From assembly GCF_023380205.1 (NCBI RefSeq), contig NZ_CP093361.1:1454172-1518171 (forward strand): a stretch of DNA of 64,000 bases, written 5' to 3'. Origin of the DNA: Nicoliella spurrieriana (GTDB lineage Bacteria; Bacillota; Bacilli; Lactobacillales; Lactobacillaceae). Below are positions 1-64,000 of this stretch, in pieces (within the stretch, counting starts at the first letter, position 1; every line of letters starts with the position of its first letter). The position numbers and the translations under genes were made by a program. The notes under the pieces are model-generated. The model had not been told where the DNA came from, did not search any database, and saw only the letters and a list, made by a program, of their open reading frames with translations.

Positions 1-1
1 G

Positions 2-85
2 ACTCCGGGGCTCCTGATTACCGGAACGACGATTTTAATCATTGGTGGTTACTACCTCGTTAAACGCCGCCATAAACGAGCATAA
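2..85 (+). CDS. C-terminal end of a membrane-anchored protein (5' truncated)
   Basis: Frame 2 is open from the window edge to a TAA at 83-85 and gives 27 residues. They form one hydrophobic stretch (about LLITGTTILIIGGYYLV) followed by a short basic tail KRRHKRA. This is the layout of a C-terminal membrane anchor with positive-inside tail, as seen in cell-wall sorting signals or single-pass membrane proteins. A hairpin terminator follows at once, which supports the stop as a real gene end. The LPXTG-type motif, if any, would lie outside the window, so the protein cannot be named. Confidence 0.55.
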   Translation, partial: TPGLLITGTTILIIGGYYLVKRRHKRA

Positions 86-87
86 TT

Positions 88-124
88 AAAAGCCGCATTC
101 AGCAACTAGCTGAGTGCGGCTTTT
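88..124. terminator. Bidirectional Rho-independent terminator
   Basis: A 16-bp stem with one G-T pair (88-103 with 109-124) closes a 5-base loop. It has A-tract and T-tract on its two sides, so it can stop transcription of both the upstream plus-strand gene and the convergent greA transcript. Confidence 0.85.
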
Positions 125-138
125 AAATTTGCAATTAA

Positions 139-615
139 TTATTCAACATTAGTAATTTTTACGATCATGTTTCCAGCAGGAATTTGAATCGTAACAACGT
201 CGTTGACCTTATTACCCAATAGGCCCTTGGCAATTGGCGAGTCGTTGGAAATCTTACCTTCCAATGGATCTGCTTCGGCAGCCCCCACGATTTGGTAGGT
301 TTCAGGATCACCATCGGGTTGTTCGACAAAGGTTACCTTTTTCCCCACGTTCACGATGTCTGAATCAGTATCGGCATTATCGACCACTTCTGCGTATTGC
401 AGCATGTGTTCGATCGTAGCGATCCGGCCTTCGAGCATACTTTGTTCGTTCTTGGCGGATTCGTATTCTGAATTTTCGGATAAATCACCGTAACTCCGGG
501 CAATCTTAATTCTTTCAATAATCTTTGGTCGTTGGTTCAACCGCAAGTCTTCTAATTCTTTTTCTAGGTTTTGTTTTCCTTCAGCAGTCATTGGAAATTT
601 TTCATCAGCTGGCAT
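139..615 (-). CDS. greA: Transcription elongation factor GreA
   Basis: GreA rescues backtracked RNA polymerase by stimulating cleavage of the nascent transcript through the secondary channel. The 158 residues match the family length. The N-terminal half is the coiled-coil, with the conserved acidic tip region GDLSENSEYESAK at residues 43-55. The C-terminal half (about 80-158) is the FKBP-like domain that docks on polymerase. The ATG at 615 has an AGGGATGA ribosome binding site. It is the last gene of a minus-strand series after mltG and udk and ends at the bidirectional terminator. Confidence 0.97.
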   Translation of the reverse strand: MPADEKFPMTAEGKQNLEKELEDLRLNQRPKIIERIKIARSYGDLSENSEYESAKNEQSMLEGRIATIEHMLQYAEVVDNADTDSDIVNVGKKVTFVEQPDGDPETYQIVGAAEADPLEGKISNDSPIAKGLLGNKVNDVVTIQIPAGNMIVKITNVE

Positions 616-641
616 TTAAATCATCCCTTCAAATTAATTTT

Positions 642-1316
642 TTAAATCGATGTATCAATATTATTTTCAACGCGATGGTCACCGTGTTGAATTAAAATCG
701 ACTTAATCTTAGTGGTCAACAGGTCAATTGCGACCTCGTTCTTCCCACCTTCTGGAATGATAATATCAGCATTCCGCTTAGTGGGTTCGATAAATTCATG
801 GTACATGGGTCTGACCGTATCCAAATATTGTTGGATCACTTCATCAACGGTCCGGCCCCGTTCTTGGGTATCCCGTCTAATTCTTCTGATCAGGCGAATA
901 TCATCATCGGTATCAACGAAGACCTTAATATCCATTAAATCCCGTAACCGCTTATCGTCTAAGACCAAAATTCCCTCTAGGATAATCACATCCATCGGAT
1001 CTTGGTGGACCGTCTCCTTACTTCTAGTTAGGCGGGTATAATCATAAACGGGCTTTTCAATCGCTTGGTAATCCAACAGCTGATTGATTTGTTCGATCAA
1101 TAGGTCCGTATCAAAAGCTAACGGGTGATCGTAGTTGGTCAATTCCCGTTGTGCCATTGTCTTGTGTGATTGGTCTTTGTAGTAAGCGTCTTGTTGCAAA
1201 ATCATTAGTGAATTGCCCAACAGGTGGTTAAAGATGGCACGACTAACAGTGGTCTTCCCACTTCCAGAACCACCAGTAACCCCAATTACAACCGGTCGTT
1301 TTCTTTTTTCTGTCAT
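642..1316 (-). CDS. udk: Uridine kinase
   Basis: Phosphorylates uridine and cytidine to UMP and CMP in pyrimidine salvage. The P-loop GGSGSGKT is at residues 15-22, and the family signature of a nucleoside kinase continues with the substrate loop around DAYYKDQ (about 43-49) and the RDTQERGRT lid segment near 150. Its length of 224 residues is slightly longer than the usual 205-215, with the excess in the C-terminal tail. The gene sits between mltG and greA, 26 bases upstream of greA, a neighbourhood common in Bacillales and Lactobacillales (mltG-udk-greA). Confidence 0.96.
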
Positions 1317-1330
1317 AGTATCAATCTCCC

Positions 1331-2461
1331 CTAGTCTGCTTGCTTGGTAGTCCCTTTACTAATACTCTTCAGTGAACTAATTTGGTCTTGCGAATAAAAG
1401 ACGCGTTTATTACTGGTGTCGTTCAAATAATATAGATAGCCCTTGGAGCGCTCCTTTGGATTTAACGCTGCTTGAATGAACGTTAGGCTAGGGTTGTTGA
1501 CTGGCCCGGGGCCGTATCCATGGTGGATTGCTAGATTATAAGCTGATTTGACCCGGTAGTCTTGCTTGGTCAACTTTTGCAGGTAGTTATTAGATGCATA
1601 GGCGACCGCAGCAGTGGCATCCAGGGTCAATCCCGCGTTTAATTTATTATAAAGGACCCCGGCAATAATTGCACCGTTTTTAGCGTTAACGTTCTCCCCT
1701 TGAACTAACGATGCTACCGTTAAGACCTGTTGAACGGTCAGCTTATTTTTCTTAATTTGACGATAGTAGGGCTTTAATTCGGTGTTGGTCTTTGCAACCA
1801 TCTGTTCGACCAATTGTTTTAGGTTCTTGGTCCCATTTGCACTATAGGTCGCCGGGAATAAATACCCTTCCAGGCGGTACCGAACGTCCTTGGCCTTCGT
1901 TGCTGATTTCAACAACTCTGGATACTGTTTAGCCAATTGGTCGATGAACTTTTGATCATTCATTAGGGCTAAAAATTCCTGCCGGCTGTAATTCGTTCGT
2001 TGGGCTACCATATCAGCAACCGCTGAAATATTAGCGCCCTCACGAACCACGACCCGACCGCGCAACGCCCGTAGTGATTCTGCAGCGCCACCCTTTTGCA
2101 AGAGCTTTGCAATTTGATTTAGCCCCATCGAAGGTGCAAATTCGTAGTACCCAGACCGAAAGTTCGTGATGTTATGGGCCTTAACGTAGTAGTTAAAGAC
2201 AATTCCACTTTTGACGATTCCTTGGTCTTGTAAGATTGAGCCGATCTTTTTATCAGAAGCGCCCATCGGAATGTTCACCTCGGTCGTTTGATGATCACTA
2301 GGGTTCAACGGTTTTAACGAGGTCTTCACATAGTTATGCCCCAAAAACACGATTGATATAAATAGGATAATCAAAATCGAGGCAATCCACAAAATAATTT
2401 TGCGCCCAAATTTAGCGGGTGCTTGTGAATCTTGATTTGAATCAGATTGATGCTCACTCAC
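1331..2461 (-). CDS. mltG: Endolytic murein transglycosylase MltG
   Basis: A membrane-anchored lytic transglycosylase that cuts nascent glycan strands and sets their length. There is one transmembrane helix at about residues 21-42 after a polar cytoplasmic N-terminus, then a LysM-like region and the YceG catalytic domain. The catalytic glutamate by family alignment is E256 in ASLVQGEN; the preceding position, often Glu in relatives, is Gln here. The conserved [10 protein letters not shown] motif follows. The start is a GTG at 2461 with a GGGGGC element 7 bases upstream. It lies 36 bases after pheT and 14 bases before udk, so it is likely co-transcribed. Confidence 0.93.
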
Positions 2462-2497
2462 TGACTACGCCCCCAGTCTATATTGGTCGTCCGGCAT

Positions 2498-4912
2498 CTA
2501 ACGAATCGTAACGTTAAATTCATCTTGAAGTGCCTTTTTAACCTTATCAAAAGCCTTGTTAACATCATCATCAACCATTGTATCATGCTTATTTTGATAG
2601 GTAAGTGAATATGCAATCGACTTTTTGCCGGCTGGAATGCCATGCCCTTCGAAAATATCAAAGAGGTGGATATCGGTCAAATATGCACCACCACGTTTTT
2701 TGATTACTTCCACCAATTGATGGTTGGTAACTGATTGATCAACTAACATTGCGATATCACGACTGACCGATGGGTACTTAGAAATCGTGTGAGATTGTTG
2801 TTCTTGTTTTGGCATGTCAATTAGTTTTTGAAGGTCAAATTCAAATCCATAAGTCGCTTTGATCTTGTATTGCTTAGCAACGCTCGGGTGAATTTGGCCC
2901 ACAAATCCGACTAAGTGCCCATGCACATAAACATCAGCAGTCCGTCCCGGGTGCATATCAGGATATTGATCAGTGGCCCGGTATTCAATGTCACCAGCCA
3001 CGTTTAGTTCCTTCAATAATAACTCGGCAATCCCCTTAATTTGATAGAAATCAGTTGGGGCAGGGTCGTGATTCCAAGCCTTGTCGACTAATGAACCGGT
3101 AATTGCACCGGCCACGTGTTCAATTTCAGCTGGACGCGCTTGGTCAGCACTGTCCTTGTAGAATACCCGTCCCTGTTCGTATAATGCAACATCGTGAACA
3201 CTACGCGCTTGGTTATAAGCAATGTCAGTTAGCAAGCCACTCAATAGGTTCATCCGCAGCGTCGTATGGTCGCTACTCATTGGAAAACTCAGGTTCGTTG
3301 GTGCACTGGGGCGCATCATGAACGAAGCGGCCTTATCAGCAGACGTGAGCGCGTATGAAATGGCGTGCGTTAAGCCAGCGCCCTCTAATACATCCCGCGT
3401 CTTTCGAATCAACGTTTGTTTTGCAGTCAAACGACCCACGGTGGTTTGACTCACTGGTAACGTACTTGGGATGTTGTCATAACCGTAAATCCGTGCGACT
3501 TCTTCGAACAGATCTGCTGGGATGTGAATGTCCCATCTTCTGACCGGTACGGTGACCGTAAAGGCACCATCGTCATTTTGCACTTCAAAACCAAGGCGTT
3601 CAAAAATCGAACTAATTTGAGTGGCTGATAGATTAGTTCCTAAGACCGCATTGATGCGTTCTGCAGTGGTCTGCACTACGCTAGGTTTGGCATGGTCATC
3701 ACTAGCGGTCACGATTCCCTTTTGAACCGTTGCATGGTGATCATTACTAATCAATTCAGCCGCTGCATCGAGGGCTTCACGGACGCTTGCGTGGTCAACC
3801 CCCCGTTCAAAGCGTTGGGAGGCATCGGTGTGGATCAAATGGCGTTGCGCCGTCTTTCTAACCTTCACGGAATCAAAGGTTGCGCTTTCTAACACGATGG
3901 TCGTGGTGTTTTCAGTCACTTGACTAGCAAAGCCACCCATTACTCCGGCTAATGCAACTGGTTTGTCAGCATCAGCAACTACGATGTCATCCGCAACTAA
4001 CTCATTGTCGTTTTCATTGAGCGTCTTTAGTTGTTCGCCATCGTTTGCTTGCCGAACCACTAATTCATGCCCGGCTAATTGATCGTAATCATAGGCGTGC
4101 ATTGGTTGGCCGTACTTCCACATAATGTAGTTAGTGGCGTCCACTACGTTGTTAATTGGTTTGATTCCGGCATTCCAGAGTCTAATCTGCATCCAAAGGG
4201 GACTGCTTTGGACCTTCACGTTAGTCAACACCCGCAGGTTAAAATTAGGTGCGACCTTTGGATCAGCGGTAGCTTGAATTAAGTCGGCAGCGTTTTGCTC
4301 CCCGGTCTCATCCAATGCAGGGTGGTCCAACATTAATGGGAGGTCGTAAATTGCTGCTAATTCATGGGCGGTCCCGTAAATACTTAGCATGTCCCCTCGG
4401 TTTGGCGTCACGTCCAAATCGATTAAATCATCATCCATCCCTAAGTATGAATAAACAGCATCGCCAGGCTTGGCATCATCCGGCAGGAAGTAGATTCCAT
4501 CGGCCCATTCCTTTGGCACAACGTTCTTATCGATGCCGATTTCATCTAATCCACAAATCATCCCGTTTGAAACAACGCCGCGCATCTTACTACGCTTAAT
4601 TTTTTGATTATCAGCCACTCGCGCCCCGCTTTCGGCAACGATCACCTTCTTGCCAGCTTGGACGTTTGGCGCTCCACAGACAATCTGCACTGGTTCATCT
4701 TCACCGATATCCACTTGACACACGTGCAAATGATCAGAATCAGGATGGTTTTCCATTGATAGGATGTCACCAACCACAATTTTCTTTAGACCGGCTTCCG
4801 GTCTGAATACGCCGTCCACTTCAACGGCGGTTCTTTCGATTTTTTCAGCTAATTCGGTGGCTGGAACGTCGAGATCCAGGTATTCCTTTAGCCATTTGTA
4901 AGAAACAAGCAT
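2498..4912 (-). CDS. pheT: Phenylalanyl-tRNA synthetase beta subunit
   Basis: The beta chain of the alpha2-beta2 PheRS. Its 804 residues match the long bacterial form. Domains in order: EMAP-type tRNA-binding domain (about 40-150, with the sequence HPDSDHLHVCQVD), B3/B4 editing domain (about 210-400), B5 DNA/tRNA-binding domain (about 405-480), the catalytic-like core, and the C-terminal anticodon-binding FDX-ACB domain (about 710-804). The ATG at 4912 has a strong AGGAGGG site. It starts 13 bases after pheS and is controlled by the T-box upstream of pheS. Confidence 0.98.
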   Translation of the reverse strand: MLVSYKWLKEYLDLDVPATELAEKIERTAVEVDGVFRPEAGLKKIVVGDILSMENHPDSDHLHVCQVDIGEDEPVQIVCGAPNVQAGKKVIVAESGARVADNQKIKRSKMRGVVSNGMICGLDEIGIDKNVVPKEWADGIYFLPDDAKPGDAVYSYLGMDDDLIDLDVTPNRGDMLSIYGTAHELAAIYDLPLMLDHPALDETGEQNAADLIQATADPKVAPNFNLRVLTNVKVQSSPLWMQIRLWNAGIKPINNVVDATNYIMWKYGQPMHAYDYDQLAGHELVVRQANDGEQLKTLNENDNELVADDIVVADADKPVALAGVMGGFASQVTENTTTIVLESATFDSVKVRKTAQRHLIHTDASQRFERGVDHASVREALDAAAELISNDHHATVQKGIVTASDDHAKPSVVQTTAERINAVLGTNLSATQISSIFERLGFEVQNDDGAFTVTVPVRRWDIHIPADLFEEVARIYGYDNIPSTLPVSQTTVGRLTAKQTLIRKTRDVLEGAGLTHAISYALTSADKAASFMMRPSAPTNLSFPMSSDHTTLRMNLLSGLLTDIAYNQARSVHDVALYEQGRVFYKDSADQARPAEIEHVAGAITGSLVDKAWNHDPAPTDFYQIKGIAELLLKELNVAGDIEYRATDQYPDMHPGRTADVYVHGHLVGFVGQIHPSVAKQYKIKATYGFEFDLQKLIDMPKQEQQSHTISKYPSVSRDIAMLVDQSVTNHQLVEVIKKRGGAYLTDIHLFDIFEGHGIPAGKKSIAYSLTYQNKHDTMVDDDVNKAFDKVKKALQDEFNVTIR

Positions 4913-4925
4913 CTTTTATACCCTC

Positions 4926-5966
4926 CTAGTTAAATTGAGATAGGAACCGAACATCATCTAAGTAGAAGTCTCGAATATCTGAAACTCCGTACTTCAGCAT
5001 TGCTAACCGGTCTGGGCCAAGCCCAAATGCAAAGCCGGTGTATTTATCAGGATCGACCCCCGCATTTCTCAAGACGTTCGGATGGACCATTCCTGCTCCT
5101 AAGACTTCGATCCAGCCGCTCCCCTTACAAACGCTACAACCCTTCCCCATACAGTTAAAGCAGGTAATATCAGCTTCGACGGATGGTTCGGTAAATGGGA
5201 AGTAACTAGGTCTAAGGCGAACGTTGAACTTATTGCCAAATAGTTCGTGGGTCAATAGTTCTAGCGTTCCCTTTAAATCACTCATGGTAATGGTTTCAGA
5301 AACCACCATCCCCTCGACTTGGTGGAATTGATGGGAATGGGTAGGGTCATCGGTATCCCGCCGATAAACGACCCCGGGTGAGATCATCTTAAGCGGGCCC
5401 TTGGTAAAGTCATGCTTTTCTAGCGTTCTGGCCTGCATTGGTGAGGTCTGAGTCCGCATTAAGATTTCATCGGTAATGTAGAACGTGTCTTGCATATCAC
5501 GAGCGGGATGGTTCTTAGGGAGGTTCATCATTTCGAAGTTATACTTATCTTCTTCCACTTCTGGACCGCTCAAGACTTCGTAGCCCATCCCTAAAAATAA
5601 GTCGGTAATTTCATCAATGATCGATTGAATGACGTGGGGATGCCCCTTGGCAACCGGGGTCCCTGGAAGGGTCACGTCAATTTTTTCTGCAGCTAATTGT
5701 TGATTTAACTTTTTGTTCTCCAAATCAGCAATTTTAGCATCCAAAGCCGCTTGTAAATCATCACGGACCTTGTTAGCATAACTCCCTACCTTAGGGCGAT
5801 CTTGAACTGCTAGGTCCTTAATTCCCCGCAAGGCTTGGGTAATGGGACCCTTCTTCCCCAGTAATTTGACCCTAATGTTTTCACGAATTGATTTAATATC
5901 AGTCGCATTCTTAATGGCGGCTAATCCGTCATCATGAATCCGGCTTAGTTCATCTTTTAAACCCAT
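4926..5966 (-). CDS. pheS: Phenylalanyl-tRNA synthetase alpha subunit
   Basis: The catalytic chain of PheRS, which activates phenylalanine and charges tRNA-Phe. At 346 residues it has the usual size: an N-terminal coiled-coil (about 1-85) followed by the class II core with motif 2 (around [15 protein letters not shown]), the cysteine-bearing [16 protein letters not shown] stretch, and motif 3 near [14 protein letters not shown]. The ATG at 5966 follows an AAGGAGGAAG site. It is the first gene behind the Phe T-box leader. Confidence 0.98.
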
Positions 5967-5993
5967 GTTGTTTCTTCCTCCTTAAAAAGTCCA

Positions 5994-6225
5994 CAAAAAA
6001 AGCTCCATTCCTTAATTAAAAGGGACGAAGCTGCGCGGTACCACCCTACTTTAGGCGACCAAGGCCACCCACTCTTGAAGTCAATAACGGTGACGACCGG
6101 ATATTTTTTGTCATTTCAACGCCCAATACCTGTTCAGAAAATGAATTCAGTCGACCTGCGGCTACTCTCAGCAATGATAACCTCTCTGTGAAACGATCAA
6201 CCTACTAATTTTTCGTCGTAACATA
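5994..6225 (-). promoter_or_regulatory. T-box leader of pheST (Phe)
   Basis: Read on the minus strand, the 304-base gap upstream of pheS carries the T-box consensus AGGGTGGTACCGCG (6034-6047). A terminator hairpin ending in a T run follows at about 5994-6027. Stem I lies upstream. The codon UUC (6143-6145), preceded by GAA and followed by A, is the likely specifier and matches phenylalanine. Uncharged tRNA-Phe would stabilise the antiterminator and allow read-through. The limits and the specifier are read by eye; the T-box sequence itself is certain. Confidence 0.9.
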
Positions 6226-6271
6226 TCTAAATTGATATTAACCTATTCAATGTAATTAATCAAGCTTCTTT

Positions 6272-6610
6272 TTAATCGAACCACTTATTTGCCCAGGTAT
6301 GAACTGAACTCATGATGGGTTCTAATTCTAATCCCTTATCGGTCAATTGGTATTGAATCAACGATGAGTCATCAAAAGTAACCCGGTTAACGATGCCATC
6401 CGCTTCGAGTTCCTTTAGGCGCTCAACTAAGACCCGGTCACTGCACTTATTGACGGCCTTTGAAATGTTCTTAAATCGCAATGGTCCTTCATTTAGCAAC
6501 GTCTCAATGATCAATCCGTTCCATTTTTTGCCTAAAATGGAGAACGTTTTTTGAAATTTGGGACAGAGATGAAAATCAGGCGCACATTGCATTACCTTAG
6601 GTTCATCCAT
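6272..6610 (-). CDS. HxlR-family winged-helix transcriptional regulator
   Basis: The 112 residues form a single winged-helix domain of the HxlR/MarR-like group, recognised by the pattern CPKFQKTFSILGKKWNGLII near the N-terminus, LRFKNISKAVNKCSDRVLVERLKELE for the recognition region, and the C-terminal YQLTDKGLELEPIM. Two cysteines (in MQCAPDF and LCPKF) could act as redox sensors, as in some relatives; this is inference. The start is the ATG at 6610 behind an AGGAGTG site; an upstream in-frame codon lacks a site. The target is unknown. It is 41 bases downstream of the HD-domain gene. Confidence 0.85.
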   Translation of the reverse strand: MDEPKVMQCAPDFHLCPKFQKTFSILGKKWNGLIIETLLNEGPLRFKNISKAVNKCSDRVLVERLKELEADGIVNRVTFDDSSLIQYQLTDKGLELEPIMSSVHTWANKWFD

Positions 6611-6661
6611 AAATATCACTCCTAAAAGAAATAATTGTTTAACATATATTCTATATTGATT

Positions 6662-7147
6662 TCATATTTTTTCAAATATTTGCTTTATTTTTTGGTTGAA
6701 CGGGAGCAAAAATTCATGGATCGCTGCATAGTCATCAACCAATGAGACAATCACGCTTTCCCGATACTTCGGTCGGGCAAGCGTAAATCCCCACATGTGC
6801 TTTAAGATGATATCGCGTTCCATTGGTGAAAGTTCAGTGATTTTTTCAGCATTCTTCAAAGCCACGCGGGGATGGATAAAAGCATGCGAGCCTAAATTGA
6901 ACTTAGTCACCCGCCAATCATAAAAAAAGAAGTCGTGTAACAGGCCCCCGCGGGCAATCGCACGGTAATTCAAATGAAGGCGCTTCGCAATTCGGTAGCT
7001 TACGTATGAAACGTAGAGCGAATGCTTCAACCGCGTCGAATGGTGATGCTGAACGATCGTATCCATCTTCTTTACCAATGGTTGTTTCAACAGGTCAGAA
7101 ACGATCGAAACATATTCTGAATCATCCCGCCACTTAGATGCATCCAC
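6662..7147 (-). CDS. HD-domain protein (putative phosphohydrolase)
   Basis: An HD-superfamily protein of 161 residues. Numbered from the GTG start, the metal ligands appear as H42 (in RLKHSLYVS) and the H71-D72 doublet in LLHDFF, with a further Asp in VDDYAAIHEF. The substrate is unknown; HD proteins of this size often act on nucleotides. The GTG at 7147 is preferred because AAGGGGG lies 7 bases upstream; a longer reading frame starting at 7207 would begin inside the preceding methyltransferase gene without a site. It follows that gene by 16 bases, so the two are probably co-transcribed. Confidence 0.8.
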   Translation of the reverse strand: MDASKWRDDSEYVSIVSDLLKQPLVKKMDTIVQHHHSTRLKHSLYVSYVSYRIAKRLHLNYRAIARGGLLHDFFFYDWRVTKFNLGSHAFIHPRVALKNAEKITELSPMERDIILKHMWGFTLARPKYRESVIVSLVDDYAAIHEFLLPFNQKIKQIFEKI

Positions 7148-7163
7148 AAGCTGACCCCCTTCG

Positions 7164-7931
7164 TTATTTTTGTAGGTGGAACATAACGATTCCAGCGGCA
7201 ACGGCAACGTTTAACGACTCTGCGTTCCCCTTCATCGGAATGAAGATGTTATCATCCGTCATTGCAAGCAGTGCTGATTGCATCCCGTTCCCCTCATTGC
7301 CCATAATTAGTGCAAAGTTTGGTTGGGCATTTACCGTATTTAAAGCCACGGCATTGGGATTCAATTCGGTCCCATAAACCGGTAGCCCCTGTTCATGGTA
7401 TTCGTTGACCCATTCAACTAGATCGGCTTCAGCAATTTGCACGTGAAATTGGCTTCCCTGCATTGCTCTAGAAACTTTGGGGGCGTACTGACTAGCGGTA
7501 CCAGCTCCAAAAACGACGCCCTGTAAGCCCATGGCATCAGCAGTCCGGACCATCGTTCCGATATTGCCGGGATCTTGAATCTGATCTAATAATAACCAGC
7601 CACCCCGAGCGTAGTTGGCTGCCACCTGATCACTAGCAGAAATGGTCACCACCGCGAAGATGCCCTGCGGTGTTTTGGTGTCTGCAATGTGTTTAGCAAC
7701 CTCATCAGTCACCACTACACATTCATATTGATCCGCAAATGCAGCTCCATCGGCATTCAAGCGGGCTTGCGTTGTAATGATCGTAACGATGGGTTGCTCA
7801 GCCTTGATGGCTTCTGATACTAAATGCCAACCCTCCAATAGGTATTGATTAGCATTGTCACGACCGTGCTTAGTTTTTAACTTTGTCCAGGCCTTGACCC
7901 GGCGATTTTGATTTGATGTAATTTTTTCCAT
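7164..7931 (-). CDS. TrmH/SpoU-family RNA 2'-O-methyltransferase (YsgA-like)
   Basis: A SPOUT-class methyltransferase that probably 2'-O-methylates rRNA or tRNA using SAM. Residues 1-100 are the substrate-binding domain (EGWHLVSEAIKA). The SpoU domain shows motif 1 DQIQDPGNIGTMVRTADA, motif 2 ALIMGNEGNGM and motif 3 IPMKGNAESLNVAVAAG, which build the trefoil-knot SAM site. Its 255 residues match B. subtilis YsgA. The ATG at 7931 has an AGGAG site. It is transcribed divergently from the acylphosphatase gene, an arrangement common in lactobacilli. Confidence 0.9.
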   Translation of the reverse strand: MEKITSNQNRRVKAWTKLKTKHGRDNANQYLLEGWHLVSEAIKAEQPIVTIITTQARLNADGAAFADQYECVVVTDEVAKHIADTKTPQGIFAVVTISASDQVAANYARGGWLLLDQIQDPGNIGTMVRTADAMGLQGVVFGAGTASQYAPKVSRAMQGSQFHVQIAEADLVEWVNEYHEQGLPVYGTELNPNAVALNTVNAQPNFALIMGNEGNGMQSALLAMTDDNIFIPMKGNAESLNVAVAAGIVMFHLQK

Positions 7932-7980
7932 GATTTTTCTCCTATATAATGACGCACTTAATATTCTAACACACTTATTG

Positions 7981-7989
7981 TGATATAAT
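7981..7989 (+). promoter_or_regulatory. Extended -10 promoter of the acylphosphatase gene
   Basis: TGATATAAT provides an extended -10 element 38 bases before the acylphosphatase ATG. The -35 region is weak, which is tolerated with a TGn extension. Confidence 0.55.
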
Positions 7990-8026
7990 TTTGTTGTTAA
8001 CTATTTTTTAAATAAGAGGGATTTAA

Positions 8027-8299
8027 ATGAAACCAACTTTAGAATTAATTGCATTTGGGACCGTCCAAGGGGTCGGCTTTCGTTGGGCGACCAAGCAAAT
8101 TGCAGACCAATTGGGCCTCAATGGTTCCGTTACGAACTTGGCGGATGGCTCCGTTAAAATTTTGGCCCAGGGTGACCATCACAAACTAGATCAACTCGTC
8201 CAACAAATCAAAACGGCACCGACCAGTGCTGCTGAGGTGACCGACGTTAGTCTACGGTTTATTAAACACGATGAATTCAAGGGCTTTAGCGTGAATTAA
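8027..8299 (+). CDS. acyP: Acylphosphatase
   Basis: Hydrolyses the carboxyl-phosphate bond of small acyl phosphates. The 90-residue length is that of the family. The phosphate-binding loop VQGVGFR with the catalytic Arg (R19) and the catalytic Asn (N37 in GSVTNLADGSV) are present. The ATG at 8027 has an AAGAGGGA site and an extended -10 promoter upstream. It precedes yidC by 78 bases on the same strand. Confidence 0.95.
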   Translation: MKPTLELIAFGTVQGVGFRWATKQIADQLGLNGSVTNLADGSVKILAQGDHHKLDQLVQQIKTAPTSAAEVTDVSLRFIKHDEFKGFSVN

Positions 8300-8377
8300 T
8301 TTGCAAATTCAGCTGAATTAATTTACGATATTTGGATAGACAATATTTCAAGCAGTTAGGAAGGATTTTGGATTTAA

Positions 8378-9301
8378 ATGAAAAAGTTAAAACGACTAGG
8401 TGCGTTGGCCATGACCGGCTCATTAGTTTTATTATTGAGTGGTTGTGTGCAGACTGACAAGAGCGGTAAGCCATACGGTTGGTATTATGACTTATTTGGT
8501 AAGACCGGTGAAAACGTCCTGAACTTCATTGCGAAGTTCGTGGGCGGATATGGTTGGGCATTGATCGTCTTGACCGTCTTGGTCAGATTAGTCCTGTTAC
8601 CACTAATGGTCAATCAAATGCGCAAGTCCACCACGCAACAAGAAAAGATGAACCTCCTAAAACCACAGATGGACGAAATTAGAAAGCATCAAAAGGCAGC
8701 TAAGACCCAAGAAGAACAGGTCGCAGCAAGCCAGGCAATGATGTCATTATACAAGCAAAACGGCGTCAGCATGACCGGAGGCATCGGGTGTTTACCAATG
8801 CTGATCCAATTGCCCGTCTTTGCGGCATTATATGAAGCAATCCGCTTCTCGCCAGAACTTTCTAAAACGATTTTCTTTGGTATTAAACTGGGCGATAAAA
8901 ACATTGCACTGGCGATCTTGGCGTTCATCGCATACATCGTCCAAGCATTTCTGTCCCGGATGGGCCTGCCTGAGACCCAACAAAAACAGATGCAGGCAAT
9001 GTTATTCATTAGTCCCATCTTCATTTTAATCATTGCCTTTCAAGCCCCCGCTGGATTGGGAATCTACTTCTTCATTGGTGGAATCTTTGCATGTATCCAA
9101 ACCTTTATCATTAACCTATACAGGCCTAAGATTAGAAGAGAAGTGGAAGCAGCTGCAAAGCGCAATCCACCGAAAAAGGTGGATCTAGCACCCCTGACCA
9201 ATGCTGAAAATGATGATCAGGCTTCCACAACGGAAAAAACACCAAAAAAACAAACCAATCGCAATCGTAACCGTAACGCCGGCAAACAAAACCGGAAGTA
9301 A
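8378..9301 (+). CDS. yidC: Membrane protein insertase YidC/Oxa1 (lipoprotein type)
   Basis: Inserts and folds membrane proteins, alone or with SecYEG. The first 23 residues are a lipoprotein signal with lipobox LLSGC (Cys23). Five membrane segments follow, with the cytoplasmic hairpin between the first two (about residues 85-120) and the helix carrying the conserved positive charge at RLVLLPL. The C-terminal tail (about 245-307) is basic and rich in Asn and Lys, ending NRNRNRNAGKQNRK, a likely ribosome contact. Many lactobacilli carry two paralogues; the other would lie elsewhere (near rnpA). A bidirectional terminator follows. Confidence 0.95.
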   Translation: MKKLKRLGALAMTGSLVLLLSGCVQTDKSGKPYGWYYDLFGKTGENVLNFIAKFVGGYGWALIVLTVLVRLVLLPLMVNQMRKSTTQQEKMNLLKPQMDEIRKHQKAAKTQEEQVAASQAMMSLYKQNGVSMTGGIGCLPMLIQLPVFAALYEAIRFSPELSKTIFFGIKLGDKNIALAILAFIAYIVQAFLSRMGLPETQQKQMQAMLFISPIFILIIAFQAPAGLGIYFFIGGIFACIQTFIINLYRPKIRREVEAAAKRNPPKKVDLAPLTNAENDDQASTTEKTPKKQTNRNRNRNAGKQNRK

Positions 9302-9303
9302 AT

Positions 9304-9340
9304 AAAAAGCGAACCGCTATTCAATAGTGGTTCGCTTTTT
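9304..9340. terminator. Bidirectional terminator between yidC and the histidine kinase gene
   Basis: An AAAAAGCGAACC-type stem pairs with GGTTCGCTTTTT (one G-T pair) around a short loop. A- and T-tracts on both sides suit two convergent genes. Confidence 0.88.
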
Positions 9341-9342
9341 GG

Positions 9343-10920
9343 TTACTCTTGATTTAAATCGGACTGGGCTGGTTGCTCAGCTTGCTCGCGTTGCTCTAAC
9401 GCTAAGCGTTGTTCCTTAGTGAGAATCGGTAGCGAAATGCTAAAGATCGATCCGGACCCGAGCGAACTTTCAACCGCAATGCGCCCATGATAAGCCTCTA
9501 CCAAGCGTTTTGCAATCGAAAGTCCCAATCCATTGCCACCCTGGTCGCGACTTCTGGACTTATCGACCCGGTAAAAGCGCTCAAACACGTTGCCCATGTT
9601 ATCTTGACTAATTCCTTCACCAAAATCCTGTACGGATAACTCCACACTACGCATATTGCGCGATAGTGAGATATGAATGATTTTACGGTCGGTGGAATAC
9701 TTGACCGCATTATCCAATAGAATGACCAGGATTTGCGATAGATGACCACGATAAATTTGCGCATAGACTGGTTTACGGACGTCGTTATCAAACGTAAAGT
9801 CAAAGTCAGGATGCAACATCTGAAAATCACTAAATTGTTGTTCCACAACTTCTTCAACGTCAGTTACCCGGTCACGATAATTTAAACTAGCCTGCTCCAC
9901 CCTGGAAAGGTCCAGCATTTCATTGATCAAGCTTTTCATCCGATCAATTTCGCCAATCGAAGCATCAATTGACTCCTGCAGGACTTCAGGATCGTCCTTC
10001 CCCCACCGTTTTAACAGGTCCATATGGCCCTGAATTACGGCGACGGGCGTCCTTAGCTCATGCGAAACATCCTCTACGAACCGCTGCTGTTGCCTAATGT
10101 AGCGTTGCATGGTGTCTAACATGTCATTGAACAATGTCCCTAGATCAGTTAATTCGTCGTTTTGATTTAACTTTGGCACCCGCTTAGTCGTTTTCGGCGA
10201 CTCATTGACCTCATTAATCGTCCGGCGAATTTTATTGATTGGCCGTAAGAGGTACGCTGCCATTGCATACGCCAATAGGGAAGCCATGACGGTCGTGATC
10301 ACTAACAGCAGTAATAAAATGACCACTAATTTTGCGGTTGACGAGTGGTAATCGTTTAGCTTGTCAATAATCCGGACGGTGCCGACCATTCGTCGACTAT
10401 TCTTAGCATAGATTGGTGAATCCCCAACTAGGACCAACGAATGGTTGATGCGATCGGTATACACCCGGCGGTCAGTAACGTCTTGTTTGACCGCGTTAAA
10501 TACATTGGAACTCCCCACCATGAATAACGAATGATGATTAGCATCCGAAACGTTAATTGCGGTGTTGTTCCGTGATAAGTCACTAAAGACCGAATCAGGT
10601 GCCAAGACTTGATCATCATGCCCCTTCGGAGACAGGCGTGGTGACAACACGTTATAGACCCCATCGTAATCAAATTTATTCAGTGCAGTCAACCGGCCAG
10701 CAACCCCATTTAAGGTCGTTTGAACGTGCGCGCGTTCTTGGTCCAACAAGACGTCAGAAAACCGATTATAAATTAAAAAAGAAAAGATTGATGCAACTAG
10801 AAAAACAACGATCGATGTGCCAACGGACCATTTCCACTTAAGTGAAATCCATCTCCTGCCGTTACTAACGTCATCAGTTTTCACACTTTGTGATTGTTGC
10901 TTATCTTGTTTTTGCATCAT
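9343..10920 (-). CDS. arlS: Sensor histidine kinase, ArlS-like
   Basis: A 525-residue membrane kinase. Topology: cytoplasmic N-terminus, helix 1 (about 32-52), an extracellular sensor of about 140 residues, helix 2 (about 197-222), HAMP linker (about 223-275), HisKA with the phosphorylated His287 in FVEDVSHELRTP, then HATPase_c with N-box LLDNAVKYS, G1 DFGEGIS, F-box FERFYRVD and G2 GNGLGLSIAKRLV. The ATG overlaps the response regulator stop (ATGA), so translation is coupled. Family resemblance is to ArlS of staphylococci and its lactobacillar relatives; the signal is unknown. Confidence 0.88.
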   Translation of the reverse strand: MMQKQDKQQSQSVKTDDVSNGRRWISLKWKWSVGTSIVVFLVASIFSFLIYNRFSDVLLDQERAHVQTTLNGVAGRLTALNKFDYDGVYNVLSPRLSPKGHDDQVLAPDSVFSDLSRNNTAINVSDANHHSLFMVGSSNVFNAVKQDVTDRRVYTDRINHSLVLVGDSPIYAKNSRRMVGTVRIIDKLNDYHSSTAKLVVILLLLLVITTVMASLLAYAMAAYLLRPINKIRRTINEVNESPKTTKRVPKLNQNDELTDLGTLFNDMLDTMQRYIRQQQRFVEDVSHELRTPVAVIQGHMDLLKRWGKDDPEVLQESIDASIGEIDRMKSLINEMLDLSRVEQASLNYRDRVTDVEEVVEQQFSDFQMLHPDFDFTFDNDVRKPVYAQIYRGHLSQILVILLDNAVKYSTDRKIIHISLSRNMRSVELSVQDFGEGISQDNMGNVFERFYRVDKSRSRDQGGNGLGLSIAKRLVEAYHGRIAVESSLGSGSIFSISLPILTKEQRLALEQREQAEQPAQSDLNQE

Positions 10921-11603
10921 GAACGCATCACATACCCAGTTCCACGAACGGTTTGGATGTAGCTCTTTTCACCCTCACGATCAATCTTATTTCTAAGGTA
11001 ACGAACGTAAACATCCACCACGTTGGTTTCAGCATCTGAATCATAACCCCAAACCTTGTTTAAAAGCACGCCACGGGCCAACACCACGTTAACGTTTTCC
11101 ATTAACGTCAATAGTAATTCGTATTCCCGTTTGGTTAAGTCGATCACTTCATCGCCCCGCCGAACGATCCGGCTTTCCTTTTCGATGGTTAGGTCCTTAA
11201 AATGAACCACCTTTTGTTCTTGAGCCTTTTGATGTCCTTCGATCTTGATCCGCCGTAAGAGGGCCCGAATCCGGGCTAATAATTCTTCGATCGCAAATGG
11301 TTTTACGATGTAGTCATCAGCCCCATGGTCAAACCCAGAGACCCGATCGATCACGGAATCACGAGCCGTCATCATAATAATTGGGGTGTCCTTCTTTTCA
11401 CGTAATCGTCTAGCCACTTCCATCCCATTTAACTTGGGTAACATCAAGTCCAATAGGATGACATCAAAATCTTCATTAATGGCTTCTTCAAGGCCATCAC
11501 GACCATCGCCAGCAACGGTCACTTCGTAGCCTTCATGCTTTAATTCTAATTCAACGAAACGGGAGAGACTCTTTTCATCCTCCACAATTAATACCTTGGT
11601 CAT
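10917..11603 (-). CDS. arlR: Response regulator, OmpR/ArlR family
   Basis: A 228-residue regulator: receiver domain (1-120) with phospho-acceptor Asp52 in ILLDLMLP, acidic pocket IVEDE, Thr in MMTARDS and Lys in IVKPFA; and a C-terminal winged helix (about 130-228) with LTKREYELLLTL and the recognition-wing sequence YIQTVRGTGYVM. The ATG at 11603 is chosen over an in-frame codon 24 bases upstream because AAGGTGG lies 7 bases before it. It is the first gene of the two-component operon. Confidence 0.92.
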   Translation of the reverse strand: MTKVLIVEDEKSLSRFVELELKHEGYEVTVAGDGRDGLEEAINEDFDVILLDLMLPKLNGMEVARRLREKKDTPIIMMTARDSVIDRVSGFDHGADDYIVKPFAIEELLARIRALLRRIKIEGHQKAQEQKVVHFKDLTIEKESRIVRRGDEVIDLTKREYELLLTLMENVNVVLARGVLLNKVWGYDSDAETNVVDVYVRYLRNKIDREGEKSYIQTVRGTGYVMRS

Positions 11604-11636
11604 ATTTAAACCACCTTCATTTTTCATCTATCTTTT

Positions 11637-11645
11637 ATTTTACCA
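11637..11645 (-). promoter_or_regulatory. Probable promoter of the arlRS-like operon
   Basis: On the minus strand TGGTAAAAT is an extended -10 element about 33 bases before the regulator start. No good -35 is visible. Confidence 0.45.
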
Positions 11646-11691
11646 TACATTAGGCGATTTTAATTAATGTCTAATCGGCTTACTCAAAAAT

Positions 11692-11731
11692 AAAAAGCCT
11701 TCAGAACCCATGGTGTTCTGAAAGCTTTTTT
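11692..11731 (-). terminator. Terminator of yceD-rpmF
   Basis: The stem TTCAGAAC/GTTCTGAA, extended by AAAGC/GC(T)TTT arms, closes on a loop around CCATGG. A T run follows on the minus strand directly after rpmF. Confidence 0.85.
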
Positions 11732-11741
11732 AATCCGGTAA

Positions 11742-11924
11742 TTAGTTACTAGTGTTACTAATAACATCTTTACCATCGTAGTAACCACAACTTGGGCAAA
11801 CGTAATGTGACTTACGTAGTTCACCACAGTTTGGGCATGGAGTTAAACCAGGGACATTTAACTTAATGTGACCCCGACGCATCCGCTTCTTAGCTTTAGA
11901 AGTTCTTCTTGCTGGTACAGCCAA
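11742..11924 (-). CDS. rpmF: Ribosomal protein bL32
   Basis: A 60-residue large-subunit protein of the zinc-ribbon type, with the paired motifs CPNC (30-33) and CPSC (43-46). The N-terminus [17 protein letters not shown] is the conserved family start. Initiation is at a TTG codon (11922-11924) behind AAGGAGGGG at 6 bases; no in-frame ATG is available. It follows yceD by 52 bases, the usual pairing in bacteria. Confidence 0.97.
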
Positions 11925-11976
11925 TATAAACCCCTCCTTCTTTAAAAAATATCCACTAGTGAAATTTTAAGTCTTA

Positions 11977-12534
11977 CTAATCCTGGTTAAAAAAGTCTTT
12001 TAACTTTGTAAGACGTGGATCAACTGGTTTGTCAGCTGCCTTGGGATGATTAAAATCATCTTCCGAAACAACCTGCCAATCTTCGCCCGTAGGCATAATA
12101 TTGAATTCAGATTCTTCCGGTGACAGGATGTGCATTGGAATTTGCAAGATGATATTATCGGCAACCGCCTTATCAAAGTCAATTGCGCCCTCCTCATCGG
12201 TCACTAGCGCAATTTCACCGGCGTTCCCATCATCTTGTTCGAAGCGTCTTAATGCCGCTTCATCTGGAACATAAACCTCATTAATGCTAAAGTCTAACGG
12301 GAATTTAACGGGCGTCAAAGAACGAGATGACGGAACCGTAATTTCACCCTTGACCTGGGCATTAACGATTGCGTTCCCCTGGTCGTAAAACACGTGCGAT
12401 TGCACGGTCACCGGGTGAACATCAAGGATTTGATCAGCATATCTAGATAAGAGGTCATCCTTCAAATCTAGCTCTGCTTGTTCAGAAAGTGGTACGGCTT
12501 TGTAATCTTTTAAATCACTCAAATACCATTTCAT
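11977..12534 (-). CDS. yceD: YceD family protein (DUF177)
   Basis: A 185-residue DUF177 protein. The family is genetically linked to rpmF and to 23S rRNA accumulation. The sequence has the N-terminal LSDLKDYKAVPLSEQ segment, a central beta-rich part with the family pattern around VKGEITVPSSRSLTPV, and an acidic C-terminal part ending DPRLTKLKDFFNQ. Two cysteines common in some members are missing. The ATG has an AGGAGG site and the gene is driven by a consensus promoter. Confidence 0.9.
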   Translation of the reverse strand: MKWYLSDLKDYKAVPLSEQAELDLKDDLLSRYADQILDVHPVTVQSHVFYDQGNAIVNAQVKGEITVPSSRSLTPVKFPLDFSINEVYVPDEAALRRFEQDDGNAGEIALVTDEEGAIDFDKAVADNIILQIPMHILSPEESEFNIMPTGEDWQVVSEDDFNHPKAADKPVDPRLTKLKDFFNQD

Positions 12535-12564
12535 ATAGCAATTCCTCCTAATGCAACATGATTA

Positions 12565-12593
12565 ATTATACTTATTCATAATTTTAATGTCAA
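12565..12593 (-). promoter_or_regulatory. Consensus sigma-A promoter of yceD-rpmF
   Basis: On the minus strand TTGACA (12588-12593) and TATAAT (12565-12570) are separated by exactly 17 bases. Both hexamers are perfect. The -10 element lies 30 bases before the yceD ATG. A short inverted repeat CAAGG-N6-CCTTG (12591-12606) overlaps the -35 box. Confidence 0.9.
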
Positions 12594-12612
12594 GGTAATT
12601 TCCTTGATAGGC

Positions 12613-13746
12613 CTACTTTTTAATAATGGGGTGCCGATACAAATCTTCACTACGGTGCGTTTTCATTTGTGTCACCAACCCCGCTTTAAACTCGGCCCTC
12701 AACTGCGATTGTAGCACTGATTGGTCAATCTTTGAAATGATTGGTAGTTGAATCTGCTTTTTAACTTGTCTGAGATATGCTTGCCCCAACCGATTAAAAC
12801 CTAATACCCGTAAATATGGGTGTTGGTCAAGCATTTCAGATGAATTGAGCTGCAATAGCACCGCTACTAGGAGGCGTTGAATCCGTGCGAACGTATAGCG
12901 TTTCGTTTTCACCGCATTTAGAAAGGCATCAAATTGTGGGTGCTTGATTGCAGAAGCCCTTAACCGATGCTCAAGGCCCTCGGTCATTTGATACCGCTGT
13001 GTAAGTGCTTCCAGTGATGTCGTCATCAATTGGTAGCGCAATAACGGCCAAAATGATTGCCAACTTAATGGGGTTTCCGAGGCGCTAAGCCGCACTCCTG
13101 ATGGGGGCATGACGGCAGCAATTTGGCTTTGTTGCCCACTAACCATTAGTTGCCGAATCGCACTCCCACTCGCAAACTGAGTGTGAACCCCTTGATCATG
13201 ATGCTGGCTCCCAATCCGTTGAATCGGGATTAGATTAAGGCGTTGGCCCAATTCATCAAGCGCCCGAGCGTAATTGAACCCCAAGATGTCATTGGGCTGA
13301 TCGATTGAAACCCCAAATTGATCACGGAGTGCCGATTGAATTAGTGCTGGGTAGGGCTGTTGGTAGTTAGTAAAGTGCTGGGCGTCATCGTGCAACTGAA
13401 TTTGGCCCAATGCGGCAAAATCATATTCCGGATGTTCACAACCAAACGCTAACGACTGACACCCCAGTTGGGTAACGAGCTGCATGGCGCCCGTAGCAAA
13501 GCGATCAGCTGGTTGGACTGCACTAAAAATGGGTAACTCCACTACCAGATCGACCCCGGCAGCAAGCGCCATTTCGGTGCGAATCCACTTATCATAAATC
13601 GCTGGTGCTCCGCGCTGGACCCAATTGCCACTCATAATGGCAATCACAACATCAGCATCCGAACGCCGCCTAGCAGCCTGTAGTTGGTATTGATGGCCGT
13701 TGTGAAACGGATTGTACTCCGCAACGATGCCAACTGCACTTAACAT
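12613..13746 (-). CDS. tmcAL: tRNA(Met) cytidine acetate ligase
   Basis: TmcAL (formerly YlbM) forms N4-acetylcytidine at the wobble position of elongator tRNA-Met using ATP and acetate. The N-terminal nucleotidyltransferase fold is marked by GIVAEYNPFHNGHQYQL (HxGH-type motif) and IMSGNWVQRG. At 377 residues it is close to the family's usual 380-400. The ATG at 13746 is chosen because AAGAAGGGGGT precedes it; the frame extends ten codons further without a site. It starts 2 bases before the end of the methyltransferase gene. Confidence 0.93.
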   Translation of the reverse strand: MLSAVGIVAEYNPFHNGHQYQLQAARRRSDADVVIAIMSGNWVQRGAPAIYDKWIRTEMALAAGVDLVVELPIFSAVQPADRFATGAMQLVTQLGCQSLAFGCEHPEYDFAALGQIQLHDDAQHFTNYQQPYPALIQSALRDQFGVSIDQPNDILGFNYARALDELGQRLNLIPIQRIGSQHHDQGVHTQFASGSAIRQLMVSGQQSQIAAVMPPSGVRLSASETPLSWQSFWPLLRYQLMTTSLEALTQRYQMTEGLEHRLRASAIKHPQFDAFLNAVKTKRYTFARIQRLLVAVLLQLNSSEMLDQHPYLRVLGFNRLGQAYLRQVKKQIQLPIISKIDQSVLQSQLRAEFKAGLVTQMKTHRSEDLYRHPIIKK

Positions 13747-13748
13747 AG

Positions 13749-14480
13749 TTACCCCCTTCTTGCGACAAAGAACCACCGCGTCGTTTTGGGATTGATCTCA
13801 CTCGTACCAAAATCAGCACTGGGCGTGACCTTAGTGAATCCGGCGGCGTTCAGTGCCCGCAAATACGTTTGCAACGGGTAGGTCCGTTCTAAATGTAATT
13901 CAGAAAATTCATCGTATGCATCCTTTTCCGGATTGTAGTTAAAAAACGCCAGGTCGTGTTCAACAGAATGTTCAAACTCACCTGCATATGAACGCCACAT
14001 AAACGCCCGGGTCTCATCATGGTAGTTGTACATGTACCCCGGATAGATTACATCAGTTTGATACGGCGTAATGACATCAAATAAAAAGGTGCCATCATTA
14101 TCAAGGTGGGCAGCCACTTGCTTAAAAAGGGTCGCTAGTTCAGTTTGATCGTGCAAATAACAAATCGAATCATCAAAGCACGTGATCGTTTGAAATGTTG
14201 CTAGTCCCGCTAAATCGAGCATATTCCCGTTATAAAGTGGTAATGAAACGTTGCTAGCGGATGCCTTTTGACTAGCAATTGCTAGCATCGCATCTGAGAG
14301 ATCTAACCCACTAGGTGTAAAGCCCCGGTGGGCCAATTCGATAGCTAAACGCCCGTTCCCACAAGCAAGGTCTAACAGACTGCCCCCATTGGCATGCTTT
14401 AAAACAAATTGGACCCAGTTGGCATACATTTCTGGATCAAATAACTCATCGTATAGCTCGGCGAATTCACCATAAATCAT
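13749..14480 (-). CDS. Class I SAM-dependent methyltransferase
   Basis: A 243-residue Rossmann-fold methyltransferase with motif I LLDLACGNGRLAIELA (about 36-51), an acidic residue at the end of strand 2 (GLDLSDAMLAIA) and motif IV ITCFDDSICYL. The substrate is not known. It belongs to the YqeM-type genes found between rsfS and tmcAL in Firmicutes. Its ATG overlaps the rsfS stop (TAATG), which implies translational coupling. Confidence 0.88.
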   Translation of the reverse strand: MIYGEFAELYDELFDPEMYANWVQFVLKHANGGSLLDLACGNGRLAIELAHRGFTPSGLDLSDAMLAIASQKASASNVSLPLYNGNMLDLAGLATFQTITCFDDSICYLHDQTELATLFKQVAAHLDNDGTFLFDVITPYQTDVIYPGYMYNYHDETRAFMWRSYAGEFEHSVEHDLAFFNYNPEKDAYDEFSELHLERTYPLQTYLRALNAAGFTKVTPSADFGTSEINPKTTRWFFVARRG

Positions 14481-14836
14481 TATTCAGTAACCCAGTTACT
14501 AATGTCTAATTCAGCAGCATCGGACCATAACTTTTCCAGGTCGTAAAATTCACGTTGTTCGCGTTGAAAGACGTGGACGATTACATCCCCTAGGTCAATT
14601 AAGATCCAATTTGCAGCATTTTTACCTTCCACTTGTTTAATTGTAATATCAGCCTTTTCGGCTTCATCCACAATCGCTTCAGCAATGGCTTTCACCTGTC
14701 TGCTTGAAGCAGCATCCATGATAATGAAGTAATCAGCCATCAAGCTAATTTGTTCCACATTAAGGGCCACGATATCGTGCGCCCGTTTATCATCAGCAGC
14801 TTTAACAACTACTGATACCTTATCCTTACTATCCAT
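14480..14836 (-). CDS. rsfS: Ribosomal silencing factor RsfS
   Basis: RsfS binds uL14 and blocks subunit joining during starvation. The 118 residues form one DUF143 domain with the conserved DYFIIMDAASSRQVKAIAEAI, NWILIDLGDVIVHVF and REFYDLEKLW segments. The ATG at 14836 has an AAAGGAT site. The gene follows yqeK by 2 bases and overlaps the next gene, as in the B. subtilis yqeK-yqeL-yqeM order. Confidence 0.96.
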   Translation of the reverse strand: MDSKDKVSVVVKAADDKRAHDIVALNVEQISLMADYFIIMDAASSRQVKAIAEAIVDEAEKADITIKQVEGKNAANWILIDLGDVIVHVFQREQREFYDLEKLWSDAAELDISNWVTE

Positions 14837-14838
14837 AA

Positions 14839-15462
14839 TTATTTATCCTTTCTATATAAATCAGACGTTGGGACCCATGCATTGAACGTATCGATCGTTT
14901 TTGGAAATACCGCTACGTGGCGGTTCACCAGGAAGTCCAGCGTATGGAAGGTCTGGTATGCAACCCCGTTCGCTAAATTATCAAAGGTAATCTGGCGCGC
15001 TTCTTCGACCCCCGGAAAATCACGACCGGTTTCAATGTAGTCGGCCATGTACACGATCTGAGCTAATTTACTCATGTACGGAGCCCCAATGGTATGGTAC
15101 TTAACCGCGTTTAAAACGTCGATATTGGTAATCCCCAACTCGTTTTTGACTAACAACCACCCTACGTATCCGTGCCAAACTGAATTGCCGTAATTCAATA
15201 GGTCCGGGTCCAATTGGTATTCGTGAATGGTTTTAATAAAGTCCTCATCCGGACGTTGCTTAGCATAATCATGGACTAATCCAGCGATACTTGCAATTTC
15301 TTCGTCCACCCCGTTGAGCCGGGCTAACTTAATCGCCATTTGTTCTACCCGTTGCACGTGGGCAAAACGCTTGGACCGCAAGGCGCCATCTAAGCGGTTT
15401 AGTAGTTCATCACGACTATATGGAACGATGTTTTCTTGATAATCTAAAATAACCTTACTCAT
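14839..15462 (-). CDS. yqeK: HD-domain diadenosine tetraphosphatase YqeK
   Basis: The YqeK family hydrolyses Ap4A symmetrically to two ADP. The HD metal ligands are visible: H34 region (KRFAHVQRVEQMA), the HD doublet in GLVHDYAKQRP, the paired His in WHGYVGW and KYHTIG, and the distal Asp in VYMADYIE. At 207 residues it is of normal length. The ATG at 15462 follows AAAGGAG and lies inside the nadD 3' end (8-base overlap). Confidence 0.92.
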   Translation of the reverse strand: MSKVILDYQENIVPYSRDELLNRLDGALRSKRFAHVQRVEQMAIKLARLNGVDEEIASIAGLVHDYAKQRPDEDFIKTIHEYQLDPDLLNYGNSVWHGYVGWLLVKNELGITNIDVLNAVKYHTIGAPYMSKLAQIVYMADYIETGRDFPGVEEARQITFDNLANGVAYQTFHTLDFLVNRHVAVFPKTIDTFNAWVPTSDLYRKDK

Positions 15463-16087
15463 AAAGATGATTCTCCTTTATATAATTATCAACAGCGGTA
15501 GGTACTAAGTAACGAATGGATTGCACCTGGTGAAGCTTACTCCTGATCAAAGTCGAAGACACGTCAATCATGGGCACATCGACCCAGACGACCGGGTACT
15601 TAGACGTAAAGGGATACCCATTGCGCCGCACGGCCACAAATTGGACCATCTTAATCAAATCATTGATGCGATACCATTTGGGCAGGTACTCAACCATGTC
15701 ACCACCAATAATAAAGTAATAATTATTATTAGGGAAGCGGTGCGTCAATTCCTTAATCGTATCATAACTAAAGCTCTTCCCACCGCGTAAAATTTCGGAT
15801 AGTTCTAGCCCGAGCTTGGCATTATCCTCAGTTGCAAGTCGCAACATATTAACCCGATGGCTCGCATCGATCGCATGTTTTCGATCAACGTGGGGCGGAA
15901 TCGCATCAGGCATTAATAATACCTGATCTAGGCCCAATTGGCTTCTGACTTGATCGGCAATGATTAAGTGTCCAGTATGGACCGGGTTAAAAGTCCCCCC
16001 TAGCAACCCAATATTGTGGCCCCGTTCACGATGGCCAATAATTTGGGTCAATGTCTTCACGTTATCTTGGTAGCCAACTTTATTCAT
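15455..16087 (-). CDS. nadD: Nicotinate-nucleotide adenylyltransferase
   Basis: NadD makes deamido-NAD from nicotinate mononucleotide and ATP. The signature GGTFNPVHTGHLIIA (about 30-44, with the HxGH motif) and the second motif SSTLIRSKL near the C-terminus bind ATP. The 210 residues include about 20 extra at the N-terminus. The ATG at 16087 is preceded by AGGTGGGA. It is between yhbY and yqeK in the conserved cluster. Confidence 0.96.
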   Translation of the reverse strand: MNKVGYQDNVKTLTQIIGHRERGHNIGLLGGTFNPVHTGHLIIADQVRSQLGLDQVLLMPDAIPPHVDRKHAIDASHRVNMLRLATEDNAKLGLELSEILRGGKSFSYDTIKELTHRFPNNNYYFIIGGDMVEYLPKWYRINDLIKMVQFVAVRRNGYPFTSKYPVVWVDVPMIDVSSTLIRSKLHQVQSIRYLVPTAVDNYIKENHLYE

Positions 16088-16098
16088 AATGATCCCAC

Positions 16099-16410
16099 CT
16101 AAATTTGTTTAACTTCCTCTGAAATATGCCGGTGCTTTGCCTGATCAGCAATTTTAAATAGCAAGACCGTCCGGCCGATGGTTTGGACAACCTGAATTTG
16201 ACTGTTTGCTTCCACGAATTCACGGACATCAGCTGGTTCCACCGCAGAATTTTGGAGGATGTTGACCTTCATTAATTCGCGGTTGTTCAAGGCGTCGTTG
16301 ACCTGCGTCAACCAGGTTTCGCTCAGGCCATCCTTACCAATTGAAAAGAGTGGCCGCATCCGGTTAGCACGTGCTCTTAAAAAGCGTTTTTGCTTTCCCC
16401 TTAAATTCAT
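16099..16410 (-). CDS. yhbY: Ribosome assembly RNA-binding protein YhbY (CRM domain)
   Basis: A single CRM (IF3-C-like) domain protein that associates with pre-50S particles. The family pattern is clear: LRGKQKRFLRARANRMRPLFSIGKDGLS followed in order by the GxxG-type loop, LMKVNILQNS and QVVQTIGRTVLLFK. Its 103 residues match the family. The ATG at 16410 has an AGGAGG site and lies 11 bases after yqeH. Confidence 0.95.
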   Translation of the reverse strand: MNLRGKQKRFLRARANRMRPLFSIGKDGLSETWLTQVNDALNNRELMKVNILQNSAVEPADVREFVEANSQIQVVQTIGRTVLLFKIADQAKHRHISEEVKQI

Positions 16411-16421
16411 CGTAATTCCTC

Positions 16422-17540
16422 CTATATCATTGAACGTCTTATCAAGACGGCTACTTGTTTAGGTGCCCAACCAGCAACAATCACGCCTGCTGGCACGGTG
16501 ATCCACCCTAATCCTTCGATTACTAGATCGCTTTTTTCAGTCGTTTTAAACTCATGTCGAACCAACTCTGGGAAGTGTTTTAAATCCTCACCACTCGGCG
16601 GTGTTAATAAATCACCCAGGTGGTTAGCATAAAATGAATCAGCATTTGCTAACTTGGTCCGGTGGACGAAGAGGTTGTTTTCTACGTAGGCCGTAAACCC
16701 ATACTTCTTGTCCCCATGAAGGTAGTCGAACCGAGCCACCCCAGCAAAGAACAGCGTTTGCTCTGGGTTTAATTGGTATGAACGTGGTTTGATCTGCTTT
16801 TGAGGCGCCACAATTTTTAAATCACGACCATTTAAATAGTGCGCCATTTGTTGCGCATGAATAATTCCGGGAGTATCAATAATCTGCTTCCCATCGGCAA
16901 GTGGAATTTCAATCTTATCCAACGTCGTGCCGGGGAACCGGGAAGTGGTAATTAACTCCTTAATCCCGGTACTTTGGCGAATAATTTGATTGATCAAGGT
17001 TGATTTTCCAACGTTAGTCACCCCGACAACGTACACGTCGCGTCCCTTCCGTTTTTTATCGATTACTTCCAACAGGTGGTCCACTGAGTCGTTCGTCTTT
17101 GCGGAGACTAGCTCAATCCCAATTGGTCGAATCCCATTTTTATTTGCCTGTTGACGAATCCAATCAGTGAGCTTACTGCGCTTGAATGAACTAGGCAATA
17201 AATCTGACTTATTGCCCACCATCAAGATGGGATTAGCACCCACGAACCGGTGTAATCCGGGAATTAAGCTCCCGTTAAAGTCAAAAATATCGACTACGTA
17301 AACGATTAAAGCATCGGTATCTTGAATCTGACTAAGTAACGACCGAAAATCATCATCGGTTAAACTAACCGGTGAAATTTCATTGTAGTGCCGTAATCTA
17401 AAGCACCGTTTACAATAAACATCTTCATCATTATCAACTGCTTTTTTGAGTGCGGATGCTGGTACGAACCCCAATCCATTGGGATCAGTGGTTTGAATGA
17501 CTGCTCCACAGCCAACGCATCTTAATTCTTCATCTTCCAT
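16422..17540 (-). CDS. yqeH: Ribosome biogenesis GTPase YqeH
   Basis: A circularly permuted GTPase needed for 30S assembly. The N-terminal zinc finger has CVGC (8-11) and CKRC (43-46). The G motifs occur in permuted order: G4 VGNKSDLL (about 108-115), G5 ELVSAK, G1 GVTNVGKSTLI, G3 IIDTPG. The C-terminal domain carries the treble-clef-like region. Its 372 residues are typical. The ATG overlaps the yqeG stop (TAATG). Confidence 0.97.
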   Translation of the reverse strand: MEDEELRCVGCGAVIQTTDPNGLGFVPASALKKAVDNDEDVYCKRCFRLRHYNEISPVSLTDDDFRSLLSQIQDTDALIVYVVDIFDFNGSLIPGLHRFVGANPILMVGNKSDLLPSSFKRSKLTDWIRQQANKNGIRPIGIELVSAKTNDSVDHLLEVIDKKRKGRDVYVVGVTNVGKSTLINQIIRQSTGIKELITTSRFPGTTLDKIEIPLADGKQIIDTPGIIHAQQMAHYLNGRDLKIVAPQKQIKPRSYQLNPEQTLFFAGVARFDYLHGDKKYGFTAYVENNLFVHRTKLANADSFYANHLGDLLTPPSGEDLKHFPELVRHEFKTTEKSDLVIEGLGWITVPAGVIVAGWAPKQVAVLIRRSMI

Positions 17541-18070
17541 TAACTCTTAACGTCCTCCTGCCATTTTAAATCTGGGTATTTTTGGTGTAATTTATTCATG
17601 ACCCGTTTTTCAATTTGCCGATTTACCTGGGTAATCCAGGCATCACTACCGACCAGTGGTTTAACTAGTACGCTATTTACATGGGCGTTGTTCGAAGCCC
17701 AAATATCAGTCATCAACTGGTCACCGACCATAATGACCTGATCATTTTTCAAATGATACTTCCGAATCGCCCGACGAATCCCATGCGGGAGTGGCTTCAT
17801 TGCCCGTGAAATAAAATCAAGCCCCAGGTTTTGTACCACCCGTTGAATACGCGAACGCTTATTATTGGAAATCACGACTAGTCGAATATTGAACTGGGCT
17901 AAAGTGGCTAGCCAAGCTCGTAACTGGGGGGTTCCGTCAGGATTGTTCCATGGAATGACGGTATTATCTAAATCGGTCAATACCGCCTTAATCCCCATTG
18001 CATTTAGCTGGGCTGGCTTTAAATCGTAAATTGCTGGAACCATCCAGGTTGGTTTAAATTTTTCAATCAT
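17540..18070 (-). CDS. yqeG: YqeG-family HAD phosphatase
   Basis: A 176-residue HAD-superfamily IIIA phosphatase. HAD motif I is DLDNT in VLTDLDNTVIPW (about 31-42), motif II is LVVISNN, and motif III/IV lie in IMVGDQLMTDIWASNN. The substrate is unknown, although the family is tied to ribosome assembly through its position before yqeH. It is the first gene of the yqeG-yqeH-yhbY-nadD-yqeK-rsfS series. Confidence 0.93.
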   Translation of the reverse strand: MIEKFKPTWMVPAIYDLKPAQLNAMGIKAVLTDLDNTVIPWNNPDGTPQLRAWLATLAQFNIRLVVISNNKRSRIQRVVQNLGLDFISRAMKPLPHGIRRAIRKYHLKNDQVIMVGDQLMTDIWASNNAHVNSVLVKPLVGSDAWITQVNRQIEKRVMNKLHQKYPDLKWQEDVKS

Positions 18071-18125
18071 GACTAGAACTCCCCATAGTTAAATATTATG
18101 TAACCGGACGGTGTCCGGCATTAAG

Positions 18126-18165
18126 AAAAAAACTTCCACCAAGTGAAATGTCTGGTGAAAGTCTT
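18126..18165 (-). terminator. Terminator of infC-rpmI-rplT
   Basis: The stem ACTTTCACCA/TGGTGGAAGT (10 bp, one G-T pair) is followed by a run of T on the minus strand, a few bases after rplT. Confidence 0.87.
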
Positions 18166-18172
18166 ATTTCTG

Positions 18173-18529
18173 TTATGCTAAAGCTTTCTTAGCAGCTTCT
18201 GCAAATGCCTTAAATGCATCTGCATCGTTAACAGCTAAATCAGCTAACATTTTACGGTTAACTTCGATATTAGCTAACTTCAAACCGTGCATCAATTTGC
18301 TGTAACTTAAACCATTGATTCTAGAAGCAGCATTGATCCGTGCGATCCAAAGCTTTCTGAAGTTGATTTTGTTGTTACGACGGTCACGGAATGCATAAGT
18401 ACGTGACTTCATCACTTGGTCTTTAGCAGTCTTGAATAAACGGCTCTTTCCACCGCGGTATCCCTTGGCTGCTTTTAGCATGCGCTTACGACGTGCATGT
18501 GTAACGGTTCCACCTTTAACTCGTGGCAT
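18173..18529 (-). CDS. rplT: Ribosomal protein bL20
   Basis: A 118-residue 50S assembly protein with the basic N-terminal extension [19 protein letters not shown] and the globular C-terminal half [12 protein letters not shown]-type segment (here [19 protein letters not shown]). bL20 is also the repressor of this operon in B. subtilis, acting on the infC leader. It follows rpmI by 36 bases. Confidence 0.98.
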
Positions 18530-18565
18530 ATTAAATTCCTCCTAAATAATGATGCTTAGATTAAA

Positions 18566-18757
18566 TTACTTTAATAACTTAAGGTACTTCTTAGTGTTAG
18601 TAGCTGATACTACATGAGTCCCACGTAAGTGACGACGTTGCTTCTTAGTCTTACCGTGGAAACGGTGACTAGTAAAAGCATGGGCACTCTTTAAACCACC
18701 CTTAGCAGTCTTTTTGAAACGCTTTGCTACGGCGCGGTTAGTTTTGATCTTAGGCAT
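18566..18757 (-). CDS. rpmI: Ribosomal protein bL35
   Basis: A 63-residue basic 50S protein with the family start [17 protein letters not shown] and the core [17 protein letters not shown]. The ATG at 18757 has an AGGAGG-type site. It lies between infC and rplT in the standard order. Confidence 0.97.
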
Positions 18758-18802
18758 TATGAATATCCTCCTTCAAAATATAGTCATAATTATAATTAAT
18801 AA

Positions 18803-19330
18803 TTATTTCTTTTCATTGTCACTTGGGGAAAGCATTAAGAACATGCTCCGCCCTTCCATCTTAGCTCTTTGGGTAACGACTGCAACGTCCTTGGTAGCAT
18901 CAGCCATTTGGTTCAAGACCTTCCGACCGATTTCCTTATGGGTAATTGCACGGCCCTTAAACCGGATTGAAACCCGGACCTTAGCACCCTTGCTTAAGAA
19001 TGTTTGAACTCGCTTTAACTTAGTATTAAAGTCATTGGTATCAATCGTAGGACTTAACCGAATTTCCTTAACACTAACCGTCTTTTGACTTTGCCGAGAC
19101 TTACGAGCCTTTTTTTGTTGTTCGAAACGGTATTTTCCGTAATCGAGAATTTTAGCAACTGGTGGTTTTGCCTTAGGCGCAACTAAAACCAAATCCAAAT
19201 TAGCATCTTCTGCTAATTGAAGTGCTTCGGCCTTAGTCTTTACCCCCAACTGTTCGCCCTTATCGTCAATTAAACGGACGTCACGGGAACGAATCCCATC
19301 ATTGACAATCATATCGTTTGCTATGGTAAT
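18803..19330 (-). CDS. infC: Translation initiation factor IF-3
   Basis: IF-3 binds the 30S subunit and checks the start codon. Two domains are joined by a basic linker: N-domain (about 1-80, NDGIRSRDVRLIDDKGEQLGV) and C-domain (about 90-170, SVKEIRLSPTIDTNDF and MEGRSMFLMLSP). By family alignment the protein begins with the residues xTIAND, which places the start at ATT (19328-19330), 3 bases after GGAGG, or at ATA (19322-19324), 9 bases after it. Either is a non-canonical codon, as expected for an autoregulated infC. The first in-frame ATG (19312) would cut the conserved N-terminus. Confidence 0.93.
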   Translation of the reverse strand: MTIANDMIVNDGIRSRDVRLIDDKGEQLGVKTKAEALQLAEDANLDLVLVAPKAKPPVAKILDYGKYRFEQQKKARKSRQSQKTVSVKEIRLSPTIDTNDFNTKLKRVQTFLSKGAKVRVSIRFKGRAITHKEIGRKVLNQMADATKDVAVVTQRAKMEGRSMFLMLSPSDNEKK

Positions 19331-19348
19331 CCACCTCCAAGTATTTTC

Positions 19349-19478
19349 AAAAAGCAGAAAAAGCGGGCGCACGAAGGCACCCGCTTTTTAATTCGACATC
19401 AATCGAATCTTTACCGTACATTTGCCCAGCGACTTAGGTCCCTAAGGCGAGAAGCGGGATGCTTCTGCTTTTTATCTG
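19349..19478 (-). promoter_or_regulatory. infC leader with attenuator (L20-leader-like)
   Basis: The leader between the infC promoter and its ribosome binding site contains a terminator: arm AAAAAGCGGGTGC (19377-19389) pairs with GCGCCCGCTTTTT (19358-19370). Upstream, GCATCCCGCTT (19452-19462) can pair instead with AAGCGGGTGC of the terminator arm, and AAAAAGCAG (19465-19473) is an exact complement of CTGCTTTTT (19349-19357). The alternative pairings fit a switch. In B. subtilis the same operon is attenuated by L20; the L20 role here is inference. Confidence 0.8.
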
Positions 19479-19484
19479 TAAATA

Positions 19485-19513
19485 ACTATACCAGAATTTT
19501 CCTAGTTCGTCAA
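19485..19513 (-). promoter_or_regulatory. Promoter of infC-rpmI-rplT
   Basis: TTGACG (19508-19513) and TATAGT (19485-19490) are 17 bases apart on the minus strand, with TGG just before the -10. The element lies directly after the thrS stop codon. Confidence 0.8.
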
Positions 19514-19520
19514 GGCAGAA

Positions 19521-21467
19521 CTAATCAGCTTCTCTGGAGTAGTTAGCAATGTCAGCCTTGATTTGATCCGTAAATGCTTCAAATGATTCACTATTACTAT
19601 CATCTTGGCCGTAACGACGAACTGAAACGTTATTGTTCTTAACTTCTTCATCACCAACCACAAGCGTGTATGGAATCTTATGGGTTTGGGCATCCCGAAT
19701 CAAGTAGCCCATCTTTTCAGCCCGTTCGTCCACTTCTGAACGAATTCCAGCTGCTTTAAGTTGTTCGTTTAACTTGCGAGCGTAGTCGCCGTGCTTTTCT
19801 TCGCTAACTGGGATAATCTTAACTTGCTTTGGTGCCAACCAAGTTGGGAAAGCTCCCTTGTATTGTTCGATCAAGTAGGCAACGAACCGTTCCATCGTTG
19901 AAACTAAGCCCCGGTGAATCATAACTGGTCTGTGTTCCTTACCATCTTCACCAACGTAGTGTAGGTCAAAACGTTCTGGTAACATGAAGTCCAATTGAAT
20001 CGTGGATAGCGTTTCTTCATTTCCAAGGGCCGTGTAAGTTTGGACATCCAACTTAGGACCGTAGAATGCGGCTTCCCCTTCAGCTTCAACGTAGTCCAAG
20101 CCTAATTCATCCATGGCACCCTTCAACATGGATTGTGACTTGTTCCACATTTCGTCATTTGCAAAGTACTTTTCAGTATTCTTTGGATCACGATAACTTA
20201 ATCTAAAGTGGTATTCCTTGATGTCGAAGTCGTTGTAAACATCCATCATCAAGTGCAAGATCTTCTTGAATTCTTCTTGAATTTGGTCGGGAGCAACGAA
20301 CGTGTGCCCGTCATTTAAGGTCATTTCACGAACCCGTTGTAACCCACTTAACGCCCCTGATTTTTCGAATCGGTGCATCATCCCAAGTTCTGCGACCCGC
20401 ATTGGAAGGTCTCTGTATGAACGGATATGGTGGTTGTAAATTTGGATATGACTAGGACAGTTCATTGGCCGTAATTCAAGCTCTTCACCGTCACCCATGT
20501 CCATTGGTGGGAACATGTCTTCCCGGTAGTGAGCCCAGTGCCCAGAAGTCTTGTAAACGTCTAGGTTCATTAAGACCGGTGTAACCACGTGTTGATAACC
20601 GTTGTTAACTTCCTTGTCGATAATGTAGCGTTCAATCACGCGGCGAACGGTAGCCCCATTTGGCATCCAGTAAGCTAATCCAGCCCCGACCTTAGGATCA
20701 ACGAAGAAGAGGTCTAATTGGTTTCCGATCACCCGGTGGTCACGTTCACGAGCTTCTTGGCGCTTCTTTAAGTCGGCTTCTAAGTCGTCCTTCTTAAAGA
20801 AGGCAGTGGCGTAAATTCTTTGGAGCATTGGGTTAGAGGACTTACCTTCCCAATAAGCTCCGGCAACTGAGAGGAGCTTGAAGAACTTAAGTGGTTTCGC
20901 ATCTGGTAACACAACGCCTTCACCTAAGCTTAAGTAGTCACCAATTTGATAGAAGACCACTTGATCGTCCTTAGCAAACTTACGGACTAAAACTGCTTGG
21001 TAAGGATCGCCATCAACTTGCTTTAAGGCATCTTCAAGGGAGAGGACCTTGCGTTCTAACTTAACGTCTGATTTAACCAATTGATTCATTTTATCAGCTA
21101 AGCCGTCTAATTCATCGGCACTAACTTGGCGGTCTTGCTTATCAGTATCCACAAAGAAGCCATCTTCATCGGATGCACTTTCACCAAAGCGAATGTCCAT
21201 GAATGAATCAGCTAATACGGCCTTTAATAATTGAGCCGCAGTGGCCCGTAGCACGGTCAAGCCTTCTGCATCGTCCTTAGTTAAAATTTCAATTTTACCA
21301 CCCTTTTGAAGTGGGGTTGTCAATCCAAATGTTTGACCGTCAACCTTACCTGCAACTGACTTCTTTGCAAGACTAATTGAGATTGACTTTGCGATATCTT
21401 CCGTCGTAACTCCAGCGGCGAATTCCTTTACACTTCCGTCTGGAAATTCAAATGAGAGTTGAGCCAT
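19521..21467 (-). CDS. thrS: Threonyl-tRNA synthetase
   Basis: Class IIa synthetase of 648 residues. Domains: TGS (about 1-62), second additional/editing domain (about 65-230), catalytic core (about 270-540) and anticodon-binding domain (about 545-645). Zinc and substrate ligands are seen as Cys in [12 protein letters not shown], His in LNDGHTFV and His in [16 protein letters not shown]. Editing-domain HxxxH motifs are not evident by eye: the corresponding sequence reads [12 protein letters not shown], so the editing site may be degenerate. The ATG at 21467 has an AAGGGGA site. Confidence 0.97.
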
Positions 21468-21507
21468 AATTATGATCCCCTTTAAAATTATTATCCCTAC
21501 TAGACTA

Positions 21508-21770
21508 AAAAACGCCCCATGTGTGCATATGTATAATCAGCACACATGGGACGTCGTAGCGCGGTTCCACCCACTTATTCACAGTTAAAAGACTGTGAAC
21601 CCTTAATTTGGTATCTAACGTTAACCAAACGACCCGTCATTTCCAACGGGCAGTCAAATGAAGTGGTAATTTCCGGATGAATTAACGGACCTTCCAGTCA
21701 ATGGCCCGCTTCCCTAATAAATTCAGCACCGCAAATCGTGTCTTCAAACACTTTTAGCTAGTAAGGATTT
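21508..21770 (-). promoter_or_regulatory. T-box leader of thrS (Thr)
   Basis: The 385-base gap between dnaI and thrS holds a T-box on the minus strand. The consensus AGTGGGTGGAACCGCG is at 21560-21575. A strong terminator follows, with TCCCATGTGTGC paired to GCACACATGGG and a T run (21508-21553). In stem I, ACC (21665-21667) followed by A is the likely specifier codon and fits threonine. No separate dnaI terminator is apparent upstream. Confidence 0.9.
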
Positions 21771-21852
21771 TCAATTATCATTAAACTATCATTTAGCACT
21801 AATGTCAAGTTAAACGTCCACGACTAATCATTCTAATTAGGAATCCCATTCA

Positions 21853-22803
21853 CTAATCGCTCAGTCGCAGATTTTCACCCTCCATCCGATACTCCTTAGC
21901 CAAAAAGCGGATCCGTTGCATAATTCGACCGGCCCGTAATCCGTTTCGATCATTCTTCTTATCGTATGGTAAGTGGTTCTTTTCTAAATCATCCATTGAT
22001 AGGTTCGAAGAAAAGAAGGTCGGTAATTCATTTTGCATTCGGTATTCCAAAATAACGCCCAGGACTTCGTCACGAATCCAATTTGAAATTACATCAGCGC
22101 CGATATCATCGAGCATTAAAACTTGCGCCCGCTTAACGGCGTCTAACTTATTCGCGTTGGTATTATCAGCAATCGAATTTTTCATTTCAACTGCAAAGCT
22201 TGGAAAATGAACCATCGTGGTGGAAACCCCCCGTTCGGCGAGCTCATTTGCAATCGCCCCCAACATAAAGGTCTTCCCAATCCCAAACGAACCGTATAAA
22301 TACATCCCCCGTACGAATTGGTGGGGGTGTTTGGTATATTGATTCACAAACGTCACTGCGGCATTAAAAACCACCATCCGACTTTTTTGTTTTTCAACCT
22401 TAATATCAGAAAATGAAGCAGACCGGGCCTGCTTAGGAATCGAAATTGATTTAATGCGATCCTTTAGGGCCTTTGATTTTTGCTTTTCAATTGTTTCCAT
22501 GGTGGGTGAGTAGCTAATATCAATCAAATGCCCATTGAACACCAATTCTGGTTGATACCCCGGAATCAAACGATGCTTACCGGCATTCGCATTGTGCTTT
22601 TGTTGCACAAATTCATAGATTCGCGCGGCTGAATGGCGAACGGCGTCGTTATCAATATGGTGCTTTTTAATGAATGCCTGGACATCTGGATCCTTAAAGG
22701 CTTGATTCATTAATTGACGGTACTGTTCATCAAAGCCAGTCTTATTTTTGATTGCCGCTTGCAGTTCACTTTGTAAGTCCTTAATCGTGATTCCCCCCAT
22801 CAT
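21853..22803 (-). CDS. dnaI: Primosomal protein DnaI (helicase loader)
   Basis: Loads the replicative helicase with DnaB and DnaD. The C-terminal AAA+ domain (about 145-316) has Walker A GSFGIGKT (171-178) and Walker B VLMLDDIGAD. The N-terminal domain (1-100) is the helicase-binding part, with the conserved GYQPELVFNGHLIDISYSP. The protein has no cysteine at all, so the Cys-based zinc site described for the N-domain of B. subtilis DnaI is absent. The ATG overlaps the dnaB stop (ATGA). Confidence 0.93.
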   Translation of the reverse strand: MMGGITIKDLQSELQAAIKNKTGFDEQYRQLMNQAFKDPDVQAFIKKHHIDNDAVRHSAARIYEFVQQKHNANAGKHRLIPGYQPELVFNGHLIDISYSPTMETIEKQKSKALKDRIKSISIPKQARSASFSDIKVEKQKSRMVVFNAAVTFVNQYTKHPHQFVRGMYLYGSFGIGKTFMLGAIANELAERGVSTTMVHFPSFAVEMKNSIADNTNANKLDAVKRAQVLMLDDIGADVISNWIRDEVLGVILEYRMQNELPTFFSSNLSMDDLEKNHLPYDKKNDRNGLRAGRIMQRIRFLAKEYRMEGENLRLSD

Positions 22804-24188
22804 TTATTATTGTTAAAGTCCTTCAATAACTGTTCCATCTTCCGTTGTTCTTCGTCGGTAATTTCTTCATCCTTAGGTTGGTAATCCTTCTTCATCCAAT
22901 CTGGCTCAAAGTGATTTACCGGCTGTTGGTTTCGGTAATAACTCCGCTTAGGTTTCGCATCCCCAGCTGATTGCTTTTGATTATACTCTTTAATCGCCCG
23001 CATGGCATCGACAGCAGACCGGACGTGATAATTTTGAATCCAATCGTTAGCCACGTAATTAAACAGTTGTTTTGGAATCTGGGGATTATCCCGATCAATT
23101 AGGACGTGGTAAATTAGCATGTTCAAAGCCCCGTCGGTCATCACGTGTCGATCAAGCATCTCTTCGATCAAGTGGTTCTCAGAACCAGTCGGAAAGCCAT
23201 TATGCGCATGCTTTAACTTGGCTAAAAAAGTGGCAGGTGGATAGTATTCAGCCCCCTTGATCAGTGAACGTTCCTGTGCATTAAATTCACCGGATTTAGG
23301 CTGGGCATCTGCAGCCGGCGTTTGATTGGAATCAGGAGCTGGCGTTTGCACCGGGGCCTCATACATCCGACTGACCAAGATTTTTAATTTAGTGGGGTCA
23401 AATACGTTGTTGCGAACGTTGGTTGCCCGCACGATCAATTTGGCAATTGAGACTTCATCAATCCCATACATGCGGTGTTCATTAACAATTAGTTGGTAGT
23501 ACTTTTTGACCTGATCAATGTGAACATACGACTTTGCCAGGCAGTCCAAGACTAAGTTAAAGTCAAAGTCCTTTGCATCCACCTGGAAATCATCTTTCGC
23601 ATGGGCATCATTCACCGGGGTCTGCAAAGCATAATCGCGCTTTAAATTCCCAATCGTCTGGGGTTGATCAGTAATTTGATCAGCATCGATTTGAAATGAA
23701 TCCAAGAAATTCTGGGTAATTTCCTCGGCACTCCCAGCTTGAAACGGCTTGATCAACAATCGGTTGGCCAAGCGCTGGTACATGGACTCCCCGATGTTTT
23801 CCAATAGTGCTAAGCTCAAAAGATCATCGTTAAAAAACTGCCGGTCAGTCAGGGGCGGCACTAATTGATAAATAATCACCGGACTGGAGTCGGTTTGTTG
23901 GACGAACGTTCTTAATAACCCCGCCCCCTCTAATTTAATCCGGCATTCCTTAAACCTACGAAAGTCAATTTGTAAAAATGCAAACACATCGGAATGGGAA
24001 CGTTGCTGATATTCCTCACGCCGTTCATCACTATATCGCCAAAGTAAGCGGATCAATGCCGTCGCAACACTGCCGATAACGGGTTGATACAATAAATCGA
24101 TTGCCTCGCTTGCTAGGTCGGATAACCGTTCATTTTTAACAACAATGAACCCCGTTTGGGGGTCGTTTTGCGCTAGTTGATTACTCAT
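22800..24188 (-). CDS. dnaB: Replication initiation/membrane attachment protein DnaB
   Basis: A 462-residue protein of the Firmicutes DnaB/DnaD primosome family, not the helicase. The N-terminal winged-helix region (about 1-150) begins with the family segment NERLSDLASEAIDLLYQPVIG. The DDBH2 domain lies near 320-420 (TFLAKLKHAHNGFPTGSENH to NYHVRSAVDAMR). The C-terminus is charged (DEEITDEEQRKMEQLLKDF). The start ATG overlaps the nrdR stop (TAATG). Confidence 0.93.
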   Translation of the reverse strand: MSNQLAQNDPQTGFIVVKNERLSDLASEAIDLLYQPVIGSVATALIRLLWRYSDERREEYQQRSHSDVFAFLQIDFRRFKECRIKLEGAGLLRTFVQQTDSSPVIIYQLVPPLTDRQFFNDDLLSLALLENIGESMYQRLANRLLIKPFQAGSAEEITQNFLDSFQIDADQITDQPQTIGNLKRDYALQTPVNDAHAKDDFQVDAKDFDFNLVLDCLAKSYVHIDQVKKYYQLIVNEHRMYGIDEVSIAKLIVRATNVRNNVFDPTKLKILVSRMYEAPVQTPAPDSNQTPAADAQPKSGEFNAQERSLIKGAEYYPPATFLAKLKHAHNGFPTGSENHLIEEMLDRHVMTDGALNMLIYHVLIDRDNPQIPKQLFNYVANDWIQNYHVRSAVDAMRAIKEYNQKQSAGDAKPKRSYYRNQQPVNHFEPDWMKKDYQPKDEEITDEEQRKMEQLLKDFNNNK

Positions 24189-24673
24189 TATTTACCATTA
24201 TCCTTTGATTCTTTGTCACGATCACGGTTCATGACTTCCTTCATCTCGTTATAAAACACGGTCATATCCTTGAACTGGCGGTAAACGCTTGCAAAGCGAA
24301 TGTAAGCAATCTCATCAACGTTGGCTAGTTCCTTCATCACGTATTCACCAATCAATTGACTAGCGACTTCGGTGTCACCAGTCGCTCTGACTTTCGCTTC
24401 AACATCATCAACGATCTTCGCCATTTTATCTGATGAGACCGGTCGCTTTTCAGCAGATCGAATGATTCCGCGCAACACCTTATCGCGATTGAACTCTTCA
24501 CGATTACCGTTGTGCTTGATTACCAATAATGGTGCGGTCTCGACGCGTTCAAAAGTGGTATAACGATACCCACAGTTTTCACATTCTCGCCGCCTTCTGA
24601 TGACGGTGCCATCATTCGTCGGCCTAGAATCAATTACCCGCGAACTATTTTTATGACAATGGGGACATTTCAT
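24188..24673 (-). CDS. nrdR: Transcriptional repressor NrdR
   Basis: NrdR represses ribonucleotide reductase genes in response to (d)ATP. The zinc ribbon has CPHC (3-6) and CENC (31-34), then the ATP-cone (about 50-140) with VIKHNGNREEFNRDKVLRGI. Its 161 residues are typical. The start is the ATG at 24673, giving MKCPHC, with GAGGTGA upstream; an in-frame GTG three codons earlier lies inside that site. Confidence 0.96.
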   Translation of the reverse strand: MKCPHCHKNSSRVIDSRPTNDGTVIRRRRECENCGYRYTTFERVETAPLLVIKHNGNREEFNRDKVLRGIIRSAEKRPVSSDKMAKIVDDVEAKVRATGDTEVASQLIGEYVMKELANVDEIAYIRFASVYRQFKDMTVFYNEMKEVMNRDRDKESKDNGK

Positions 24674-24694
24674 TTTGCTCACCTCGCCGTTCGT

Positions 24695-25285
24695 TTATCG
24701 TAAGTTATCCAGTAATTTTATCACTTGTTGCTTCGTTTGACCAATCGAACCCGAATTATTAATCGTAACGTTAGCTAACTGTTGTTTAATCGATTGACTC
24801 CATTGCTTTCCGATCAATTGGACCGCCCTAGCCGTACTAACGTGGTCGCGGGCGGTGATCCGTGCGACCTGCTCCACCGAATCACAGGTGACCATCACCA
24901 CTAAGTCGGTATAACTAGCATACCCCGCTTCAAAGAGCAGCGGTGCATCTAACACCACGAGTGGGGTTTGTTGAGCACTTAACTCGTTGATCCGTTTTAA
25001 AATGGCGTGTCGAATGTATGGATCCAATAGCCGATTCAGCTGCATTAGCTTAGCATGATCAGCAAAGACGATTTGGCCGAGGCGCTTGCGGTCGATGGCA
25101 TCCTCACCGGCGACCGTGGGGCCAAATGCATCCACAATTGCTAAATAGCAATCAGTGCCATGACGTTGCAACTGATGAACGATTCGATCGGCATCGATGA
25201 TGGGCACCCCGCAAGCTTTAAACTGTTTACTTACGGTCGATTTCCCGGTCCCGATGCTGCCGGTCAAACCAATCAGCTTAGTCAT
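24695..25285 (-). CDS. coaE: Dephospho-CoA kinase
   Basis: Catalyses the last step of coenzyme A synthesis. P-loop GLTGSIGTGKSTVS is at residues 6-19 and the CoA-site segment is VPIIDADRIVHQL. DAPLLFEAG contains the lid/Walker B-like Asp. At 196 residues the length is normal. The ATG overlaps the mutM 3' end by 8 bases. Confidence 0.96.
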   Translation of the reverse strand: MTKLIGLTGSIGTGKSTVSKQFKACGVPIIDADRIVHQLQRHGTDCYLAIVDAFGPTVAGEDAIDRKRLGQIVFADHAKLMQLNRLLDPYIRHAILKRINELSAQQTPLVVLDAPLLFEAGYASYTDLVVMVTCDSVEQVARITARDHVSTARAVQLIGKQWSQSIKQQLANVTINNSGSIGQTKQQVIKLLDNLR

Positions 25286-26117
25286 CTACGCCCACAACTC
25301 TTTGACAGTTCGGACAAAAACTAGTTCCCCGTTGGGCCACCTTGATTTTTTCAATTGGCGTCCCGCAACGTTCGCAGGGTTGGCCCTTCTTGCCGTATAC
25401 GTGGAGCTGACTTTGGAATTCACCGGCTTCGCCAAAGGCATTGGAATAAGAATGAACCGTAGTCCCATGCCCCTTGATGGCCAGTGCAATTTCATCGATG
25501 ATGTTGCGGCGCAACACCTTAATCTGATCATCTGAAATTAAGTTCGTGGGTTGTTCTGGATGAATCTTACTCATCCAAAGCACTTCATCGGTATAAATGT
25601 TACCAAGTCCTGCAATGTGGTCTTGGTTCAATAGAAATGGCTTAATTTTACCGCGGCTCTTGTTCATGATCGACTTCATGTAGTCGAACGTTAAATCGGT
25701 TTCCGTTGGTTCCGGACCGATCGTCCCGATTCCAGACAAGGTGTGTTCATCCCCATTTTTAATCAGATACATCCGACCGAATTTACGGCTATCATTGTAA
25801 CGGAGTTCGCGTCCATCGGTTAGGTGCATGATGATGTGGGTGTGTTTGTCTGGTTTTTCACCATCCGTTTCGACATCGTACTTTCCTTCCATTCGAAGGT
25901 GGGAAACAACGGTGTGGCCGTTATTTAATCTGAATAACAGGTACTTCCCACGTCGATCAATTTGGTTGATCGTACTACCGCTCAAACAATCAATAAACGT
26001 TTGGGCATCCACATTCAGCATCTTAGGATAAATTACATCGACGCTTTTAATCTGGGCCCCCTTAACTAACTGGGTCAGTCCTCTGCGGACGGTTTCAACT
26101 TCTGGTAATTCTGGCAT
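25278..26117 (-). CDS. mutM: Formamidopyrimidine-DNA glycosylase
   Basis: Removes 8-oxoguanine and other oxidised purines and cleaves the abasic site. The N-terminus MPELPEVETVRRGL carries the catalytic Pro2 and Glu3. The helix-two-turn-helix includes GLGNIYTDEVLW. The C-terminal zinc finger has CERC and CPNC with the conserved Arg in AQRGTSFC. Its 279 residues match the family. It is between polA and coaE. Confidence 0.97.
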   Translation of the reverse strand: MPELPEVETVRRGLTQLVKGAQIKSVDVIYPKMLNVDAQTFIDCLSGSTINQIDRRGKYLLFRLNNGHTVVSHLRMEGKYDVETDGEKPDKHTHIIMHLTDGRELRYNDSRKFGRMYLIKNGDEHTLSGIGTIGPEPTETDLTFDYMKSIMNKSRGKIKPFLLNQDHIAGLGNIYTDEVLWMSKIHPEQPTNLISDDQIKVLRRNIIDEIALAIKGHGTTVHSYSNAFGEAGEFQSQLHVYGKKGQPCERCGTPIEKIKVAQRGTSFCPNCQRVVGVDD

Positions 26118-26137
26118 TTAATTCAACCTCTCTTTAT

Positions 26138-28783
26138 TTACTTAGCATCGTACCAAGTGGCCCCAAAGTGGCTGGCGACCTTAAGTGGAACGTGGAGTTT
26201 AACTGCTGAATCCATAATTTTGGGCACTAACTTTTGGAGCACTGGAATTTCTGATTCAGGAGCCTCAAAGACTAATTCATCATGAATCTGTAACAGCATG
26301 TTGGCTTGCATTCCTTCAATTGCCCTTTCCATATTAATCATGGCAATTTTAATGATATCGGCAGCACTACCTTGAATCGGTGAATTCATGGCAGTCCGTT
26401 CGGCAAATGACCGCAAATGGAAATTCCGGGAATTAATATCAGGTAAGTACCGTCTCCGGTGGGTAATCGTTTCTACGTAGCCCTGTTCATGGGCTTGTTT
26501 AACCGAATCCTGCATATACTTATGAACGTTTGGATATTCAGCAAAGTACCGTTCGATAAATTGCTTAGCGGCCTTTCTGGTGATTCCGGTATTTTTAGCT
26601 AGGCCAAAGTCACTGATTCCATAAACGATTCCAAAATTAACCGCCTTGGCTTGCCGCCTTAGCTCGGGCGTTACTTCGGCATTTGATTTTAAGCCGAAAA
26701 TTCGGCGAGCCGTTGATGCGTGAATATCATCATTGTGTAAAAATTCATCCTGCATGTTAGTGTCACCACTAATCGACGCCAATACCCGCAGTTCAATCTG
26801 CGAATAATCGGATGAGAAAATTTGCCAACCGGGATGGCTAGGCACGAACGCCCGGCGAATCTGACGCCCCTCTTCAGTCCGAATCGGGATGTTTTGCAGG
26901 TTCGGATCCACTGAAGATAGCCTCCCGGTCTGGGTCAACGTCTGTAAGTAACGGGTGTGGACCTTATTATCGTCTGGATCAATGACCTTTAATAATCCAT
27001 CTACATAGGTCGAAGCAATCTTACTTAACTGACGATACTTTAAGATGTTATCAACAATTGGTGCTTGGGGCGCTAATTGCTCCAAAACATCAACGGAAGT
27101 CGAATAGCCAGTCTTGGTCCGCTTAATAACCGGTAAGTTTAACTTATCAAATAGGATCGCGCCTAGTTGCTTGGGCGAACCGATATTAAATTCGGTCCCA
27201 GCTTCGTTATAAATCGCCTGTTCACATTCAGCAATCCGTTCGGAAAGCTTACTACCCATTTGCATTAGTTGATCGCGATTAACGGTAATCCCAGCAATTT
27301 CCATCCGGGCTAATACGAACGCAATCGGTAGTTCCAATTCGGTATATAACTTAGTTTGGTCATGCTCAGCTAGTTGGTCAAGCATCTTTTGCTTCAGGGT
27401 CGTAATCGCCAGCGCCTTTGCAGCCAGGTGGTTGAATAATCTGTCATCATCATCTGGAATCGACCGCTTGGCACCCTTTCCATAAACTGCTTCGTCACTT
27501 TTGACGTGGTAGTAACCATGTTTACTTGCGACCTTGCTTAAATCATTACTATTATCATTGGTATTTAATAAGTATGAGACCAATAACATGTCAAAATCAA
27601 CGTGATTAAGCTCAATTCCCAAGCGATGTAAGCCTACGTACGCCCGCTTAGCATCGAAGAGCGCAACGGTCGTTTTAGCATCGGTTAGGATTGATTTCAA
27701 CGGGGGCTGTTTTAAAAGTGCAACGTTTCTCGAAACAAAACAATGTTGCTCATCACTGATCACAAAGCCCACAAACGGTGCGGTGTGATAATTATCGCCA
27801 TCCATCGCTAAATAAAAGGTCACCTGCGAGCCCAACTCATTAACGGCTGTTAGATTCTCATCATCCAAGCGGGTAAATTCGATTTTAGGCGTTTGCTCAT
27901 CTGCAGAGGCGCCCATTTCACTTAAAAACTTGCGGAAGTTCATCTGTTGATAAAATGCAGTTAATTCCTTGATTTGATCACCCTGGTAGGCTAAATCAGC
28001 GACCCCAATTGTAAGTGGTGCATCCCGATCAATGGTGGCCAAGCGTTTCGATAGCAATGCTTGATCATGGTCTTCAATCAAGTGCTCCTTTAATTTCTTA
28101 GCGGTAATTTCATCAAGATGTTCATAAAGATTTTCAATCGAGCCGAACTGCTTAATCAATTTGTCAGCAGTTTTTGGGCCGACCTTGTTCACCCCAGGAT
28201 AATTATCAGAAGAATCCCCCTGCAGACCCTTAACGTCAATAATTTGCTGCGGGGTAATCCCCATCGTTTCTTTAACGGATGCGGCAGTATAGTGATCGGT
28301 TTGACTGACCCCCGTCTTTGAAATGCTAACGGTGGTCCGGTCGGAACATAATTGGGTCAAGTCACGATCCCCGGTCACGATCGTCACCAGATAACCATCG
28401 GCCTCTGCTTGTTTAGCAATCGTACCGATAATATCATCGGCCTCATAGTTAGGGAGTTGGTAGCTCTTAATGCCCCGGGCAGTTAGTAGTTTTTTAATAT
28501 ATGGAAATTGTTCAATCAATTCATCGGGCGTTTTGCGGCGCCCACCCTTATATTCCTTGAACATTTTGGTCCGAAAGGTCACCTTACCGGCATCGAATGC
28601 AGCTAGTGCAGCGGTCGGTTTCACTACGGATAACATATTGTCCAACATGGTGTTAAAACCATAGATAGCACTAGTGTGGAGGCCATCTTGATTGGTAAAA
28701 CGATCAACTGATTGGTAAAGAGCATAGAACGCCTTAAAAGCAATGCTATTTCCATCAATTAACAGTAGTCTCTTCTCAGCCAT
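26138..28783 (-). CDS. polA: DNA polymerase I
   Basis: An 881-residue PolA with three parts: 5'-3' exonuclease (about 1-290, with DGNSIAFKAFYAL and VTGDRDLTQL), a 3'-5' exonuclease-like domain (about 310-470) and the polymerase domain (about 480-881). Polymerase motifs are A SSDYSQIELRVLA, B RRQAKAVNFGIVYG and C LLQIHDELVFEAP. In the exonuclease-like domain the DxE pair of E. coli is not preserved (FYLAMDGDNYH), so proofreading is probably inactive, as in Bacillus relatives. It heads the polA-mutM-coaE-nrdR-dnaB-dnaI series. Confidence 0.97.
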   Translation of the reverse strand: MAEKRLLLIDGNSIAFKAFYALYQSVDRFTNQDGLHTSAIYGFNTMLDNMLSVVKPTAALAAFDAGKVTFRTKMFKEYKGGRRKTPDELIEQFPYIKKLLTARGIKSYQLPNYEADDIIGTIAKQAEADGYLVTIVTGDRDLTQLCSDRTTVSISKTGVSQTDHYTAASVKETMGITPQQIIDVKGLQGDSSDNYPGVNKVGPKTADKLIKQFGSIENLYEHLDEITAKKLKEHLIEDHDQALLSKRLATIDRDAPLTIGVADLAYQGDQIKELTAFYQQMNFRKFLSEMGASADEQTPKIEFTRLDDENLTAVNELGSQVTFYLAMDGDNYHTAPFVGFVISDEQHCFVSRNVALLKQPPLKSILTDAKTTVALFDAKRAYVGLHRLGIELNHVDFDMLLVSYLLNTNDNSNDLSKVASKHGYYHVKSDEAVYGKGAKRSIPDDDDRLFNHLAAKALAITTLKQKMLDQLAEHDQTKLYTELELPIAFVLARMEIAGITVNRDQLMQMGSKLSERIAECEQAIYNEAGTEFNIGSPKQLGAILFDKLNLPVIKRTKTGYSTSVDVLEQLAPQAPIVDNILKYRQLSKIASTYVDGLLKVIDPDDNKVHTRYLQTLTQTGRLSSVDPNLQNIPIRTEEGRQIRRAFVPSHPGWQIFSSDYSQIELRVLASISGDTNMQDEFLHNDDIHASTARRIFGLKSNAEVTPELRRQAKAVNFGIVYGISDFGLAKNTGITRKAAKQFIERYFAEYPNVHKYMQDSVKQAHEQGYVETITHRRRYLPDINSRNFHLRSFAERTAMNSPIQGSAADIIKIAMINMERAIEGMQANMLLQIHDELVFEAPESEIPVLQKLVPKIMDSAVKLHVPLKVASHFGATWYDAK

Positions 28784-28852
28784 TTCATTCTCCTTAGTAA
28801 TTTTAATTCGAAATAATCCACTTAATATTATATAACAATTTTCAGCAATTGA

Positions 28853-28896
28853 AAAAAGGAGCCCCCCGATAATTTAATTATCGAAGGCCTCCCCTA
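28853..28896 (-). terminator. Terminator of the BAX-inhibitor-like gene
   Basis: A long hairpin with inner arms CGATAAT/ATTATCG and outer arms GGAG/CTCC, followed by a T run on the minus strand. It separates this gene from polA. Confidence 0.82.
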
Positions 28897-28908
28897 AATC
28901 GGTAACGA

Positions 28909-29604
28909 TTAGTTCCGATTATCACCAGCACCAAAGATTTGTAATAAACTAAGGAACAGGTTAATGAAATTCAAGTACAACATTAATGCGCCACCAATGG
29001 CAACGCCGTTAGCTGATTCGCTATTTCCATTTTGGTTGTAGAACTGCTTTAGCATTTGAGTATCATAAGCAGTTAAACCAGTGAAAACGACCACCGTCAC
29101 GATGGAGATGATCCATGATAACATCCCTACGTGTAGGAAAATATTAATCAAGGATGCAATAATAATGGCGATCAAAGCGCCAGTTAAAATGGTTCCCATC
29201 TTAGCTAAGCTGCGCTTTGTAATGAATCCATAAACGCTCATTGCGATAAATAGACTGGCACTAGATACGAATGCAGCAACGATGGAGGTATTGGTGTAAA
29301 CCATCAAGATGTTCGAGAACACGAATCCGGTCATTGCCGAATAAATAAACAATAACGCTAGTCCCAATCCAGAAGAACGTAATGCAGCCCCCTGGATGAA
29401 AAATGGAATGATTGCCCAGACGATCATCAAGACAATTGCAGAACCACCTGACATCGAAATCCCATTTTGAACCACTAAGAAAGCGACTAATGCGGAAATT
29501 AAGATCGATGCACCCATCCAACCATAAACTCGAGCGAAGAATGAGTTAACGCCAACTGCGTTGTTAACCGCTCTTCTTTCCGTTGGTTGATCAAAATTAT
29601 TCAA
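28909..29604 (-). CDS. BAX inhibitor-1 / YccA family membrane protein
   Basis: A 231-residue protein with seven hydrophobic segments between about residue 25 and the C-terminus. The family pattern FARVYGWMGASILISALVAF is at the start, and the conserved acidic pair region appears as TGLTAYDTQMLKQFY near the end (the Asp is the pH/calcium-sensing position in the YetJ family). Its function is not settled; relatives leak calcium. Translation starts at TTG (29602-29604) behind AGAGGGA. Confidence 0.88.
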   Translation of the reverse strand: MNNFDQPTERRAVNNAVGVNSFFARVYGWMGASILISALVAFLVVQNGISMSGGSAIVLMIVWAIIPFFIQGAALRSSGLGLALLFIYSAMTGFVFSNILMVYTNTSIVAAFVSSASLFIAMSVYGFITKRSLAKMGTILTGALIAIIIASLINIFLHVGMLSWIISIVTVVVFTGLTAYDTQMLKQFYNQNGNSESANGVAIGGALMLYLNFINLFLSLLQIFGAGDNRN

Positions 29605-29688
29605 AAAATTCCCTCTTTTCTTTAAATCAAATTCAACTATTTAGACTATTATAGCAGACTAATTATTAATACTAAATCATTTTAACCA

Positions 29689-31020
29689 TTAATTTACGTT
29701 TGGTCGTAAATCATTTAGCAAATTCTCATAAATTTTTTCATACTTTTGAATGTCGCCGGCACCCATGAAAATAATCACCGCATTTTGATAGTCAAGTAGT
29801 GGGGAGACGTTCTCCGCTTGGATCAAGCCCCCATCCTTTGTGATCTTATCAAAGAGGTCTTGACTAGATACGTTCCCTGATTTTTCACGGGGGGAACCAT
29901 AAATCTTAGTCACATAGACCTTGTCAGCCTTGCTAAGGCTCTTTGCGAAATCATCCAAATAAGCAATCGTTCGACTAAATGTATGGGGTTGGAAGACCGC
30001 CACAATTTCCTTATTCGGGTATTCTTGGCGAGCAGCGTCTAACGTTGCGTTAATTTCTGATGGATGGTGAGCATAATCATCAATGATGATCATGTCAGCC
30101 ACTTTTCGTTGGGCGAACCGCCGTTTAACCCCCTTGAAGGTCATGAGCTCGCGTCTAATTTCAGCTAAGTTAACGTCTTCAAAATATGACACTGCAATCA
30201 CGGCTAGTGAGTTTAAGATGTTATGTTCACCGAACAACGGAATTTTAAAGTTCCCTAGATTTTGATCCTTGTGCATCACATCAAAACTGGAACCTTCAGT
30301 CGTTCGCTTAATATCAACCGCTCTAAAATCATCGGATTCACTAGTCCCATAGGAGTAAATGGGGACGTTCGCAGTTAGTTTAGTCAGGTTCGGGTCATCC
30401 CCCCATACAAAAATCCCCTTTTGAACTTGGTTAGCAAAGGTTTGAAAGGCATCGGTAACGTCTTCAATCCCCGTATAGTAATCAGGATGGTCAAAATCAA
30501 TATTGGTCATAATTGCATAGTCGGGGCTAGTAGCTAGGAAGTGGCGCCGGTATTCATCGGCTTCATAAACGAAGAACCGGGCGTCCGGAACCCCCTTCCC
30601 AGTTCCATCACCAATCAAATAATCCGTAGCTGAAATCCCGCTCAATACATGGGCCAATAAACCAGTGGTACTGGTTTTACCATGGGCACCAGCAATCCCA
30701 ATGCTGGTGTAGCCCTTGATCATTTCACCTAGCAATTGGTGGTAGCGATAAACGGTCAAGCCCATTTCACGCGCCCGGGTAATTTCTGGGTGGTCATCCT
30801 TAAAGGCATTTCCGGCAACAATGGTCAACCCGGCATGAATATTATCTGGATCGAATGGTAAGATCTTAATGCCAGCTTGTTCCAATCCCCGTTGGGTAAA
30901 CGTATATTGATCGATATCAGAGCCTTGAACCTGATAACCCTGGTCATGCAAAATCAGTGCCATTGCACTCATCCCAGTCCCTTTAATTCCAACAAAATGG
31001 TAAATCGTATTCTTATCCAA
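29689..31020 (-). CDS. murC: UDP-N-acetylmuramate-L-alanine ligase
   Basis: Adds the first residue of the stem peptide. The N-domain has [15 protein letters not shown], the central ATP-binding P-loop is [12 protein letters not shown] (about residues 110-121), and the C-domain has [10 protein letters not shown]. Its 443 residues are typical. Start is TTG (31018-31020) behind GGGGGAAG. It lies 77 bases downstream of the sftA gene, as in Bacillus. Confidence 0.96.
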
Positions 31021-31097
31021 TTTAACTTCCCCCTATGTTATAACATCCCCCATATTAGCAGAAAAACTGCAACTAGTGGGACATAATCAACTAAATT

Positions 31098-33575
31098 TTA
31101 AAGATTTAATTTTTTAAAATCATCTTCCGTTAGGTAGACCTCCCGGGGCTTTGAACCGTGTTGCCCCGAAATGTAATTTTGCTGTTCCAAATCATCAATT
31201 AAGGTTGCCGCACGGTTGTAGCCAATGGAAAAGACCCGTTGTAACTTAGATGTGGAGACGGTCTTTTCCTTTGCGATATACGCTAAGACCTCGGGCATTA
31301 AGTCATCTTGTTGTTGGACCATATTGACCTTTTTCAACAACGACTTTGGATTAAACGCGTACTGCGGGGTCCCCTGGGTTCGGACCGCAGCGGTAACCTG
31401 TTCAATTTCTTCATTGGTAACAAAGGTCCCTTGAAGCCGCAGTGGCTGGCTCTTTCCGTTACCCAAGTAGAGCATGTCCCCACGGCCCAATAGTCGTTCG
31501 GCTCCAGCGGTATCAATGATCGTACGCGAATCGACTTGACTTGAGACCATAAATGCAATTCTAGTCGGGATGTTGTTCTTAATGGTTCCGGTAACGATAT
31601 CGACACTCGGCCGTTGGGTCGCTACGATTAAGTGAATCCCGGCTGCCCGGGCTTTTTGGGTGATTCTAACGATATAGTCCTGAACCTCGGTCGAAGCGAC
31701 CATCATTAAATCGGCCAACTCATCAATAATAATTACGATGTATGGCATCTTCAGCTGTGGTTGGTCACTTTCGACCGCCTTTTGGTTAAACTGTTCAATA
31801 TTTCTGGCTCCGGCTGCCGCTAGTTTTTCATAACGTTCATCCATTTCCTTAACCGCCCACTTTAGGGCGGCAGAGGCCTCGTTTGGTTCTGAAATTACGG
31901 GAGCCAACAGATGTGGAATATTATTATATGGCGCTAGTTCAACGGCTTTTGGATCGATCAATAACAACCGTAGGTCCGCCGGGGTCGACTTGTATAGTAA
32001 CGAGACTAACAAACTATTGATAAACACACTTTTCCCGGAACCAGTGGCCCCGGCAATCAATCCGTGCGGCATCTTAGTAATGTCAGTTACCTGGGGTTTC
32101 CCGGTCAAATCCACCCCTAGTGCAATCGTTAGCGGTGATTTAGCCTGTTGGAAACTATCGGCACCCAGGACTTCAGATAACATTACCGGACGGGGTTTCG
32201 GATTGGGAATTTCAACCCCGACCGTCGTGCGTCCTGGAATCGGTGCTTCAATTCTGATGTCCTTAGCGGCTAACGCTAGTTTTAAATCATCATTTAAATT
32301 GGTAATCTTGCTAACCTTGACCCCCAAGGCCAGCTTGACTTGAAATTGGGTCACGGTCGGGCCGTTGGTCCAATCAACGACCTCCGCATTAACGTGAAAG
32401 GCACTGAGCGTTCGGTCTAAGATTTCAGACTGATTTACGATCCAGTCATCAAGCGCAGCATCGTCGCGCCGTTGGGGTTCCTTTAGCATGGTAAACTTTG
32501 GAAACTGGTAGCCCTGTGAGTATTGATCACCGCTACTAAGCGTTTGGTGGTCAGGGTCACTTTCCCCCGGACCAATGTAGTGTTCAGACTCGTCGCTAGC
32601 TGGGGCATCGACCGTATCGGAAGCTGCCGCCACCGTTTGCGGCGAACTTGAATCACCATCGGCATGGCTGGAATCCGTAAGTGAATCGGATGCACTCGTA
32701 GACCGGTGTTCTATTACCCCGTCCTTAAAGAATTCGACGTCCTTTTGGGCATCAGTTTCATTATCTAAAATCGCTGATAGGGAATGCCCCAACCCATGCT
32801 TTGCTTGTGGCTTAGCTTTGGGTGCTTCAGAACTATTCGCCCGGTTAGCATTTAACTCCTCAGCGGCACTTGCAGAACCAACCGAATCACTAGCTGCTGA
32901 ATCGGCTGCAATAGACTGCCGATGCCGAGCAATGCGGGACCGCGCTTCCCCGCTTGAATTAGTGGCTGCCGAACGCTTAGGGGGTTCACCGCCAGCTACA
33001 TCCGAAGGCGCCGAATTTAATTCCGGTGCATTCAACCGGGCAGCAGTTACCTCATCATTAGCGGATGATTGATTCATTTTGGCAACTGCAGATTCAAACC
33101 GCTCAGCGTTGGGCTGTTCACTCTGTGGCACCCGTGGTTCGTCATTTTGGTAGGCGGCCCTATTTTCACTGGTTTCATCAACATCGTCAAATTGAATGAC
33201 ATCTGAATTAGCCCGGGTATTAATTCCATCATCAAATAGGACACAATCAGAATCGTGTTTATCTAGTTGTTCAATTAATTTCAAGTAGTAGCGGCCTAAT
33301 TTAGACTCTTCCAAATATTCATCACCAGTGATGCGACGAGCATAGTTACCACGGGGCTGAAACGCCTGGGTCAACTTTAAAATTGAATTTTCAGATTGGG
33401 GTTGAAAATGATCACCGGTCGTCCGAAAGTTTTCCCGATGGGTCTTGTTCCCGTTCAACGAATCAATTGGCGTCCGATGGGTCATTTTATTATTAGAATA
33501 GCTAGCTTGATCCTGATTTGCCTTTGGTTTTTGTAAAAAGCGCCGGTAAAACGCCGGTCCATCATAATGGTTCAT
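31098..33575 (-). CDS. sftA: Soluble FtsK/SpoIIIE-type DNA translocase (SftA-like)
   Basis: A DNA motor that clears chromosome DNA from the closing septum. The first 370 residues contain no membrane segment. They start basic and continue as a long Ser/Ala/Asp-rich low-complexity linker (about 130-350). The motor follows: alpha/beta domains (about 370-750) with Walker A GATGSGKS (509-516) and Walker B IIIDELADLMM, then a winged-helix gamma domain (about 760-825). Absence of the four-helix anchor and the ytpP-ytpR-x-murC context identify it with B. subtilis SftA rather than SpoIIIE. Confidence 0.9.
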   Translation of the reverse strand: MNHYDGPAFYRRFLQKPKANQDQASYSNNKMTHRTPIDSLNGNKTHRENFRTTGDHFQPQSENSILKLTQAFQPRGNYARRITGDEYLEESKLGRYYLKLIEQLDKHDSDCVLFDDGINTRANSDVIQFDDVDETSENRAAYQNDEPRVPQSEQPNAERFESAVAKMNQSSANDEVTAARLNAPELNSAPSDVAGGEPPKRSAATNSSGEARSRIARHRQSIAADSAASDSVGSASAAEELNANRANSSEAPKAKPQAKHGLGHSLSAILDNETDAQKDVEFFKDGVIEHRSTSASDSLTDSSHADGDSSSPQTVAAASDTVDAPASDESEHYIGPGESDPDHQTLSSGDQYSQGYQFPKFTMLKEPQRRDDAALDDWIVNQSEILDRTLSAFHVNAEVVDWTNGPTVTQFQVKLALGVKVSKITNLNDDLKLALAAKDIRIEAPIPGRTTVGVEIPNPKPRPVMLSEVLGADSFQQAKSPLTIALGVDLTGKPQVTDITKMPHGLIAGATGSGKSVFINSLLVSLLYKSTPADLRLLLIDPKAVELAPYNNIPHLLAPVISEPNEASAALKWAVKEMDERYEKLAAAGARNIEQFNQKAVESDQPQLKMPYIVIIIDELADLMMVASTEVQDYIVRITQKARAAGIHLIVATQRPSVDIVTGTIKNNIPTRIAFMVSSQVDSRTIIDTAGAERLLGRGDMLYLGNGKSQPLRLQGTFVTNEEIEQVTAAVRTQGTPQYAFNPKSLLKKVNMVQQQDDLMPEVLAYIAKEKTVSTSKLQRVFSIGYNRAATLIDDLEQQNYISGQHGSKPREVYLTEDDFKKLNL

Positions 33576-33644
33576 TTATCTTCACCCTTAATTAACGTTA
33601 ATTATTCAAATATGTAAAATCAGGAGTGACCAGCTCCTGACTAA

Positions 33645-34277
33645 TTATGAAAATAGATTTTGGGCCCGTGCAAAATCAAATTGAGTCCCAACTTGATAAT
33701 CATCGGGGAGAATTAATGCTCCTGGTTTTTGGGGTGCATTGGGAATCTTTAGTTCGCGTCCTGAACAAATCATCCCATCACTTTCAACGCCCTTCAATTC
33801 ACCAGGCCAGATTACTAGTCCACTTGGCATCATCGTTCCCACTTCGGCAACGACGACTTTAATGTCAGCTTGCATGTTAGGTGAGCCACTTACGATTTGC
33901 AGCGTTTTGCCATCCTGGACCTTAGTCTTGGTAATCTTTAGGTGGTCTGATTTAGGATGTTTTTCAACGGATTCCACATAGCCAACGACGAACTTAGGAC
34001 TATCATCGACACTCAATTGGTCATCAAAATCAGCCGCTTTTAAGGCCGCATTCAATTGATCAACGTCAGCGTGGTCTAAAGTCACCTGGCCGTTTTGATC
34101 CTTTAATTTGGGTAGGTATTTACTAGCATCAAAGAAGTTGTAACCTAATACCGTCCCGTCCGTGGCGGTAATTTTGACGATGGAATCACGTTTAGTGACC
34201 ACTTGCTCCTCAACATCTGGGTGCATTAATAAAACTAAGACATCCCCCATTTGGGATGGATTATAACTGGCTATCAA
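33645..34277 (-). CDS. ytpR: YtpR family tRNA-binding domain protein
   Basis: A 210-residue protein: an N-terminal DUF4479 domain (about 1-85) followed by an EMAP-type tRNA-binding OB fold (about 90-205) with KHPKSDHLKITKTKVQDG and GMICSGRELKIP. It resembles the N-terminus of PheT but stands alone. Function is unproved. The likely start is TTG (34275-34277) with GGGAC upstream; it is 19 bases after ytpP. Confidence 0.88.
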   Translation of the reverse strand: MIASYNPSQMGDVLVLLMHPDVEEQVVTKRDSIVKITATDGTVLGYNFFDASKYLPKLKDQNGQVTLDHADVDQLNAALKAADFDDQLSVDDSPKFVVGYVESVEKHPKSDHLKITKTKVQDGKTLQIVSGSPNMQADIKVVVAEVGTMMPSGLVIWPGELKGVESDGMICSGRELKIPNAPQKPGALILPDDYQVGTQFDFARAQNLFS

Positions 34278-34296
34278 TTTGTAACGTCCCTTCTGA

Positions 34297-34617
34297 TTAA
34301 TTTAATGATTCAATAAAGCTTTCCACTTGCGCTTGGGTCTTACGTTCCTTATTGACGTAGCGACCAATTTCTTCGCCATCTTCGAAGGCCACGAAGCTTG
34401 GAATCCCAAAAATATTTAACTCTGCTGCTAAATCGATGTTATCATCACGATCAACGGCCAAGAAGGTGTATTCGGGATGGTTAGCGACAATTTCTGGTAG
34501 TGCTGGTTTGATGACGGTACAATCAGGACACCAAGTGGCACTGAAAAAGAGCATGTACTTGCCGTTAGCAATTTTTTGTTTGAGTTCTGTTAGGTTCATT
34601 GGTTGTAATTCTTCCAT
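34297..34617 (-). CDS. ytpP: Thioredoxin-family protein YtpP
   Basis: A 106-residue thioredoxin fold protein with the redox motif WCPDC (about 29-33) and the cis-Pro loop in FGIPSFVAFEDG. Its substrate is unknown; the variant CPDC (instead of CGPC) is the YtpP mark. The start is the ATG at 34617 behind GGGAGGAAC; the frame extends further without a site. It begins the ytpP-ytpR-sftA-murC series. Confidence 0.9.
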   Translation of the reverse strand: MEELQPMNLTELKQKIANGKYMLFFSATWCPDCTVIKPALPEIVANHPEYTFLAVDRDDNIDLAAELNIFGIPSFVAFEDGEEIGRYVNKERKTQAQVESFIESLN

Positions 34618-34735
34618 TTGAATGTTCCTCCCTTGAAATTCTACGTTCATCATTATAACGTAATCATGAACAATTCGACAATTTTTGATTATAATAACAG
34701 TATAGCGTTAAATCCAATTGAAAGCAGGGATAATT

Positions 34736-35047
34736 TTGCAAATTAAAACTAAAATTAGACTTGGCATCGCAATCACAGCCGTAGCAGCGATTGAAGTCCT
34801 CAAAAGCGGCATTCGTGCCCGGGTCGAACACCGCATCTACCATCAAATTCATCAACAATTCGGCGGACAGACGATTTATGGGACCTGGCTACATCCAGAA
34901 TACCGCCTAATTGCTGAGGACTATTACCTAGGCGGCGTTAACATTGTTGATGGTCAAACGATCACCGAGTATCAATTTACCGCCAGCGGTAACGGGAAGT
35001 TAGTCGAGCTATACAAGACCGATTCCCACCAAATTAGTTCGTTTTAA
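34736..35047 (+). CDS. Small exported or membrane-anchored protein of unknown function
   Basis: About 103 residues, with an N-terminal hydrophobic helix (IRLGIAITAVAAIEVL) after a few basic residues. The exposed part has the pattern YGTWLHPEYRLIAEDYYLGGVNI. I do not recognise the family. B. subtilis has a small PepSY-like gene (ytzB) near ytpP, which is a weak positional hint only. The start is uncertain: TTG at 34736 has GCAGGG upstream, and another TTG lies at 34718. It converges on trmB and the two frames overlap by 14 bases at their 3' ends. Confidence 0.6.
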   Translation: MQIKTKIRLGIAITAVAAIEVLKSGIRARVEHRIYHQIHQQFGGQTIYGTWLHPEYRLIAEDYYLGGVNIVDGQTITEYQFTASGNGKLVELYKTDSHQISSF

Positions 35048-35678
35048 AATTAATTACAATTTTATAAATTGGCCCATTCTGACTGAACTTAGCCTCATAC
35101 TCGGTCTCAACGTTGTCTGCTTGTTCTGGACTATCGTGGAGATCAAGCGATACATATTCAAAATTAGTCCCAAATTGATTGAACGAAATCAATGAATATT
35201 CAAATAGCCCCCGGTTATCAGTCTTGAATTCAAGCTGGTGGCCATCCTTTAAGACTTCGCGATAACTCCCTAAAAAGGTGGATGAGGTTAAGCGCCGCTT
35301 TGCGTGCCGTTTTTTAGGCCACGGGTCGGAAAAATTAAGGTACATTTTATCAATTTCGCCAGCCCGAAAGAGCGTATTGACCAACGCCCCATCGGTCTCC
35401 ACTAGCTGGACGTTGGTTAATTGTGATTCGACTAACTTCCGTAATGCCACTGCAATCACTGATTCTTGTAATTCAATTCCAATGAAATTGATTTCGGGGT
35501 GGCGCTTGGCCATTTCAATAATGAATTGCCCCTTTCCAATTCCAATTTCAAGGTGCAGTGGTTGTTTTTTTGCAAACCGTTGATCCCACTTTCCGGCCCA
35601 TGCCTCAGCATCGGTAACGATCAGGGTTGGTTGTGATTCAATATAGGGCTTGGCCCATGATTTATGTCTTACTCGCAT
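35034..35678 (-). CDS. trmB: tRNA (guanine-46-N7)-methyltransferase
   Basis: Methylates G46 in the tRNA variable loop. The SAM site is LHLEIGIGKGQFIIEMAKRHP (about 39-59), the second acidic motif is INFIGIELQES, and the family signature YLNFSDPWPKKRHAKRRL is near 113-130. Its 214 residues are typical. The ATG at 35678 has an AAAGGAG site. It is 19 bases after ecsB. Confidence 0.96.
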   Translation of the reverse strand: MRVRHKSWAKPYIESQPTLIVTDAEAWAGKWDQRFAKKQPLHLEIGIGKGQFIIEMAKRHPEINFIGIELQESVIAVALRKLVESQLTNVQLVETDGALVNTLFRAGEIDKMYLNFSDPWPKKRHAKRRLTSSTFLGSYREVLKDGHQLEFKTDNRGLFEYSLISFNQFGTNFEYVSLDLHDSPEQADNVETEYEAKFSQNGPIYKIVINFKTN

Positions 35679-35697
35679 TGCGAACTCCTTTAATTGA

Positions 35698-36894
35698 TTA
35701 ATCTAATTTTTGGTTGATTTTGTTAGTAATTAAATGATTAGTCAAAACCCAGCATTCTGCTAGGTTAACGACTAAACTGATGGCACCAATGATAATTGAG
35801 CGGCTCCCAATTAAGGTCATAATTGCAAAGATAACTGCAGAGGTGTTCAAAAGAACTGCAACGACCTGTTTAAAGCTTGTGAGCTGCAATTTAGTATCCA
35901 CCGGATAGATATGGGTAAATACGTTGTTTGTAAAGTGGAAGTAAAATGGAATCAACTGGAAGCCAATCAAATAGAGGAACAACATGCCAATTAAAATTGG
36001 CAGGTAGGTCCCGCCAACCCCGACCAATAAAACGGCCCCGATTACCGTTAACCGTAGGTGTAGCCCACTATATTCGCCGTTTCGAACGATCGAATGGCCG
36101 TATAAGTAGCGATAGGTATTCTGCGGAAGCGGCTTGATCCGGTTGATCAAAAAGTCGAGGTAGCGACGGCGCTTGGTGGTCCCTTGAATGTTAGGCACAT
36201 CGGTAAAGAGGTTAAAGAACTTATAGAGCGCAAGCATCCTAGCATCCTCGTTTTCGATTAACGTCCCCCAATTCAATGAGCGACTTTGCCACCCACGCTC
36301 ATTTCTAGCGGTCATGCCAATAAATAAAGCACTGATCACGATGCCCAGCGAAGGAGCTAAAAGCGTCACCGTAAGGGCAACTAGGTTGATCAACCACTTT
36401 AATTTAGCACTGATCGATCGATGGTACGCAGCGTTGAACTGGTTTCTTAAATCGGCCCCCTTTAATATCACCATCGTAAATAAGAGGCCGAGTAACTCTA
36501 ACCAATTAAACGCCATCGTGACCCGAATGAACGGTAATAAGATGAACCAAATTAGCAGCTGTGGAATGATTGCGATTAATACGCTATACCGATAAGCCGC
36601 CTTTAAATACCCGTGCATGGCACTTTCCTGCGGGATTAAAAAGATTCGATCAGCTGGTTCGATCAAAGTGGCTAAGTGGTTAAAGCTTTGTGCAATCAAT
36701 CCAATCACAACGATGACGATTCCAGGCCACCATAGGCCGGTGTGGAGTTGTTTTAAGAGGTTGGAGTAAGCAAAGCCGAGCCCCCCGATCAAAAACAATA
36801 GCGCAATTACAAAAAAGTCATTAAAAACGTATCGAAGGTACTTCACCATCTCAGTCAGATGGGTCCCCAAACGTTGTTTAAATAAATCGCTCAT
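35698..36894 (-). CDS. ecsB: ABC transporter permease EcsB
   Basis: A 398-residue membrane protein with about ten hydrophobic segments in two groups (about 28-155 and 170-390), the pattern of the EcsB family. Together with EcsA it forms an exporter-type complex needed in B. subtilis for secretion, competence and regulated membrane proteolysis; the cargo is unsettled. The ATG overlaps the ecsA stop (TAATG). No ecsC follows. Confidence 0.9.
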   Translation of the reverse strand: MSDLFKQRLGTHLTEMVKYLRYVFNDFFVIALLFLIGGLGFAYSNLLKQLHTGLWWPGIVIVVIGLIAQSFNHLATLIEPADRIFLIPQESAMHGYLKAAYRYSVLIAIIPQLLIWFILLPFIRVTMAFNWLELLGLLFTMVILKGADLRNQFNAAYHRSISAKLKWLINLVALTVTLLAPSLGIVISALFIGMTARNERGWQSRSLNWGTLIENEDARMLALYKFFNLFTDVPNIQGTTKRRRYLDFLINRIKPLPQNTYRYLYGHSIVRNGEYSGLHLRLTVIGAVLLVGVGGTYLPILIGMLFLYLIGFQLIPFYFHFTNNVFTHIYPVDTKLQLTSFKQVVAVLLNTSAVIFAIMTLIGSRSIIIGAISLVVNLAECWVLTNHLITNKINQKLD

Positions 36895-37625
36895 TATGCC
36901 TCACCCTTCGCTAGCGAAAGGTAGATGTTGTTCAAGGAGTCCCCTGCATTCGGGAAGGCCCCCTTAATCTGCGCTAGGTCCCCTTCAATCTTGATTTGGC
37001 CATCATTGATCAATACGAAGCGATCACAGAATCGTTCAGCCGTATCTAAAACGTGCGTGGACATTAAAATGCTGCAGCCGTGTTGTTTTCGATCGTTAAT
37101 TAGGTTCAACAGGTCGTTAACCGCCAGTGGATCCAATCCCAAGAATGGTTCGTCAATTACAAACATCTTAGCATCCGTCAAAAAGGCACACACGATCATT
37201 ACCTTTTGCTTCATTCCCTTTGAAAAATCAACTGGGAACCATTCCAATTTATTATCCAACCGGAACGTCTGTAATAGATCATGGGCACGATTCCATGCTT
37301 GCTCTCGATCCAATGCGTATGCCATGATCGTCATTTCAATGTGTTCACGCAGCGTCAATTCATTATACAGAACCGGAATTTCCGGAATGTATGCAATTTG
37401 TTTTTTATACTCCGCGTTGTTTTGACTAATTTGATAACCATTGATTTCAATCGTCCCGGAAAATGGTGTTAACAGGCCAATAATGTGGTTAATGGTCGTT
37501 GATTTACCGGCTCCATTCAGTCCAATTAAACCCACTAATTCACCATCATGGACATCAAATGAAACGTCCTTTAACACGGGCACTTGTGAGTAGCCCCCGA
37601 CTAAATTTTTAACATCTAAGGCCAA
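36894..37625 (-). CDS. ecsA: ABC transporter ATP-binding protein EcsA
   Basis: A 243-residue ATPase with Walker A LNGAGKSTT (about 36-44), a divergent signature FSKGMKQK instead of LSGGQ, Walker B MFVIDEPFLGLDP and the H-loop STHVLDTAERF. This signature variant is characteristic of EcsA. The start is TTG (37623-37625) behind GGGGGAATC. It lies divergent from the HIT gene, the normal ecsA/hit arrangement in Firmicutes. Confidence 0.92.
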   Translation of the reverse strand: MALDVKNLVGGYSQVPVLKDVSFDVHDGELVGLIGLNGAGKSTTINHIIGLLTPFSGTIEINGYQISQNNAEYKKQIAYIPEIPVLYNELTLREHIEMTIMAYALDREQAWNRAHDLLQTFRLDNKLEWFPVDFSKGMKQKVMIVCAFLTDAKMFVIDEPFLGLDPLAVNDLLNLINDRKQHGCSILMSTHVLDTAERFCDRFVLINDGQIKIEGDLAQIKGAFPNAGDSLNNIYLSLAKGEA

Positions 37626-37688
37626 TTCGATTCCCCCTAAAATTTACTTTACTCTCATTATAGCATACGCAGCCGAAACGCTTTCGTT

Positions 37689-37717
37689 TTCAAAAGCATT
37701 TTCAAATAGTGTATACT
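37689..37717 (+). promoter_or_regulatory. Probable promoter of the HIT gene
   Basis: TTCAAA (37689-37694) and TATACT (37712-37717) are 17 bases apart, 32 bases before the HIT start codon. Confidence 0.5.
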
Positions 37718-37749
37718 TAAATTAATTAATAATAAGGTAGGTAATTAAT

Positions 37750-38178
37750 ATGACTGATTGTATCTTTTGTAAAATTATCAACGGGGAGATCCCCAGCTAC
37801 ACCGTATATGAAGATGATGTCGTAAAGGCATTTTTGGACATCTCACAAGCCACTCCTGGCCACACACTAGTGATTCCTAAAAAGCACGTGCCTAACATCT
37901 ACGAATATGATGCCGACTTTGCAAGTCAAGTCTTTGCAAGAATTCCAAAGATTGCCCGGGCCATCCGGAAGTTCAATCCCGATATTAAGGGGATGAACAT
38001 CGTTAATAATAACGGTGAAATCGCTTATCAATCCGTATTTCACTCCCACTTCCATTTGATTCCTAGGTACTCGGATCAAGATGGTTTTAGCATGCACTTT
38101 GCAGACCATACTGACCAATATGACGATGCCAAGTATGAATCAATCGCCCATGCCATCAAGGAACAAGTGGAGGATTAA
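37750..38178 (+). CDS. hit: HIT-family nucleotide-binding protein
   Basis: A 142-residue histidine-triad protein. CIFCKIINGEIPS opens the sequence, and the triad is FHSHFHLIPRY near residues 97-107. HIT proteins hydrolyse phosphoramidate or Ap-type nucleotides; the physiological substrate here is unknown. An AAGGTAGG site precedes the ATG. It is divergent from ecsAB and followed by a YtxH-like gene 3 bases on. Confidence 0.95.
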   Translation: MTDCIFCKIINGEIPSYTVYEDDVVKAFLDISQATPGHTLVIPKKHVPNIYEYDADFASQVFARIPKIARAIRKFNPDIKGMNIVNNNGEIAYQSVFHSHFHLIPRYSDQDGFSMHFADHTDQYDDAKYESIAHAIKEQVED

Positions 38179-38181
38179 TTA

Positions 38182-38487
38182 ATGAGGAATCTATTTAAAT
38201 TTGCCGGCGTTGCCGCTAGTGCGCTCGGGGTCTACTTAGTGGCCAATAAGGAAACGCCTCAGCAATTTTTCAAACGGACCACTAGTTTCGCCCTCGAAAA
38301 GGCCGAACAGCTGCAAACGTTCAATCGCGACCGGGCCCAATTTAACGACGCGTTGAATAAATTCAAGGTGGAATTGACACGGAGTCAAAAGGCCATTCGG
38401 GACGTTCAAACCAGAATTGATGAATATTCCTTTGAAATCAAGCCCCACCTGGATAAAATCAATCAGACCTTAAACCAAATGAAGTAG
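38182..38487 (+). CDS. YtxH-like small membrane-associated protein
   Basis: A 101-residue protein with a short hydrophobic N-terminus (LFKFAGVAASALGVYLVA) and a long charged helix (about 40-101), probably coiled-coil. Similar small genes sit between hit and prsA in many lactobacilli; function is unknown. The ATG has a GTGGAGG site and the gene is 3 bases after hit, so the two are one unit. Confidence 0.75.
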   Translation: MRNLFKFAGVAASALGVYLVANKETPQQFFKRTTSFALEKAEQLQTFNRDRAQFNDALNKFKVELTRSQKAIRDVQTRIDEYSFEIKPHLDKINQTLNQMK

Positions 38488-38610
38488 TCATTTCATTTAA
38501 TTTTTAGTTAAGGTCAATTATGCGTGTGTCGATATAATATGAATTATGTTATATTGGAACATGTTAAGCAATCATACTTATAATTTTGTACGAATGGATG
38601 TGTTTTTTTT

Positions 38611-39501
38611 ATGAAAAAATGGCTAGTTGGAGTAGCCGGAGTATTTTTGAGTTTAACCTTAGCAGCCTGTGGTAGTTCCGCAGTTGCAACTACTAACGGT
38701 GGTAAGATTACTCAAAGTCAATACTACAGTAGCATGAAGGAAACTTCTAATGGTAAACAAATCCTTCAACAAATGATCCTAAATAAGGTATTGGAAAAGA
38801 ACTACGGTAGCAAGGTCAAGGATTCCCAAGTTAACAAGCTCTTTAACCAATACAAATCTCAATACGGATCACAATTTAGTGCCGTTCTTCAACAACAAGG
38901 ATTAACGAACGCTACGTTCAAGAGTCAAATTAGAGATAATTTACTTCTTGAACAAGCAGTGCGGGCTAATACTAACTTCTCTGATTCTGCTTTACAAAAG
39001 CAATTCAAGAGTTTCCAACCTAAGATTACGGTTAATGCCATCTTGGTTTCTAAGAAATCAACTGCTGAAACCGTTATCAGTCAATTAAAGGATGGCAAGA
39101 GCTTTGCTAGCTTAGCTAAGAAGTACTCCACTGATACTAACACCAAGAACAAGGGTGGCCGGCTACCAGCGTTTGACAATACTTCATCATCAGTTGACTC
39201 AGCATTTAAGAAGGCCGCATACAAGCTTGATAAGAAGGGTGACTACACCACCACTCCTGTTAAGACTCAATACGGTTACCAAGTGATCCAAATGGTTAAC
39301 CACCCTGCTAAGGGTACCTACAAGGACCACACTAGTGCCTTGAAGGATCAAATCGTTACTGCTGAAATGTCAGATAGTACGACGCTTCACAACATCGTTG
39401 CGAAGGTATTACGGAAGGGTGACGTTGACATCAAGGATAACCAATTAAAGGACATTCTTGCTAGTTACATCACTACTGAAAGTTCTACTTCAAGTAAATA
39501 A
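38611..39501 (+). CDS. prsA: Foldase protein PrsA (peptidyl-prolyl isomerase lipoprotein)
   Basis: An extracytoplasmic chaperone that folds exported proteins. The lipoprotein signal ends in lipobox LAAC (Cys20). A SurA-like helical region (about 30-130) is followed by a parvulin domain (about 140-235) with [20 protein letters not shown] and YGYQVIQMV, and a helical C-terminus. At 296 residues it is typical. The gene has its own leader with several AT-rich -10-like sequences. Partners include the class A PBP encoded convergently downstream. Confidence 0.95.
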
Positions 39502-39507
39502 GCATTG

Positions 39508-39535
39508 AAAAGTCGCTGAATGGCGGCTTTTTTAT
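39508..39535 (+). terminator. Terminator of prsA
   Basis: The stem AAGTCGC/GCGGCTT (7 bp with one G-T pair, loop of 6) is followed by a T run. Confidence 0.78.
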
Positions 39536-39543
39536 TTGAAGCT

Positions 39544-39590
39544 AAAAAAGAGTCCGCTGCGAACGTAATTGCTCACAACGGACTCTTTTT
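39544..39590. terminator. Terminator between prsA and pbp1A (both directions)
   Basis: AAAAAGAGTCCG (39545-39556) pairs with CGGACTCTTTTT (39579-39590) around a 22-base loop with further pairing. It lies just after the convergent PBP gene. Confidence 0.85.
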
Positions 39591-39598
39591 CACGTGGT

Positions 39599-41734
39599 CT
39601 AATTCCCACCTAATAACTTTTTGGCATCGTTAAACCATTTACTAGTTTGTTTTTTAACGGTATCAAAGCCGTTTTCAATGTTCTTGCCAATATTATTGCC
39701 GCTCTTCTTCACATTGTCCCAAACGTTATCACTCTTATTATTGTTACTATTCCGTTGGTCAATGATCGTTTGCGCATCTTCAGTATTGAACTGGGTCTGC
39801 TTGGTCGTTGGAATGATCGAACTCATCTCACTCTTGAACAACGGGCCAATCCCAGTCCCGCTGAGGTTTTCCAAGTGATGATTACTATTGGTATCATCAA
39901 AGCCCTCCCAAGTAGCAACCACCGTATTAGGGGTATAACCAATGATCCATTTATCACGGGTCGCATCGGTATCGCCGGTCGAATCAGCTTCAGTACTCCC
40001 GGTCTTTCCAGCCACCTGGTAGCCAGCTGGTTTGGCATCGACACCGGTTCCGTTATCAAATACCCCCAGCATCATGCTGGTCATATTCTTTGCGGTGACC
40101 GAAGACATTACCTTGGTCCCCCGTTGCTTAGCGGTATTATCAATAATCACGTTCCCAGAGGCATCCACGATTTTACGGATGTAGTACGGCTTCATCGCAA
40201 CCCCGTTGTTAGCGAACGCGGTGTAGGCCCCGGCCATCTGCTGTGGTGAAACCCCGGTGGATAGTCCCCCTAACGCTAGCGATAGGTTCCGGTCACTCTT
40301 TGTAATTGGAATGCCGAACTTCTTGACCGAATTATAGCCCGCCTCAACGCCAATCTTATTCAATAACCACACTGCCGGAGCGTTCATACTTTGCGCTAGG
40401 GCCTCATACATCGGGACCTTGCCGGTATATTGATCATTGTAATTTTGTGGGGTGTAGTGGTTAGCACCATATGAACGTTTTTGATTCACCAAACTGGAGT
40501 CAAAATGATAGCCATCTTCTAAGGCTGGGGTATACACAGCCAGCGGCTTCATCGTTGAACCCGGCTGCCGTTTCATCTGGATTGCCCGGTTGTAACCACG
40601 AAAGACGTGTTTGCCCCGGCCTCCAACGACCGCTGACACCCCACCAGTCTGTGGGTCCACCGCAATCGAGGCCGCTTGGACCTTCGTCCCATCGGCAGCG
40701 TTTTGGGGGAACATACTACTATCATTAAAGTTATTTTGCATTGCGGATTGCTGACTTTGGTTCAAATTAGTGTAAATTTTATAACCACGGTTCATAATAT
40801 CAGCTTCAGATAGCCCGTAGCGATTGATGGCCTCGTCAATGACCGAATCGAAGTAGTATGGATAGCGATAACTATCCCGATAAGTATAGCTATCATGGAC
40901 TTCAATTGGTTGGGCTTTGTACCTTGCGGCCTCCGCCTTAGTAATCTTACGATTATCGACCATTAGGTCCAACACGGTGTTGCGACGCTGTAATGCTAAT
41001 TGAGGATGATCCACCGGATTATACGCACTGGGGTTGGTCAACATTCCGGCCAGTACGGCTGAGTCCGGAACCGAAAGATTTTTAACCGAGGTCCCAAAGT
41101 AGCGCTCAGCAGCGTCGTGTACTCCGTATACCCCATTGCCAAAGTATGCATTATTCATATACATGGTTAGAATTTGATTTTTAGAGTAGACGTTTTCGAC
41201 CTGAATCGAAATAAAAAGTTCCTTTAATTTCCGTGAAAAGGTCTGCTCTTGCGATAGGTAGGCATTTTTGACTAACTGTTGGGTAATCGTGCTTCCCCCA
41301 CCGCTAATGTAATCACGATGGAGCAATTTGTTTTTAACCCACAATAATCCGGCCCGTCCGAACCCCTTAATCGAAAAACCATGTTCATGGTAGAAGTTAC
41401 GATCTTCGGTCGAAAGAATTGCATCGGGAACATTTTGGGAAATGTTGCGCATGCCGACATAGGTCCCCTTTTGGGAATATAATGCCCCCGCTTTTTTATT
41501 ACTGGCATCGTAAATGACGGTCGATCTTTTTAACGATGAATTAAGATTTTGGACATCCATCGTTTTAGCAACGAACGTGAGATAAGTACTCATTGTAAAT
41601 ATGATGCCCATTACCACCATGATGATCCAGCGGTTAATATGGTAGCGGTGCCAAATCCGCTTTTGGATTTTTCTAAATGCTTGCCAATATGGTGAAATCG
41701 AATGGCCAATTTGGCGTGATGATTTTGGTTTCAT
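39599..41734 (-). CDS. Class A penicillin-binding protein (PBP1A family)
   Basis: A bifunctional peptidoglycan synthase of 711 residues. An N-terminal helix (about 36-58) anchors it. The glycosyltransferase domain (about 85-265) has STEDRNFYHEHG, GGGSTITQQLVKNAY and MNNAYFGNGVYG. The transpeptidase domain (about 330-640) has catalytic STMK, the SMN triad and KTGS in VAGKTGSTE. The C-terminal tail is Asn/Lys-rich. The ATG at 41734 is chosen, with GAAGGGAG 13 bases upstream; a GTG at 41779 lies in the promoter itself and cannot be the start. Confidence 0.93.
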   Translation of the reverse strand: MKPKSSRQIGHSISPYWQAFRKIQKRIWHRYHINRWIIMVVMGIIFTMSTYLTFVAKTMDVQNLNSSLKRSTVIYDASNKKAGALYSQKGTYVGMRNISQNVPDAILSTEDRNFYHEHGFSIKGFGRAGLLWVKNKLLHRDYISGGGSTITQQLVKNAYLSQEQTFSRKLKELFISIQVENVYSKNQILTMYMNNAYFGNGVYGVHDAAERYFGTSVKNLSVPDSAVLAGMLTNPSAYNPVDHPQLALQRRNTVLDLMVDNRKITKAEAARYKAQPIEVHDSYTYRDSYRYPYYFDSVIDEAINRYGLSEADIMNRGYKIYTNLNQSQQSAMQNNFNDSSMFPQNAADGTKVQAASIAVDPQTGGVSAVVGGRGKHVFRGYNRAIQMKRQPGSTMKPLAVYTPALEDGYHFDSSLVNQKRSYGANHYTPQNYNDQYTGKVPMYEALAQSMNAPAVWLLNKIGVEAGYNSVKKFGIPITKSDRNLSLALGGLSTGVSPQQMAGAYTAFANNGVAMKPYYIRKIVDASGNVIIDNTAKQRGTKVMSSVTAKNMTSMMLGVFDNGTGVDAKPAGYQVAGKTGSTEADSTGDTDATRDKWIIGYTPNTVVATWEGFDDTNSNHHLENLSGTGIGPLFKSEMSSIIPTTKQTQFNTEDAQTIIDQRNSNNNKSDNVWDNVKKSGNNIGKNIENGFDTVKKQTSKWFNDAKKLLGGN

Positions 41735-41769
41735 TAAAGGCGTTTCGCTCCCTTCAAATATTACATTTA

Positions 41770-41778
41770 ATTGTACCA
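41770..41778 (-). promoter_or_regulatory. Extended -10 promoter of the PBP gene
   Basis: TGGTACAAT on the minus strand lies about 36 bases before the ATG at 41734. The -35 is not obvious. Confidence 0.55.
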
Positions 41779-41829
41779 CAATTAGTAAATTCGAGATGCT
41801 CCAGCGTTAAAGCTTAATTTTTAACACAC

Positions 41830-41866
41830 AAAAAATGGCGTCCCCACCAATTGGAAACGCCATTTT
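41830..41866 (-). terminator. Terminator of argS
   Basis: AAAATGGCGT pairs with ACGCCATTTT around a loop that itself contains CCAATTGG; a T run follows on the minus strand. Confidence 0.87.
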
Positions 41867-41876
41867 AATAATTAAA

Positions 41877-43577
41877 TTACATTTCGTCTGGTGATTTAAC
41901 ACCCAGGAGTCTTAGGGATTCCTTTAATACGATCGAAACACTCTTAACTAGTGATAACCGGGCAGCTAAGTGGTTCTGGTCATCCAAAATCCTAGTGTGT
42001 GCATAGTACTTATTAAACGCCTTTGCTAACCTCAATGCGTACTTAGCAATTACTGATGGTTCAAATTCAGCACAGGCATCCTTAACGATGGCTGGAAAGT
42101 CATTCAATAGTTTAATGATTTCCCAAGCTTGTGGATCGTCTAAGTCACGACTACTAGTGTCTGCGTCAAAGTCAGGCACCCGTCTTAGGATACTTTCAGC
42201 TCTGACTCGTGAATATTGAACGTATGGACCGGTTTCACCCTCAAAGCGGAGTTGTTCTTCCAAGACAAAATCGATGCTATCCATTTTATCATTCTTAAGG
42301 TCACCAAAGATGATGGCACCGACCCCTACTTCTTGGGCCACTTGGTCCTTATTTGGTAGGTCTGGGTTCTTTTCTTCAATCTGCTTTTTAGCCAGTGCGA
42401 TTGAATCGTTCAATACCTCGTCCAACAAAATGATCCGTCCAGAACGCGTCGAGAGCTTCTTACCGTTAACGGTAATTAATCCGAATGGAATGTGGTGGAG
42501 GTCCTTAGCAGATGGAACCCCCATTTCTTCTAGGACGGCCTTTAATTGCTTAAAGTAATACGTTTGTTCTGAACCCACTACGTAGAGGTTCATTGCAGGA
42601 TGGTACTCACGGTCCCGGTAGATGGCAGTGGTAATGTCTCGGGTAATGTAAAGTGAAGCCCCATCACTCTTTAAAATCAACGCAGGGTTCAAATCATACT
42701 TACTAAGGTCTACGATTTGAGCCCCTTCAGATTCCTTCAAGAGGTGCTTATCCTTTAGCATTTGAATAACTTCGGGCATTTTATCGTTATAGAAGGCTTC
42801 CCCATTGTAGGTATCAAATTGAACGCCCAACTTATCGTAAATTTGGTTAAAGGCTTCCAATGAGACGGAACGGAACCACTTCCAAAGCTTGGTAGCTTCA
42901 GCATCCCCGTGTTCAAGCTTACTGAACCATTCACGAGCTTCATCATCTAATTCGGGATGGTTAACGTCTTCCTTATGGAACTTAACGTAGTATTTCACCA
43001 AATTATTAATCGGATCCTTTTTAACGTCTGCTTCATTTCCCCACTTCAAGTAGGCAGTGATCAACTTACCGAACTGCGTTCCCCAATCACCCAAATGGTT
43101 ATCCTTAATGGGGTGGTAGCCGTTCTTAGCCAGGATGTTAGCAACCGCATTTCCAATTACGGTCGAACGTAAGTGACCCATTGAAATTGGCTTTGCAATG
43201 TTTGGGGATGACATATCGATTGGAACGTTTCCGTTCTTACCATCTTGGTTTTGGCCGTAGTCAGCTTTTTCACTTAAAACGGTCGTTAACACATCCCGAC
43301 TAAAGCCCGGTTTGCTTAAAAAGAAGTTTACATAGGGACCCATCGCAACGACCTTTTCAAACCCGCTTGCATCAATGTTTGCAACGAGGTCTTGTGCAAT
43401 CATTTGGGGTGCTTTGTGTAATGCTTTGGCAAGGGTGAAGGTTGGAAATGCCAAATCACCCATCTTAGCGTCCTTAGGCCGTTCAATTTTAGCTAGGACT
43501 GCTGAATGGTCCAAGCCGGCATCGGCATCCAGAGCTGAACTGATTAAAGAAGCAACTTGTTGTTTGTATTTATCCAT
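41877..43577 (-). CDS. argS: Arginyl-tRNA synthetase
   Basis: A class I synthetase of 566 residues. The N-terminal additional domain (about 1-110) is followed by the catalytic domain. The HIGH motif reads SMGH in SPNIAKPISMGHLRSTVIG, and the KMSKS position is the degenerate KLSTRSGR, both usual variants for ArgRS of this group. The DALR anticodon-binding domain (about 440-566) contains YVQYSRVRAESILRR. The ATG at 43577 has a weakly placed AGGAATA-type site. It is controlled by an Arg T-box. Confidence 0.97.
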   Translation of the reverse strand: MDKYKQQVASLISSALDADAGLDHSAVLAKIERPKDAKMGDLAFPTFTLAKALHKAPQMIAQDLVANIDASGFEKVVAMGPYVNFFLSKPGFSRDVLTTVLSEKADYGQNQDGKNGNVPIDMSSPNIAKPISMGHLRSTVIGNAVANILAKNGYHPIKDNHLGDWGTQFGKLITAYLKWGNEADVKKDPINNLVKYYVKFHKEDVNHPELDDEAREWFSKLEHGDAEATKLWKWFRSVSLEAFNQIYDKLGVQFDTYNGEAFYNDKMPEVIQMLKDKHLLKESEGAQIVDLSKYDLNPALILKSDGASLYITRDITTAIYRDREYHPAMNLYVVGSEQTYYFKQLKAVLEEMGVPSAKDLHHIPFGLITVNGKKLSTRSGRIILLDEVLNDSIALAKKQIEEKNPDLPNKDQVAQEVGVGAIIFGDLKNDKMDSIDFVLEEQLRFEGETGPYVQYSRVRAESILRRVPDFDADTSSRDLDDPQAWEIIKLLNDFPAIVKDACAEFEPSVIAKYALRLAKAFNKYYAHTRILDDQNHLAARLSLVKSVSIVLKESLRLLGVKSPDEM

Positions 43578-43595
43578 GATTATTCCTCCATAAAA

Positions 43596-43772
43596 TTAAA
43601 AAATCCCCTGCAAATATAATTTGCAAGAGACGGATGGTTTTATGATCCGCGGTACCACTCTAATTGATATGATTATCCGCTTGTTATTTATAATTTTAAG
43701 TCTAAAAAGCACGCTTTCAAGGCCATCGTAATCCGGCTTCCACCCTCCCGAAATCGCTTGATACTTAAAACC
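43596..43772 (-). promoter_or_regulatory. T-box leader of argS (Arg)
   Basis: The consensus AGAGTGGTACCGCG lies at 43648-43661 on the minus strand. It is followed by a terminator (TTGCAAATTATATTTGCA with T run, about 43596-43632). The base of stem I is TTTTAAGT paired with ACTTAAAA. CGT at 43711-43713, preceded by GAAAG and followed by G, is the best specifier candidate and fits arginine. The 5' limit is approximate. Confidence 0.85.
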
Positions 43773-43816
43773 CCTACTACTCAATTATCATCGACTACAT
43801 ATCGAAAATTCGATAA

Positions 43817-43887
43817 AGCGGGTAACGGGAATCGGACCCGCGACTTAAGCTTGGGAAGCTCATATTTTACCACTAAACTATACCCGC
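43817..43887 (-). tRNA. tRNA-Gly (anticodon CCC)
   Basis: On the minus strand a 71-base cloverleaf can be drawn: acceptor GCGGGTA/TACCCGC, anticodon stem TGAGC/GCTTA with loop TTCCCAA, and T-arm GCGGG/CCCGT with loop TCCGATT. The middle of the anticodon loop is CCC, which reads GGG. CCA is not encoded. It lies between hicD and the argS T-box leader, on the same strand as argS. Confidence 0.92.
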
Positions 43888-43903
43888 ATGCATTACTTAA
43901 AAT

Positions 43904-43912
43904 AGTATATCA
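43904..43912 (-). promoter_or_regulatory. Probable promoter of tRNA-Gly
   Basis: TGATATACT on the minus strand forms an extended -10 element 17 bases before the tRNA 5' end. The -35 region falls in the adjoining hicD terminator. Confidence 0.45.
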
Positions 43913-43920
43913 TAATCACC

Positions 43921-43957
43921 AAAAAAAGTCATCACCCAAATGGATGATGACCAATCT
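43921..43957 (-). terminator. Terminator of the 2-hydroxyacid dehydrogenase gene
   Basis: GTCATCA/TGATGAC arms, extended by CCA/TGG across one mismatch, end in a T run on the minus strand. Confidence 0.83.
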
Positions 43958-43960
43958 TTT

Positions 43961-44881
43961 TTAACTATATTTCTTAACGTTACTCTTAATGAAGTCAGCT
44001 GACTTTTGTAATTTAGCTTGTTCTTCTTGGGTTAAATCTAATGCGACCCGCTTTACGACTCCCTTACGACCAATCACGGCTGGGTATGATAGGTAAACAT
44101 CCAAGTCAGCCTGGTAGTTCGAAACTGGCATTACGGTCATTGAATTACTTAATACCGCGTTGGCTAATCGAACTGCAGCGGTGGCTACTCCGTAATTAGT
44201 GTATTGTTTCCCACTAAAGACCTGGAAACCACCCTTTCTAGCCCCATCATCCATTGCAGCTAAATCTAATCCCTTTTCAGCTGCTAATTCAGTAATTGGT
44301 TGATCAAAAACGGTCACAGTCGACCAAGCCGTAAATTGTGAATTGCCGTGTTCACCTAGGTTGTATCCATGAACTGATTTAGGATCAACATTTAACTCTT
44401 CACTTACTTCACGTAGCATTCTAGCGGAGTCAAGTAGGGTCCCGGTCCCAATTACCTGGTTCTTTGGTAGGCCCGTGTATTGTTGGTAAAACGAAGTAAT
44501 GACGTCACAAGGATTACTAATATCAACTAATACTCCGTTGAACCCGGATGTTTTTAATTGTTCAGCAACATCCTTAACCTGCGCACTAGTAAATGGTAAT
44601 TCAGCGAACCGGTCGGAAGACTTACTACTTTGTAAACTAACCTTTCCCATTGCTGAAATCACGACGTCCGCATCCTTTAATGCGGAATAATCATTGACCG
44701 TAATGTTAGTATGGAATGGCAGGTTGGGCATTGCATCTCGCAAATCGACAGCGTCGGCCACGACCTTGGCCTCGTTAGTATCGATCATTACTAATTCATC
44801 TGCAAATCCTGCTGAAACTATGTAATGGGCCACCGTTGAACCAACGTGCCCACTTCCAATTACACCAATTTTTCTACTCAT
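43961..44881 (-). CDS. L-2-hydroxyisocaproate dehydrogenase (LDH family)
   Basis: An NAD-dependent dehydrogenase that reduces branched 2-oxo acids, for example 2-oxoisocaproate from leucine, to L-2-hydroxy acids. The Rossmann motif GVIGSGHVGSTVAH is at residues 5-18. The catalytic His is in GEHGNSQ, with VIGTGTLLDSARM before it. The substrate loop reads AMGKVSLQ and lacks the arginine-bearing loop of true lactate dehydrogenases, as in the HicDH of Weissella and lactobacilli. Its 306 residues match. A role as lactate dehydrogenase cannot be fully excluded. Confidence 0.87.
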   Translation of the reverse strand: MSRKIGVIGSGHVGSTVAHYIVSAGFADELVMIDTNEAKVVADAVDLRDAMPNLPFHTNITVNDYSALKDADVVISAMGKVSLQSSKSSDRFAELPFTSAQVKDVAEQLKTSGFNGVLVDISNPCDVITSFYQQYTGLPKNQVIGTGTLLDSARMLREVSEELNVDPKSVHGYNLGEHGNSQFTAWSTVTVFDQPITELAAEKGLDLAAMDDGARKGGFQVFSGKQYTNYGVATAAVRLANAVLSNSMTVMPVSNYQADLDVYLSYPAVIGRKGVVKRVALDLTQEEQAKLQKSADFIKSNVKKYS

Positions 44882-44924
44882 AATTATCCACCTCGAATTA
44901 AAATTTTATTAGAGTAACAAAACT

Positions 44925-44933
44925 AATATAACA
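44925..44933 (-). promoter_or_regulatory. Probable promoter of the 2-hydroxyacid dehydrogenase gene
   Basis: TGTTATATT on the minus strand is an extended -10, 44 bases before the ATG, with TGCAAA 16 bases upstream as a possible -35. Confidence 0.45.
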
Positions 44934-45028
44934 CTTATCTCATAATTTTGCACTAGTAACACCCTATTAATATTAATAACTATGCTAAAATGGAAATATC
45001 AATTCAATTAGAAGGGAGTGTCTTCCCC

Positions 45029-45367
45029 ATGTGGGTCACTTTAAACTATGTTCTATGGGGCTTTTTGATCATCTCATTAATCACGGGATTTACTCGTGAC
45101 TACGCTAAGCGAATCATTCAATCTTTAATTTGGTCGCGCATTTTTTACTTTTTAATCGTTAGTAGTCAATTTGTCATCAGTATCCGCATTTTTCACCATA
45201 GTGCCGTAGCGGTAATCATTAGTGATGTCCTCTGTATTGCATCAATCGCACTCATCGAGCGCGGTTATCAAAAATTAGAAGCGCAAACATTTACCCGCTT
45301 AGATTCGCTGGGATTAACCCTAATCATTCTGGTCGCCATTATTGCACAAACGATTGCGCTAAAGTAA
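45029..45367 (+). CDS. DUF1516 (YisL-like) membrane protein
   Basis: A 112-residue protein with four hydrophobic helices (about 5-22, 33-52, 57-78, 92-110). Length and topology match the YisL/UPF0344 family, whose function is unknown. The start is the ATG at 45029 behind GAAGGGAG; the frame begins 39 bases earlier without a site. It is divergent from the dehydrogenase gene and has its own terminator. Confidence 0.75.
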   Translation: MWVTLNYVLWGFLIISLITGFTRDYAKRIIQSLIWSRIFYFLIVSSQFVISIRIFHHSAVAVIISDVLCIASIALIERGYQKLEAQTFTRLDSLGLTLIILVAIIAQTIALK

Positions 45368-45458
45368 TCTCATATCTTAATGGTGCTGTGATATACAGCA
45401 AAGCAATCAACAGACAACGAAAAAAGATTGATAAGCTGATTATCAAAATCTAATTAAA

Positions 45459-45500
45459 ATTGTTGAAGCCCATAATCAGTTGGGACTCAACAATTTTTTT
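45459..45500 (+). terminator. Terminator after the DUF1516 gene
   Basis: ATTGTTGA (45459-45466) pairs with TCAACAAT (45487-45494), with inner pairing GCCCA/TGGG, followed by a run of seven T. It is 91 bases beyond the stop codon; the space holds a second weak hairpin (45425-45452). Confidence 0.8.
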
Positions 45501-45538
45501 GATAAAATGTTATAATTTTTTCAAGAGGGGTGAACAAT

Positions 45539-45886
45539 ATGAAAATAAGCAATTGCGTAGTAATTACTGCCGGACTATTGTTTAGTTGCTTTGCATCTCC
45601 AAGCGTCGCAAATGCTGCCACCGGCTATGGGTACGCTAGTACGGCTACCCACAAAGTGAAAACCACTAAACCCATGAAGGTCTATAAAGTCCTGGTCGGC
45701 AAGGATGAAGCTCATAATCAGTTCTTCAAAGCCGGCAAGATCAAACGGGGCACCCATTTATCAGTTAGCGACTGGGTCATGAGTACCGGTGGTGGATACG
45801 TGGTTACCGGTCAATACCACTTAAAGCCAACTAGTAAGACGTTCTATTTTGTATTCGATCAAAATCAAAAGAAATGGTTTAAATAA
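45539..45886 (+). CDS. Small secreted protein of unknown function
   Basis: A 115-residue protein with a clear signal peptide: MKISNCVVITAGLLFSCFA, then a cleavage site after VANA. The mature part (about 87 residues) is basic and rich in Tyr, Lys, Thr and Gly, with beta-like repeats such as TTKPMKVYKVL and HLKPTSKTFYFVF. This resembles small lactobacillar surface domains in flavour, but I recognise no family. The ATG at 45539 has AAGAGGGG at 8 bases, with TATAAT at 45511-45516. It is 38 bases upstream of a second secreted protein. Confidence 0.75.
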   Translation: MKISNCVVITAGLLFSCFASPSVANAATGYGYASTATHKVKTTKPMKVYKVLVGKDEAHNQFFKAGKIKRGTHLSVSDWVMSTGGGYVVTGQYHLKPTSKTFYFVFDQNQKKWFK

Positions 45887-45924
45887 TAGCGATTCAAACA
45901 AACTACTTCAAATGGGATGATGTT

Positions 45925-46713
45925 ATGAAAAATTATAGGTGGCTCTTTTTAGTTCTTTTTACGATGTGTGTCGGTTATCAAATTACTAATACGGTAGCAC
46001 GGGCCAATTCTGGCATCCTAGATACATATCTTAATGGCGGCTACACTGCTTTTTCGAATGCAGTTAAGGATGCTAATAATCCAAACTACTTTGACCCTCA
46101 CAATGCAGGTGATTACTATACCAAGATTCCAAAGGGATATCACTTCTTGATGGTTCGGAAAAACACTATCATCGGTGCAGCTGAAAAAATGAATGGCTTA
46201 CCCACTTATCCGGTTCCATATGGTGATACGTTCATCGTTAATCAGATTATTAATGATAACGGGAAATACAGGTTTAAAGTTCATAATGAAAATCCATTCG
46301 CTACTCGGAAGACCCAATATATCTCTGCTAATCGGAAACTGGTGCAATTTATTTCAGATTCACTTAGGGTGAACCTTAGTGGAACTGCTGATCCACGAGA
46401 AACCAAAAATCCGGGTAAGTACTACCCCACCATTGCAGTTCCAACTGTCATCATGCAAGCCCTTATCCAACGTGACTATGGTAATCCTCCATACAAGCCA
46501 GCAACGTTCAAACGCGCTAGGAAACGGGCCCCTGGCGAGGAAAAACTACTAGTTAAATACTTTAAGAATCATGAAGTCAAGCCGATCAGTTACTATGTCA
46601 AACGGCATCAATTTTTTGATCGATACTTTGGTCTAAGGGGGAGTTCATCAGTAGTGAACTATCGTAAATATTTCCCCAAAAAGTTTTTAGACGTTCGAAA
46701 CTATCTAAAATAA
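45925..46713 (+). CDS. Secreted protein of unknown function
   Basis: A 262-residue protein with an N-terminal export signal (WLFLVLFTMCVGYQI; possible cleavage after VARA or later). The mature part is basic and aromatic, with an YHFLMVRKNTIIG stretch like the beta strands of its neighbour, a central segment with PYGDTFIVNQII, and a Lys/Arg-rich C-terminal half. No catalytic motif or wall anchor is seen. AATGGGATGATGTT precedes the ATG, so the site is weak; coupling to the upstream secreted gene is plausible. Confidence 0.75.
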   Translation: MKNYRWLFLVLFTMCVGYQITNTVARANSGILDTYLNGGYTAFSNAVKDANNPNYFDPHNAGDYYTKIPKGYHFLMVRKNTIIGAAEKMNGLPTYPVPYGDTFIVNQIINDNGKYRFKVHNENPFATRKTQYISANRKLVQFISDSLRVNLSGTADPRETKNPGKYYPTIAVPTVIMQALIQRDYGNPPYKPATFKRARKRAPGEEKLLVKYFKNHEVKPISYYVKRHQFFDRYFGLRGSSSVVNYRKYFPKKFLDVRNYLK

Positions 46714-46761
46714 CGTCGGTAGTTCCATAATTGGTTCAACGAAATCTGATCGTAAACAAAT

Positions 46762-46812
46762 AAAGCCACAATTGCCCTGAGAAATCAACTCCAGGAGTAA
46801 TTGTGGTTTTAT
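46762..46812 (+). terminator. Terminator of the secreted-protein pair
   Basis: CCACAATT (46766-46773) pairs with AATTGTGG (46799-46806), with inner CCTG/CAGG pairing, followed by TTTT. Confidence 0.72.
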
Positions 46813-46847
46813 AGTAATCTAAATTTATTCCATTTTACAATTCATTC

Positions 46848-46875
46848 AGGGCTGCTTGATGCCCCTAGCAGCCCT
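46848..46875. repeat. Perfect 9-bp inverted repeat
   Basis: AGGGCTGCT and AGCAGCCCT flank a 10-base loop. Only a short T stretch follows, so this may be a weak terminator or an RNA stem of unknown role. Confidence 0.6.
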
Positions 46876-47063
46876 TTAAATTTGCCATTAACCATTTAAT
46901 TATATTAATAGTAATATTCAAAAGGTGCATTATGGTATTAAACGGTTTTTAAATTGTTTTTTAAACTAACAGTACGGCATAATTAATAAAGTGATTAAAC
47001 ATCGTTTATGCAATCAAATAAGCAGTGCGCATCGCATTAATGACCATCAACATCATAAAATTT

Positions 47064-47115
47064 AAAAATGGTTCTTGGTAGCAGAAATATTCATTTCCTA
47101 CGTCAAGAACCATTT
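47064..47115 (-). terminator. Long hairpin, probable terminator of the asnB-murE-asl-racD operon
   Basis: AAATGGTTCTTG (47066-47077) and CAAGAACCATTT (47104-47115) are perfect 12-bp inverted repeats, with inner GTAG/CTAC pairing. Read on the minus strand the hairpin is followed by TT AAATTT-type sequence, 35 bases beyond racD. Confidence 0.72.
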
Positions 47116-47149
47116 ATGGTAAGGAGCTATATCGCAGCCTTTTTTTCAT

Positions 47150-47863
47150 TTATTTAGATTGACGATTGCGCTCTGCTAGTTCGATCGTTCGATCTACTAA
47201 TACCGATTGTGCATCCATCACCGGATAGGAATGGTTGCCAGCCTGTTCTTGAGCAACCGATAGTTCGGTACATCCTAAAATTACAATATCACTCTTTAAG
47301 GTATTGACCATTTGGGCCAAGATATGATGATAGCGATTAGCATTCACCGTTCCATTTTCCTTAATATCGTGATAGATCAAATTCATGGTTTCATCCCGGA
47401 TTTCCGCAGTTGGTTTAACGACTTCAAAGCCGGCTGCTTGAATTTCATGGTCATAGACACCATCATGGAGCGTCCCATTCGTGGCAATTAGCCCCACCCG
47501 CTTGGCAGTTGGATAACTAATTTTAATCTGCTCAACGGCCTCCCGTGGCATGTGCAAAATCGGCACGTCAGTTGCGGCTTGTAGCTGATCATAAAAGTAA
47601 TGGGCAGTATTACAAGGCAACGTAAAGAAGTCCGGTTTCAGCAACGATTGTTGCTTGATATCCTCAAGTAGATCCGGGAGCGGATTGGGCTTAGTATGAT
47701 CCAAAATATAAGCGGTCCGATCAGGAACGGTTGCATGGTTGACCAAAATATAATTGAGGTAGTCTTGATCATGATGCGCCGGTGTCCGTTGGTTCAAAAG
47801 ATGCAGATAGCTTTCGGTCGCTTGCGTCCCCATTCCCCCGATGATCGAGAAAAAGTGCTTCAT
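47150..47863 (-). CDS. racD: Aspartate racemase (Asp/Glu racemase family)
   Basis: Interconverts L- and D-aspartate without a cofactor. The two catalytic cysteines are Cys84 in TLPCNTAHYF and Cys198 in LGCTELSV, both in the family context. The N-terminal FSIIGGMGTQATESYL is the substrate-loop signature. Its 237 residues are typical. It lies 6 bases after the D-aspartate ligase gene, so its product would supply D-Asp for the cell wall. Confidence 0.92.
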   Translation of the reverse strand: MKHFFSIIGGMGTQATESYLHLLNQRTPAHHDQDYLNYILVNHATVPDRTAYILDHTKPNPLPDLLEDIKQQSLLKPDFFTLPCNTAHYFYDQLQAATDVPILHMPREAVEQIKISYPTAKRVGLIATNGTLHDGVYDHEIQAAGFEVVKPTAEIRDETMNLIYHDIKENGTVNANRYHHILAQMVNTLKSDIVILGCTELSVAQEQAGNHSYPVMDAQSVLVDRTIELAERNRQSK

Positions 47864-47869
47864 TGAAAC

Positions 47870-49120
47870 CTACCCCTTATTAATTGCAAAGTATTTTGCG
47901 AAATTCTTGCTGTAGTTATGGAACATCCACTTCATCAAGGCCCAGCGTTTTAAATTGCGGTCCTTTGAATACCAAAAAGTGGTTCCGTACTGGTTTTGAT
48001 CAATTAATTTTAATGCTGCTTGCTTTTCAGCATTGTCCTTAGCGTATTGCTTAAATACGGCAACGCTTACCCCTAGCCATAGGTAGTACTTCGCCGGGTC
48101 TTGATTAGCATAAACGGGCGCTTGATCTGATAGTGAATCAAAGGCATAGTCTTGAACGACCCAGTCAGCCAGATTATACCCATTTAACGTCACAAAGAAG
48201 CTACTCCGCCCCTGGCGCAGGTTAATTTCAAATAGCTTAAAGGAACCGTCACGCACATCGTATTTCATATCGAAATTTGCATACCCGGTAAATTCAATTG
48301 CTTCCAAAAACGTTTGAATCTGATTATAAATGGTTTGATTGTATTCTGGAATAATGGCTACATAATTTCCAATCGCAGAGGGTGCGCAGTCTTCTAGTAA
48401 TGGATGCCCTAAACACATCATTTTAACATGGTGGTGTTTATCAACGTAGGCGTTTAAGACCCGCATATTACTATCATCCCCCGGAATAAAGTCCTGCAAA
48501 ATCAAATCCGAAGTATACCCATTATCATAAATTTTACCGACAATGTCATTGAATTCCGCTGCTGATTTAATCACAAATGCCTTTTTCCGGCCCTCAAAGT
48601 GAACATCGAGCCACTCCACACTGTTTGTAGGCTTCAATGCAACTGGATAGCCAAACGGTTGCTCAATTGGGGTGGTTGACTCATACATTGCCTTACTAAT
48701 GATCTTAGTCTTAGGATATGGCAAATTGTACTTATCACAAGTTCGATAAAAATTTTCCTTACTGTTCAACTGGCGAATTAAATCATAGTCAACGTATGGA
48801 CATACAAAGACATCTGACAATTCATCCTTATGCTTGGAAATTAGTTCTGCATACCCATCCCCACAACCAATCAAAATAACTGGTTCAGAGTGATTAGCGT
48901 ATTGTTGTTTTAACTTCCGCATTGCTTGGATCCACTGTGGATCTTCACTAAAGCCAGGAATTAGTTCTAAATCAACAATCTTCGTGAACCGGGTCGGTGC
49001 TAATTGAATTTCGGCATAGGCCTTGACCGGTTTACCGTACTTTTCGTAAAGTGAGCGGGCCATTCCATAGCAGTTAAAGTCACTCCCCAATAGAATCGGG
49101 GTAAAGTCAGTTTCACTCAT
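47870..49120 (-). CDS. asl: ATP-grasp D-aspartate ligase (cross-bridge)
   Basis: A 416-residue ATP-grasp carboxylate-amine ligase. The ATP-binding region includes YPVALKPTNSVEW and LILQDFIPGDDSN, and the metal ligands are in LFEINLRQGRSSFF. This is the family of AslA/Aslfm, which activates the beta-carboxyl of D-Asp and joins it to the epsilon-amino group of the stem-peptide lysine. The racD neighbour and the lysine-type MurE upstream make D-aspartate ligase the best call. It starts 4 bases after murE. Confidence 0.88.
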   Translation of the reverse strand: MSETDFTPILLGSDFNCYGMARSLYEKYGKPVKAYAEIQLAPTRFTKIVDLELIPGFSEDPQWIQAMRKLKQQYANHSEPVILIGCGDGYAELISKHKDELSDVFVCPYVDYDLIRQLNSKENFYRTCDKYNLPYPKTKIISKAMYESTTPIEQPFGYPVALKPTNSVEWLDVHFEGRKKAFVIKSAAEFNDIVGKIYDNGYTSDLILQDFIPGDDSNMRVLNAYVDKHHHVKMMCLGHPLLEDCAPSAIGNYVAIIPEYNQTIYNQIQTFLEAIEFTGYANFDMKYDVRDGSFKLFEINLRQGRSSFFVTLNGYNLADWVVQDYAFDSLSDQAPVYANQDPAKYYLWLGVSVAVFKQYAKDNAEKQAALKLIDQNQYGTTFWYSKDRNLKRWALMKWMFHNYSKNFAKYFAINKG

Positions 49121-49124
49121 TATT

Positions 49125-50666
49125 CTAGAATCCCTTCAAGATATTTTTGACCACCACTGAGTCGGTCTCATAAGGTGTATCAACACCATTGATTTTTTGG
49201 TAGGGGTCACGCCCCTTCCCTGCAACTACGACCATGTCGTTTTGACTAGCTAACTCAATGGCTTGAGCAATGGCCTGTTTGCGATCCATTTCAAAATGAA
49301 CTGTCACCCGCTGGTGGTCGATATGAGCATCAATTTCATTGGCAATTGTGCGTGGATCCTCAAATGCAGGGTCGTCAGTGGTTAAAAAGGCAACGTCAGC
49401 ATTTTGACTCAACGCCTTCCCGAACCCCTCTCTGCGATCTTCACCCTTGTTACCAGGGCTACCGACCACTACGATGACCCGGCCGGCTGGATTTTCACGT
49501 TTCAAGAACCCTAATAACGCGTTCATACTAGCGTAATTATGAGCATAGTCAACATATACCGTTCCATGCCCATGACTACGGTAGCTTTCCATGCGTCCTG
49601 GAATCATCACGGTCGCAAGTCCGGTGGCAATTTGGGTCTGATTTGCTCCGGCAATGCCAGCTGCAATGATGGCAGCAGTCGCATTGGACTCGTTATAATC
49701 ACCAGCAATTGCAATTTGATAATTCCCAGCTAACTGCATTTGAACACTCCGGTCGTCAGTAGCTACTAAATCAATTGCATTGTGATCAAGCGTGTCAGCA
49801 GTGCTTACGAACCTAAAGTCAGGGGATAGCGGTAATTGTAACTTAACATCCTTCCGTGCAAATAAATAAATGTTTTCTGGTTGGCTCGTGGCCTTGGCCG
49901 TTTGGTAAACATCGTTTAAATAGTCCGTTTCAGCATTTATGATGCACACCGTCGAGTTAACCAGGAGTTGTTCCTTGCAGTGTAAATAATCCGCAAAGGT
50001 CGGGTGTTCATTCGGCCCAATATGATCAGGTGAAATGTTTAGAAAAATGCCCACATCAAAGTGCAGCCCATACACCCGATTTTTCTTGTATGCTTGTGAT
50101 GAGACCTCCATTACTAAATGGGTCATCCCATTATCAACAGCGGTCCGCATGTACTTGAAAATATCAAGTGATTCGGGCGTCGTTAGGTGCGATTTGAACC
50201 GTTGAGCTGGTTTGGGTCCCACCACCGTATCAATCGTTGATATCAAGGCGGTTCGGTGGTTAGTCTGGTTCATTAAGGCCTGGTACGTAAAATAAGCAGA
50301 GGTGGTTTTCCCCTTCGTTCCGGTATAGGCAATGATGAAGAGCTCGTTTTGTGGATAGCCATAAAACGCAGCCCCCAATAGCGCCATTGCCTTTTGAACG
50401 TCTTTAACGATAATTGCCGTTAAGTTTAAATCTGCTGCCACTGGTTGTTCGGCTTCAGCAAGGTACCCAATCGCACCATGCTGTGCAGCAACCCTTAAAT
50501 ATTCAGGTTTAAAGTTTCCCTTACAACAAAATAGGTCGTTTAGTTCAATTAACCTTGAGTCATATTCAATATTTGCAAACGTTACGGCTTCAAGCGGTCC
50601 GCTGATGTTGATCAAAAGCGCGTGTTCTTGTAGCAGTGTAATTAATTCTTCAATTTTTAAAGCCAC
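49125..50666 (-). CDS. murE: UDP-MurNAc-tripeptide synthetase, L-lysine type
   Basis: Adds the third residue of the stem peptide. The P-loop is TGTKGKTTSAYF (about residues 114-125), and the UDP-MurNAc-peptide contacts include HLTTPESLDIF. The specificity motif near the C-terminus is DDPA rather than DNPR, which favours L-lysine over diaminopimelate. The N-terminal domain (1-100) and MurE C-domain (about 350-513) are complete at 513 residues. The start is GTG (50664-50666) behind GAAGGGTG. It is 27 bases after asnB. Confidence 0.92.
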   Translation of the reverse strand: MALKIEELITLLQEHALLINISGPLEAVTFANIEYDSRLIELNDLFCCKGNFKPEYLRVAAQHGAIGYLAEAEQPVAADLNLTAIIVKDVQKAMALLGAAFYGYPQNELFIIAYTGTKGKTTSAYFTYQALMNQTNHRTALISTIDTVVGPKPAQRFKSHLTTPESLDIFKYMRTAVDNGMTHLVMEVSSQAYKKNRVYGLHFDVGIFLNISPDHIGPNEHPTFADYLHCKEQLLVNSTVCIINAETDYLNDVYQTAKATSQPENIYLFARKDVKLQLPLSPDFRFVSTADTLDHNAIDLVATDDRSVQMQLAGNYQIAIAGDYNESNATAAIIAAGIAGANQTQIATGLATVMIPGRMESYRSHGHGTVYVDYAHNYASMNALLGFLKRENPAGRVIVVVGSPGNKGEDRREGFGKALSQNADVAFLTTDDPAFEDPRTIANEIDAHIDHQRVTVHFEMDRKQAIAQAIELASQNDMVVVAGKGRDPYQKINGVDTPYETDSVVVKNILKGF

Positions 50667-50693
50667 TGCAATTTCACCCTTCCTAAAACAACA

Positions 50694-52574
50694 TTATTTT
50701 GTCTTATGAACCAATTCAACGGTCTTAGCAGAGGTATTTTCAGGGAAAAATACTTCATACCAAAGAATAAACGTGTAAATGGTAAAAATCTTTTGCATGT
50801 TAGACTTACCATTTGCGTGTTCTTTGACGATTCGTTGTAATTCATCGACATTAAAGAAGCGTTGCGCAACGTCTGAAGTAAAGGCTTCTTCGATCTTAGC
50901 ATGGAACTTTGGCATGTTCATCCATGAAGCGATTGGGGATGGGAAGCCCATCTTTTCCTTATTAGCGACCCGTTCTGGTAGGGCAGCCATTGCAGCTTTT
51001 CTAAGTGAGACCTTGGTTTCACCCTTATGAATTCTGGTTTTAATTGGCATCGTAGCGGCAAAATCAGCCACCTTCTTATCAACCAACGGGGTCCGCACTT
51101 CCAGTGAGTTACACATACTCATCCGATCGGCCTTGTGCAAAATATCGAATGGTAACCAGGTATTGATGTCAAAGTATTGCATTTGCGTCATTTCATCCTT
51201 ACCAGCCACTTCATCAAAAATGTGCTTGGTGAACTCACCAGAATCCCGGTTTAATGATGGGTCCTTTAAAACCCGGTCCCGGTCTTCATAATTAAAGACG
51301 TAGTTTACCCGGTAGTAACGCTCGCTAAGTGGTTGGGCCCCTCTAATTAAGAATCGCCGGCCATGGAAGCGCGGTAGTTTTTCAGCAACCGATGCTAAGC
51401 CCTTTCTAATTGGCTTGGGGACCCATCTTTGGTAACGTTCAAACGGAAATGCTTCTAGGTAGGTATTGTAACCACCAAAGAATTCATCGGCCCCTTCACC
51501 TGATAGTGCTGCTTTTACATCTTGACGGGTCCGTCGAGATAGGTAAAATAATTGAACGGCAGATGGGTTCGAAAGTGGTTCGTCCATGTAATACATCATG
51601 GTTGGCAAGAAGTTAAAGTAGTCATCACCATTAATGTAAATCGGCGTGTTCTTTTGGCCAATTTCCTTAGCAAATTCCGTAGACCATGCTAATTCACTAT
51701 ACTTGGAGTTCTTAAACCCTAGTGAAAATGATTGGATGGGTTTGAGTTTGGCTGCTTCATTCAAAACGTAACTTGAATCCACCCCACTGGAGAGAAAACT
51801 ACCAACTGGTACGTCTGAGATCATGTGCTTTTCAACTGATTCCTTAACGATCTTGCTAATTTGCTTAGCATCACCATCAATCGTTTGGTTTTCGTCAATG
51901 TGATCGTAGTTAAAGCGGAAGTAGCGGTGCACTTCAGTGTCGCCACCAATCTTATGAACAAAGTATTGTCCTGGTAGGACCTTGTAAACGTTCTTGAACA
52001 TCGTATCGCGTGATGGAACAAATTCAAAACTTAAGTGAATTGGTAACATATCGATATTTACTTGCTTGTTGAAATTAGGGTGATCCAAAAACGCCTTAAT
52101 TTCAGAGCCCCACATGAATGCATCGCCATCATCATAGTAGTAAAGGGGCTTAATGCCAAAGTGATCACGAACCCCAAAGACTTCTTGCTTCTTACTATCA
52201 TAGATTACGAATGCATACATTCCACGAAGCCGCTTCAATAAATCTGGACCCCATTCTTCGTATCCACGAATCAAGACTTCAGAATCAACGTCGGTATAAA
52301 ATTTGTGACCCTTTTGCTTTAATTCTTCCCTGATTTCTTCGTAGTTATAAATTTCACCATTAAAAGTGAGGACCTTGGTGTTATCTTCACTAAACATTGG
52401 TTGACCACCGTGCGCAAGGTCTAAAAATGACAATCTCCGAAAGCCCATTGAAACATTATCATCTTGGAAGTATTGTTCATCATCTGGGCCCCGGTGTCTA
52501 ATCCGATTAGCCATGTTAACAATCGTATTACTAGGGACATCCTTTTGATTTACATAACCAGTGAATCCACACAT
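50694..52574 (-). CDS. asnB: Glutamine-hydrolysing asparagine synthase family (possible D-Asp amidase)
   Basis: A 626-residue class II glutamine amidotransferase. Cys2 of MCGFTGYV is the glutaminase nucleophile, with RHRGPDDE and the NGEIYNY loop. The synthetase domain has the PP-loop LSSGVDSSY and GEGADEFFGGY. The start is the ATG at 52574 (AAGGGGA site), which leaves Cys2 at the N-terminus; a longer frame would not. Upstream of murE-asl-racD it may amidate D-Asp of the cross-bridge, as AsnH does in Lactococcus lactis; free asparagine synthesis is the alternative. Confidence 0.9.
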   Translation of the reverse strand: MCGFTGYVNQKDVPSNTIVNMANRIRHRGPDDEQYFQDDNVSMGFRRLSFLDLAHGGQPMFSEDNTKVLTFNGEIYNYEEIREELKQKGHKFYTDVDSEVLIRGYEEWGPDLLKRLRGMYAFVIYDSKKQEVFGVRDHFGIKPLYYYDDGDAFMWGSEIKAFLDHPNFNKQVNIDMLPIHLSFEFVPSRDTMFKNVYKVLPGQYFVHKIGGDTEVHRYFRFNYDHIDENQTIDGDAKQISKIVKESVEKHMISDVPVGSFLSSGVDSSYVLNEAAKLKPIQSFSLGFKNSKYSELAWSTEFAKEIGQKNTPIYINGDDYFNFLPTMMYYMDEPLSNPSAVQLFYLSRRTRQDVKAALSGEGADEFFGGYNTYLEAFPFERYQRWVPKPIRKGLASVAEKLPRFHGRRFLIRGAQPLSERYYRVNYVFNYEDRDRVLKDPSLNRDSGEFTKHIFDEVAGKDEMTQMQYFDINTWLPFDILHKADRMSMCNSLEVRTPLVDKKVADFAATMPIKTRIHKGETKVSLRKAAMAALPERVANKEKMGFPSPIASWMNMPKFHAKIEEAFTSDVAQRFFNVDELQRIVKEHANGKSNMQKIFTIYTFILWYEVFFPENTSAKTVELVHKTK

Positions 52575-52646
52575 ATTAATTTTCCCCTTTATTATTATCA
52601 ATTCTTAGTTATTTTTAAATTAAATTTAAATAATCTTCAAGTACTA

Positions 52647-52655
52647 ATTGTATCA
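52647..52655 (-). promoter_or_regulatory. Probable promoter of asnB-murE-asl-racD
   Basis: TGATACAAT on the minus strand is an extended -10 element about 73 bases before the asnB ATG in an AT-rich 247-base gap. The -35 is weak. Confidence 0.5.
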
Positions 52656-52821
52656 AAAAATAATTTGATAAACTACTACCGTTGCTATTTCTTAACAAAA
52701 GTTGCAGATGTTATTAATTCAATTGACTATTCCTTATAATACCCATTTTGCAAATTTTAGCAACTAAATTTGACCAGTAACTTTATTTTATTACTGAATT
52801 ATAGTAAAATATTAGTTGCTT

Positions 52822-52906
52822 GCCCCAATGGCGGAATTGGCAGACGCGCAGCGTTCAGGTCGCTGTTTGATTTTATCAAGTACAGGTTCGAATCCTGCTT
52901 GGGGCA
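52822..52906 (+). tRNA. tRNA-Leu (anticodon CAG)
   Basis: An 85-base class II tRNA: acceptor GCCCCAA/TTGGGGC, anticodon stem CAGCG/CGCTG with loop TTCAGGT (anticodon CAG), long variable arm around TTGATTTTATCAA, T-arm ACAGG/CCTGC-type with TTCGAAT loop. CCA is not encoded. A terminator follows at once. Confidence 0.95.
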
Positions 52907-52910
52907 TCAC

Positions 52911-52943
52911 AAAAGCGGAAGATTTTATCTTCCGCTTTTTTTA
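52911..52943. terminator. Terminator of tRNA-Leu (and of the folate operon on the other strand)
   Basis: AAAAGCGGAAGAT pairs with ATCTTCCGCTTTT around TTTT, with seven further T on the plus strand. It touches the stop codon of the convergent Nudix gene. Confidence 0.9.
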
Positions 52944-53471
52944 TTGGTTTTGATCAAAATACTTATGAAATTCTCCCGGCGCAGCATCCCTACCTAATAA
53001 AAAGGTTGGTAGTTCGGCTTGACCACGCTGCTGATGACTAATGGTCAGTTGAAACCGTAAATCAATATGAACGTGTGCCCCCTCGTTTTTAAGGGGGTTG
53101 GCGGGAATCTTAATCACGTTTACATCCCGCAGGCCGCGTAATTCATCGTTAATGGGGTGCGTGGCAAATCCAGTTTCTTCAAGATATTCACGTTGAGCAG
53201 TCTTAAGCGGGGATTCCCCTGGTTCAACGTGGCCGGCAGGTAATAAAATCGTATGCAAATATGGATGCTTAATAAACCAAATCCGGCCGTCTTGAAACGC
53301 ATAGGCGCTGGCACTTAAATGGCCATCCATGTTCTTGCGGTCTGCTAATCGATCCTGGTTCGTTCGAATGAACGTCACCGCAGTGTGGTATGCCTGCTCG
53401 TTAATTCGGTAGCGGGAAGTCCTCAGTTGGGCAAGCAACGCAAGCAGCGAATCAACGCTTTGTGCCATCAT
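52941..53471 (-). CDS. Nudix hydrolase (candidate FolQ-type)
   Basis: A 176-residue Nudix protein. The Nudix box is complete: GHVEPGESPLKTAQREYLEE followed by TGF, giving GX5EX7REUXEEXGU at about residues 80-102. The substrate is unknown. Its ATG at 53471 overlaps the folP stop as ATGA, so it is the translationally coupled last gene of the folate operon. Dihydroneopterin triphosphate pyrophosphohydrolase (FolQ, a Nudix enzyme in Lactococcus lactis) is an attractive but unproved role. An earlier in-frame ATG at 53483 is less likely. Confidence 0.85.
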   Translation of the reverse strand: MMAQSVDSLLALLAQLRTSRYRINEQAYHTAVTFIRTNQDRLADRKNMDGHLSASAYAFQDGRIWFIKHPYLHTILLPAGHVEPGESPLKTAQREYLEETGFATHPINDELRGLRDVNVIKIPANPLKNEGAHVHIDLRFQLTISHQQRGQAELPTFLLGRDAAPGEFHKYFDQNQ

Positions 53472-54544
53472 TGTTGCCACCATGGAAACTCAAGTTGTTT
53501 GCGCATTTGTAACATGAGGTTAGTCTCTTCAACATCATGGACCCGGATAATTTGGCCCCCCATATGAACCATCATCAATTCAGCCACCAGGGTCGACCAA
53601 ACGTTTTGCTTAGCATCAATGCCAAATTGCTTTTTGAACATGCTCTTGCGTGAAATCGCAATTAACGTGGCGATGTTCATCTCGCTCAGCTCCCGAAGCG
53701 TATTGATCAGGTCAACGTCACTTGCCTGACTATCAGGAGCTAAAAAGCCAACGCCGGGATCAATGACCCAGTTATCATCATGAATGCCCAGCGAGGCAAA
53801 TAATTCCTTCCGATTGGCGAAAAAGGCGGGCAATTGGTCCGGTTGCCACTGACTGATGCGGTGATTGTACATCGCAATTAAAGCGGGATGGTAAGCGGCT
53901 ATTAATTTTAATTTCGCATCGCTGTCTTCAAAGCCATTAATGTCGTTTATAATATCAGCCCCGGCATCTAATACCGCCTGAATGACCGCTGGTTTATAGG
54001 AATCAACAGAAATAATTGCATCCGGAAATTCCCGTTTGATCAGCTTAATGAACGGAACCGTTCGCTTAATTTCGACTTCGGGAGCGATTTCTTGATACCC
54101 CGGGCGCGTCGATTGGCCCCCTAGATCAATGATCTTAGCGTTGTTGACCATGAATGATTCGACCTTCTTCAAAATGCTTCGTTCATTTAAATTCGACGCA
54201 TTCCCGTCAAAGAACGAATCGGGACTGGTGTTTAAAATCGCCATGATGGCTGGGTCAATCGTTAGGTCTAACTCGAAATTAGCCCCGCGGAGCATAATTT
54301 GATGCCGGTGATAAATTTGCATTAACCCGGCGCTTAACCCGGCGCCCCACGCGGCAGTCGCAGTTAACTTGATCAACTGGTGTAATTGGACCTTATCAAT
54401 CACCAGATTTAATTCATTCGTCAGCCAATAATTCACGTGCAGTTCAGTTAATACCTTCGATAATGAAGCAACATCTTGATTGCCAGTAATGACAATGTTA
54501 ATTAAATCATTTTGGTTGTGCATTGGGACTTCTTTAACTTGCAT
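53468..54544 (-). CDS. folP: Dihydropteroate synthase
   Basis: Condenses p-aminobenzoate with dihydropterin pyrophosphate. The TIM-barrel core begins near residue 90 with AILNTSPDSFFDGN (105-110 holds the pterin-loop NTSPDSF), then IDLGGQSTRPGY, SVDSYKP, INDINGF and the C-terminal RVHDVEE. At 358 residues it is longer than E. coli FolP; the extra 90 residues at the N-terminus are a separate domain seen in related Gram-positive forms. The ATG at 54544 has a GGAGGAA site and is 3 bases after folC. Confidence 0.94.
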   Translation of the reverse strand: MQVKEVPMHNQNDLINIVITGNQDVASLSKVLTELHVNYWLTNELNLVIDKVQLHQLIKLTATAAWGAGLSAGLMQIYHRHQIMLRGANFELDLTIDPAIMAILNTSPDSFFDGNASNLNERSILKKVESFMVNNAKIIDLGGQSTRPGYQEIAPEVEIKRTVPFIKLIKREFPDAIISVDSYKPAVIQAVLDAGADIINDINGFEDSDAKLKLIAAYHPALIAMYNHRISQWQPDQLPAFFANRKELFASLGIHDDNWVIDPGVGFLAPDSQASDVDLINTLRELSEMNIATLIAISRKSMFKKQFGIDAKQNVWSTLVAELMMVHMGGQIIRVHDVEETNLMLQMRKQLEFPWWQQ

Positions 54545-54547
54545 TAA

Positions 54548-55882
54548 TCAAATTCCTCCAGCGATTAGTTTAACGACGTCTTTAATATTGTAAAAGGAAC
54601 CCACCACTATTTTTTGAGTTTGTGAATCAGCGGCAGCTAGGAACGCGGTGCCCCTTTCAATTGAGTGCGCATCAATGACCCGATTGTGCCCAGCTTGAAT
54701 CGCGGGTTGCGCTTGAAAGAGCTTCAATAGTTCAGCCGAAGGCAGCGCGCGATCATGATTGGCCGGTGTAATCGTCACGAACGTCGCATTTTGTAGCTGT
54801 TGCAACTCCGCTACGCAGCGTTTTACCTCCTTATCGGCCAAAAAGCCCACCATGATCAACTTGGGTTGGGTCTTAAAATAGAAGTTGGTCGTGGCAACAA
54901 ATGAATTAATGGCATCAAGATTATGAGCGCCATCAATAATCCAGCCGTTGGCAAGGCGACTAAAGCGACCTAATTTAGTCGTCCGCTGAATCCCTAATTG
55001 CAATGCATCTAGCTTAATGGGATGGGCATTCGTGCTGTTATAAAGGTGCCACCATTCAATTACCGATTGGGCATTTTTAATTTGAGGATCCCCCATCATT
55101 TGCAATTCTATTTGCATTTTGACGTTATCAATTTCAGCAGTGAACTTAGTCGGGGTCGCTAGTGAGCCGGGATCAATTTCGCTGATGGACACCTCCCCCG
55201 CTGAATGAAGGCTTGCGCCACGTTCGGCTGCAACCCGTTTTAAAATTTGGTTGACCACCGGACGTTGATTAGCGCAGGTAATGACTTGTTCGCCCTGCCT
55301 AATCATATTCGCCTTAGTAGTTGCAATCGCTTCTAACGTATTGCCCAAAAATTTAAAATGGTCCATCCCAATCAACGTAAAGAAACTATAATCGGAGTGG
55401 TCAATTGCATTGGTAGCGTCAAATTCACCGCCCATTCCACATTCTAAAATAATAAACTGTGCTTTTTGGGTAATAAAAAATTGAAGCGCAATTAAAAACC
55501 ACCCCTCAAATTCAGAAATATCACGGGTCAAATCATAGCCCAATTCCTGACAAGTTCGTTGAACCACTTGCTTAGCATCCACGAATTGGTGTTCAGTAAT
55601 TGGGACCTGGTTCAATGTAATTTGTTCTCGTGGATCGATTAAATAAGGGGTCGTAAATAATCCGACCCGTCGATCATCAGCCATTAACACATTATTGACC
55701 ATGTTACTAGTCGAAGTCTTCCCATTGGTCCCACAAACTCGAATCACGGTTTGGTGGGGATGAGTTCGATAAAGGCGCTCGACAATTCGGTTCAATAACT
55801 CAATGCGTTGCTTGCCATCGTATTTCATGGTGTGGTTCAGGCGCTTCAAGCCTGCTTGGTATTGCGCTGCTTTTTTATCCAT
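54548..55882 (-). CDS. folC: Folylpolyglutamate/dihydrofolate synthase
   Basis: Adds L-glutamate to dihydropteroate and folates. A Mur-ligase-like ATPase with P-loop VCGTNGKTSTSNM (about 49-61), ILECGMGGEFDATN, and the C-terminal LADKEVKRC region. Its 444 residues are typical. The start overlaps the folE stop. The weak ribosome binding site (AGGTTAAG) suggests translational coupling. Confidence 0.93.
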   Translation of the reverse strand: MDKKAAQYQAGLKRLNHTMKYDGKQRIELLNRIVERLYRTHPHQTVIRVCGTNGKTSTSNMVNNVLMADDRRVGLFTTPYLIDPREQITLNQVPITEHQFVDAKQVVQRTCQELGYDLTRDISEFEGWFLIALQFFITQKAQFIILECGMGGEFDATNAIDHSDYSFFTLIGMDHFKFLGNTLEAIATTKANMIRQGEQVITCANQRPVVNQILKRVAAERGASLHSAGEVSISEIDPGSLATPTKFTAEIDNVKMQIELQMMGDPQIKNAQSVIEWWHLYNSTNAHPIKLDALQLGIQRTTKLGRFSRLANGWIIDGAHNLDAINSFVATTNFYFKTQPKLIMVGFLADKEVKRCVAELQQLQNATFVTITPANHDRALPSAELLKLFQAQPAIQAGHNRVIDAHSIERGTAFLAAADSQTQKIVVGSFYNIKDVVKLIAGGI

Positions 55883-56448
55883 TAACTTAACCTAATTTCA
55901 TCCAGTAGTTCGCGCTTGGCAGTGGGATCCTTAAATACACCCCGGTAGTACGTCGTTTTGGTACTACCAGCCTGTTTTTTAACCCCGCGCATTTCCATGC
56001 ACATGTGCCGAGCATCAGCAATTACAGCAATGCCCTTCGGATGTAAGATTTCATCTAATTGCACCCCGATTTGGTGGGTCACGTTCTCCTGAACGCTCGG
56101 CCGGCTAGCAACAAAGTCAACCAACCGTGGAATCTTACTCAATCCAATAATCTTGCCATCCCTTGGAACGTAGGCAACGGTGACCCGCCCAAAAAATGGT
56201 AACAGGTGGTGCTCACACATGGAATAAAATGGAATGTCACGAACGATTACGGTCCCATTATCCTGCACATCGGAATTAAACACCTTATAGTTAGTAAATT
56301 CACGATTTAGCGATGAGAACACCTCGGCATACATTTTCGCCACCCGCTTGGGCGTTTCAATCAATCCCTCACGAGTGGGATCTTCCCCCACCGCAGTTAA
56401 AATGTCCTTGACTGCGGATTCAATCTTTTGTTGTTGTTGTTCATTCAT
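55882..56448 (-). CDS. folE: GTP cyclohydrolase I
   Basis: Makes dihydroneopterin triphosphate from GTP. Zinc and catalytic residues are visible in SMCEHHLLPFFG and ARHMCMEMRGV. Also GEDPTREGLIETPKRVAKMY at the N-terminus and VQENVTHQIG in the core. Its 188 residues are normal. The start overlaps the folK stop (ATGA). Confidence 0.96.
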   Translation of the reverse strand: MNEQQQQKIESAVKDILTAVGEDPTREGLIETPKRVAKMYAEVFSSLNREFTNYKVFNSDVQDNGTVIVRDIPFYSMCEHHLLPFFGRVTVAYVPRDGKIIGLSKIPRLVDFVASRPSVQENVTHQIGVQLDEILHPKGIAVIADARHMCMEMRGVKKQAGSTKTTYYRGVFKDPTAKRELLDEIRLS

Positions 56449-56933
56449 AATTTGATCAAACTCCCGATTCCTTCAATTTCTTGACCCTCAATCTTAGCAT
56501 TAGCAGCTGCTAATTTACTAACGTCACCATCATAAATCTGCATCATTGGTTCCAAAACGAATCGCCGGTTATTCATCTCAGGGTGTGGAATCTGCAATGT
56601 TTCGGTATCAATTTGCTCGGTCCCGAACGTAATAATATCAATGTCTAACGTCCGCGGGCCCCAGTGAATCTTTCTGACCCGGTGAAGCTGTTGTTCAATT
56701 TGATGAATCACATTCAACAATAGCCCCGCACTAAGGGTGGTGTGAATCTGAGCAGCTAGATTATAAAAATCATCCTGCTTCACCCCGCCGACCGGTGCGG
56801 TTTGGTAAACATCAGAGACCTTAGTCACTTCAATTTGTGGATCGGCATTTAATAGCTCCACCGCTTGTTGTAATTCACTGAGCTTATCACCCAGGTTACT
56901 TCCTAAACTCAAATATGCAACTGTCAAATTCAT
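56445..56933 (-). CDS. folK: 6-hydroxymethyl-dihydropterin pyrophosphokinase
   Basis: HPPK transfers pyrophosphate from ATP to the pterin. Family signatures: LSLGSNLGDKLSELQ at the N-terminus and GPRTLDIDIITFG with the metal-binding Asp pair near 95-105, then IPHPEMNNRRFVLEP. Its 162 residues are typical. The ATG has a GAAGGA site and overlaps the end of folB. Confidence 0.96.
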   Translation of the reverse strand: MNLTVAYLSLGSNLGDKLSELQQAVELLNADPQIEVTKVSDVYQTAPVGGVKQDDFYNLAAQIHTTLSAGLLLNVIHQIEQQLHRVRKIHWGPRTLDIDIITFGTEQIDTETLQIPHPEMNNRRFVLEPMMQIYDGDVSKLAAANAKIEGQEIEGIGSLIKL

Positions 56934-57289
56934 TATCCTTCCAATTCAATTTCAACATTATCCAAGACCCCATCAATGGGGAGGGCGAGTTTTCTAATTC
57001 TAACGATTAATCTCGCTAACTGATCACCATGGTGCGACTTGATTTCAGCAATGATTTTAGCGCCCAGCGTTTCAATCAACTGAACGCGATTGTTGGCAAC
57101 TACGTCCGCTACCTCGTCAAAGACCAATCCATAATTTAAAGTATCCTTAACGTCATCAGAAGTCACTAACTGCGTAAAATTAGTCTGCATTTCAACATCA
57201 ATTTGAATCGCTTGCCCAACGACGCGTTCTTCTTCCAATACCCCAATGTGGGAATGGAACTGCATGTTATTCAACCGAATGGTTTCCAT
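56933..57289 (-). CDS. folB: Dihydroneopterin aldolase
   Basis: Splits dihydroneopterin into hydroxymethyl-dihydropterin and glycolaldehyde. The N-terminal MQFHSHIGVLEEERVVGQ and NYGLVFDEVADVV motifs and IETLGAKIIAEI are those of the T-fold family. The start is set at the ATG at 57289 (118 residues), because the longer frame from 57322 would begin inside the likely -10 element. GGGTGA lies 8 bases upstream. First gene of the folate operon. Confidence 0.92.
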   Translation of the reverse strand: METIRLNNMQFHSHIGVLEEERVVGQAIQIDVEMQTNFTQLVTSDDVKDTLNYGLVFDEVADVVANNRVQLIETLGAKIIAEIKSHHGDQLARLIVRIRKLALPIDGVLDNVEIELEG

Positions 57290-57320
57290 TTCTGATTCAC
57301 CCATTTCATTTTTAATATCC

Positions 57321-57347
57321 ATTCTATCATGTAAAAACGGAATTCAA
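57321..57347 (-). promoter_or_regulatory. Probable promoter of the folate operon
   Basis: TTGAAT (57342-57347) and TAGAAT (57321-57326) on the minus strand are 15 bases apart (16 with TTTGAA). This spacing is short but the element sits in the only gap before folB. Confidence 0.45.
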
Positions 57348-57355
57348 AAGACAAT

Positions 57356-57391
57356 AAAAATAGAGCTAGATTTTAAATCCAACTCTATTTT
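57356..57391 (-). terminator. Terminator of the purine operon
   Basis: AAAATAGAG/CTCTATTTT stem with inner GGATTT/AAATCT-like pairing and a T run, right after purD on the minus strand. Confidence 0.83.
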
Positions 57392-57393
57392 GA

Positions 57394-58650
57394 TTACTTA
57401 AATGCCTTGCTACCAATATCAGTTCGATACTCATAGTCATCTGAATTGACGAATTGGTCGAGGGCTGAATTTACCTTAGCTTGGGCCCGTTTTAAATCGG
57501 GGTCACTGGCAATTAACATCAAGACCCGACCACCGCTGCTGACTAATTGTTGGTCCACTTCAGTCACCCCGGCATAACTAATGCTAATTTGTTGATCGGA
57601 TACGCTGGGCAGTGCCAAGTGATCACGATGCTTACCAGGATACCCAGCAGCAGCAATCACCGCCCCTAAGTAGAAGCGGTCATGTTGCCACTTAGGCGTT
57701 ACCGGCCGACCGGCCATTAATTGCTCAATCACCGTTCCCAAATCTGATTCCAATTGTGGCAAGATTACCTGGGTCTCAGGATCACCCATTCGGACGTTAA
57801 ATTCAACGACCTTAGTGCCGGTGGCAGTTTGAATTAATCCCGCGTACAAAAAGCCGGTAAACGGGTGGCCCTGCTCCTTCATCTCGGATAGGACCGGCAT
57901 GATCACATCTTGTAAGGCGGCATCAACCACCGCTTGACTAAATTGCGGCACCGGGCTATATGCTCCCATGCCACCGGTGTTGGGTCCGCGATCGCCATTT
58001 AATAAGCGTTTATGGTCCTGAGCGATTTGCATGGGCACGACTTCGGTTCCATTAGCCATGACAATGAATGAGAACTCCTGACCAGTCATAAATTCTTCAA
58101 TCAACACCTCGGAATCGGGATTGATTTCAAAGAGGTGGTGAATTGAATCCACTGCCGTTTGCTCATCCTTAGCAATGATCACGCCCTTCCCAGCGGCTAG
58201 CCCGTTGGCTTTGATCACAATCGGAAAGGCACCATTCTGAACGAACGCAATGGCGGCTTGAGCGGAATTAAATTCTTGATATGCAGCCGTTTTAACGCCC
58301 CGCTTTTGCATAATTTGCTTAGCAAAGGCCTTGGAACTCTCTAATTGAGCAGCCACCTTAGTGGGACCAAAGATGTTAAGTCCCCGTTCCCTAAATGCAT
58401 CCACAATCCCCATTGATAGTGGTGCTTCGGGACCCACGATCGTCCAATCAACGTGGTTTTGTTGGGCAAATTCAACTAACCCCGCAAAGTCCATTTCATC
58501 AATATCTACGGTCCCCACGTTTGTAAGTTGATTCATCATTGGATTCCCGGGTGCTACGTAAACGTTTCTGTCACCATTTTCTGCTAACTTCTTTGCAAGT
58601 GAATATTCACGACCACCAGAACCAACCAATAGCCAATTTTCCATCATCAT
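57394..58650 (-). CDS. purD: Phosphoribosylamine-glycine ligase
   Basis: Second step of IMP synthesis; ATP-grasp enzyme. N-terminus NWLLVGSGGREYSLAKKL, ATP region IVIKANGLAAGKGVIIA, GDRGPNTGGMGAYSPVP, and metal site EFNVRMGDPETQ. Its 418 residues are typical. The start has ATG ATG ATG in a row behind GGGGAG; the third (58644) is the best spaced. Last gene of the operon. Confidence 0.96.
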   Translation of the reverse strand: MMMENWLLVGSGGREYSLAKKLAENGDRNVYVAPGNPMMNQLTNVGTVDIDEMDFAGLVEFAQQNHVDWTIVGPEAPLSMGIVDAFRERGLNIFGPTKVAAQLESSKAFAKQIMQKRGVKTAAYQEFNSAQAAIAFVQNGAFPIVIKANGLAAGKGVIIAKDEQTAVDSIHHLFEINPDSEVLIEEFMTGQEFSFIVMANGTEVVPMQIAQDHKRLLNGDRGPNTGGMGAYSPVPQFSQAVVDAALQDVIMPVLSEMKEQGHPFTGFLYAGLIQTATGTKVVEFNVRMGDPETQVILPQLESDLGTVIEQLMAGRPVTPKWQHDRFYLGAVIAAAGYPGKHRDHLALPSVSDQQISISYAGVTEVDQQLVSSGGRVLMLIASDPDLKRAQAKVNSALDQFVNSDDYEYRTDIGSKAFK

Positions 58651-58665
58651 CGCTCCCCATTAATA

Positions 58666-60198
58666 TTAGTGCTTAAAGTGACGAGCGCCACTGAATACCA
58701 ATGCCACCCCTAATTCATCAGCCTTCGCAATTGAATCCTGGTCCTTAATACTCCCACCTGGTTCAACGATGGCCTTAATGCCGTGTTTAGCAGCAAATTC
58801 AACACAGTCATCCATTGGGAAGAATGCATCGGAAGCTAGAATGGCTTGGTCGTAGTTTGGTTTCGTTTCTGCCTTTTCAATTGCGATCTTAGTCGAATCG
58901 ATCCGGTTAGGTTGTCCAGCACCGACCCCAAGGGTTTGATTAGCAGTGGTAACCACAATGGCGTTACTCTTAACGTGTTTAACCGCATTTTGGCCAAATG
59001 CCAACGCCTTTAATTGTTCTGCAGTTGGTTGGACCTTAGAAACGACCTTAAAGTTAGCGGCAGTTTCGTGAAGTAGATCACGGTCTTGAACCAGCATGCC
59101 ACCCAAGACGCTCACTTCATCCTTGCCCTTAGCATCAATGGGGCCGAATGGGACCGTTAATAACCGAATGTTCTTCTTCTTAGCCAATACATCGTATGCT
59201 TCATCGGTAAATGATGGTGCAATCACAATTTCCAAGAAGATGGCATGCATCTTTTCGGCAGTGGCTAAGTCGACTTCCCTGTTCAACGCAATGATTCCAC
59301 CAAAAATTGAAATTGGATCGGATTCATATGCGAGGTTCCAAGCCGATAGTAAATCATCAGCAGTTCCGATTCCACATGGGTTCATGTGCTTTAAGGCAAC
59401 GACGGCTGGTTGTTCTGGGAATTCAGCAATAATTCTCAATGCTGCATCGGCATCCCGGACGTTATTGTATGATAATTCCTTTCCGTGCAGTTGCTTAGCA
59501 TTTGCTAGTGAGTACTTTTCAGGAATGGGTTCGCTGTAGTAAGCAGCCTTTTGATGGCTGTTTTCACCGTACCGCATATCTTGGACTTTTTCATAGGTTA
59601 AAGTTAGTTTTTCTGGAAATTCTTCCTTAGTTAAGTATTGTGCAATTAGGGCATCGTAAGCCGCAGTGTGTCTAAATACCTTCGCAGCTAAATGGCGATG
59701 GTAATCAGCATCTAATTGATCCGCATCGTAGCGCTTGATGAATTCGGCATAGTCGTTAACATCGGTAATGACAATTACGTCTTGGCTGTTCTTTGCGGCC
59801 GCTCTAAGCATTGATGGGCCACCAATATCAATGTTTTCGATTGCTTCTTCGTCAGTAACGGATGGCTTTTCAATCGTTTCTTTAAATGGATATAGGTTTA
59901 CACACACGAGGTCGATCGGATTAATCCCCTGGTCTGCAATTTGTTGCATATGTGTCTCGTTATCACGGCGAGCTAAAATTCCAGCATGAATGCGGGGATG
60001 CAAGGTCTTGACCCGTCCATCAAGCATTTCATCAAAATTAGTAATTTTTTCCACCGAGATGGCCTTGACCCCACCATCAACCAGGGCCTTCAACGTCCCT
60101 CCGGTCGAGACCACTTCGTAGTCGCGGGCTTCAAGTTGCTTAGCGAAATCAACAATTCCAGTCTTATCAGAAACGCTTAACAATGCTAACTTTTTCAA
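58666..60198 (-). CDS. purH: Bifunctional AICAR transformylase / IMP cyclohydrolase
   Basis: Last two steps of IMP synthesis. The N-terminal cyclohydrolase (about 1-195) opens with [17 protein letters not shown] and has [13 protein letters not shown] and [16 protein letters not shown]. The C-terminal transformylase has [24 protein letters not shown] and [12 protein letters not shown], ending in SGARHFKH. Its 510 residues are typical. The start is TTG (60196-60198) behind AAGGAG. Confidence 0.97.
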
Positions 60199-60199
60199 T

Positions 60200-60784
60200 T
60201 TAGAGAACTCCTTTTTTAATCAAATCAAGAATCGTATTCGGATATAATTGGTGCTCCACTGCATGAATCCTAGTGGCTAAATCATCAACATGATCATCTG
60301 GATAGCGCGGGACGCTTTGTTGAGCAATAATTTGACCCGTGTCAACCCCTGAATCAATGTAGTGAATCGTAACTCCGGTCTGTGAAACGTTAGCCGCATA
60401 GGCATCTTCAATTCCATGTAACCCGGGAAAGTTAGGCAGTAGTGCTGGATGGATATTAATGATTCGTTTGGGAAAGGCGTCCAACAACGTTGGTCCAATA
60501 ATCCGCATATAACCAGCGAGGAAGATGGCTTTAACCCCCTCCACCCGCAGATGGTTTAAAATAATTTGTTCACGGTGTTGTTTCGTGGTTCCATGCTTTG
60601 CTTCAATTACCAATGCCGGCACCCCAAATTGAGCGGCCCGCTTTAAAACGTAGGCGTCATGATGATCACAGACTAATAATTTAATCTCAATCGGTAGCTG
60701 CGCCTTCGCGATCGCCTCAAAATTAGTCCCGTTTCCAGAAGCAAAGATTGCAACTGGTAGTCGGTCACCACTAGTTGATTTCAA
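60200..60784 (-). CDS. purN: Phosphoribosylglycinamide formyltransferase
   Basis: Third step of IMP synthesis with 10-formyl-THF. N-terminus [19 protein letters not shown], active site [20 protein letters not shown] with catalytic His, and [17 protein letters not shown] with the Asp. Its 194 residues are normal. The start is TTG (60782-60784) inside the purM end, so translation is coupled. The 10-formyl-THF would come from the neighbouring folate operon's product. Confidence 0.95.
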
Positions 60785-61805
60785 CTGCTTTTCGATTACG
60801 GTTCACCACCTTACCAATTTGATAGTATGTTTGCGACTGCGCTTTAAGATTTGCTTGCACTGCGGCGACCTTCGATGGAGGAACTACTAGTACCATCCCA
60901 ATGCCCTGATTAAAGACTTGATCCATGTCACTAGTGTCTAAGTGCCCCCATTCCTGTAGTGCTTTGAATAGGTGTGGGACGGTCCAAGTCGTGCGATCAA
61001 TTTGGGCCGTTAGATTATCTGGAATGCTCCGTGACAGGTTATCAGCAATTCCGCCACCGGTAATGTGGGCGATCGAGTGAATCAAATCAGCTTGAATCGA
61101 TGGATTAACCGCATGGTAGTAGAGCTTAGTAGGGGCTAACAACGCATCGATTAGTGGTTGCTCAAAGCCAGGGTAGGTTTGATTAACGTCTAGTTTGGCA
61201 TCTTGGATAATCTTGCGCACTAAGGAGAACCCGTTCGAATGAACGCCACTGGAAGCCAGCCCAATTAAAACATCGCCAGCTTGGACCTTATCAGCGCCGA
61301 GTAACTCATCCTTATCACCGATTCCGACTGCAAAGCCGCTCAGATCATAGTCACCATTCGTGTAGATGCCCGGCATTTCTGCCATCTCACCACCGATTAA
61401 TGATAGTCCCGCTTGCTTACAACCATCGGCAACCCCAGAAACGATTGCCTTAATTTGAGTAGGGTTCAACTTTCCGATGCCGACATAGTCTAAGAAGAAG
61501 AGTGGTTCAGCACCCTGGGCTAAAATATCATTAGCACACATGGCCACTAGGTCAATTCCAATCGTCGTATGCCGGTCAGCCTGAATGGCTAATAATAACT
61601 TAGTTCCGACCCCGTCGGTTCCTGAAATCAAGACTGGGTTTTTGAACTTAGCAAAGCTGTCCTTGAGGCTGTATTCAGCGCCAAAGCCGCCGATGCCCCC
61701 AATTACATTCGCATCCTGGGTGGCTCTTACGATCGACTTAATTTGATCGACCGCCTTAGCACCACTTTCAATATCCACGCCCGCTTGTTTGTACTGGTCG
61801 GCCAT
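60771..61805 (-). CDS. purM: Phosphoribosylformylglycinamidine cyclo-ligase
   Basis: AIR synthetase, fifth step. N-terminus QAGVDIESGAKAVDQIK, ISGTDGVGTKLLLA with the conserved Asp, MCANDILAQGAEPLFFLDY, and HITGGGIADNLSRSIP. Its 344 residues are typical. The ATG follows AAGGGATGG and is 1 base from the end of purF. Confidence 0.97.
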   Translation of the reverse strand: MADQYKQAGVDIESGAKAVDQIKSIVRATQDANVIGGIGGFGAEYSLKDSFAKFKNPVLISGTDGVGTKLLLAIQADRHTTIGIDLVAMCANDILAQGAEPLFFLDYVGIGKLNPTQIKAIVSGVADGCKQAGLSLIGGEMAEMPGIYTNGDYDLSGFAVGIGDKDELLGADKVQAGDVLIGLASSGVHSNGFSLVRKIIQDAKLDVNQTYPGFEQPLIDALLAPTKLYYHAVNPSIQADLIHSIAHITGGGIADNLSRSIPDNLTAQIDRTTWTVPHLFKALQEWGHLDTSDMDQVFNQGIGMVLVVPPSKVAAVQANLKAQSQTYYQIGKVVNRNRKAVEIN

Positions 61806-63254
61806 CTAATCCATCCCTTCGTATAGGTGTAAGCGTTTTGCTTCACGCTTGTACATTGCTTCATAATCATAAAGTGGAGTGGGGTACTTCCCATCGAAGT
61901 AGGCGGTACATAAACCATGGTATTGGTTATCACACTTCAAACCAATTGAATCGATCAATCCATCCACACTCAAGTACCCTAGTGAATCCGCACCAATTTG
62001 GTCGCGGATGCCATCCACACTGTAGTTGGCACCAATCAATTCACTGGGTTTTTGAATATCAATCCCATAAAAACACGGGAACTTCAAATCAGGTGAGGCA
62101 ATCCGCACATGAATCGACTTTGCCCCAGCATCACGAAGTAACTGCACGATGTAGCGACTGGTCGTTCCCCGAACGATCGAATCATCAACTAAGACGATGT
62201 CCTTACCCTCAATTACCGATTTAACGACCGATAACTTCATCGAAACACCCCGTTCCCGTTTCTTTTGGGTGGGTTCAATAAAGGTCCTGGCAACGTATTG
62301 GTTCTTGATCATCCCCATATCGTATGGAATGCCGCTTTCGTTAGCATAGCCAATGGCAGCAGACAGTGATGAATTGGGCACCCCTAAGACCACGTCAGCC
62401 TTAACTGGATGTTCACGGGCCACCCGCGCCCCCATTCGCTTGCGCGCCTCATGGACGCTAACCCCGTGAATTACGGAGTCAGGCCGGGCAAAGTAAATGT
62501 ATTCCATGGAACAAACGGTTAGTTCGGTATCAGTTGTATAGTGACCAATTTTAATCCCATCACCATCGACCTTGATTAACTCACCTGGTTGGATATCACG
62601 AATGAACTCAGCCCGCACTTGATCTAGCGCACAGGTCTCACTACAGATAACAACACTGCCATCCGCACGTTTCCCCATTACTAATGGCCGCAATCCATTT
62701 GGATCAGAGACGGCATACATTGCATCGGTGGCCATTAAGATGTATGCAAAGCCACCACGCATTCGATTAGCAGCGTCCTTAATTTTATCGGTAAAGTTAT
62801 CCATTTCCGAAACTTCAATTAAATCACCGAATAGCTCACTATCGGAGTCGGATTGAAACTGAACGCCCTTAGCACTTAATTCGCGCTTTAAAGTGTCAGC
62901 ATTCGTTAGGTTCCCATTGTGTGAAATTGCAAAGTGATTACTAATGTTTTCGAATAAAAATGGTTGAATGTTATTAATACTGTGGCTTCCAGCAGTCGCA
63001 TACCGAATATGGCCAATTGCCGAATTCCCGTTTAAAATTTCTAACGTTTGTGGATCTTCAAAGACCTGGGCCAATAACCCTAATCCACGGTAGCGATGAA
63101 GTTGGTTGTGATCGTTAGAAACGATTCCAGCCCCTTCTTGCCCCCGGTGTTGAAGCGCATGGAGTCCATCATATGTTAAGCGGGTCGCATCAGGGGTTCC
63201 CCAGATGCCGAACACACCACATTCATCGTTTAAACTTTTGACTTCATTAGCCAT
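61806..63254 (-). CDS. purF: Amidophosphoribosyltransferase
   Basis: First committed step of purine synthesis. A short propeptide (MANEVKSLNDE) precedes the catalytic Cys12 of ECGVFGIWG, which must be exposed by cleavage. The phosphoribosyl domain has IVLVDDSIVRGTTSR (PRPP loop). The C-terminal Cys motifs typical of the Fe-S form (such as CGYCF-like) appear partly as LKCDNQYHGLCTAYF, so a cluster is possible. The ATG at 63254 follows GAAGGAAGG; the frame extends further within purL. Confidence 0.95.
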   Translation of the reverse strand: MANEVKSLNDECGVFGIWGTPDATRLTYDGLHALQHRGQEGAGIVSNDHNQLHRYRGLGLLAQVFEDPQTLEILNGNSAIGHIRYATAGSHSINNIQPFLFENISNHFAISHNGNLTNADTLKRELSAKGVQFQSDSDSELFGDLIEVSEMDNFTDKIKDAANRMRGGFAYILMATDAMYAVSDPNGLRPLVMGKRADGSVVICSETCALDQVRAEFIRDIQPGELIKVDGDGIKIGHYTTDTELTVCSMEYIYFARPDSVIHGVSVHEARKRMGARVAREHPVKADVVLGVPNSSLSAAIGYANESGIPYDMGMIKNQYVARTFIEPTQKKRERGVSMKLSVVKSVIEGKDIVLVDDSIVRGTTSRYIVQLLRDAGAKSIHVRIASPDLKFPCFYGIDIQKPSELIGANYSVDGIRDQIGADSLGYLSVDGLIDSIGLKCDNQYHGLCTAYFDGKYPTPLYDYEAMYKREAKRLHLYEGMD

Positions 63255-64000
63255 GAGAGTCCTTCCTTCCAAGTTTGTTTCATTTCATTAACATCTAATT
63301 TTAAATGATCGTTGCTAAGCTTTAGGTCTAATTGAACATCATCGGTCGTGGTTCCTAACATGGTCGCATGGCCACCAACTAGTTGTTCAAATGCAGCTTG
63401 ATTTTGGCGTGCAACGGTAATCACGAACCGGGATTGGGTTTCTGAGAATAGTTGTTCACGGGTTAGATCAGTTTGCCCATTGAACCCGAGTTCATTATCA
63501 AATAACGTTTCCAAGAGGGTCACAATCACCCCCCCCTCACTAACATCATGAACGCTGTCAACTAAGTGCTTCACAATTGCTTCGTGAACTAATTTTTGAT
63601 TGGTAGCTTCAGTAGCAAGATCAAAGTGTTCAATCTTACCGCTAATCTTGCCAGCCAACATTTTTTGAATTTCTGAACCGCTGTAGTCATCGAAGGTTGC
63701 ACCCAATACGTATACTAATTCATCACCTTGCTTAGCACTGGAACGGGTAATAAATTGATTATCTTCAATCAACCCAACCATTCCGATCAATGGGGTCGGA
63801 TAGATGGCTTGGTTATCAGTTTCGTTGTAAAGGGAGACGTTTCCACCAATGACCGGAGCATCAAATTGTTCACACGCCTTAGCAATTCCCTCGGCTGACT
63901 TACTCATTTCAAAGTAACTTTCGGGATCGTCTGGATTCCCGAAATTCAAACAATCGGTAATCCCAATTGGGATTGCTCCGCTAGCAACAATGTTACGCGC
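63230..64000 (-). CDS. purL: Phosphoribosylformylglycinamidine synthase subunit PurL (5' part outside the window)
   Basis: The frame is open to the window edge. The visible 256 residues are the C-terminal third, with ITDCLNFGNPDDPESYFEMSKSAEGIAKAC, the second AIRS-like half, VIGGNVSLYNETD, and HDVSEGGVIVTLLETLF. The ATG inside the frame at 63949 is not the start. It overlaps purF by 25 bases. Fourth step of IMP synthesis, with PurS and PurQ expected upstream. Confidence 0.95.
   Translation of the reverse strand, partial: ARNIVASGAIPIGITDCLNFGNPDDPESYFEMSKSAEGIAKACEQFDAPVIGGNVSLYNETDNQAIYPTPLIGMVGLIEDNQFITRSSAKQGDELVYVLGATFDDYSGSEIQKMLAGKISGKIEHFDLATEATNQKLVHEAIVKHLVDSVHDVSEGGVIVTLLETLFDNELGFNGQTDLTREQLFSETQSRFVITVARQNQAAFEQLVGGHATMLGTTTDDVQLDLKLSNDHLKLDVNEMKQTWKEGLSWLMKSKV

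Follow-up and report, generated by a model that had tools for sequence, protein, structure and literature searches.

Organization of the asnB-murE-asl-racD locus

The locus described here lies in the window, a 64,000-nucleotide stretch of Nicoliella spurrieriana DNA, and consists of four genes on the minus strand: asnB (50694-52574; 626 aa, counted from the ATG that puts a cysteine at position 2, with a TTG at 52601 as an alternative start giving a longer open reading frame), murE (49125-50666; 513 aa, GTG start), asl (47870-49120; 416 aa) and racD (47150-47863; 237 aa). They are separated by intergenic gaps of 27, 4 and 6 bases, as the first-pass annotation had described and as both the open reading frame calls and the sequence confirm; such gaps are consistent with a single transcript spanning the four genes, which would presumably co-regulate stem lysine, cross-bridge and amidation. 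The arrangement is not chance, since the asnB-murE-asl-racD order is retained in 58 of the 66 named loci having a close asnB relative, with median gaps of 22, 0 and 6 bases (largest 532, 6 and 200) among those 58. The four-gene unit is the usual arrangement at the loci found in Lentilactobacillus, Secundilactobacillus, Apilactobacillus and Pediococcus; the earlier proposal that an amidating enzyme and a lysine-type MurE form one unit with the bridge genes therefore stands as to gene arrangement, but not as something special to the window genome. We found no published description of the unit, or of the AsnB clade to which its first gene belongs, in the literature searched.

Upstream of asnB, an extended -10 promoter-like element (TGATACAAT, 52647-52655, minus strand) and a ribosome binding site (AAAGGGGA, 52583-52590, minus strand) were recognized by eye, both in sequence conserved in the congeneric locus L083. 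The promoter-like element proposed earlier is thus present by inspection and by conservation, but a consensus promoter scan performs near chance in this region, its best sites being only 9-of-12 and its 24 sites comparing with 17.2 expected; TGATACAAT is not among them. Beyond the 3' end of racD there is, as previously noted, a hairpin (47066-47115, minus strand) with perfect 12-bp arms at 47066-47077 and 47104-47115, and its surroundings fold better than 200 of 200 shuffles (z -4.99). It is at most a possible transcription terminator, since the region downstream of racD aligns poorly with that of the congener, where the hairpin is not conserved. An Rfam scan placed neither a riboswitch nor a T-box near these genes; its matches elsewhere in the window are a T-box at 6018-6228 and an L20 leader at 19349-19476.

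Sequence features of MurE, Asl and RacD

The murE product passes TIGR01085, is the sole MurE over cut-off in the genome, and was also compared by alignment with solved MurE structures. Its residues 431-434 are DDPA, such that the arginine of the DNPR motif, which is described as holding the carboxylate of diaminopimelate (DAP) (PMC3829189), is replaced by alanine. The first-pass annotation had taken DDPA as the mark of lysine enzymes; the motif is indeed there, but the lysine-type MurE of Staphylococcus aureus is reported to carry DNPA, and the motif is not described as the sole determinant of specificity (PMC3829189), leaving the missing arginine as the telling feature. A survey of 98 aligned MurE rows yielded DDPA in 47, DDPG in 40, DNPR in five and other motifs in six, with all five DNPR rows belonging to genera g38 and g3; from motif, gene order and identity, g38 would be the genus of Lactiplantibacillus plantarum and g98, encountered below, would be Lactococcus. 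We therefore class the window MurE as lysine type by its motif, which alone is no proof of lysine, and L-Lys is the probable stem residue in this species. NCBIfam NF001130 labels the same protein a DAP ligase, a name that the operon MurE suggests is wrong for one group of lactobacilli.

The asl product matches no Pfam family, and ATP-grasp type models match it only far below their cut-offs; its fold was predicted by modelling because a PDB sequence search gave no match at E 0.1. The predicted model has an ATP-grasp fold, and among its matches is PylC (Z 18 to 19), in a structure solved with L-lysine-N-epsilon-D-ornithine. The window protein shares 64% identity with the one Asl of a Lacticaseibacillus casei-group genome (G049, so labelled from one exact 20-base primer match), and Asl matches at E ≤0.001, weak ones included, occur in 203 of 301 Lactobacillaceae genomes. 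Model and identity both favor the original assignment of this gene as a predicted D-aspartate ligase. RacD passes TIGR00035 by a wide margin (248.3 bits against a cut-off of 93.1) and has just two cysteines, Cys84 in LPCNTAH and Cys198 in LGCTE, which are the two catalytic residues it had been said to keep. A predicted ATP-grasp D-aspartate ligase is thus paired with a predicted aspartate racemase, as expected of an L-Lys-D-Asx pathway.

Two AsnB clades and their association with Asl

The asnB product passes TIGR01536 (480.8 bits against a cut-off of 267.1) and is the sole AsnB-family protein over cut-off in the genome. It keeps all 12 catalytic residues listed for L. casei AsnH (PMC3885529): 11 of these positions are identical at the same numbers in L165, the AsnH of the L. 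casei-group genome, and are matched by alignment in the window protein, whereas the twelfth, Asp-97, corresponds to an aspartate in both proteins that is numbered 98 in L165 and 97 here. In a 79-row AsnB tree it nonetheless belongs to a separate clade ('op', SH-aLRT 100) and lies outside that of L165 ('H', SH-aLRT 99), a protein to which it is 42.5% identical; whether op and H come out as sisters depends on the very long Escherichia coli branch. The op clade is also separate from the AsnB genes adjoining DNPR-type murE, a group that presumably contains AsnB1 itself, judging from its position beside MurE. Nor does the window protein cluster with free-asparagine synthetases, for which the sole anchor is E. 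coli AsnB, at 31.5% identity over 486 aligned residues. L. casei AsnH is reported to accept a wall extract and not free aspartate (PMC3885529); we found no published assay of any op-clade member, and no D-Asn measurement in an op-clade species, in the literature searched.

Among 74 genomes, chosen by us and counted without correction for descent, op is present in 12, H in 28 and both in none, and a strong Asl match accompanies op or H in 39 of these 40. Conversely, op or H is found in 39 of the 43 strong-Asl genomes (the exceptions being G015, G020, G113 and G276) as opposed to one of the 31 others, an H genome without an Asl match (G133). Outside the Lactobacillaceae, two f9 genomes (G492 and G539) carry both clades, with op adjoining racD and no asl between, and the same four-gene slot that op fills in Lactobacillaceae is filled by H in f9 genomes (L249 and L250). 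On the Asl tree, the type of AsnB partner requires at least five changes. The two clades look like alternatives, and their exclusivity among the 74 genomes, the shared operon slot and the exchange of partners argue that op-AsnB likely amidates the D-Asp of the bridge. If op is a second D-Asp amidase, then D-Asn walls become predictable in at least eight genera, those with op and no AsnH found in the genomes searched being g1, g3, g14, g16, g23, g27, g34 and g36. The four-gene set is common in related genera, but the likely amidase here comes from a branch other than that of the AsnH studied to date.

A broader suggestion, which we put forward tentatively as something rather short of an even chance, is that wall chemistry spreads as a cassette whose amidase slot can be exchanged, with two separate AsnB clades serving Asl in turn, and that complete Lys/D-Asp cassettes are able to move into lineages of DAP type. 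A possible example is genome G073 of genus g3, where a murE (DDPD)-asnB (op)-asl set is flanked by signal peptidase I on one side and an open DNPR murE on the other; at the corresponding place its congener G042 carries an AsnB gene that belongs to the DAP-linked clade (L160 and L190). If the suggestion is correct, a G073-type cell would possess lysine-type and DAP-type MurE side by side and might combine the two stem chemistries or alternate between them. The two genomes are a natural pair for learning how species change wall type.

Proposed wall chemistry and comparison with known systems

A4alpha L-Lys-D-Asp walls have been reported for four species that carry the operon: Apilactobacillus apinorum (L117), in which m-DAP is reported absent (PMC4156108), Philodulcilactobacillus myokoensis (L119; PMC10284405), and Pediococcus acidilactici (L112) and P. 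pentosaceus (L118) (both PMC7488000). A wall with Lys and D-Asp is by analogy well supported in the window species. Gene order, protein families, the MurE motif, the modelled fold, conservation, co-occurrence and the separate clade are together the observed basis for proposing that the four genes very probably constitute one operon for the third stem residue and cross-bridge of A4alpha L-Lys-D-Asx peptidoglycan, with AsnB amidating D-Asp. RacD would convert L-Asp to D-Asp, MurE would add L-Lys to UDP-MurNAc-L-Ala-D-Glu, Asl would link D-Asp through its beta-carboxyl to the epsilon-amine of the stem lysine, and op-clade AsnB, using ammonia from glutamine, would convert D-Asp to D-Asn on the precursor; a review describes these steps as established for the families concerned (PMC4155827). 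The complete L-Lys-D-Asx unit envisaged in the first-pass annotation is supported as to MurE, Asl, RacD and the walls of the four species, with the correction that AsnB lies outside the AsnH clade.

The AsnB might instead be a housekeeping asparagine synthetase making free L-Asn and merely sharing the operon, as its match to the general model TIGR01536 and its standing as the only family member over cut-off would allow, but this is improbable given that op is confined to strong-Asl genomes (12 of 12, as against 0 of the remaining 31), substitutes for the AsnH clade, and is distant from E. coli AsnB. Very unlikely, too, is a MurE that adds L-ornithine or meso-DAP, giving an Orn-D-Asx or DAP-type wall: the alanine in place of the DAP-holding arginine (PMC3829189) and the reported lysine walls of four species sharing this MurE type speak against it, and a direct DAP link would leave Asl idle, notwithstanding the NF001130 name, the L-Orn-D-Asx wall reported for L. 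fermentum (PMC7488000), and a DAP epimerase (DapF) gene that adjoins an aspartate kinase gene in the window genome, so that free DAP may exist.

The genes could also be adjacent without being co-regulated, internal promoters or processing uncoupling asnB-murE from asl-racD. Separability is seen in genera g4 and g9, where neither murE nor racD was found beside asl, in g16, where murE was not, and at some Ligilactobacillus and Fructilactobacillus loci with asnB alone; the gaps here are nevertheless too small for an intergenic promoter (an intragenic one is possible) and stay small across the 58 order-keeping loci, and we consider uncoupling unlikely.

The cross-bridge and its amidation are reported to influence the action of autolysins, endolysins and antimicrobial peptides on lactic acid bacteria (PMC4155827), and the C-terminal domain type of the A2 endolysin is described as binding amidated D-Asp bridges only (PMC4033162). 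As a candidate indicator of D-Asn walls this domain gave a mixed picture: it is present in nine of 301 genomes, of which two (G128 and G229) are pediococci that have the op clade and the complete operon, but another is a g38 genome (G286; the g38 MurEs examined are DNPR). The three of the nine proteins looked at have secreted-type N-termini and may target competitors. A further 49 matches are in phage records, mostly of Lactococcus and L. casei/paracasei phages.

Among known systems, the AsnH of Lactococcus lactis and L. casei resembles the window AsnB in family, catalytic residues and linkage to Asl, its gene adjoining asl in genomes of g98 (taken as Lactococcus), but differs in sequence and in clade. 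The aslA-racD operon of L. lactis and the Asl of Enterococcus faecium provide the same kind of ATP-grasp D-aspartate ligase, which in L. lactis shares its operon with the racemase (PMC4155827), whereas the window unit also includes murE and asnB. The asnB1-murE pair of L. plantarum, described for mDAP amidation, likewise places an amidotransferase gene near murE (PMC4155827), but the comparable g38 loci (L178, L181 and L192) have an AsnB of a third clade and a DNPR MurE, and the Asl matches at E ≤0.001 in 301 Lactobacillaceae genomes include none from g38. The closest counterparts are the operons of Pediococcus, Lentilactobacillus, Secundilactobacillus and Apilactobacillus, which match the window unit in gene content, gene order and clade of AsnB and differ by sequence divergence only.

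The operon and its predicted products

The four genes lie on the minus strand of the window as asnB (50694-52574), murE (49125-50666), asl (47870-49120) and racD (47150-47863), and their open reading frames confirm the gaps of 27, 4 and 6 bases reported in the first-pass annotation; because these gaps are so short, a single transcript is likely. A plus-strand tRNA-Leu gene (52821-52908) forms the upstream border. The operon recurs in the congener Lactobacillus sp. Sy-1 (L083), the genus comprising two species in the genome set, and the extended -10 element and ribosome site upstream of asnB are kept there. The hairpin proposed after racD does have a stable predicted fold, but it is not conserved in the congener. 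The genome holds one MurE gene and one AsnB-family gene above the family cut-offs. Downstream of the operon, two plus-strand open reading frames (45530-46713) have starts like those of secreted proteins and matched no family in a Pfam search, and a 14-base inverted repeat with 93% complementarity lies between the convergent genes (46760-46812).

RacD, the aspartate racemase, keeps both catalytic cysteines as previously described, one in LPCNTAH and the other in LGCTE. The third-gene protein, Asl (D-aspartate ligase), matched no family in the Pfam search. Its earlier designation as an ATP-grasp protein is supported by an AlphaFold2 model built from 14 orthologues (mean pLDDT 74.6), which matches ATP-grasp enzymes, such likeness of fold being no proof of function. 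The top structural match by Z is 2pn1 (21.0); the best PylC entry gives Z 19.2 (rmsd 3.9, 292 residues), and many ATP-grasp enzymes fall at Z 18 to 20. PylC structures have been solved with L-lysine and with L-lysine-N-epsilon-D-ornithine. The window Asl is 64% identical to the single Asl match of genome G049, which also contains an exact match to a 20-base primer for L. casei asnH.

Distribution of the gene set

With the window AsnB as query, 66 loci were found in the named genomes, in genera that include Lentilactobacillus, Secundilactobacillus, Apilactobacillus, Pediococcus and Philodulcilactobacillus. The full asnB-murE-asl-racD order is present at 58 of these, with median gaps of 22, 0 and 6 bases; asnB is split over two reading frames at two (L141, L147), and three (L098, L120, L134) each have one gap of more than 150 bases. 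Elsewhere, L087 is without murE, asnB is about 4 kb distant at L136, where the locus runs past the sequence end, and asnB stands alone at L122, L124, L125, L135, L137 and L146, with the sequence of L122 and L124 ending early downstream. Layouts also vary among 40 Asl-bearing stretches from 22 genera, which include the full operon: murE is missing in genus g16, asnB in g23, g27 and g33, and both murE and racD in g4, g9 and others. The gene set is ordinary in Lactobacillaceae, and its earlier reading as an L-Lys-D-Asx cross-bridge unit holds.

MurE and the third stem residue

The window MurE exceeds the TIGR01085 cut-off in a profile search and has DDPA at the position where DAP enzymes have DNPR. 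The motif is thus present as annotated, but its description as that of lysine enzymes stands only in part, the S. aureus lysine enzyme having DNPA (PMC3829189, in excerpt). In the same excerpt, the first Asp is the only motif residue of the S. aureus enzyme that touches lysine, the enzyme is without the Arg of DAP enzymes, and introducing this Arg gave no detectable DAP activity. From these observations, absence of the Arg in the window MurE argues against DAP and is no proof of lysine. DapF is above cut-off in the window genome, adjoining an aspartate kinase gene; a DAP route is no proof of a DAP wall and can feed lysine synthesis (PMC4156108, in excerpt).

In an alignment of 98 rows, made up of the window MurE and 97 collected MurE-like proteins with some genomes appearing twice, the motif is DDPA in 47, DDPG in 40, DNPR in five (L160, L178, L181, L190, L192), DDPS in two, EDNF in two, and QDPA and DDPD in one each. 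We note that both EDNF genes (L163 in G006, L164 in G103) adjoin an AsnH-type gene, that the former also adjoins a murE with DDPA, and that QDPA occurs in one murE copy of a tandem murE-murE-asl-racD arrangement (L074, G063).

Walls of type A4alpha L-Lys-D-Asp are published, in the excerpted sources, for A. apinorum (PMC4156108), P. myokoensis (PMC10284405), and P. acidilactici and P. pentosaceus (table, PMC7488000), and the operon was found in all four (L117, L119, L112 and L118, respectively). Their operon MurE proteins are above the cut-off of NCBIfam NF001130, an equivalog named as a DAP ligase, and the window MurE (49125-50666) scores 798.8 bits against a cut-off of 715. Because the model accepts MurE from species whose published walls are L-Lys-D-Asp, its name is probably wrong for this MurE group.

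Exchange of AsnB partners

A tree was built from 77 of 182 collected AsnB-family proteins, with the window and E. coli proteins added. Group names had been assigned in advance from identity (op, ≥55% to the window AsnB; H, ≥49% to L165, the AsnH of an L. casei-group genome), and in the tree a single branch separates each group from the rest: op (26 rows, SH-aLRT 100), H (39 rows, 99) and a further, DAP-linked clade, other (13 rows, 96), to which the AsnB genes close to DNPR murE in genus g38 belong. The window AsnB falls in op, apart from H. H contains L165 and, in six genomes, g98 proteins that share 61-62% identity with it; AsnH of L. lactis and L. casei are 59% identical (PMC3885529, in excerpt).

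The clades were searched (E ≤1e-45) in 74 family genomes that we picked to span 36 of 40 genera, with Asl scored as strong at E ≤1e-100. All 12 genomes with op have strong Asl, as do 27 of the 28 with H, the other (G133) being without Asl; none of the 74 has both clades. Asl is strong in one (G015), weak in one and absent from eight of the ten genomes with other alone, and strong in three (G020, G113, G276), weak in four and absent from 17 of the 24 with no clade. Thus op or H occurs in 39/43 strong-Asl genomes versus 1/31 others (Fisher p 3e-15 and 1e-7, kinship ignored). Outside the family, 94 of 246 genomes of the order have some Asl match, strong in 51; an AsnB-family match at 1e-60 was found in 48 of the 49 searched (G506 and G580 left out), and none in G433. 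Both clades occur in two of the 49 (G492, G539; L242-L245); there, AsnH adjoins a divergent Asl, and op adjoins racD with no intervening asl. H fills the asnB slot of the four-gene operon at L249 and L250, and op-asl-racD is present in genomes of family f9 (L236-L241, L252-L254).

In genus g3, signal peptidase I of G042 (L190) is followed by an other-clade AsnB and a divergent DNPR murE. In G073 (L160), the only g3 genome with a match in the family Asl search, a second murE (DDPD), an op asnB and asl occupy the site of that AsnB, and the DNPR murE is retained as a 504-aa open frame. This site difference suggests that a DAP-type lineage can acquire the Lys/D-Asp unit, the alternative being loss in the other g3 genomes. 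Three secreted-looking proteins (L257, L258, L259), one from g38, whose examined MurE genes are DNPR, have a phage-type domain whose reported ligand is the amidated D-Asp bridge.

An Asl tree of 60 rows, drawn from 131 Asl proteins, has several long branches, and for 16 loci the partner was taken from elsewhere in the genome; the tree requires five or more switches of partner type, with three or more for op demanded by well-supported branches. The case that op and H share one function rests mainly on this exchange, and the probable amidase clade op and its repeated exchange merit a second look. In excerpts of the sources, L. lactis AsnH amidates D-Asp (review PMC4155827), and wall extract stimulated L. 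casei AsnH whereas free Asp did not (PMC3885529). Identity of the window AsnB to the L. casei-group AsnH (L165) is 42.5%, and to E. coli AsnB 31.5%.
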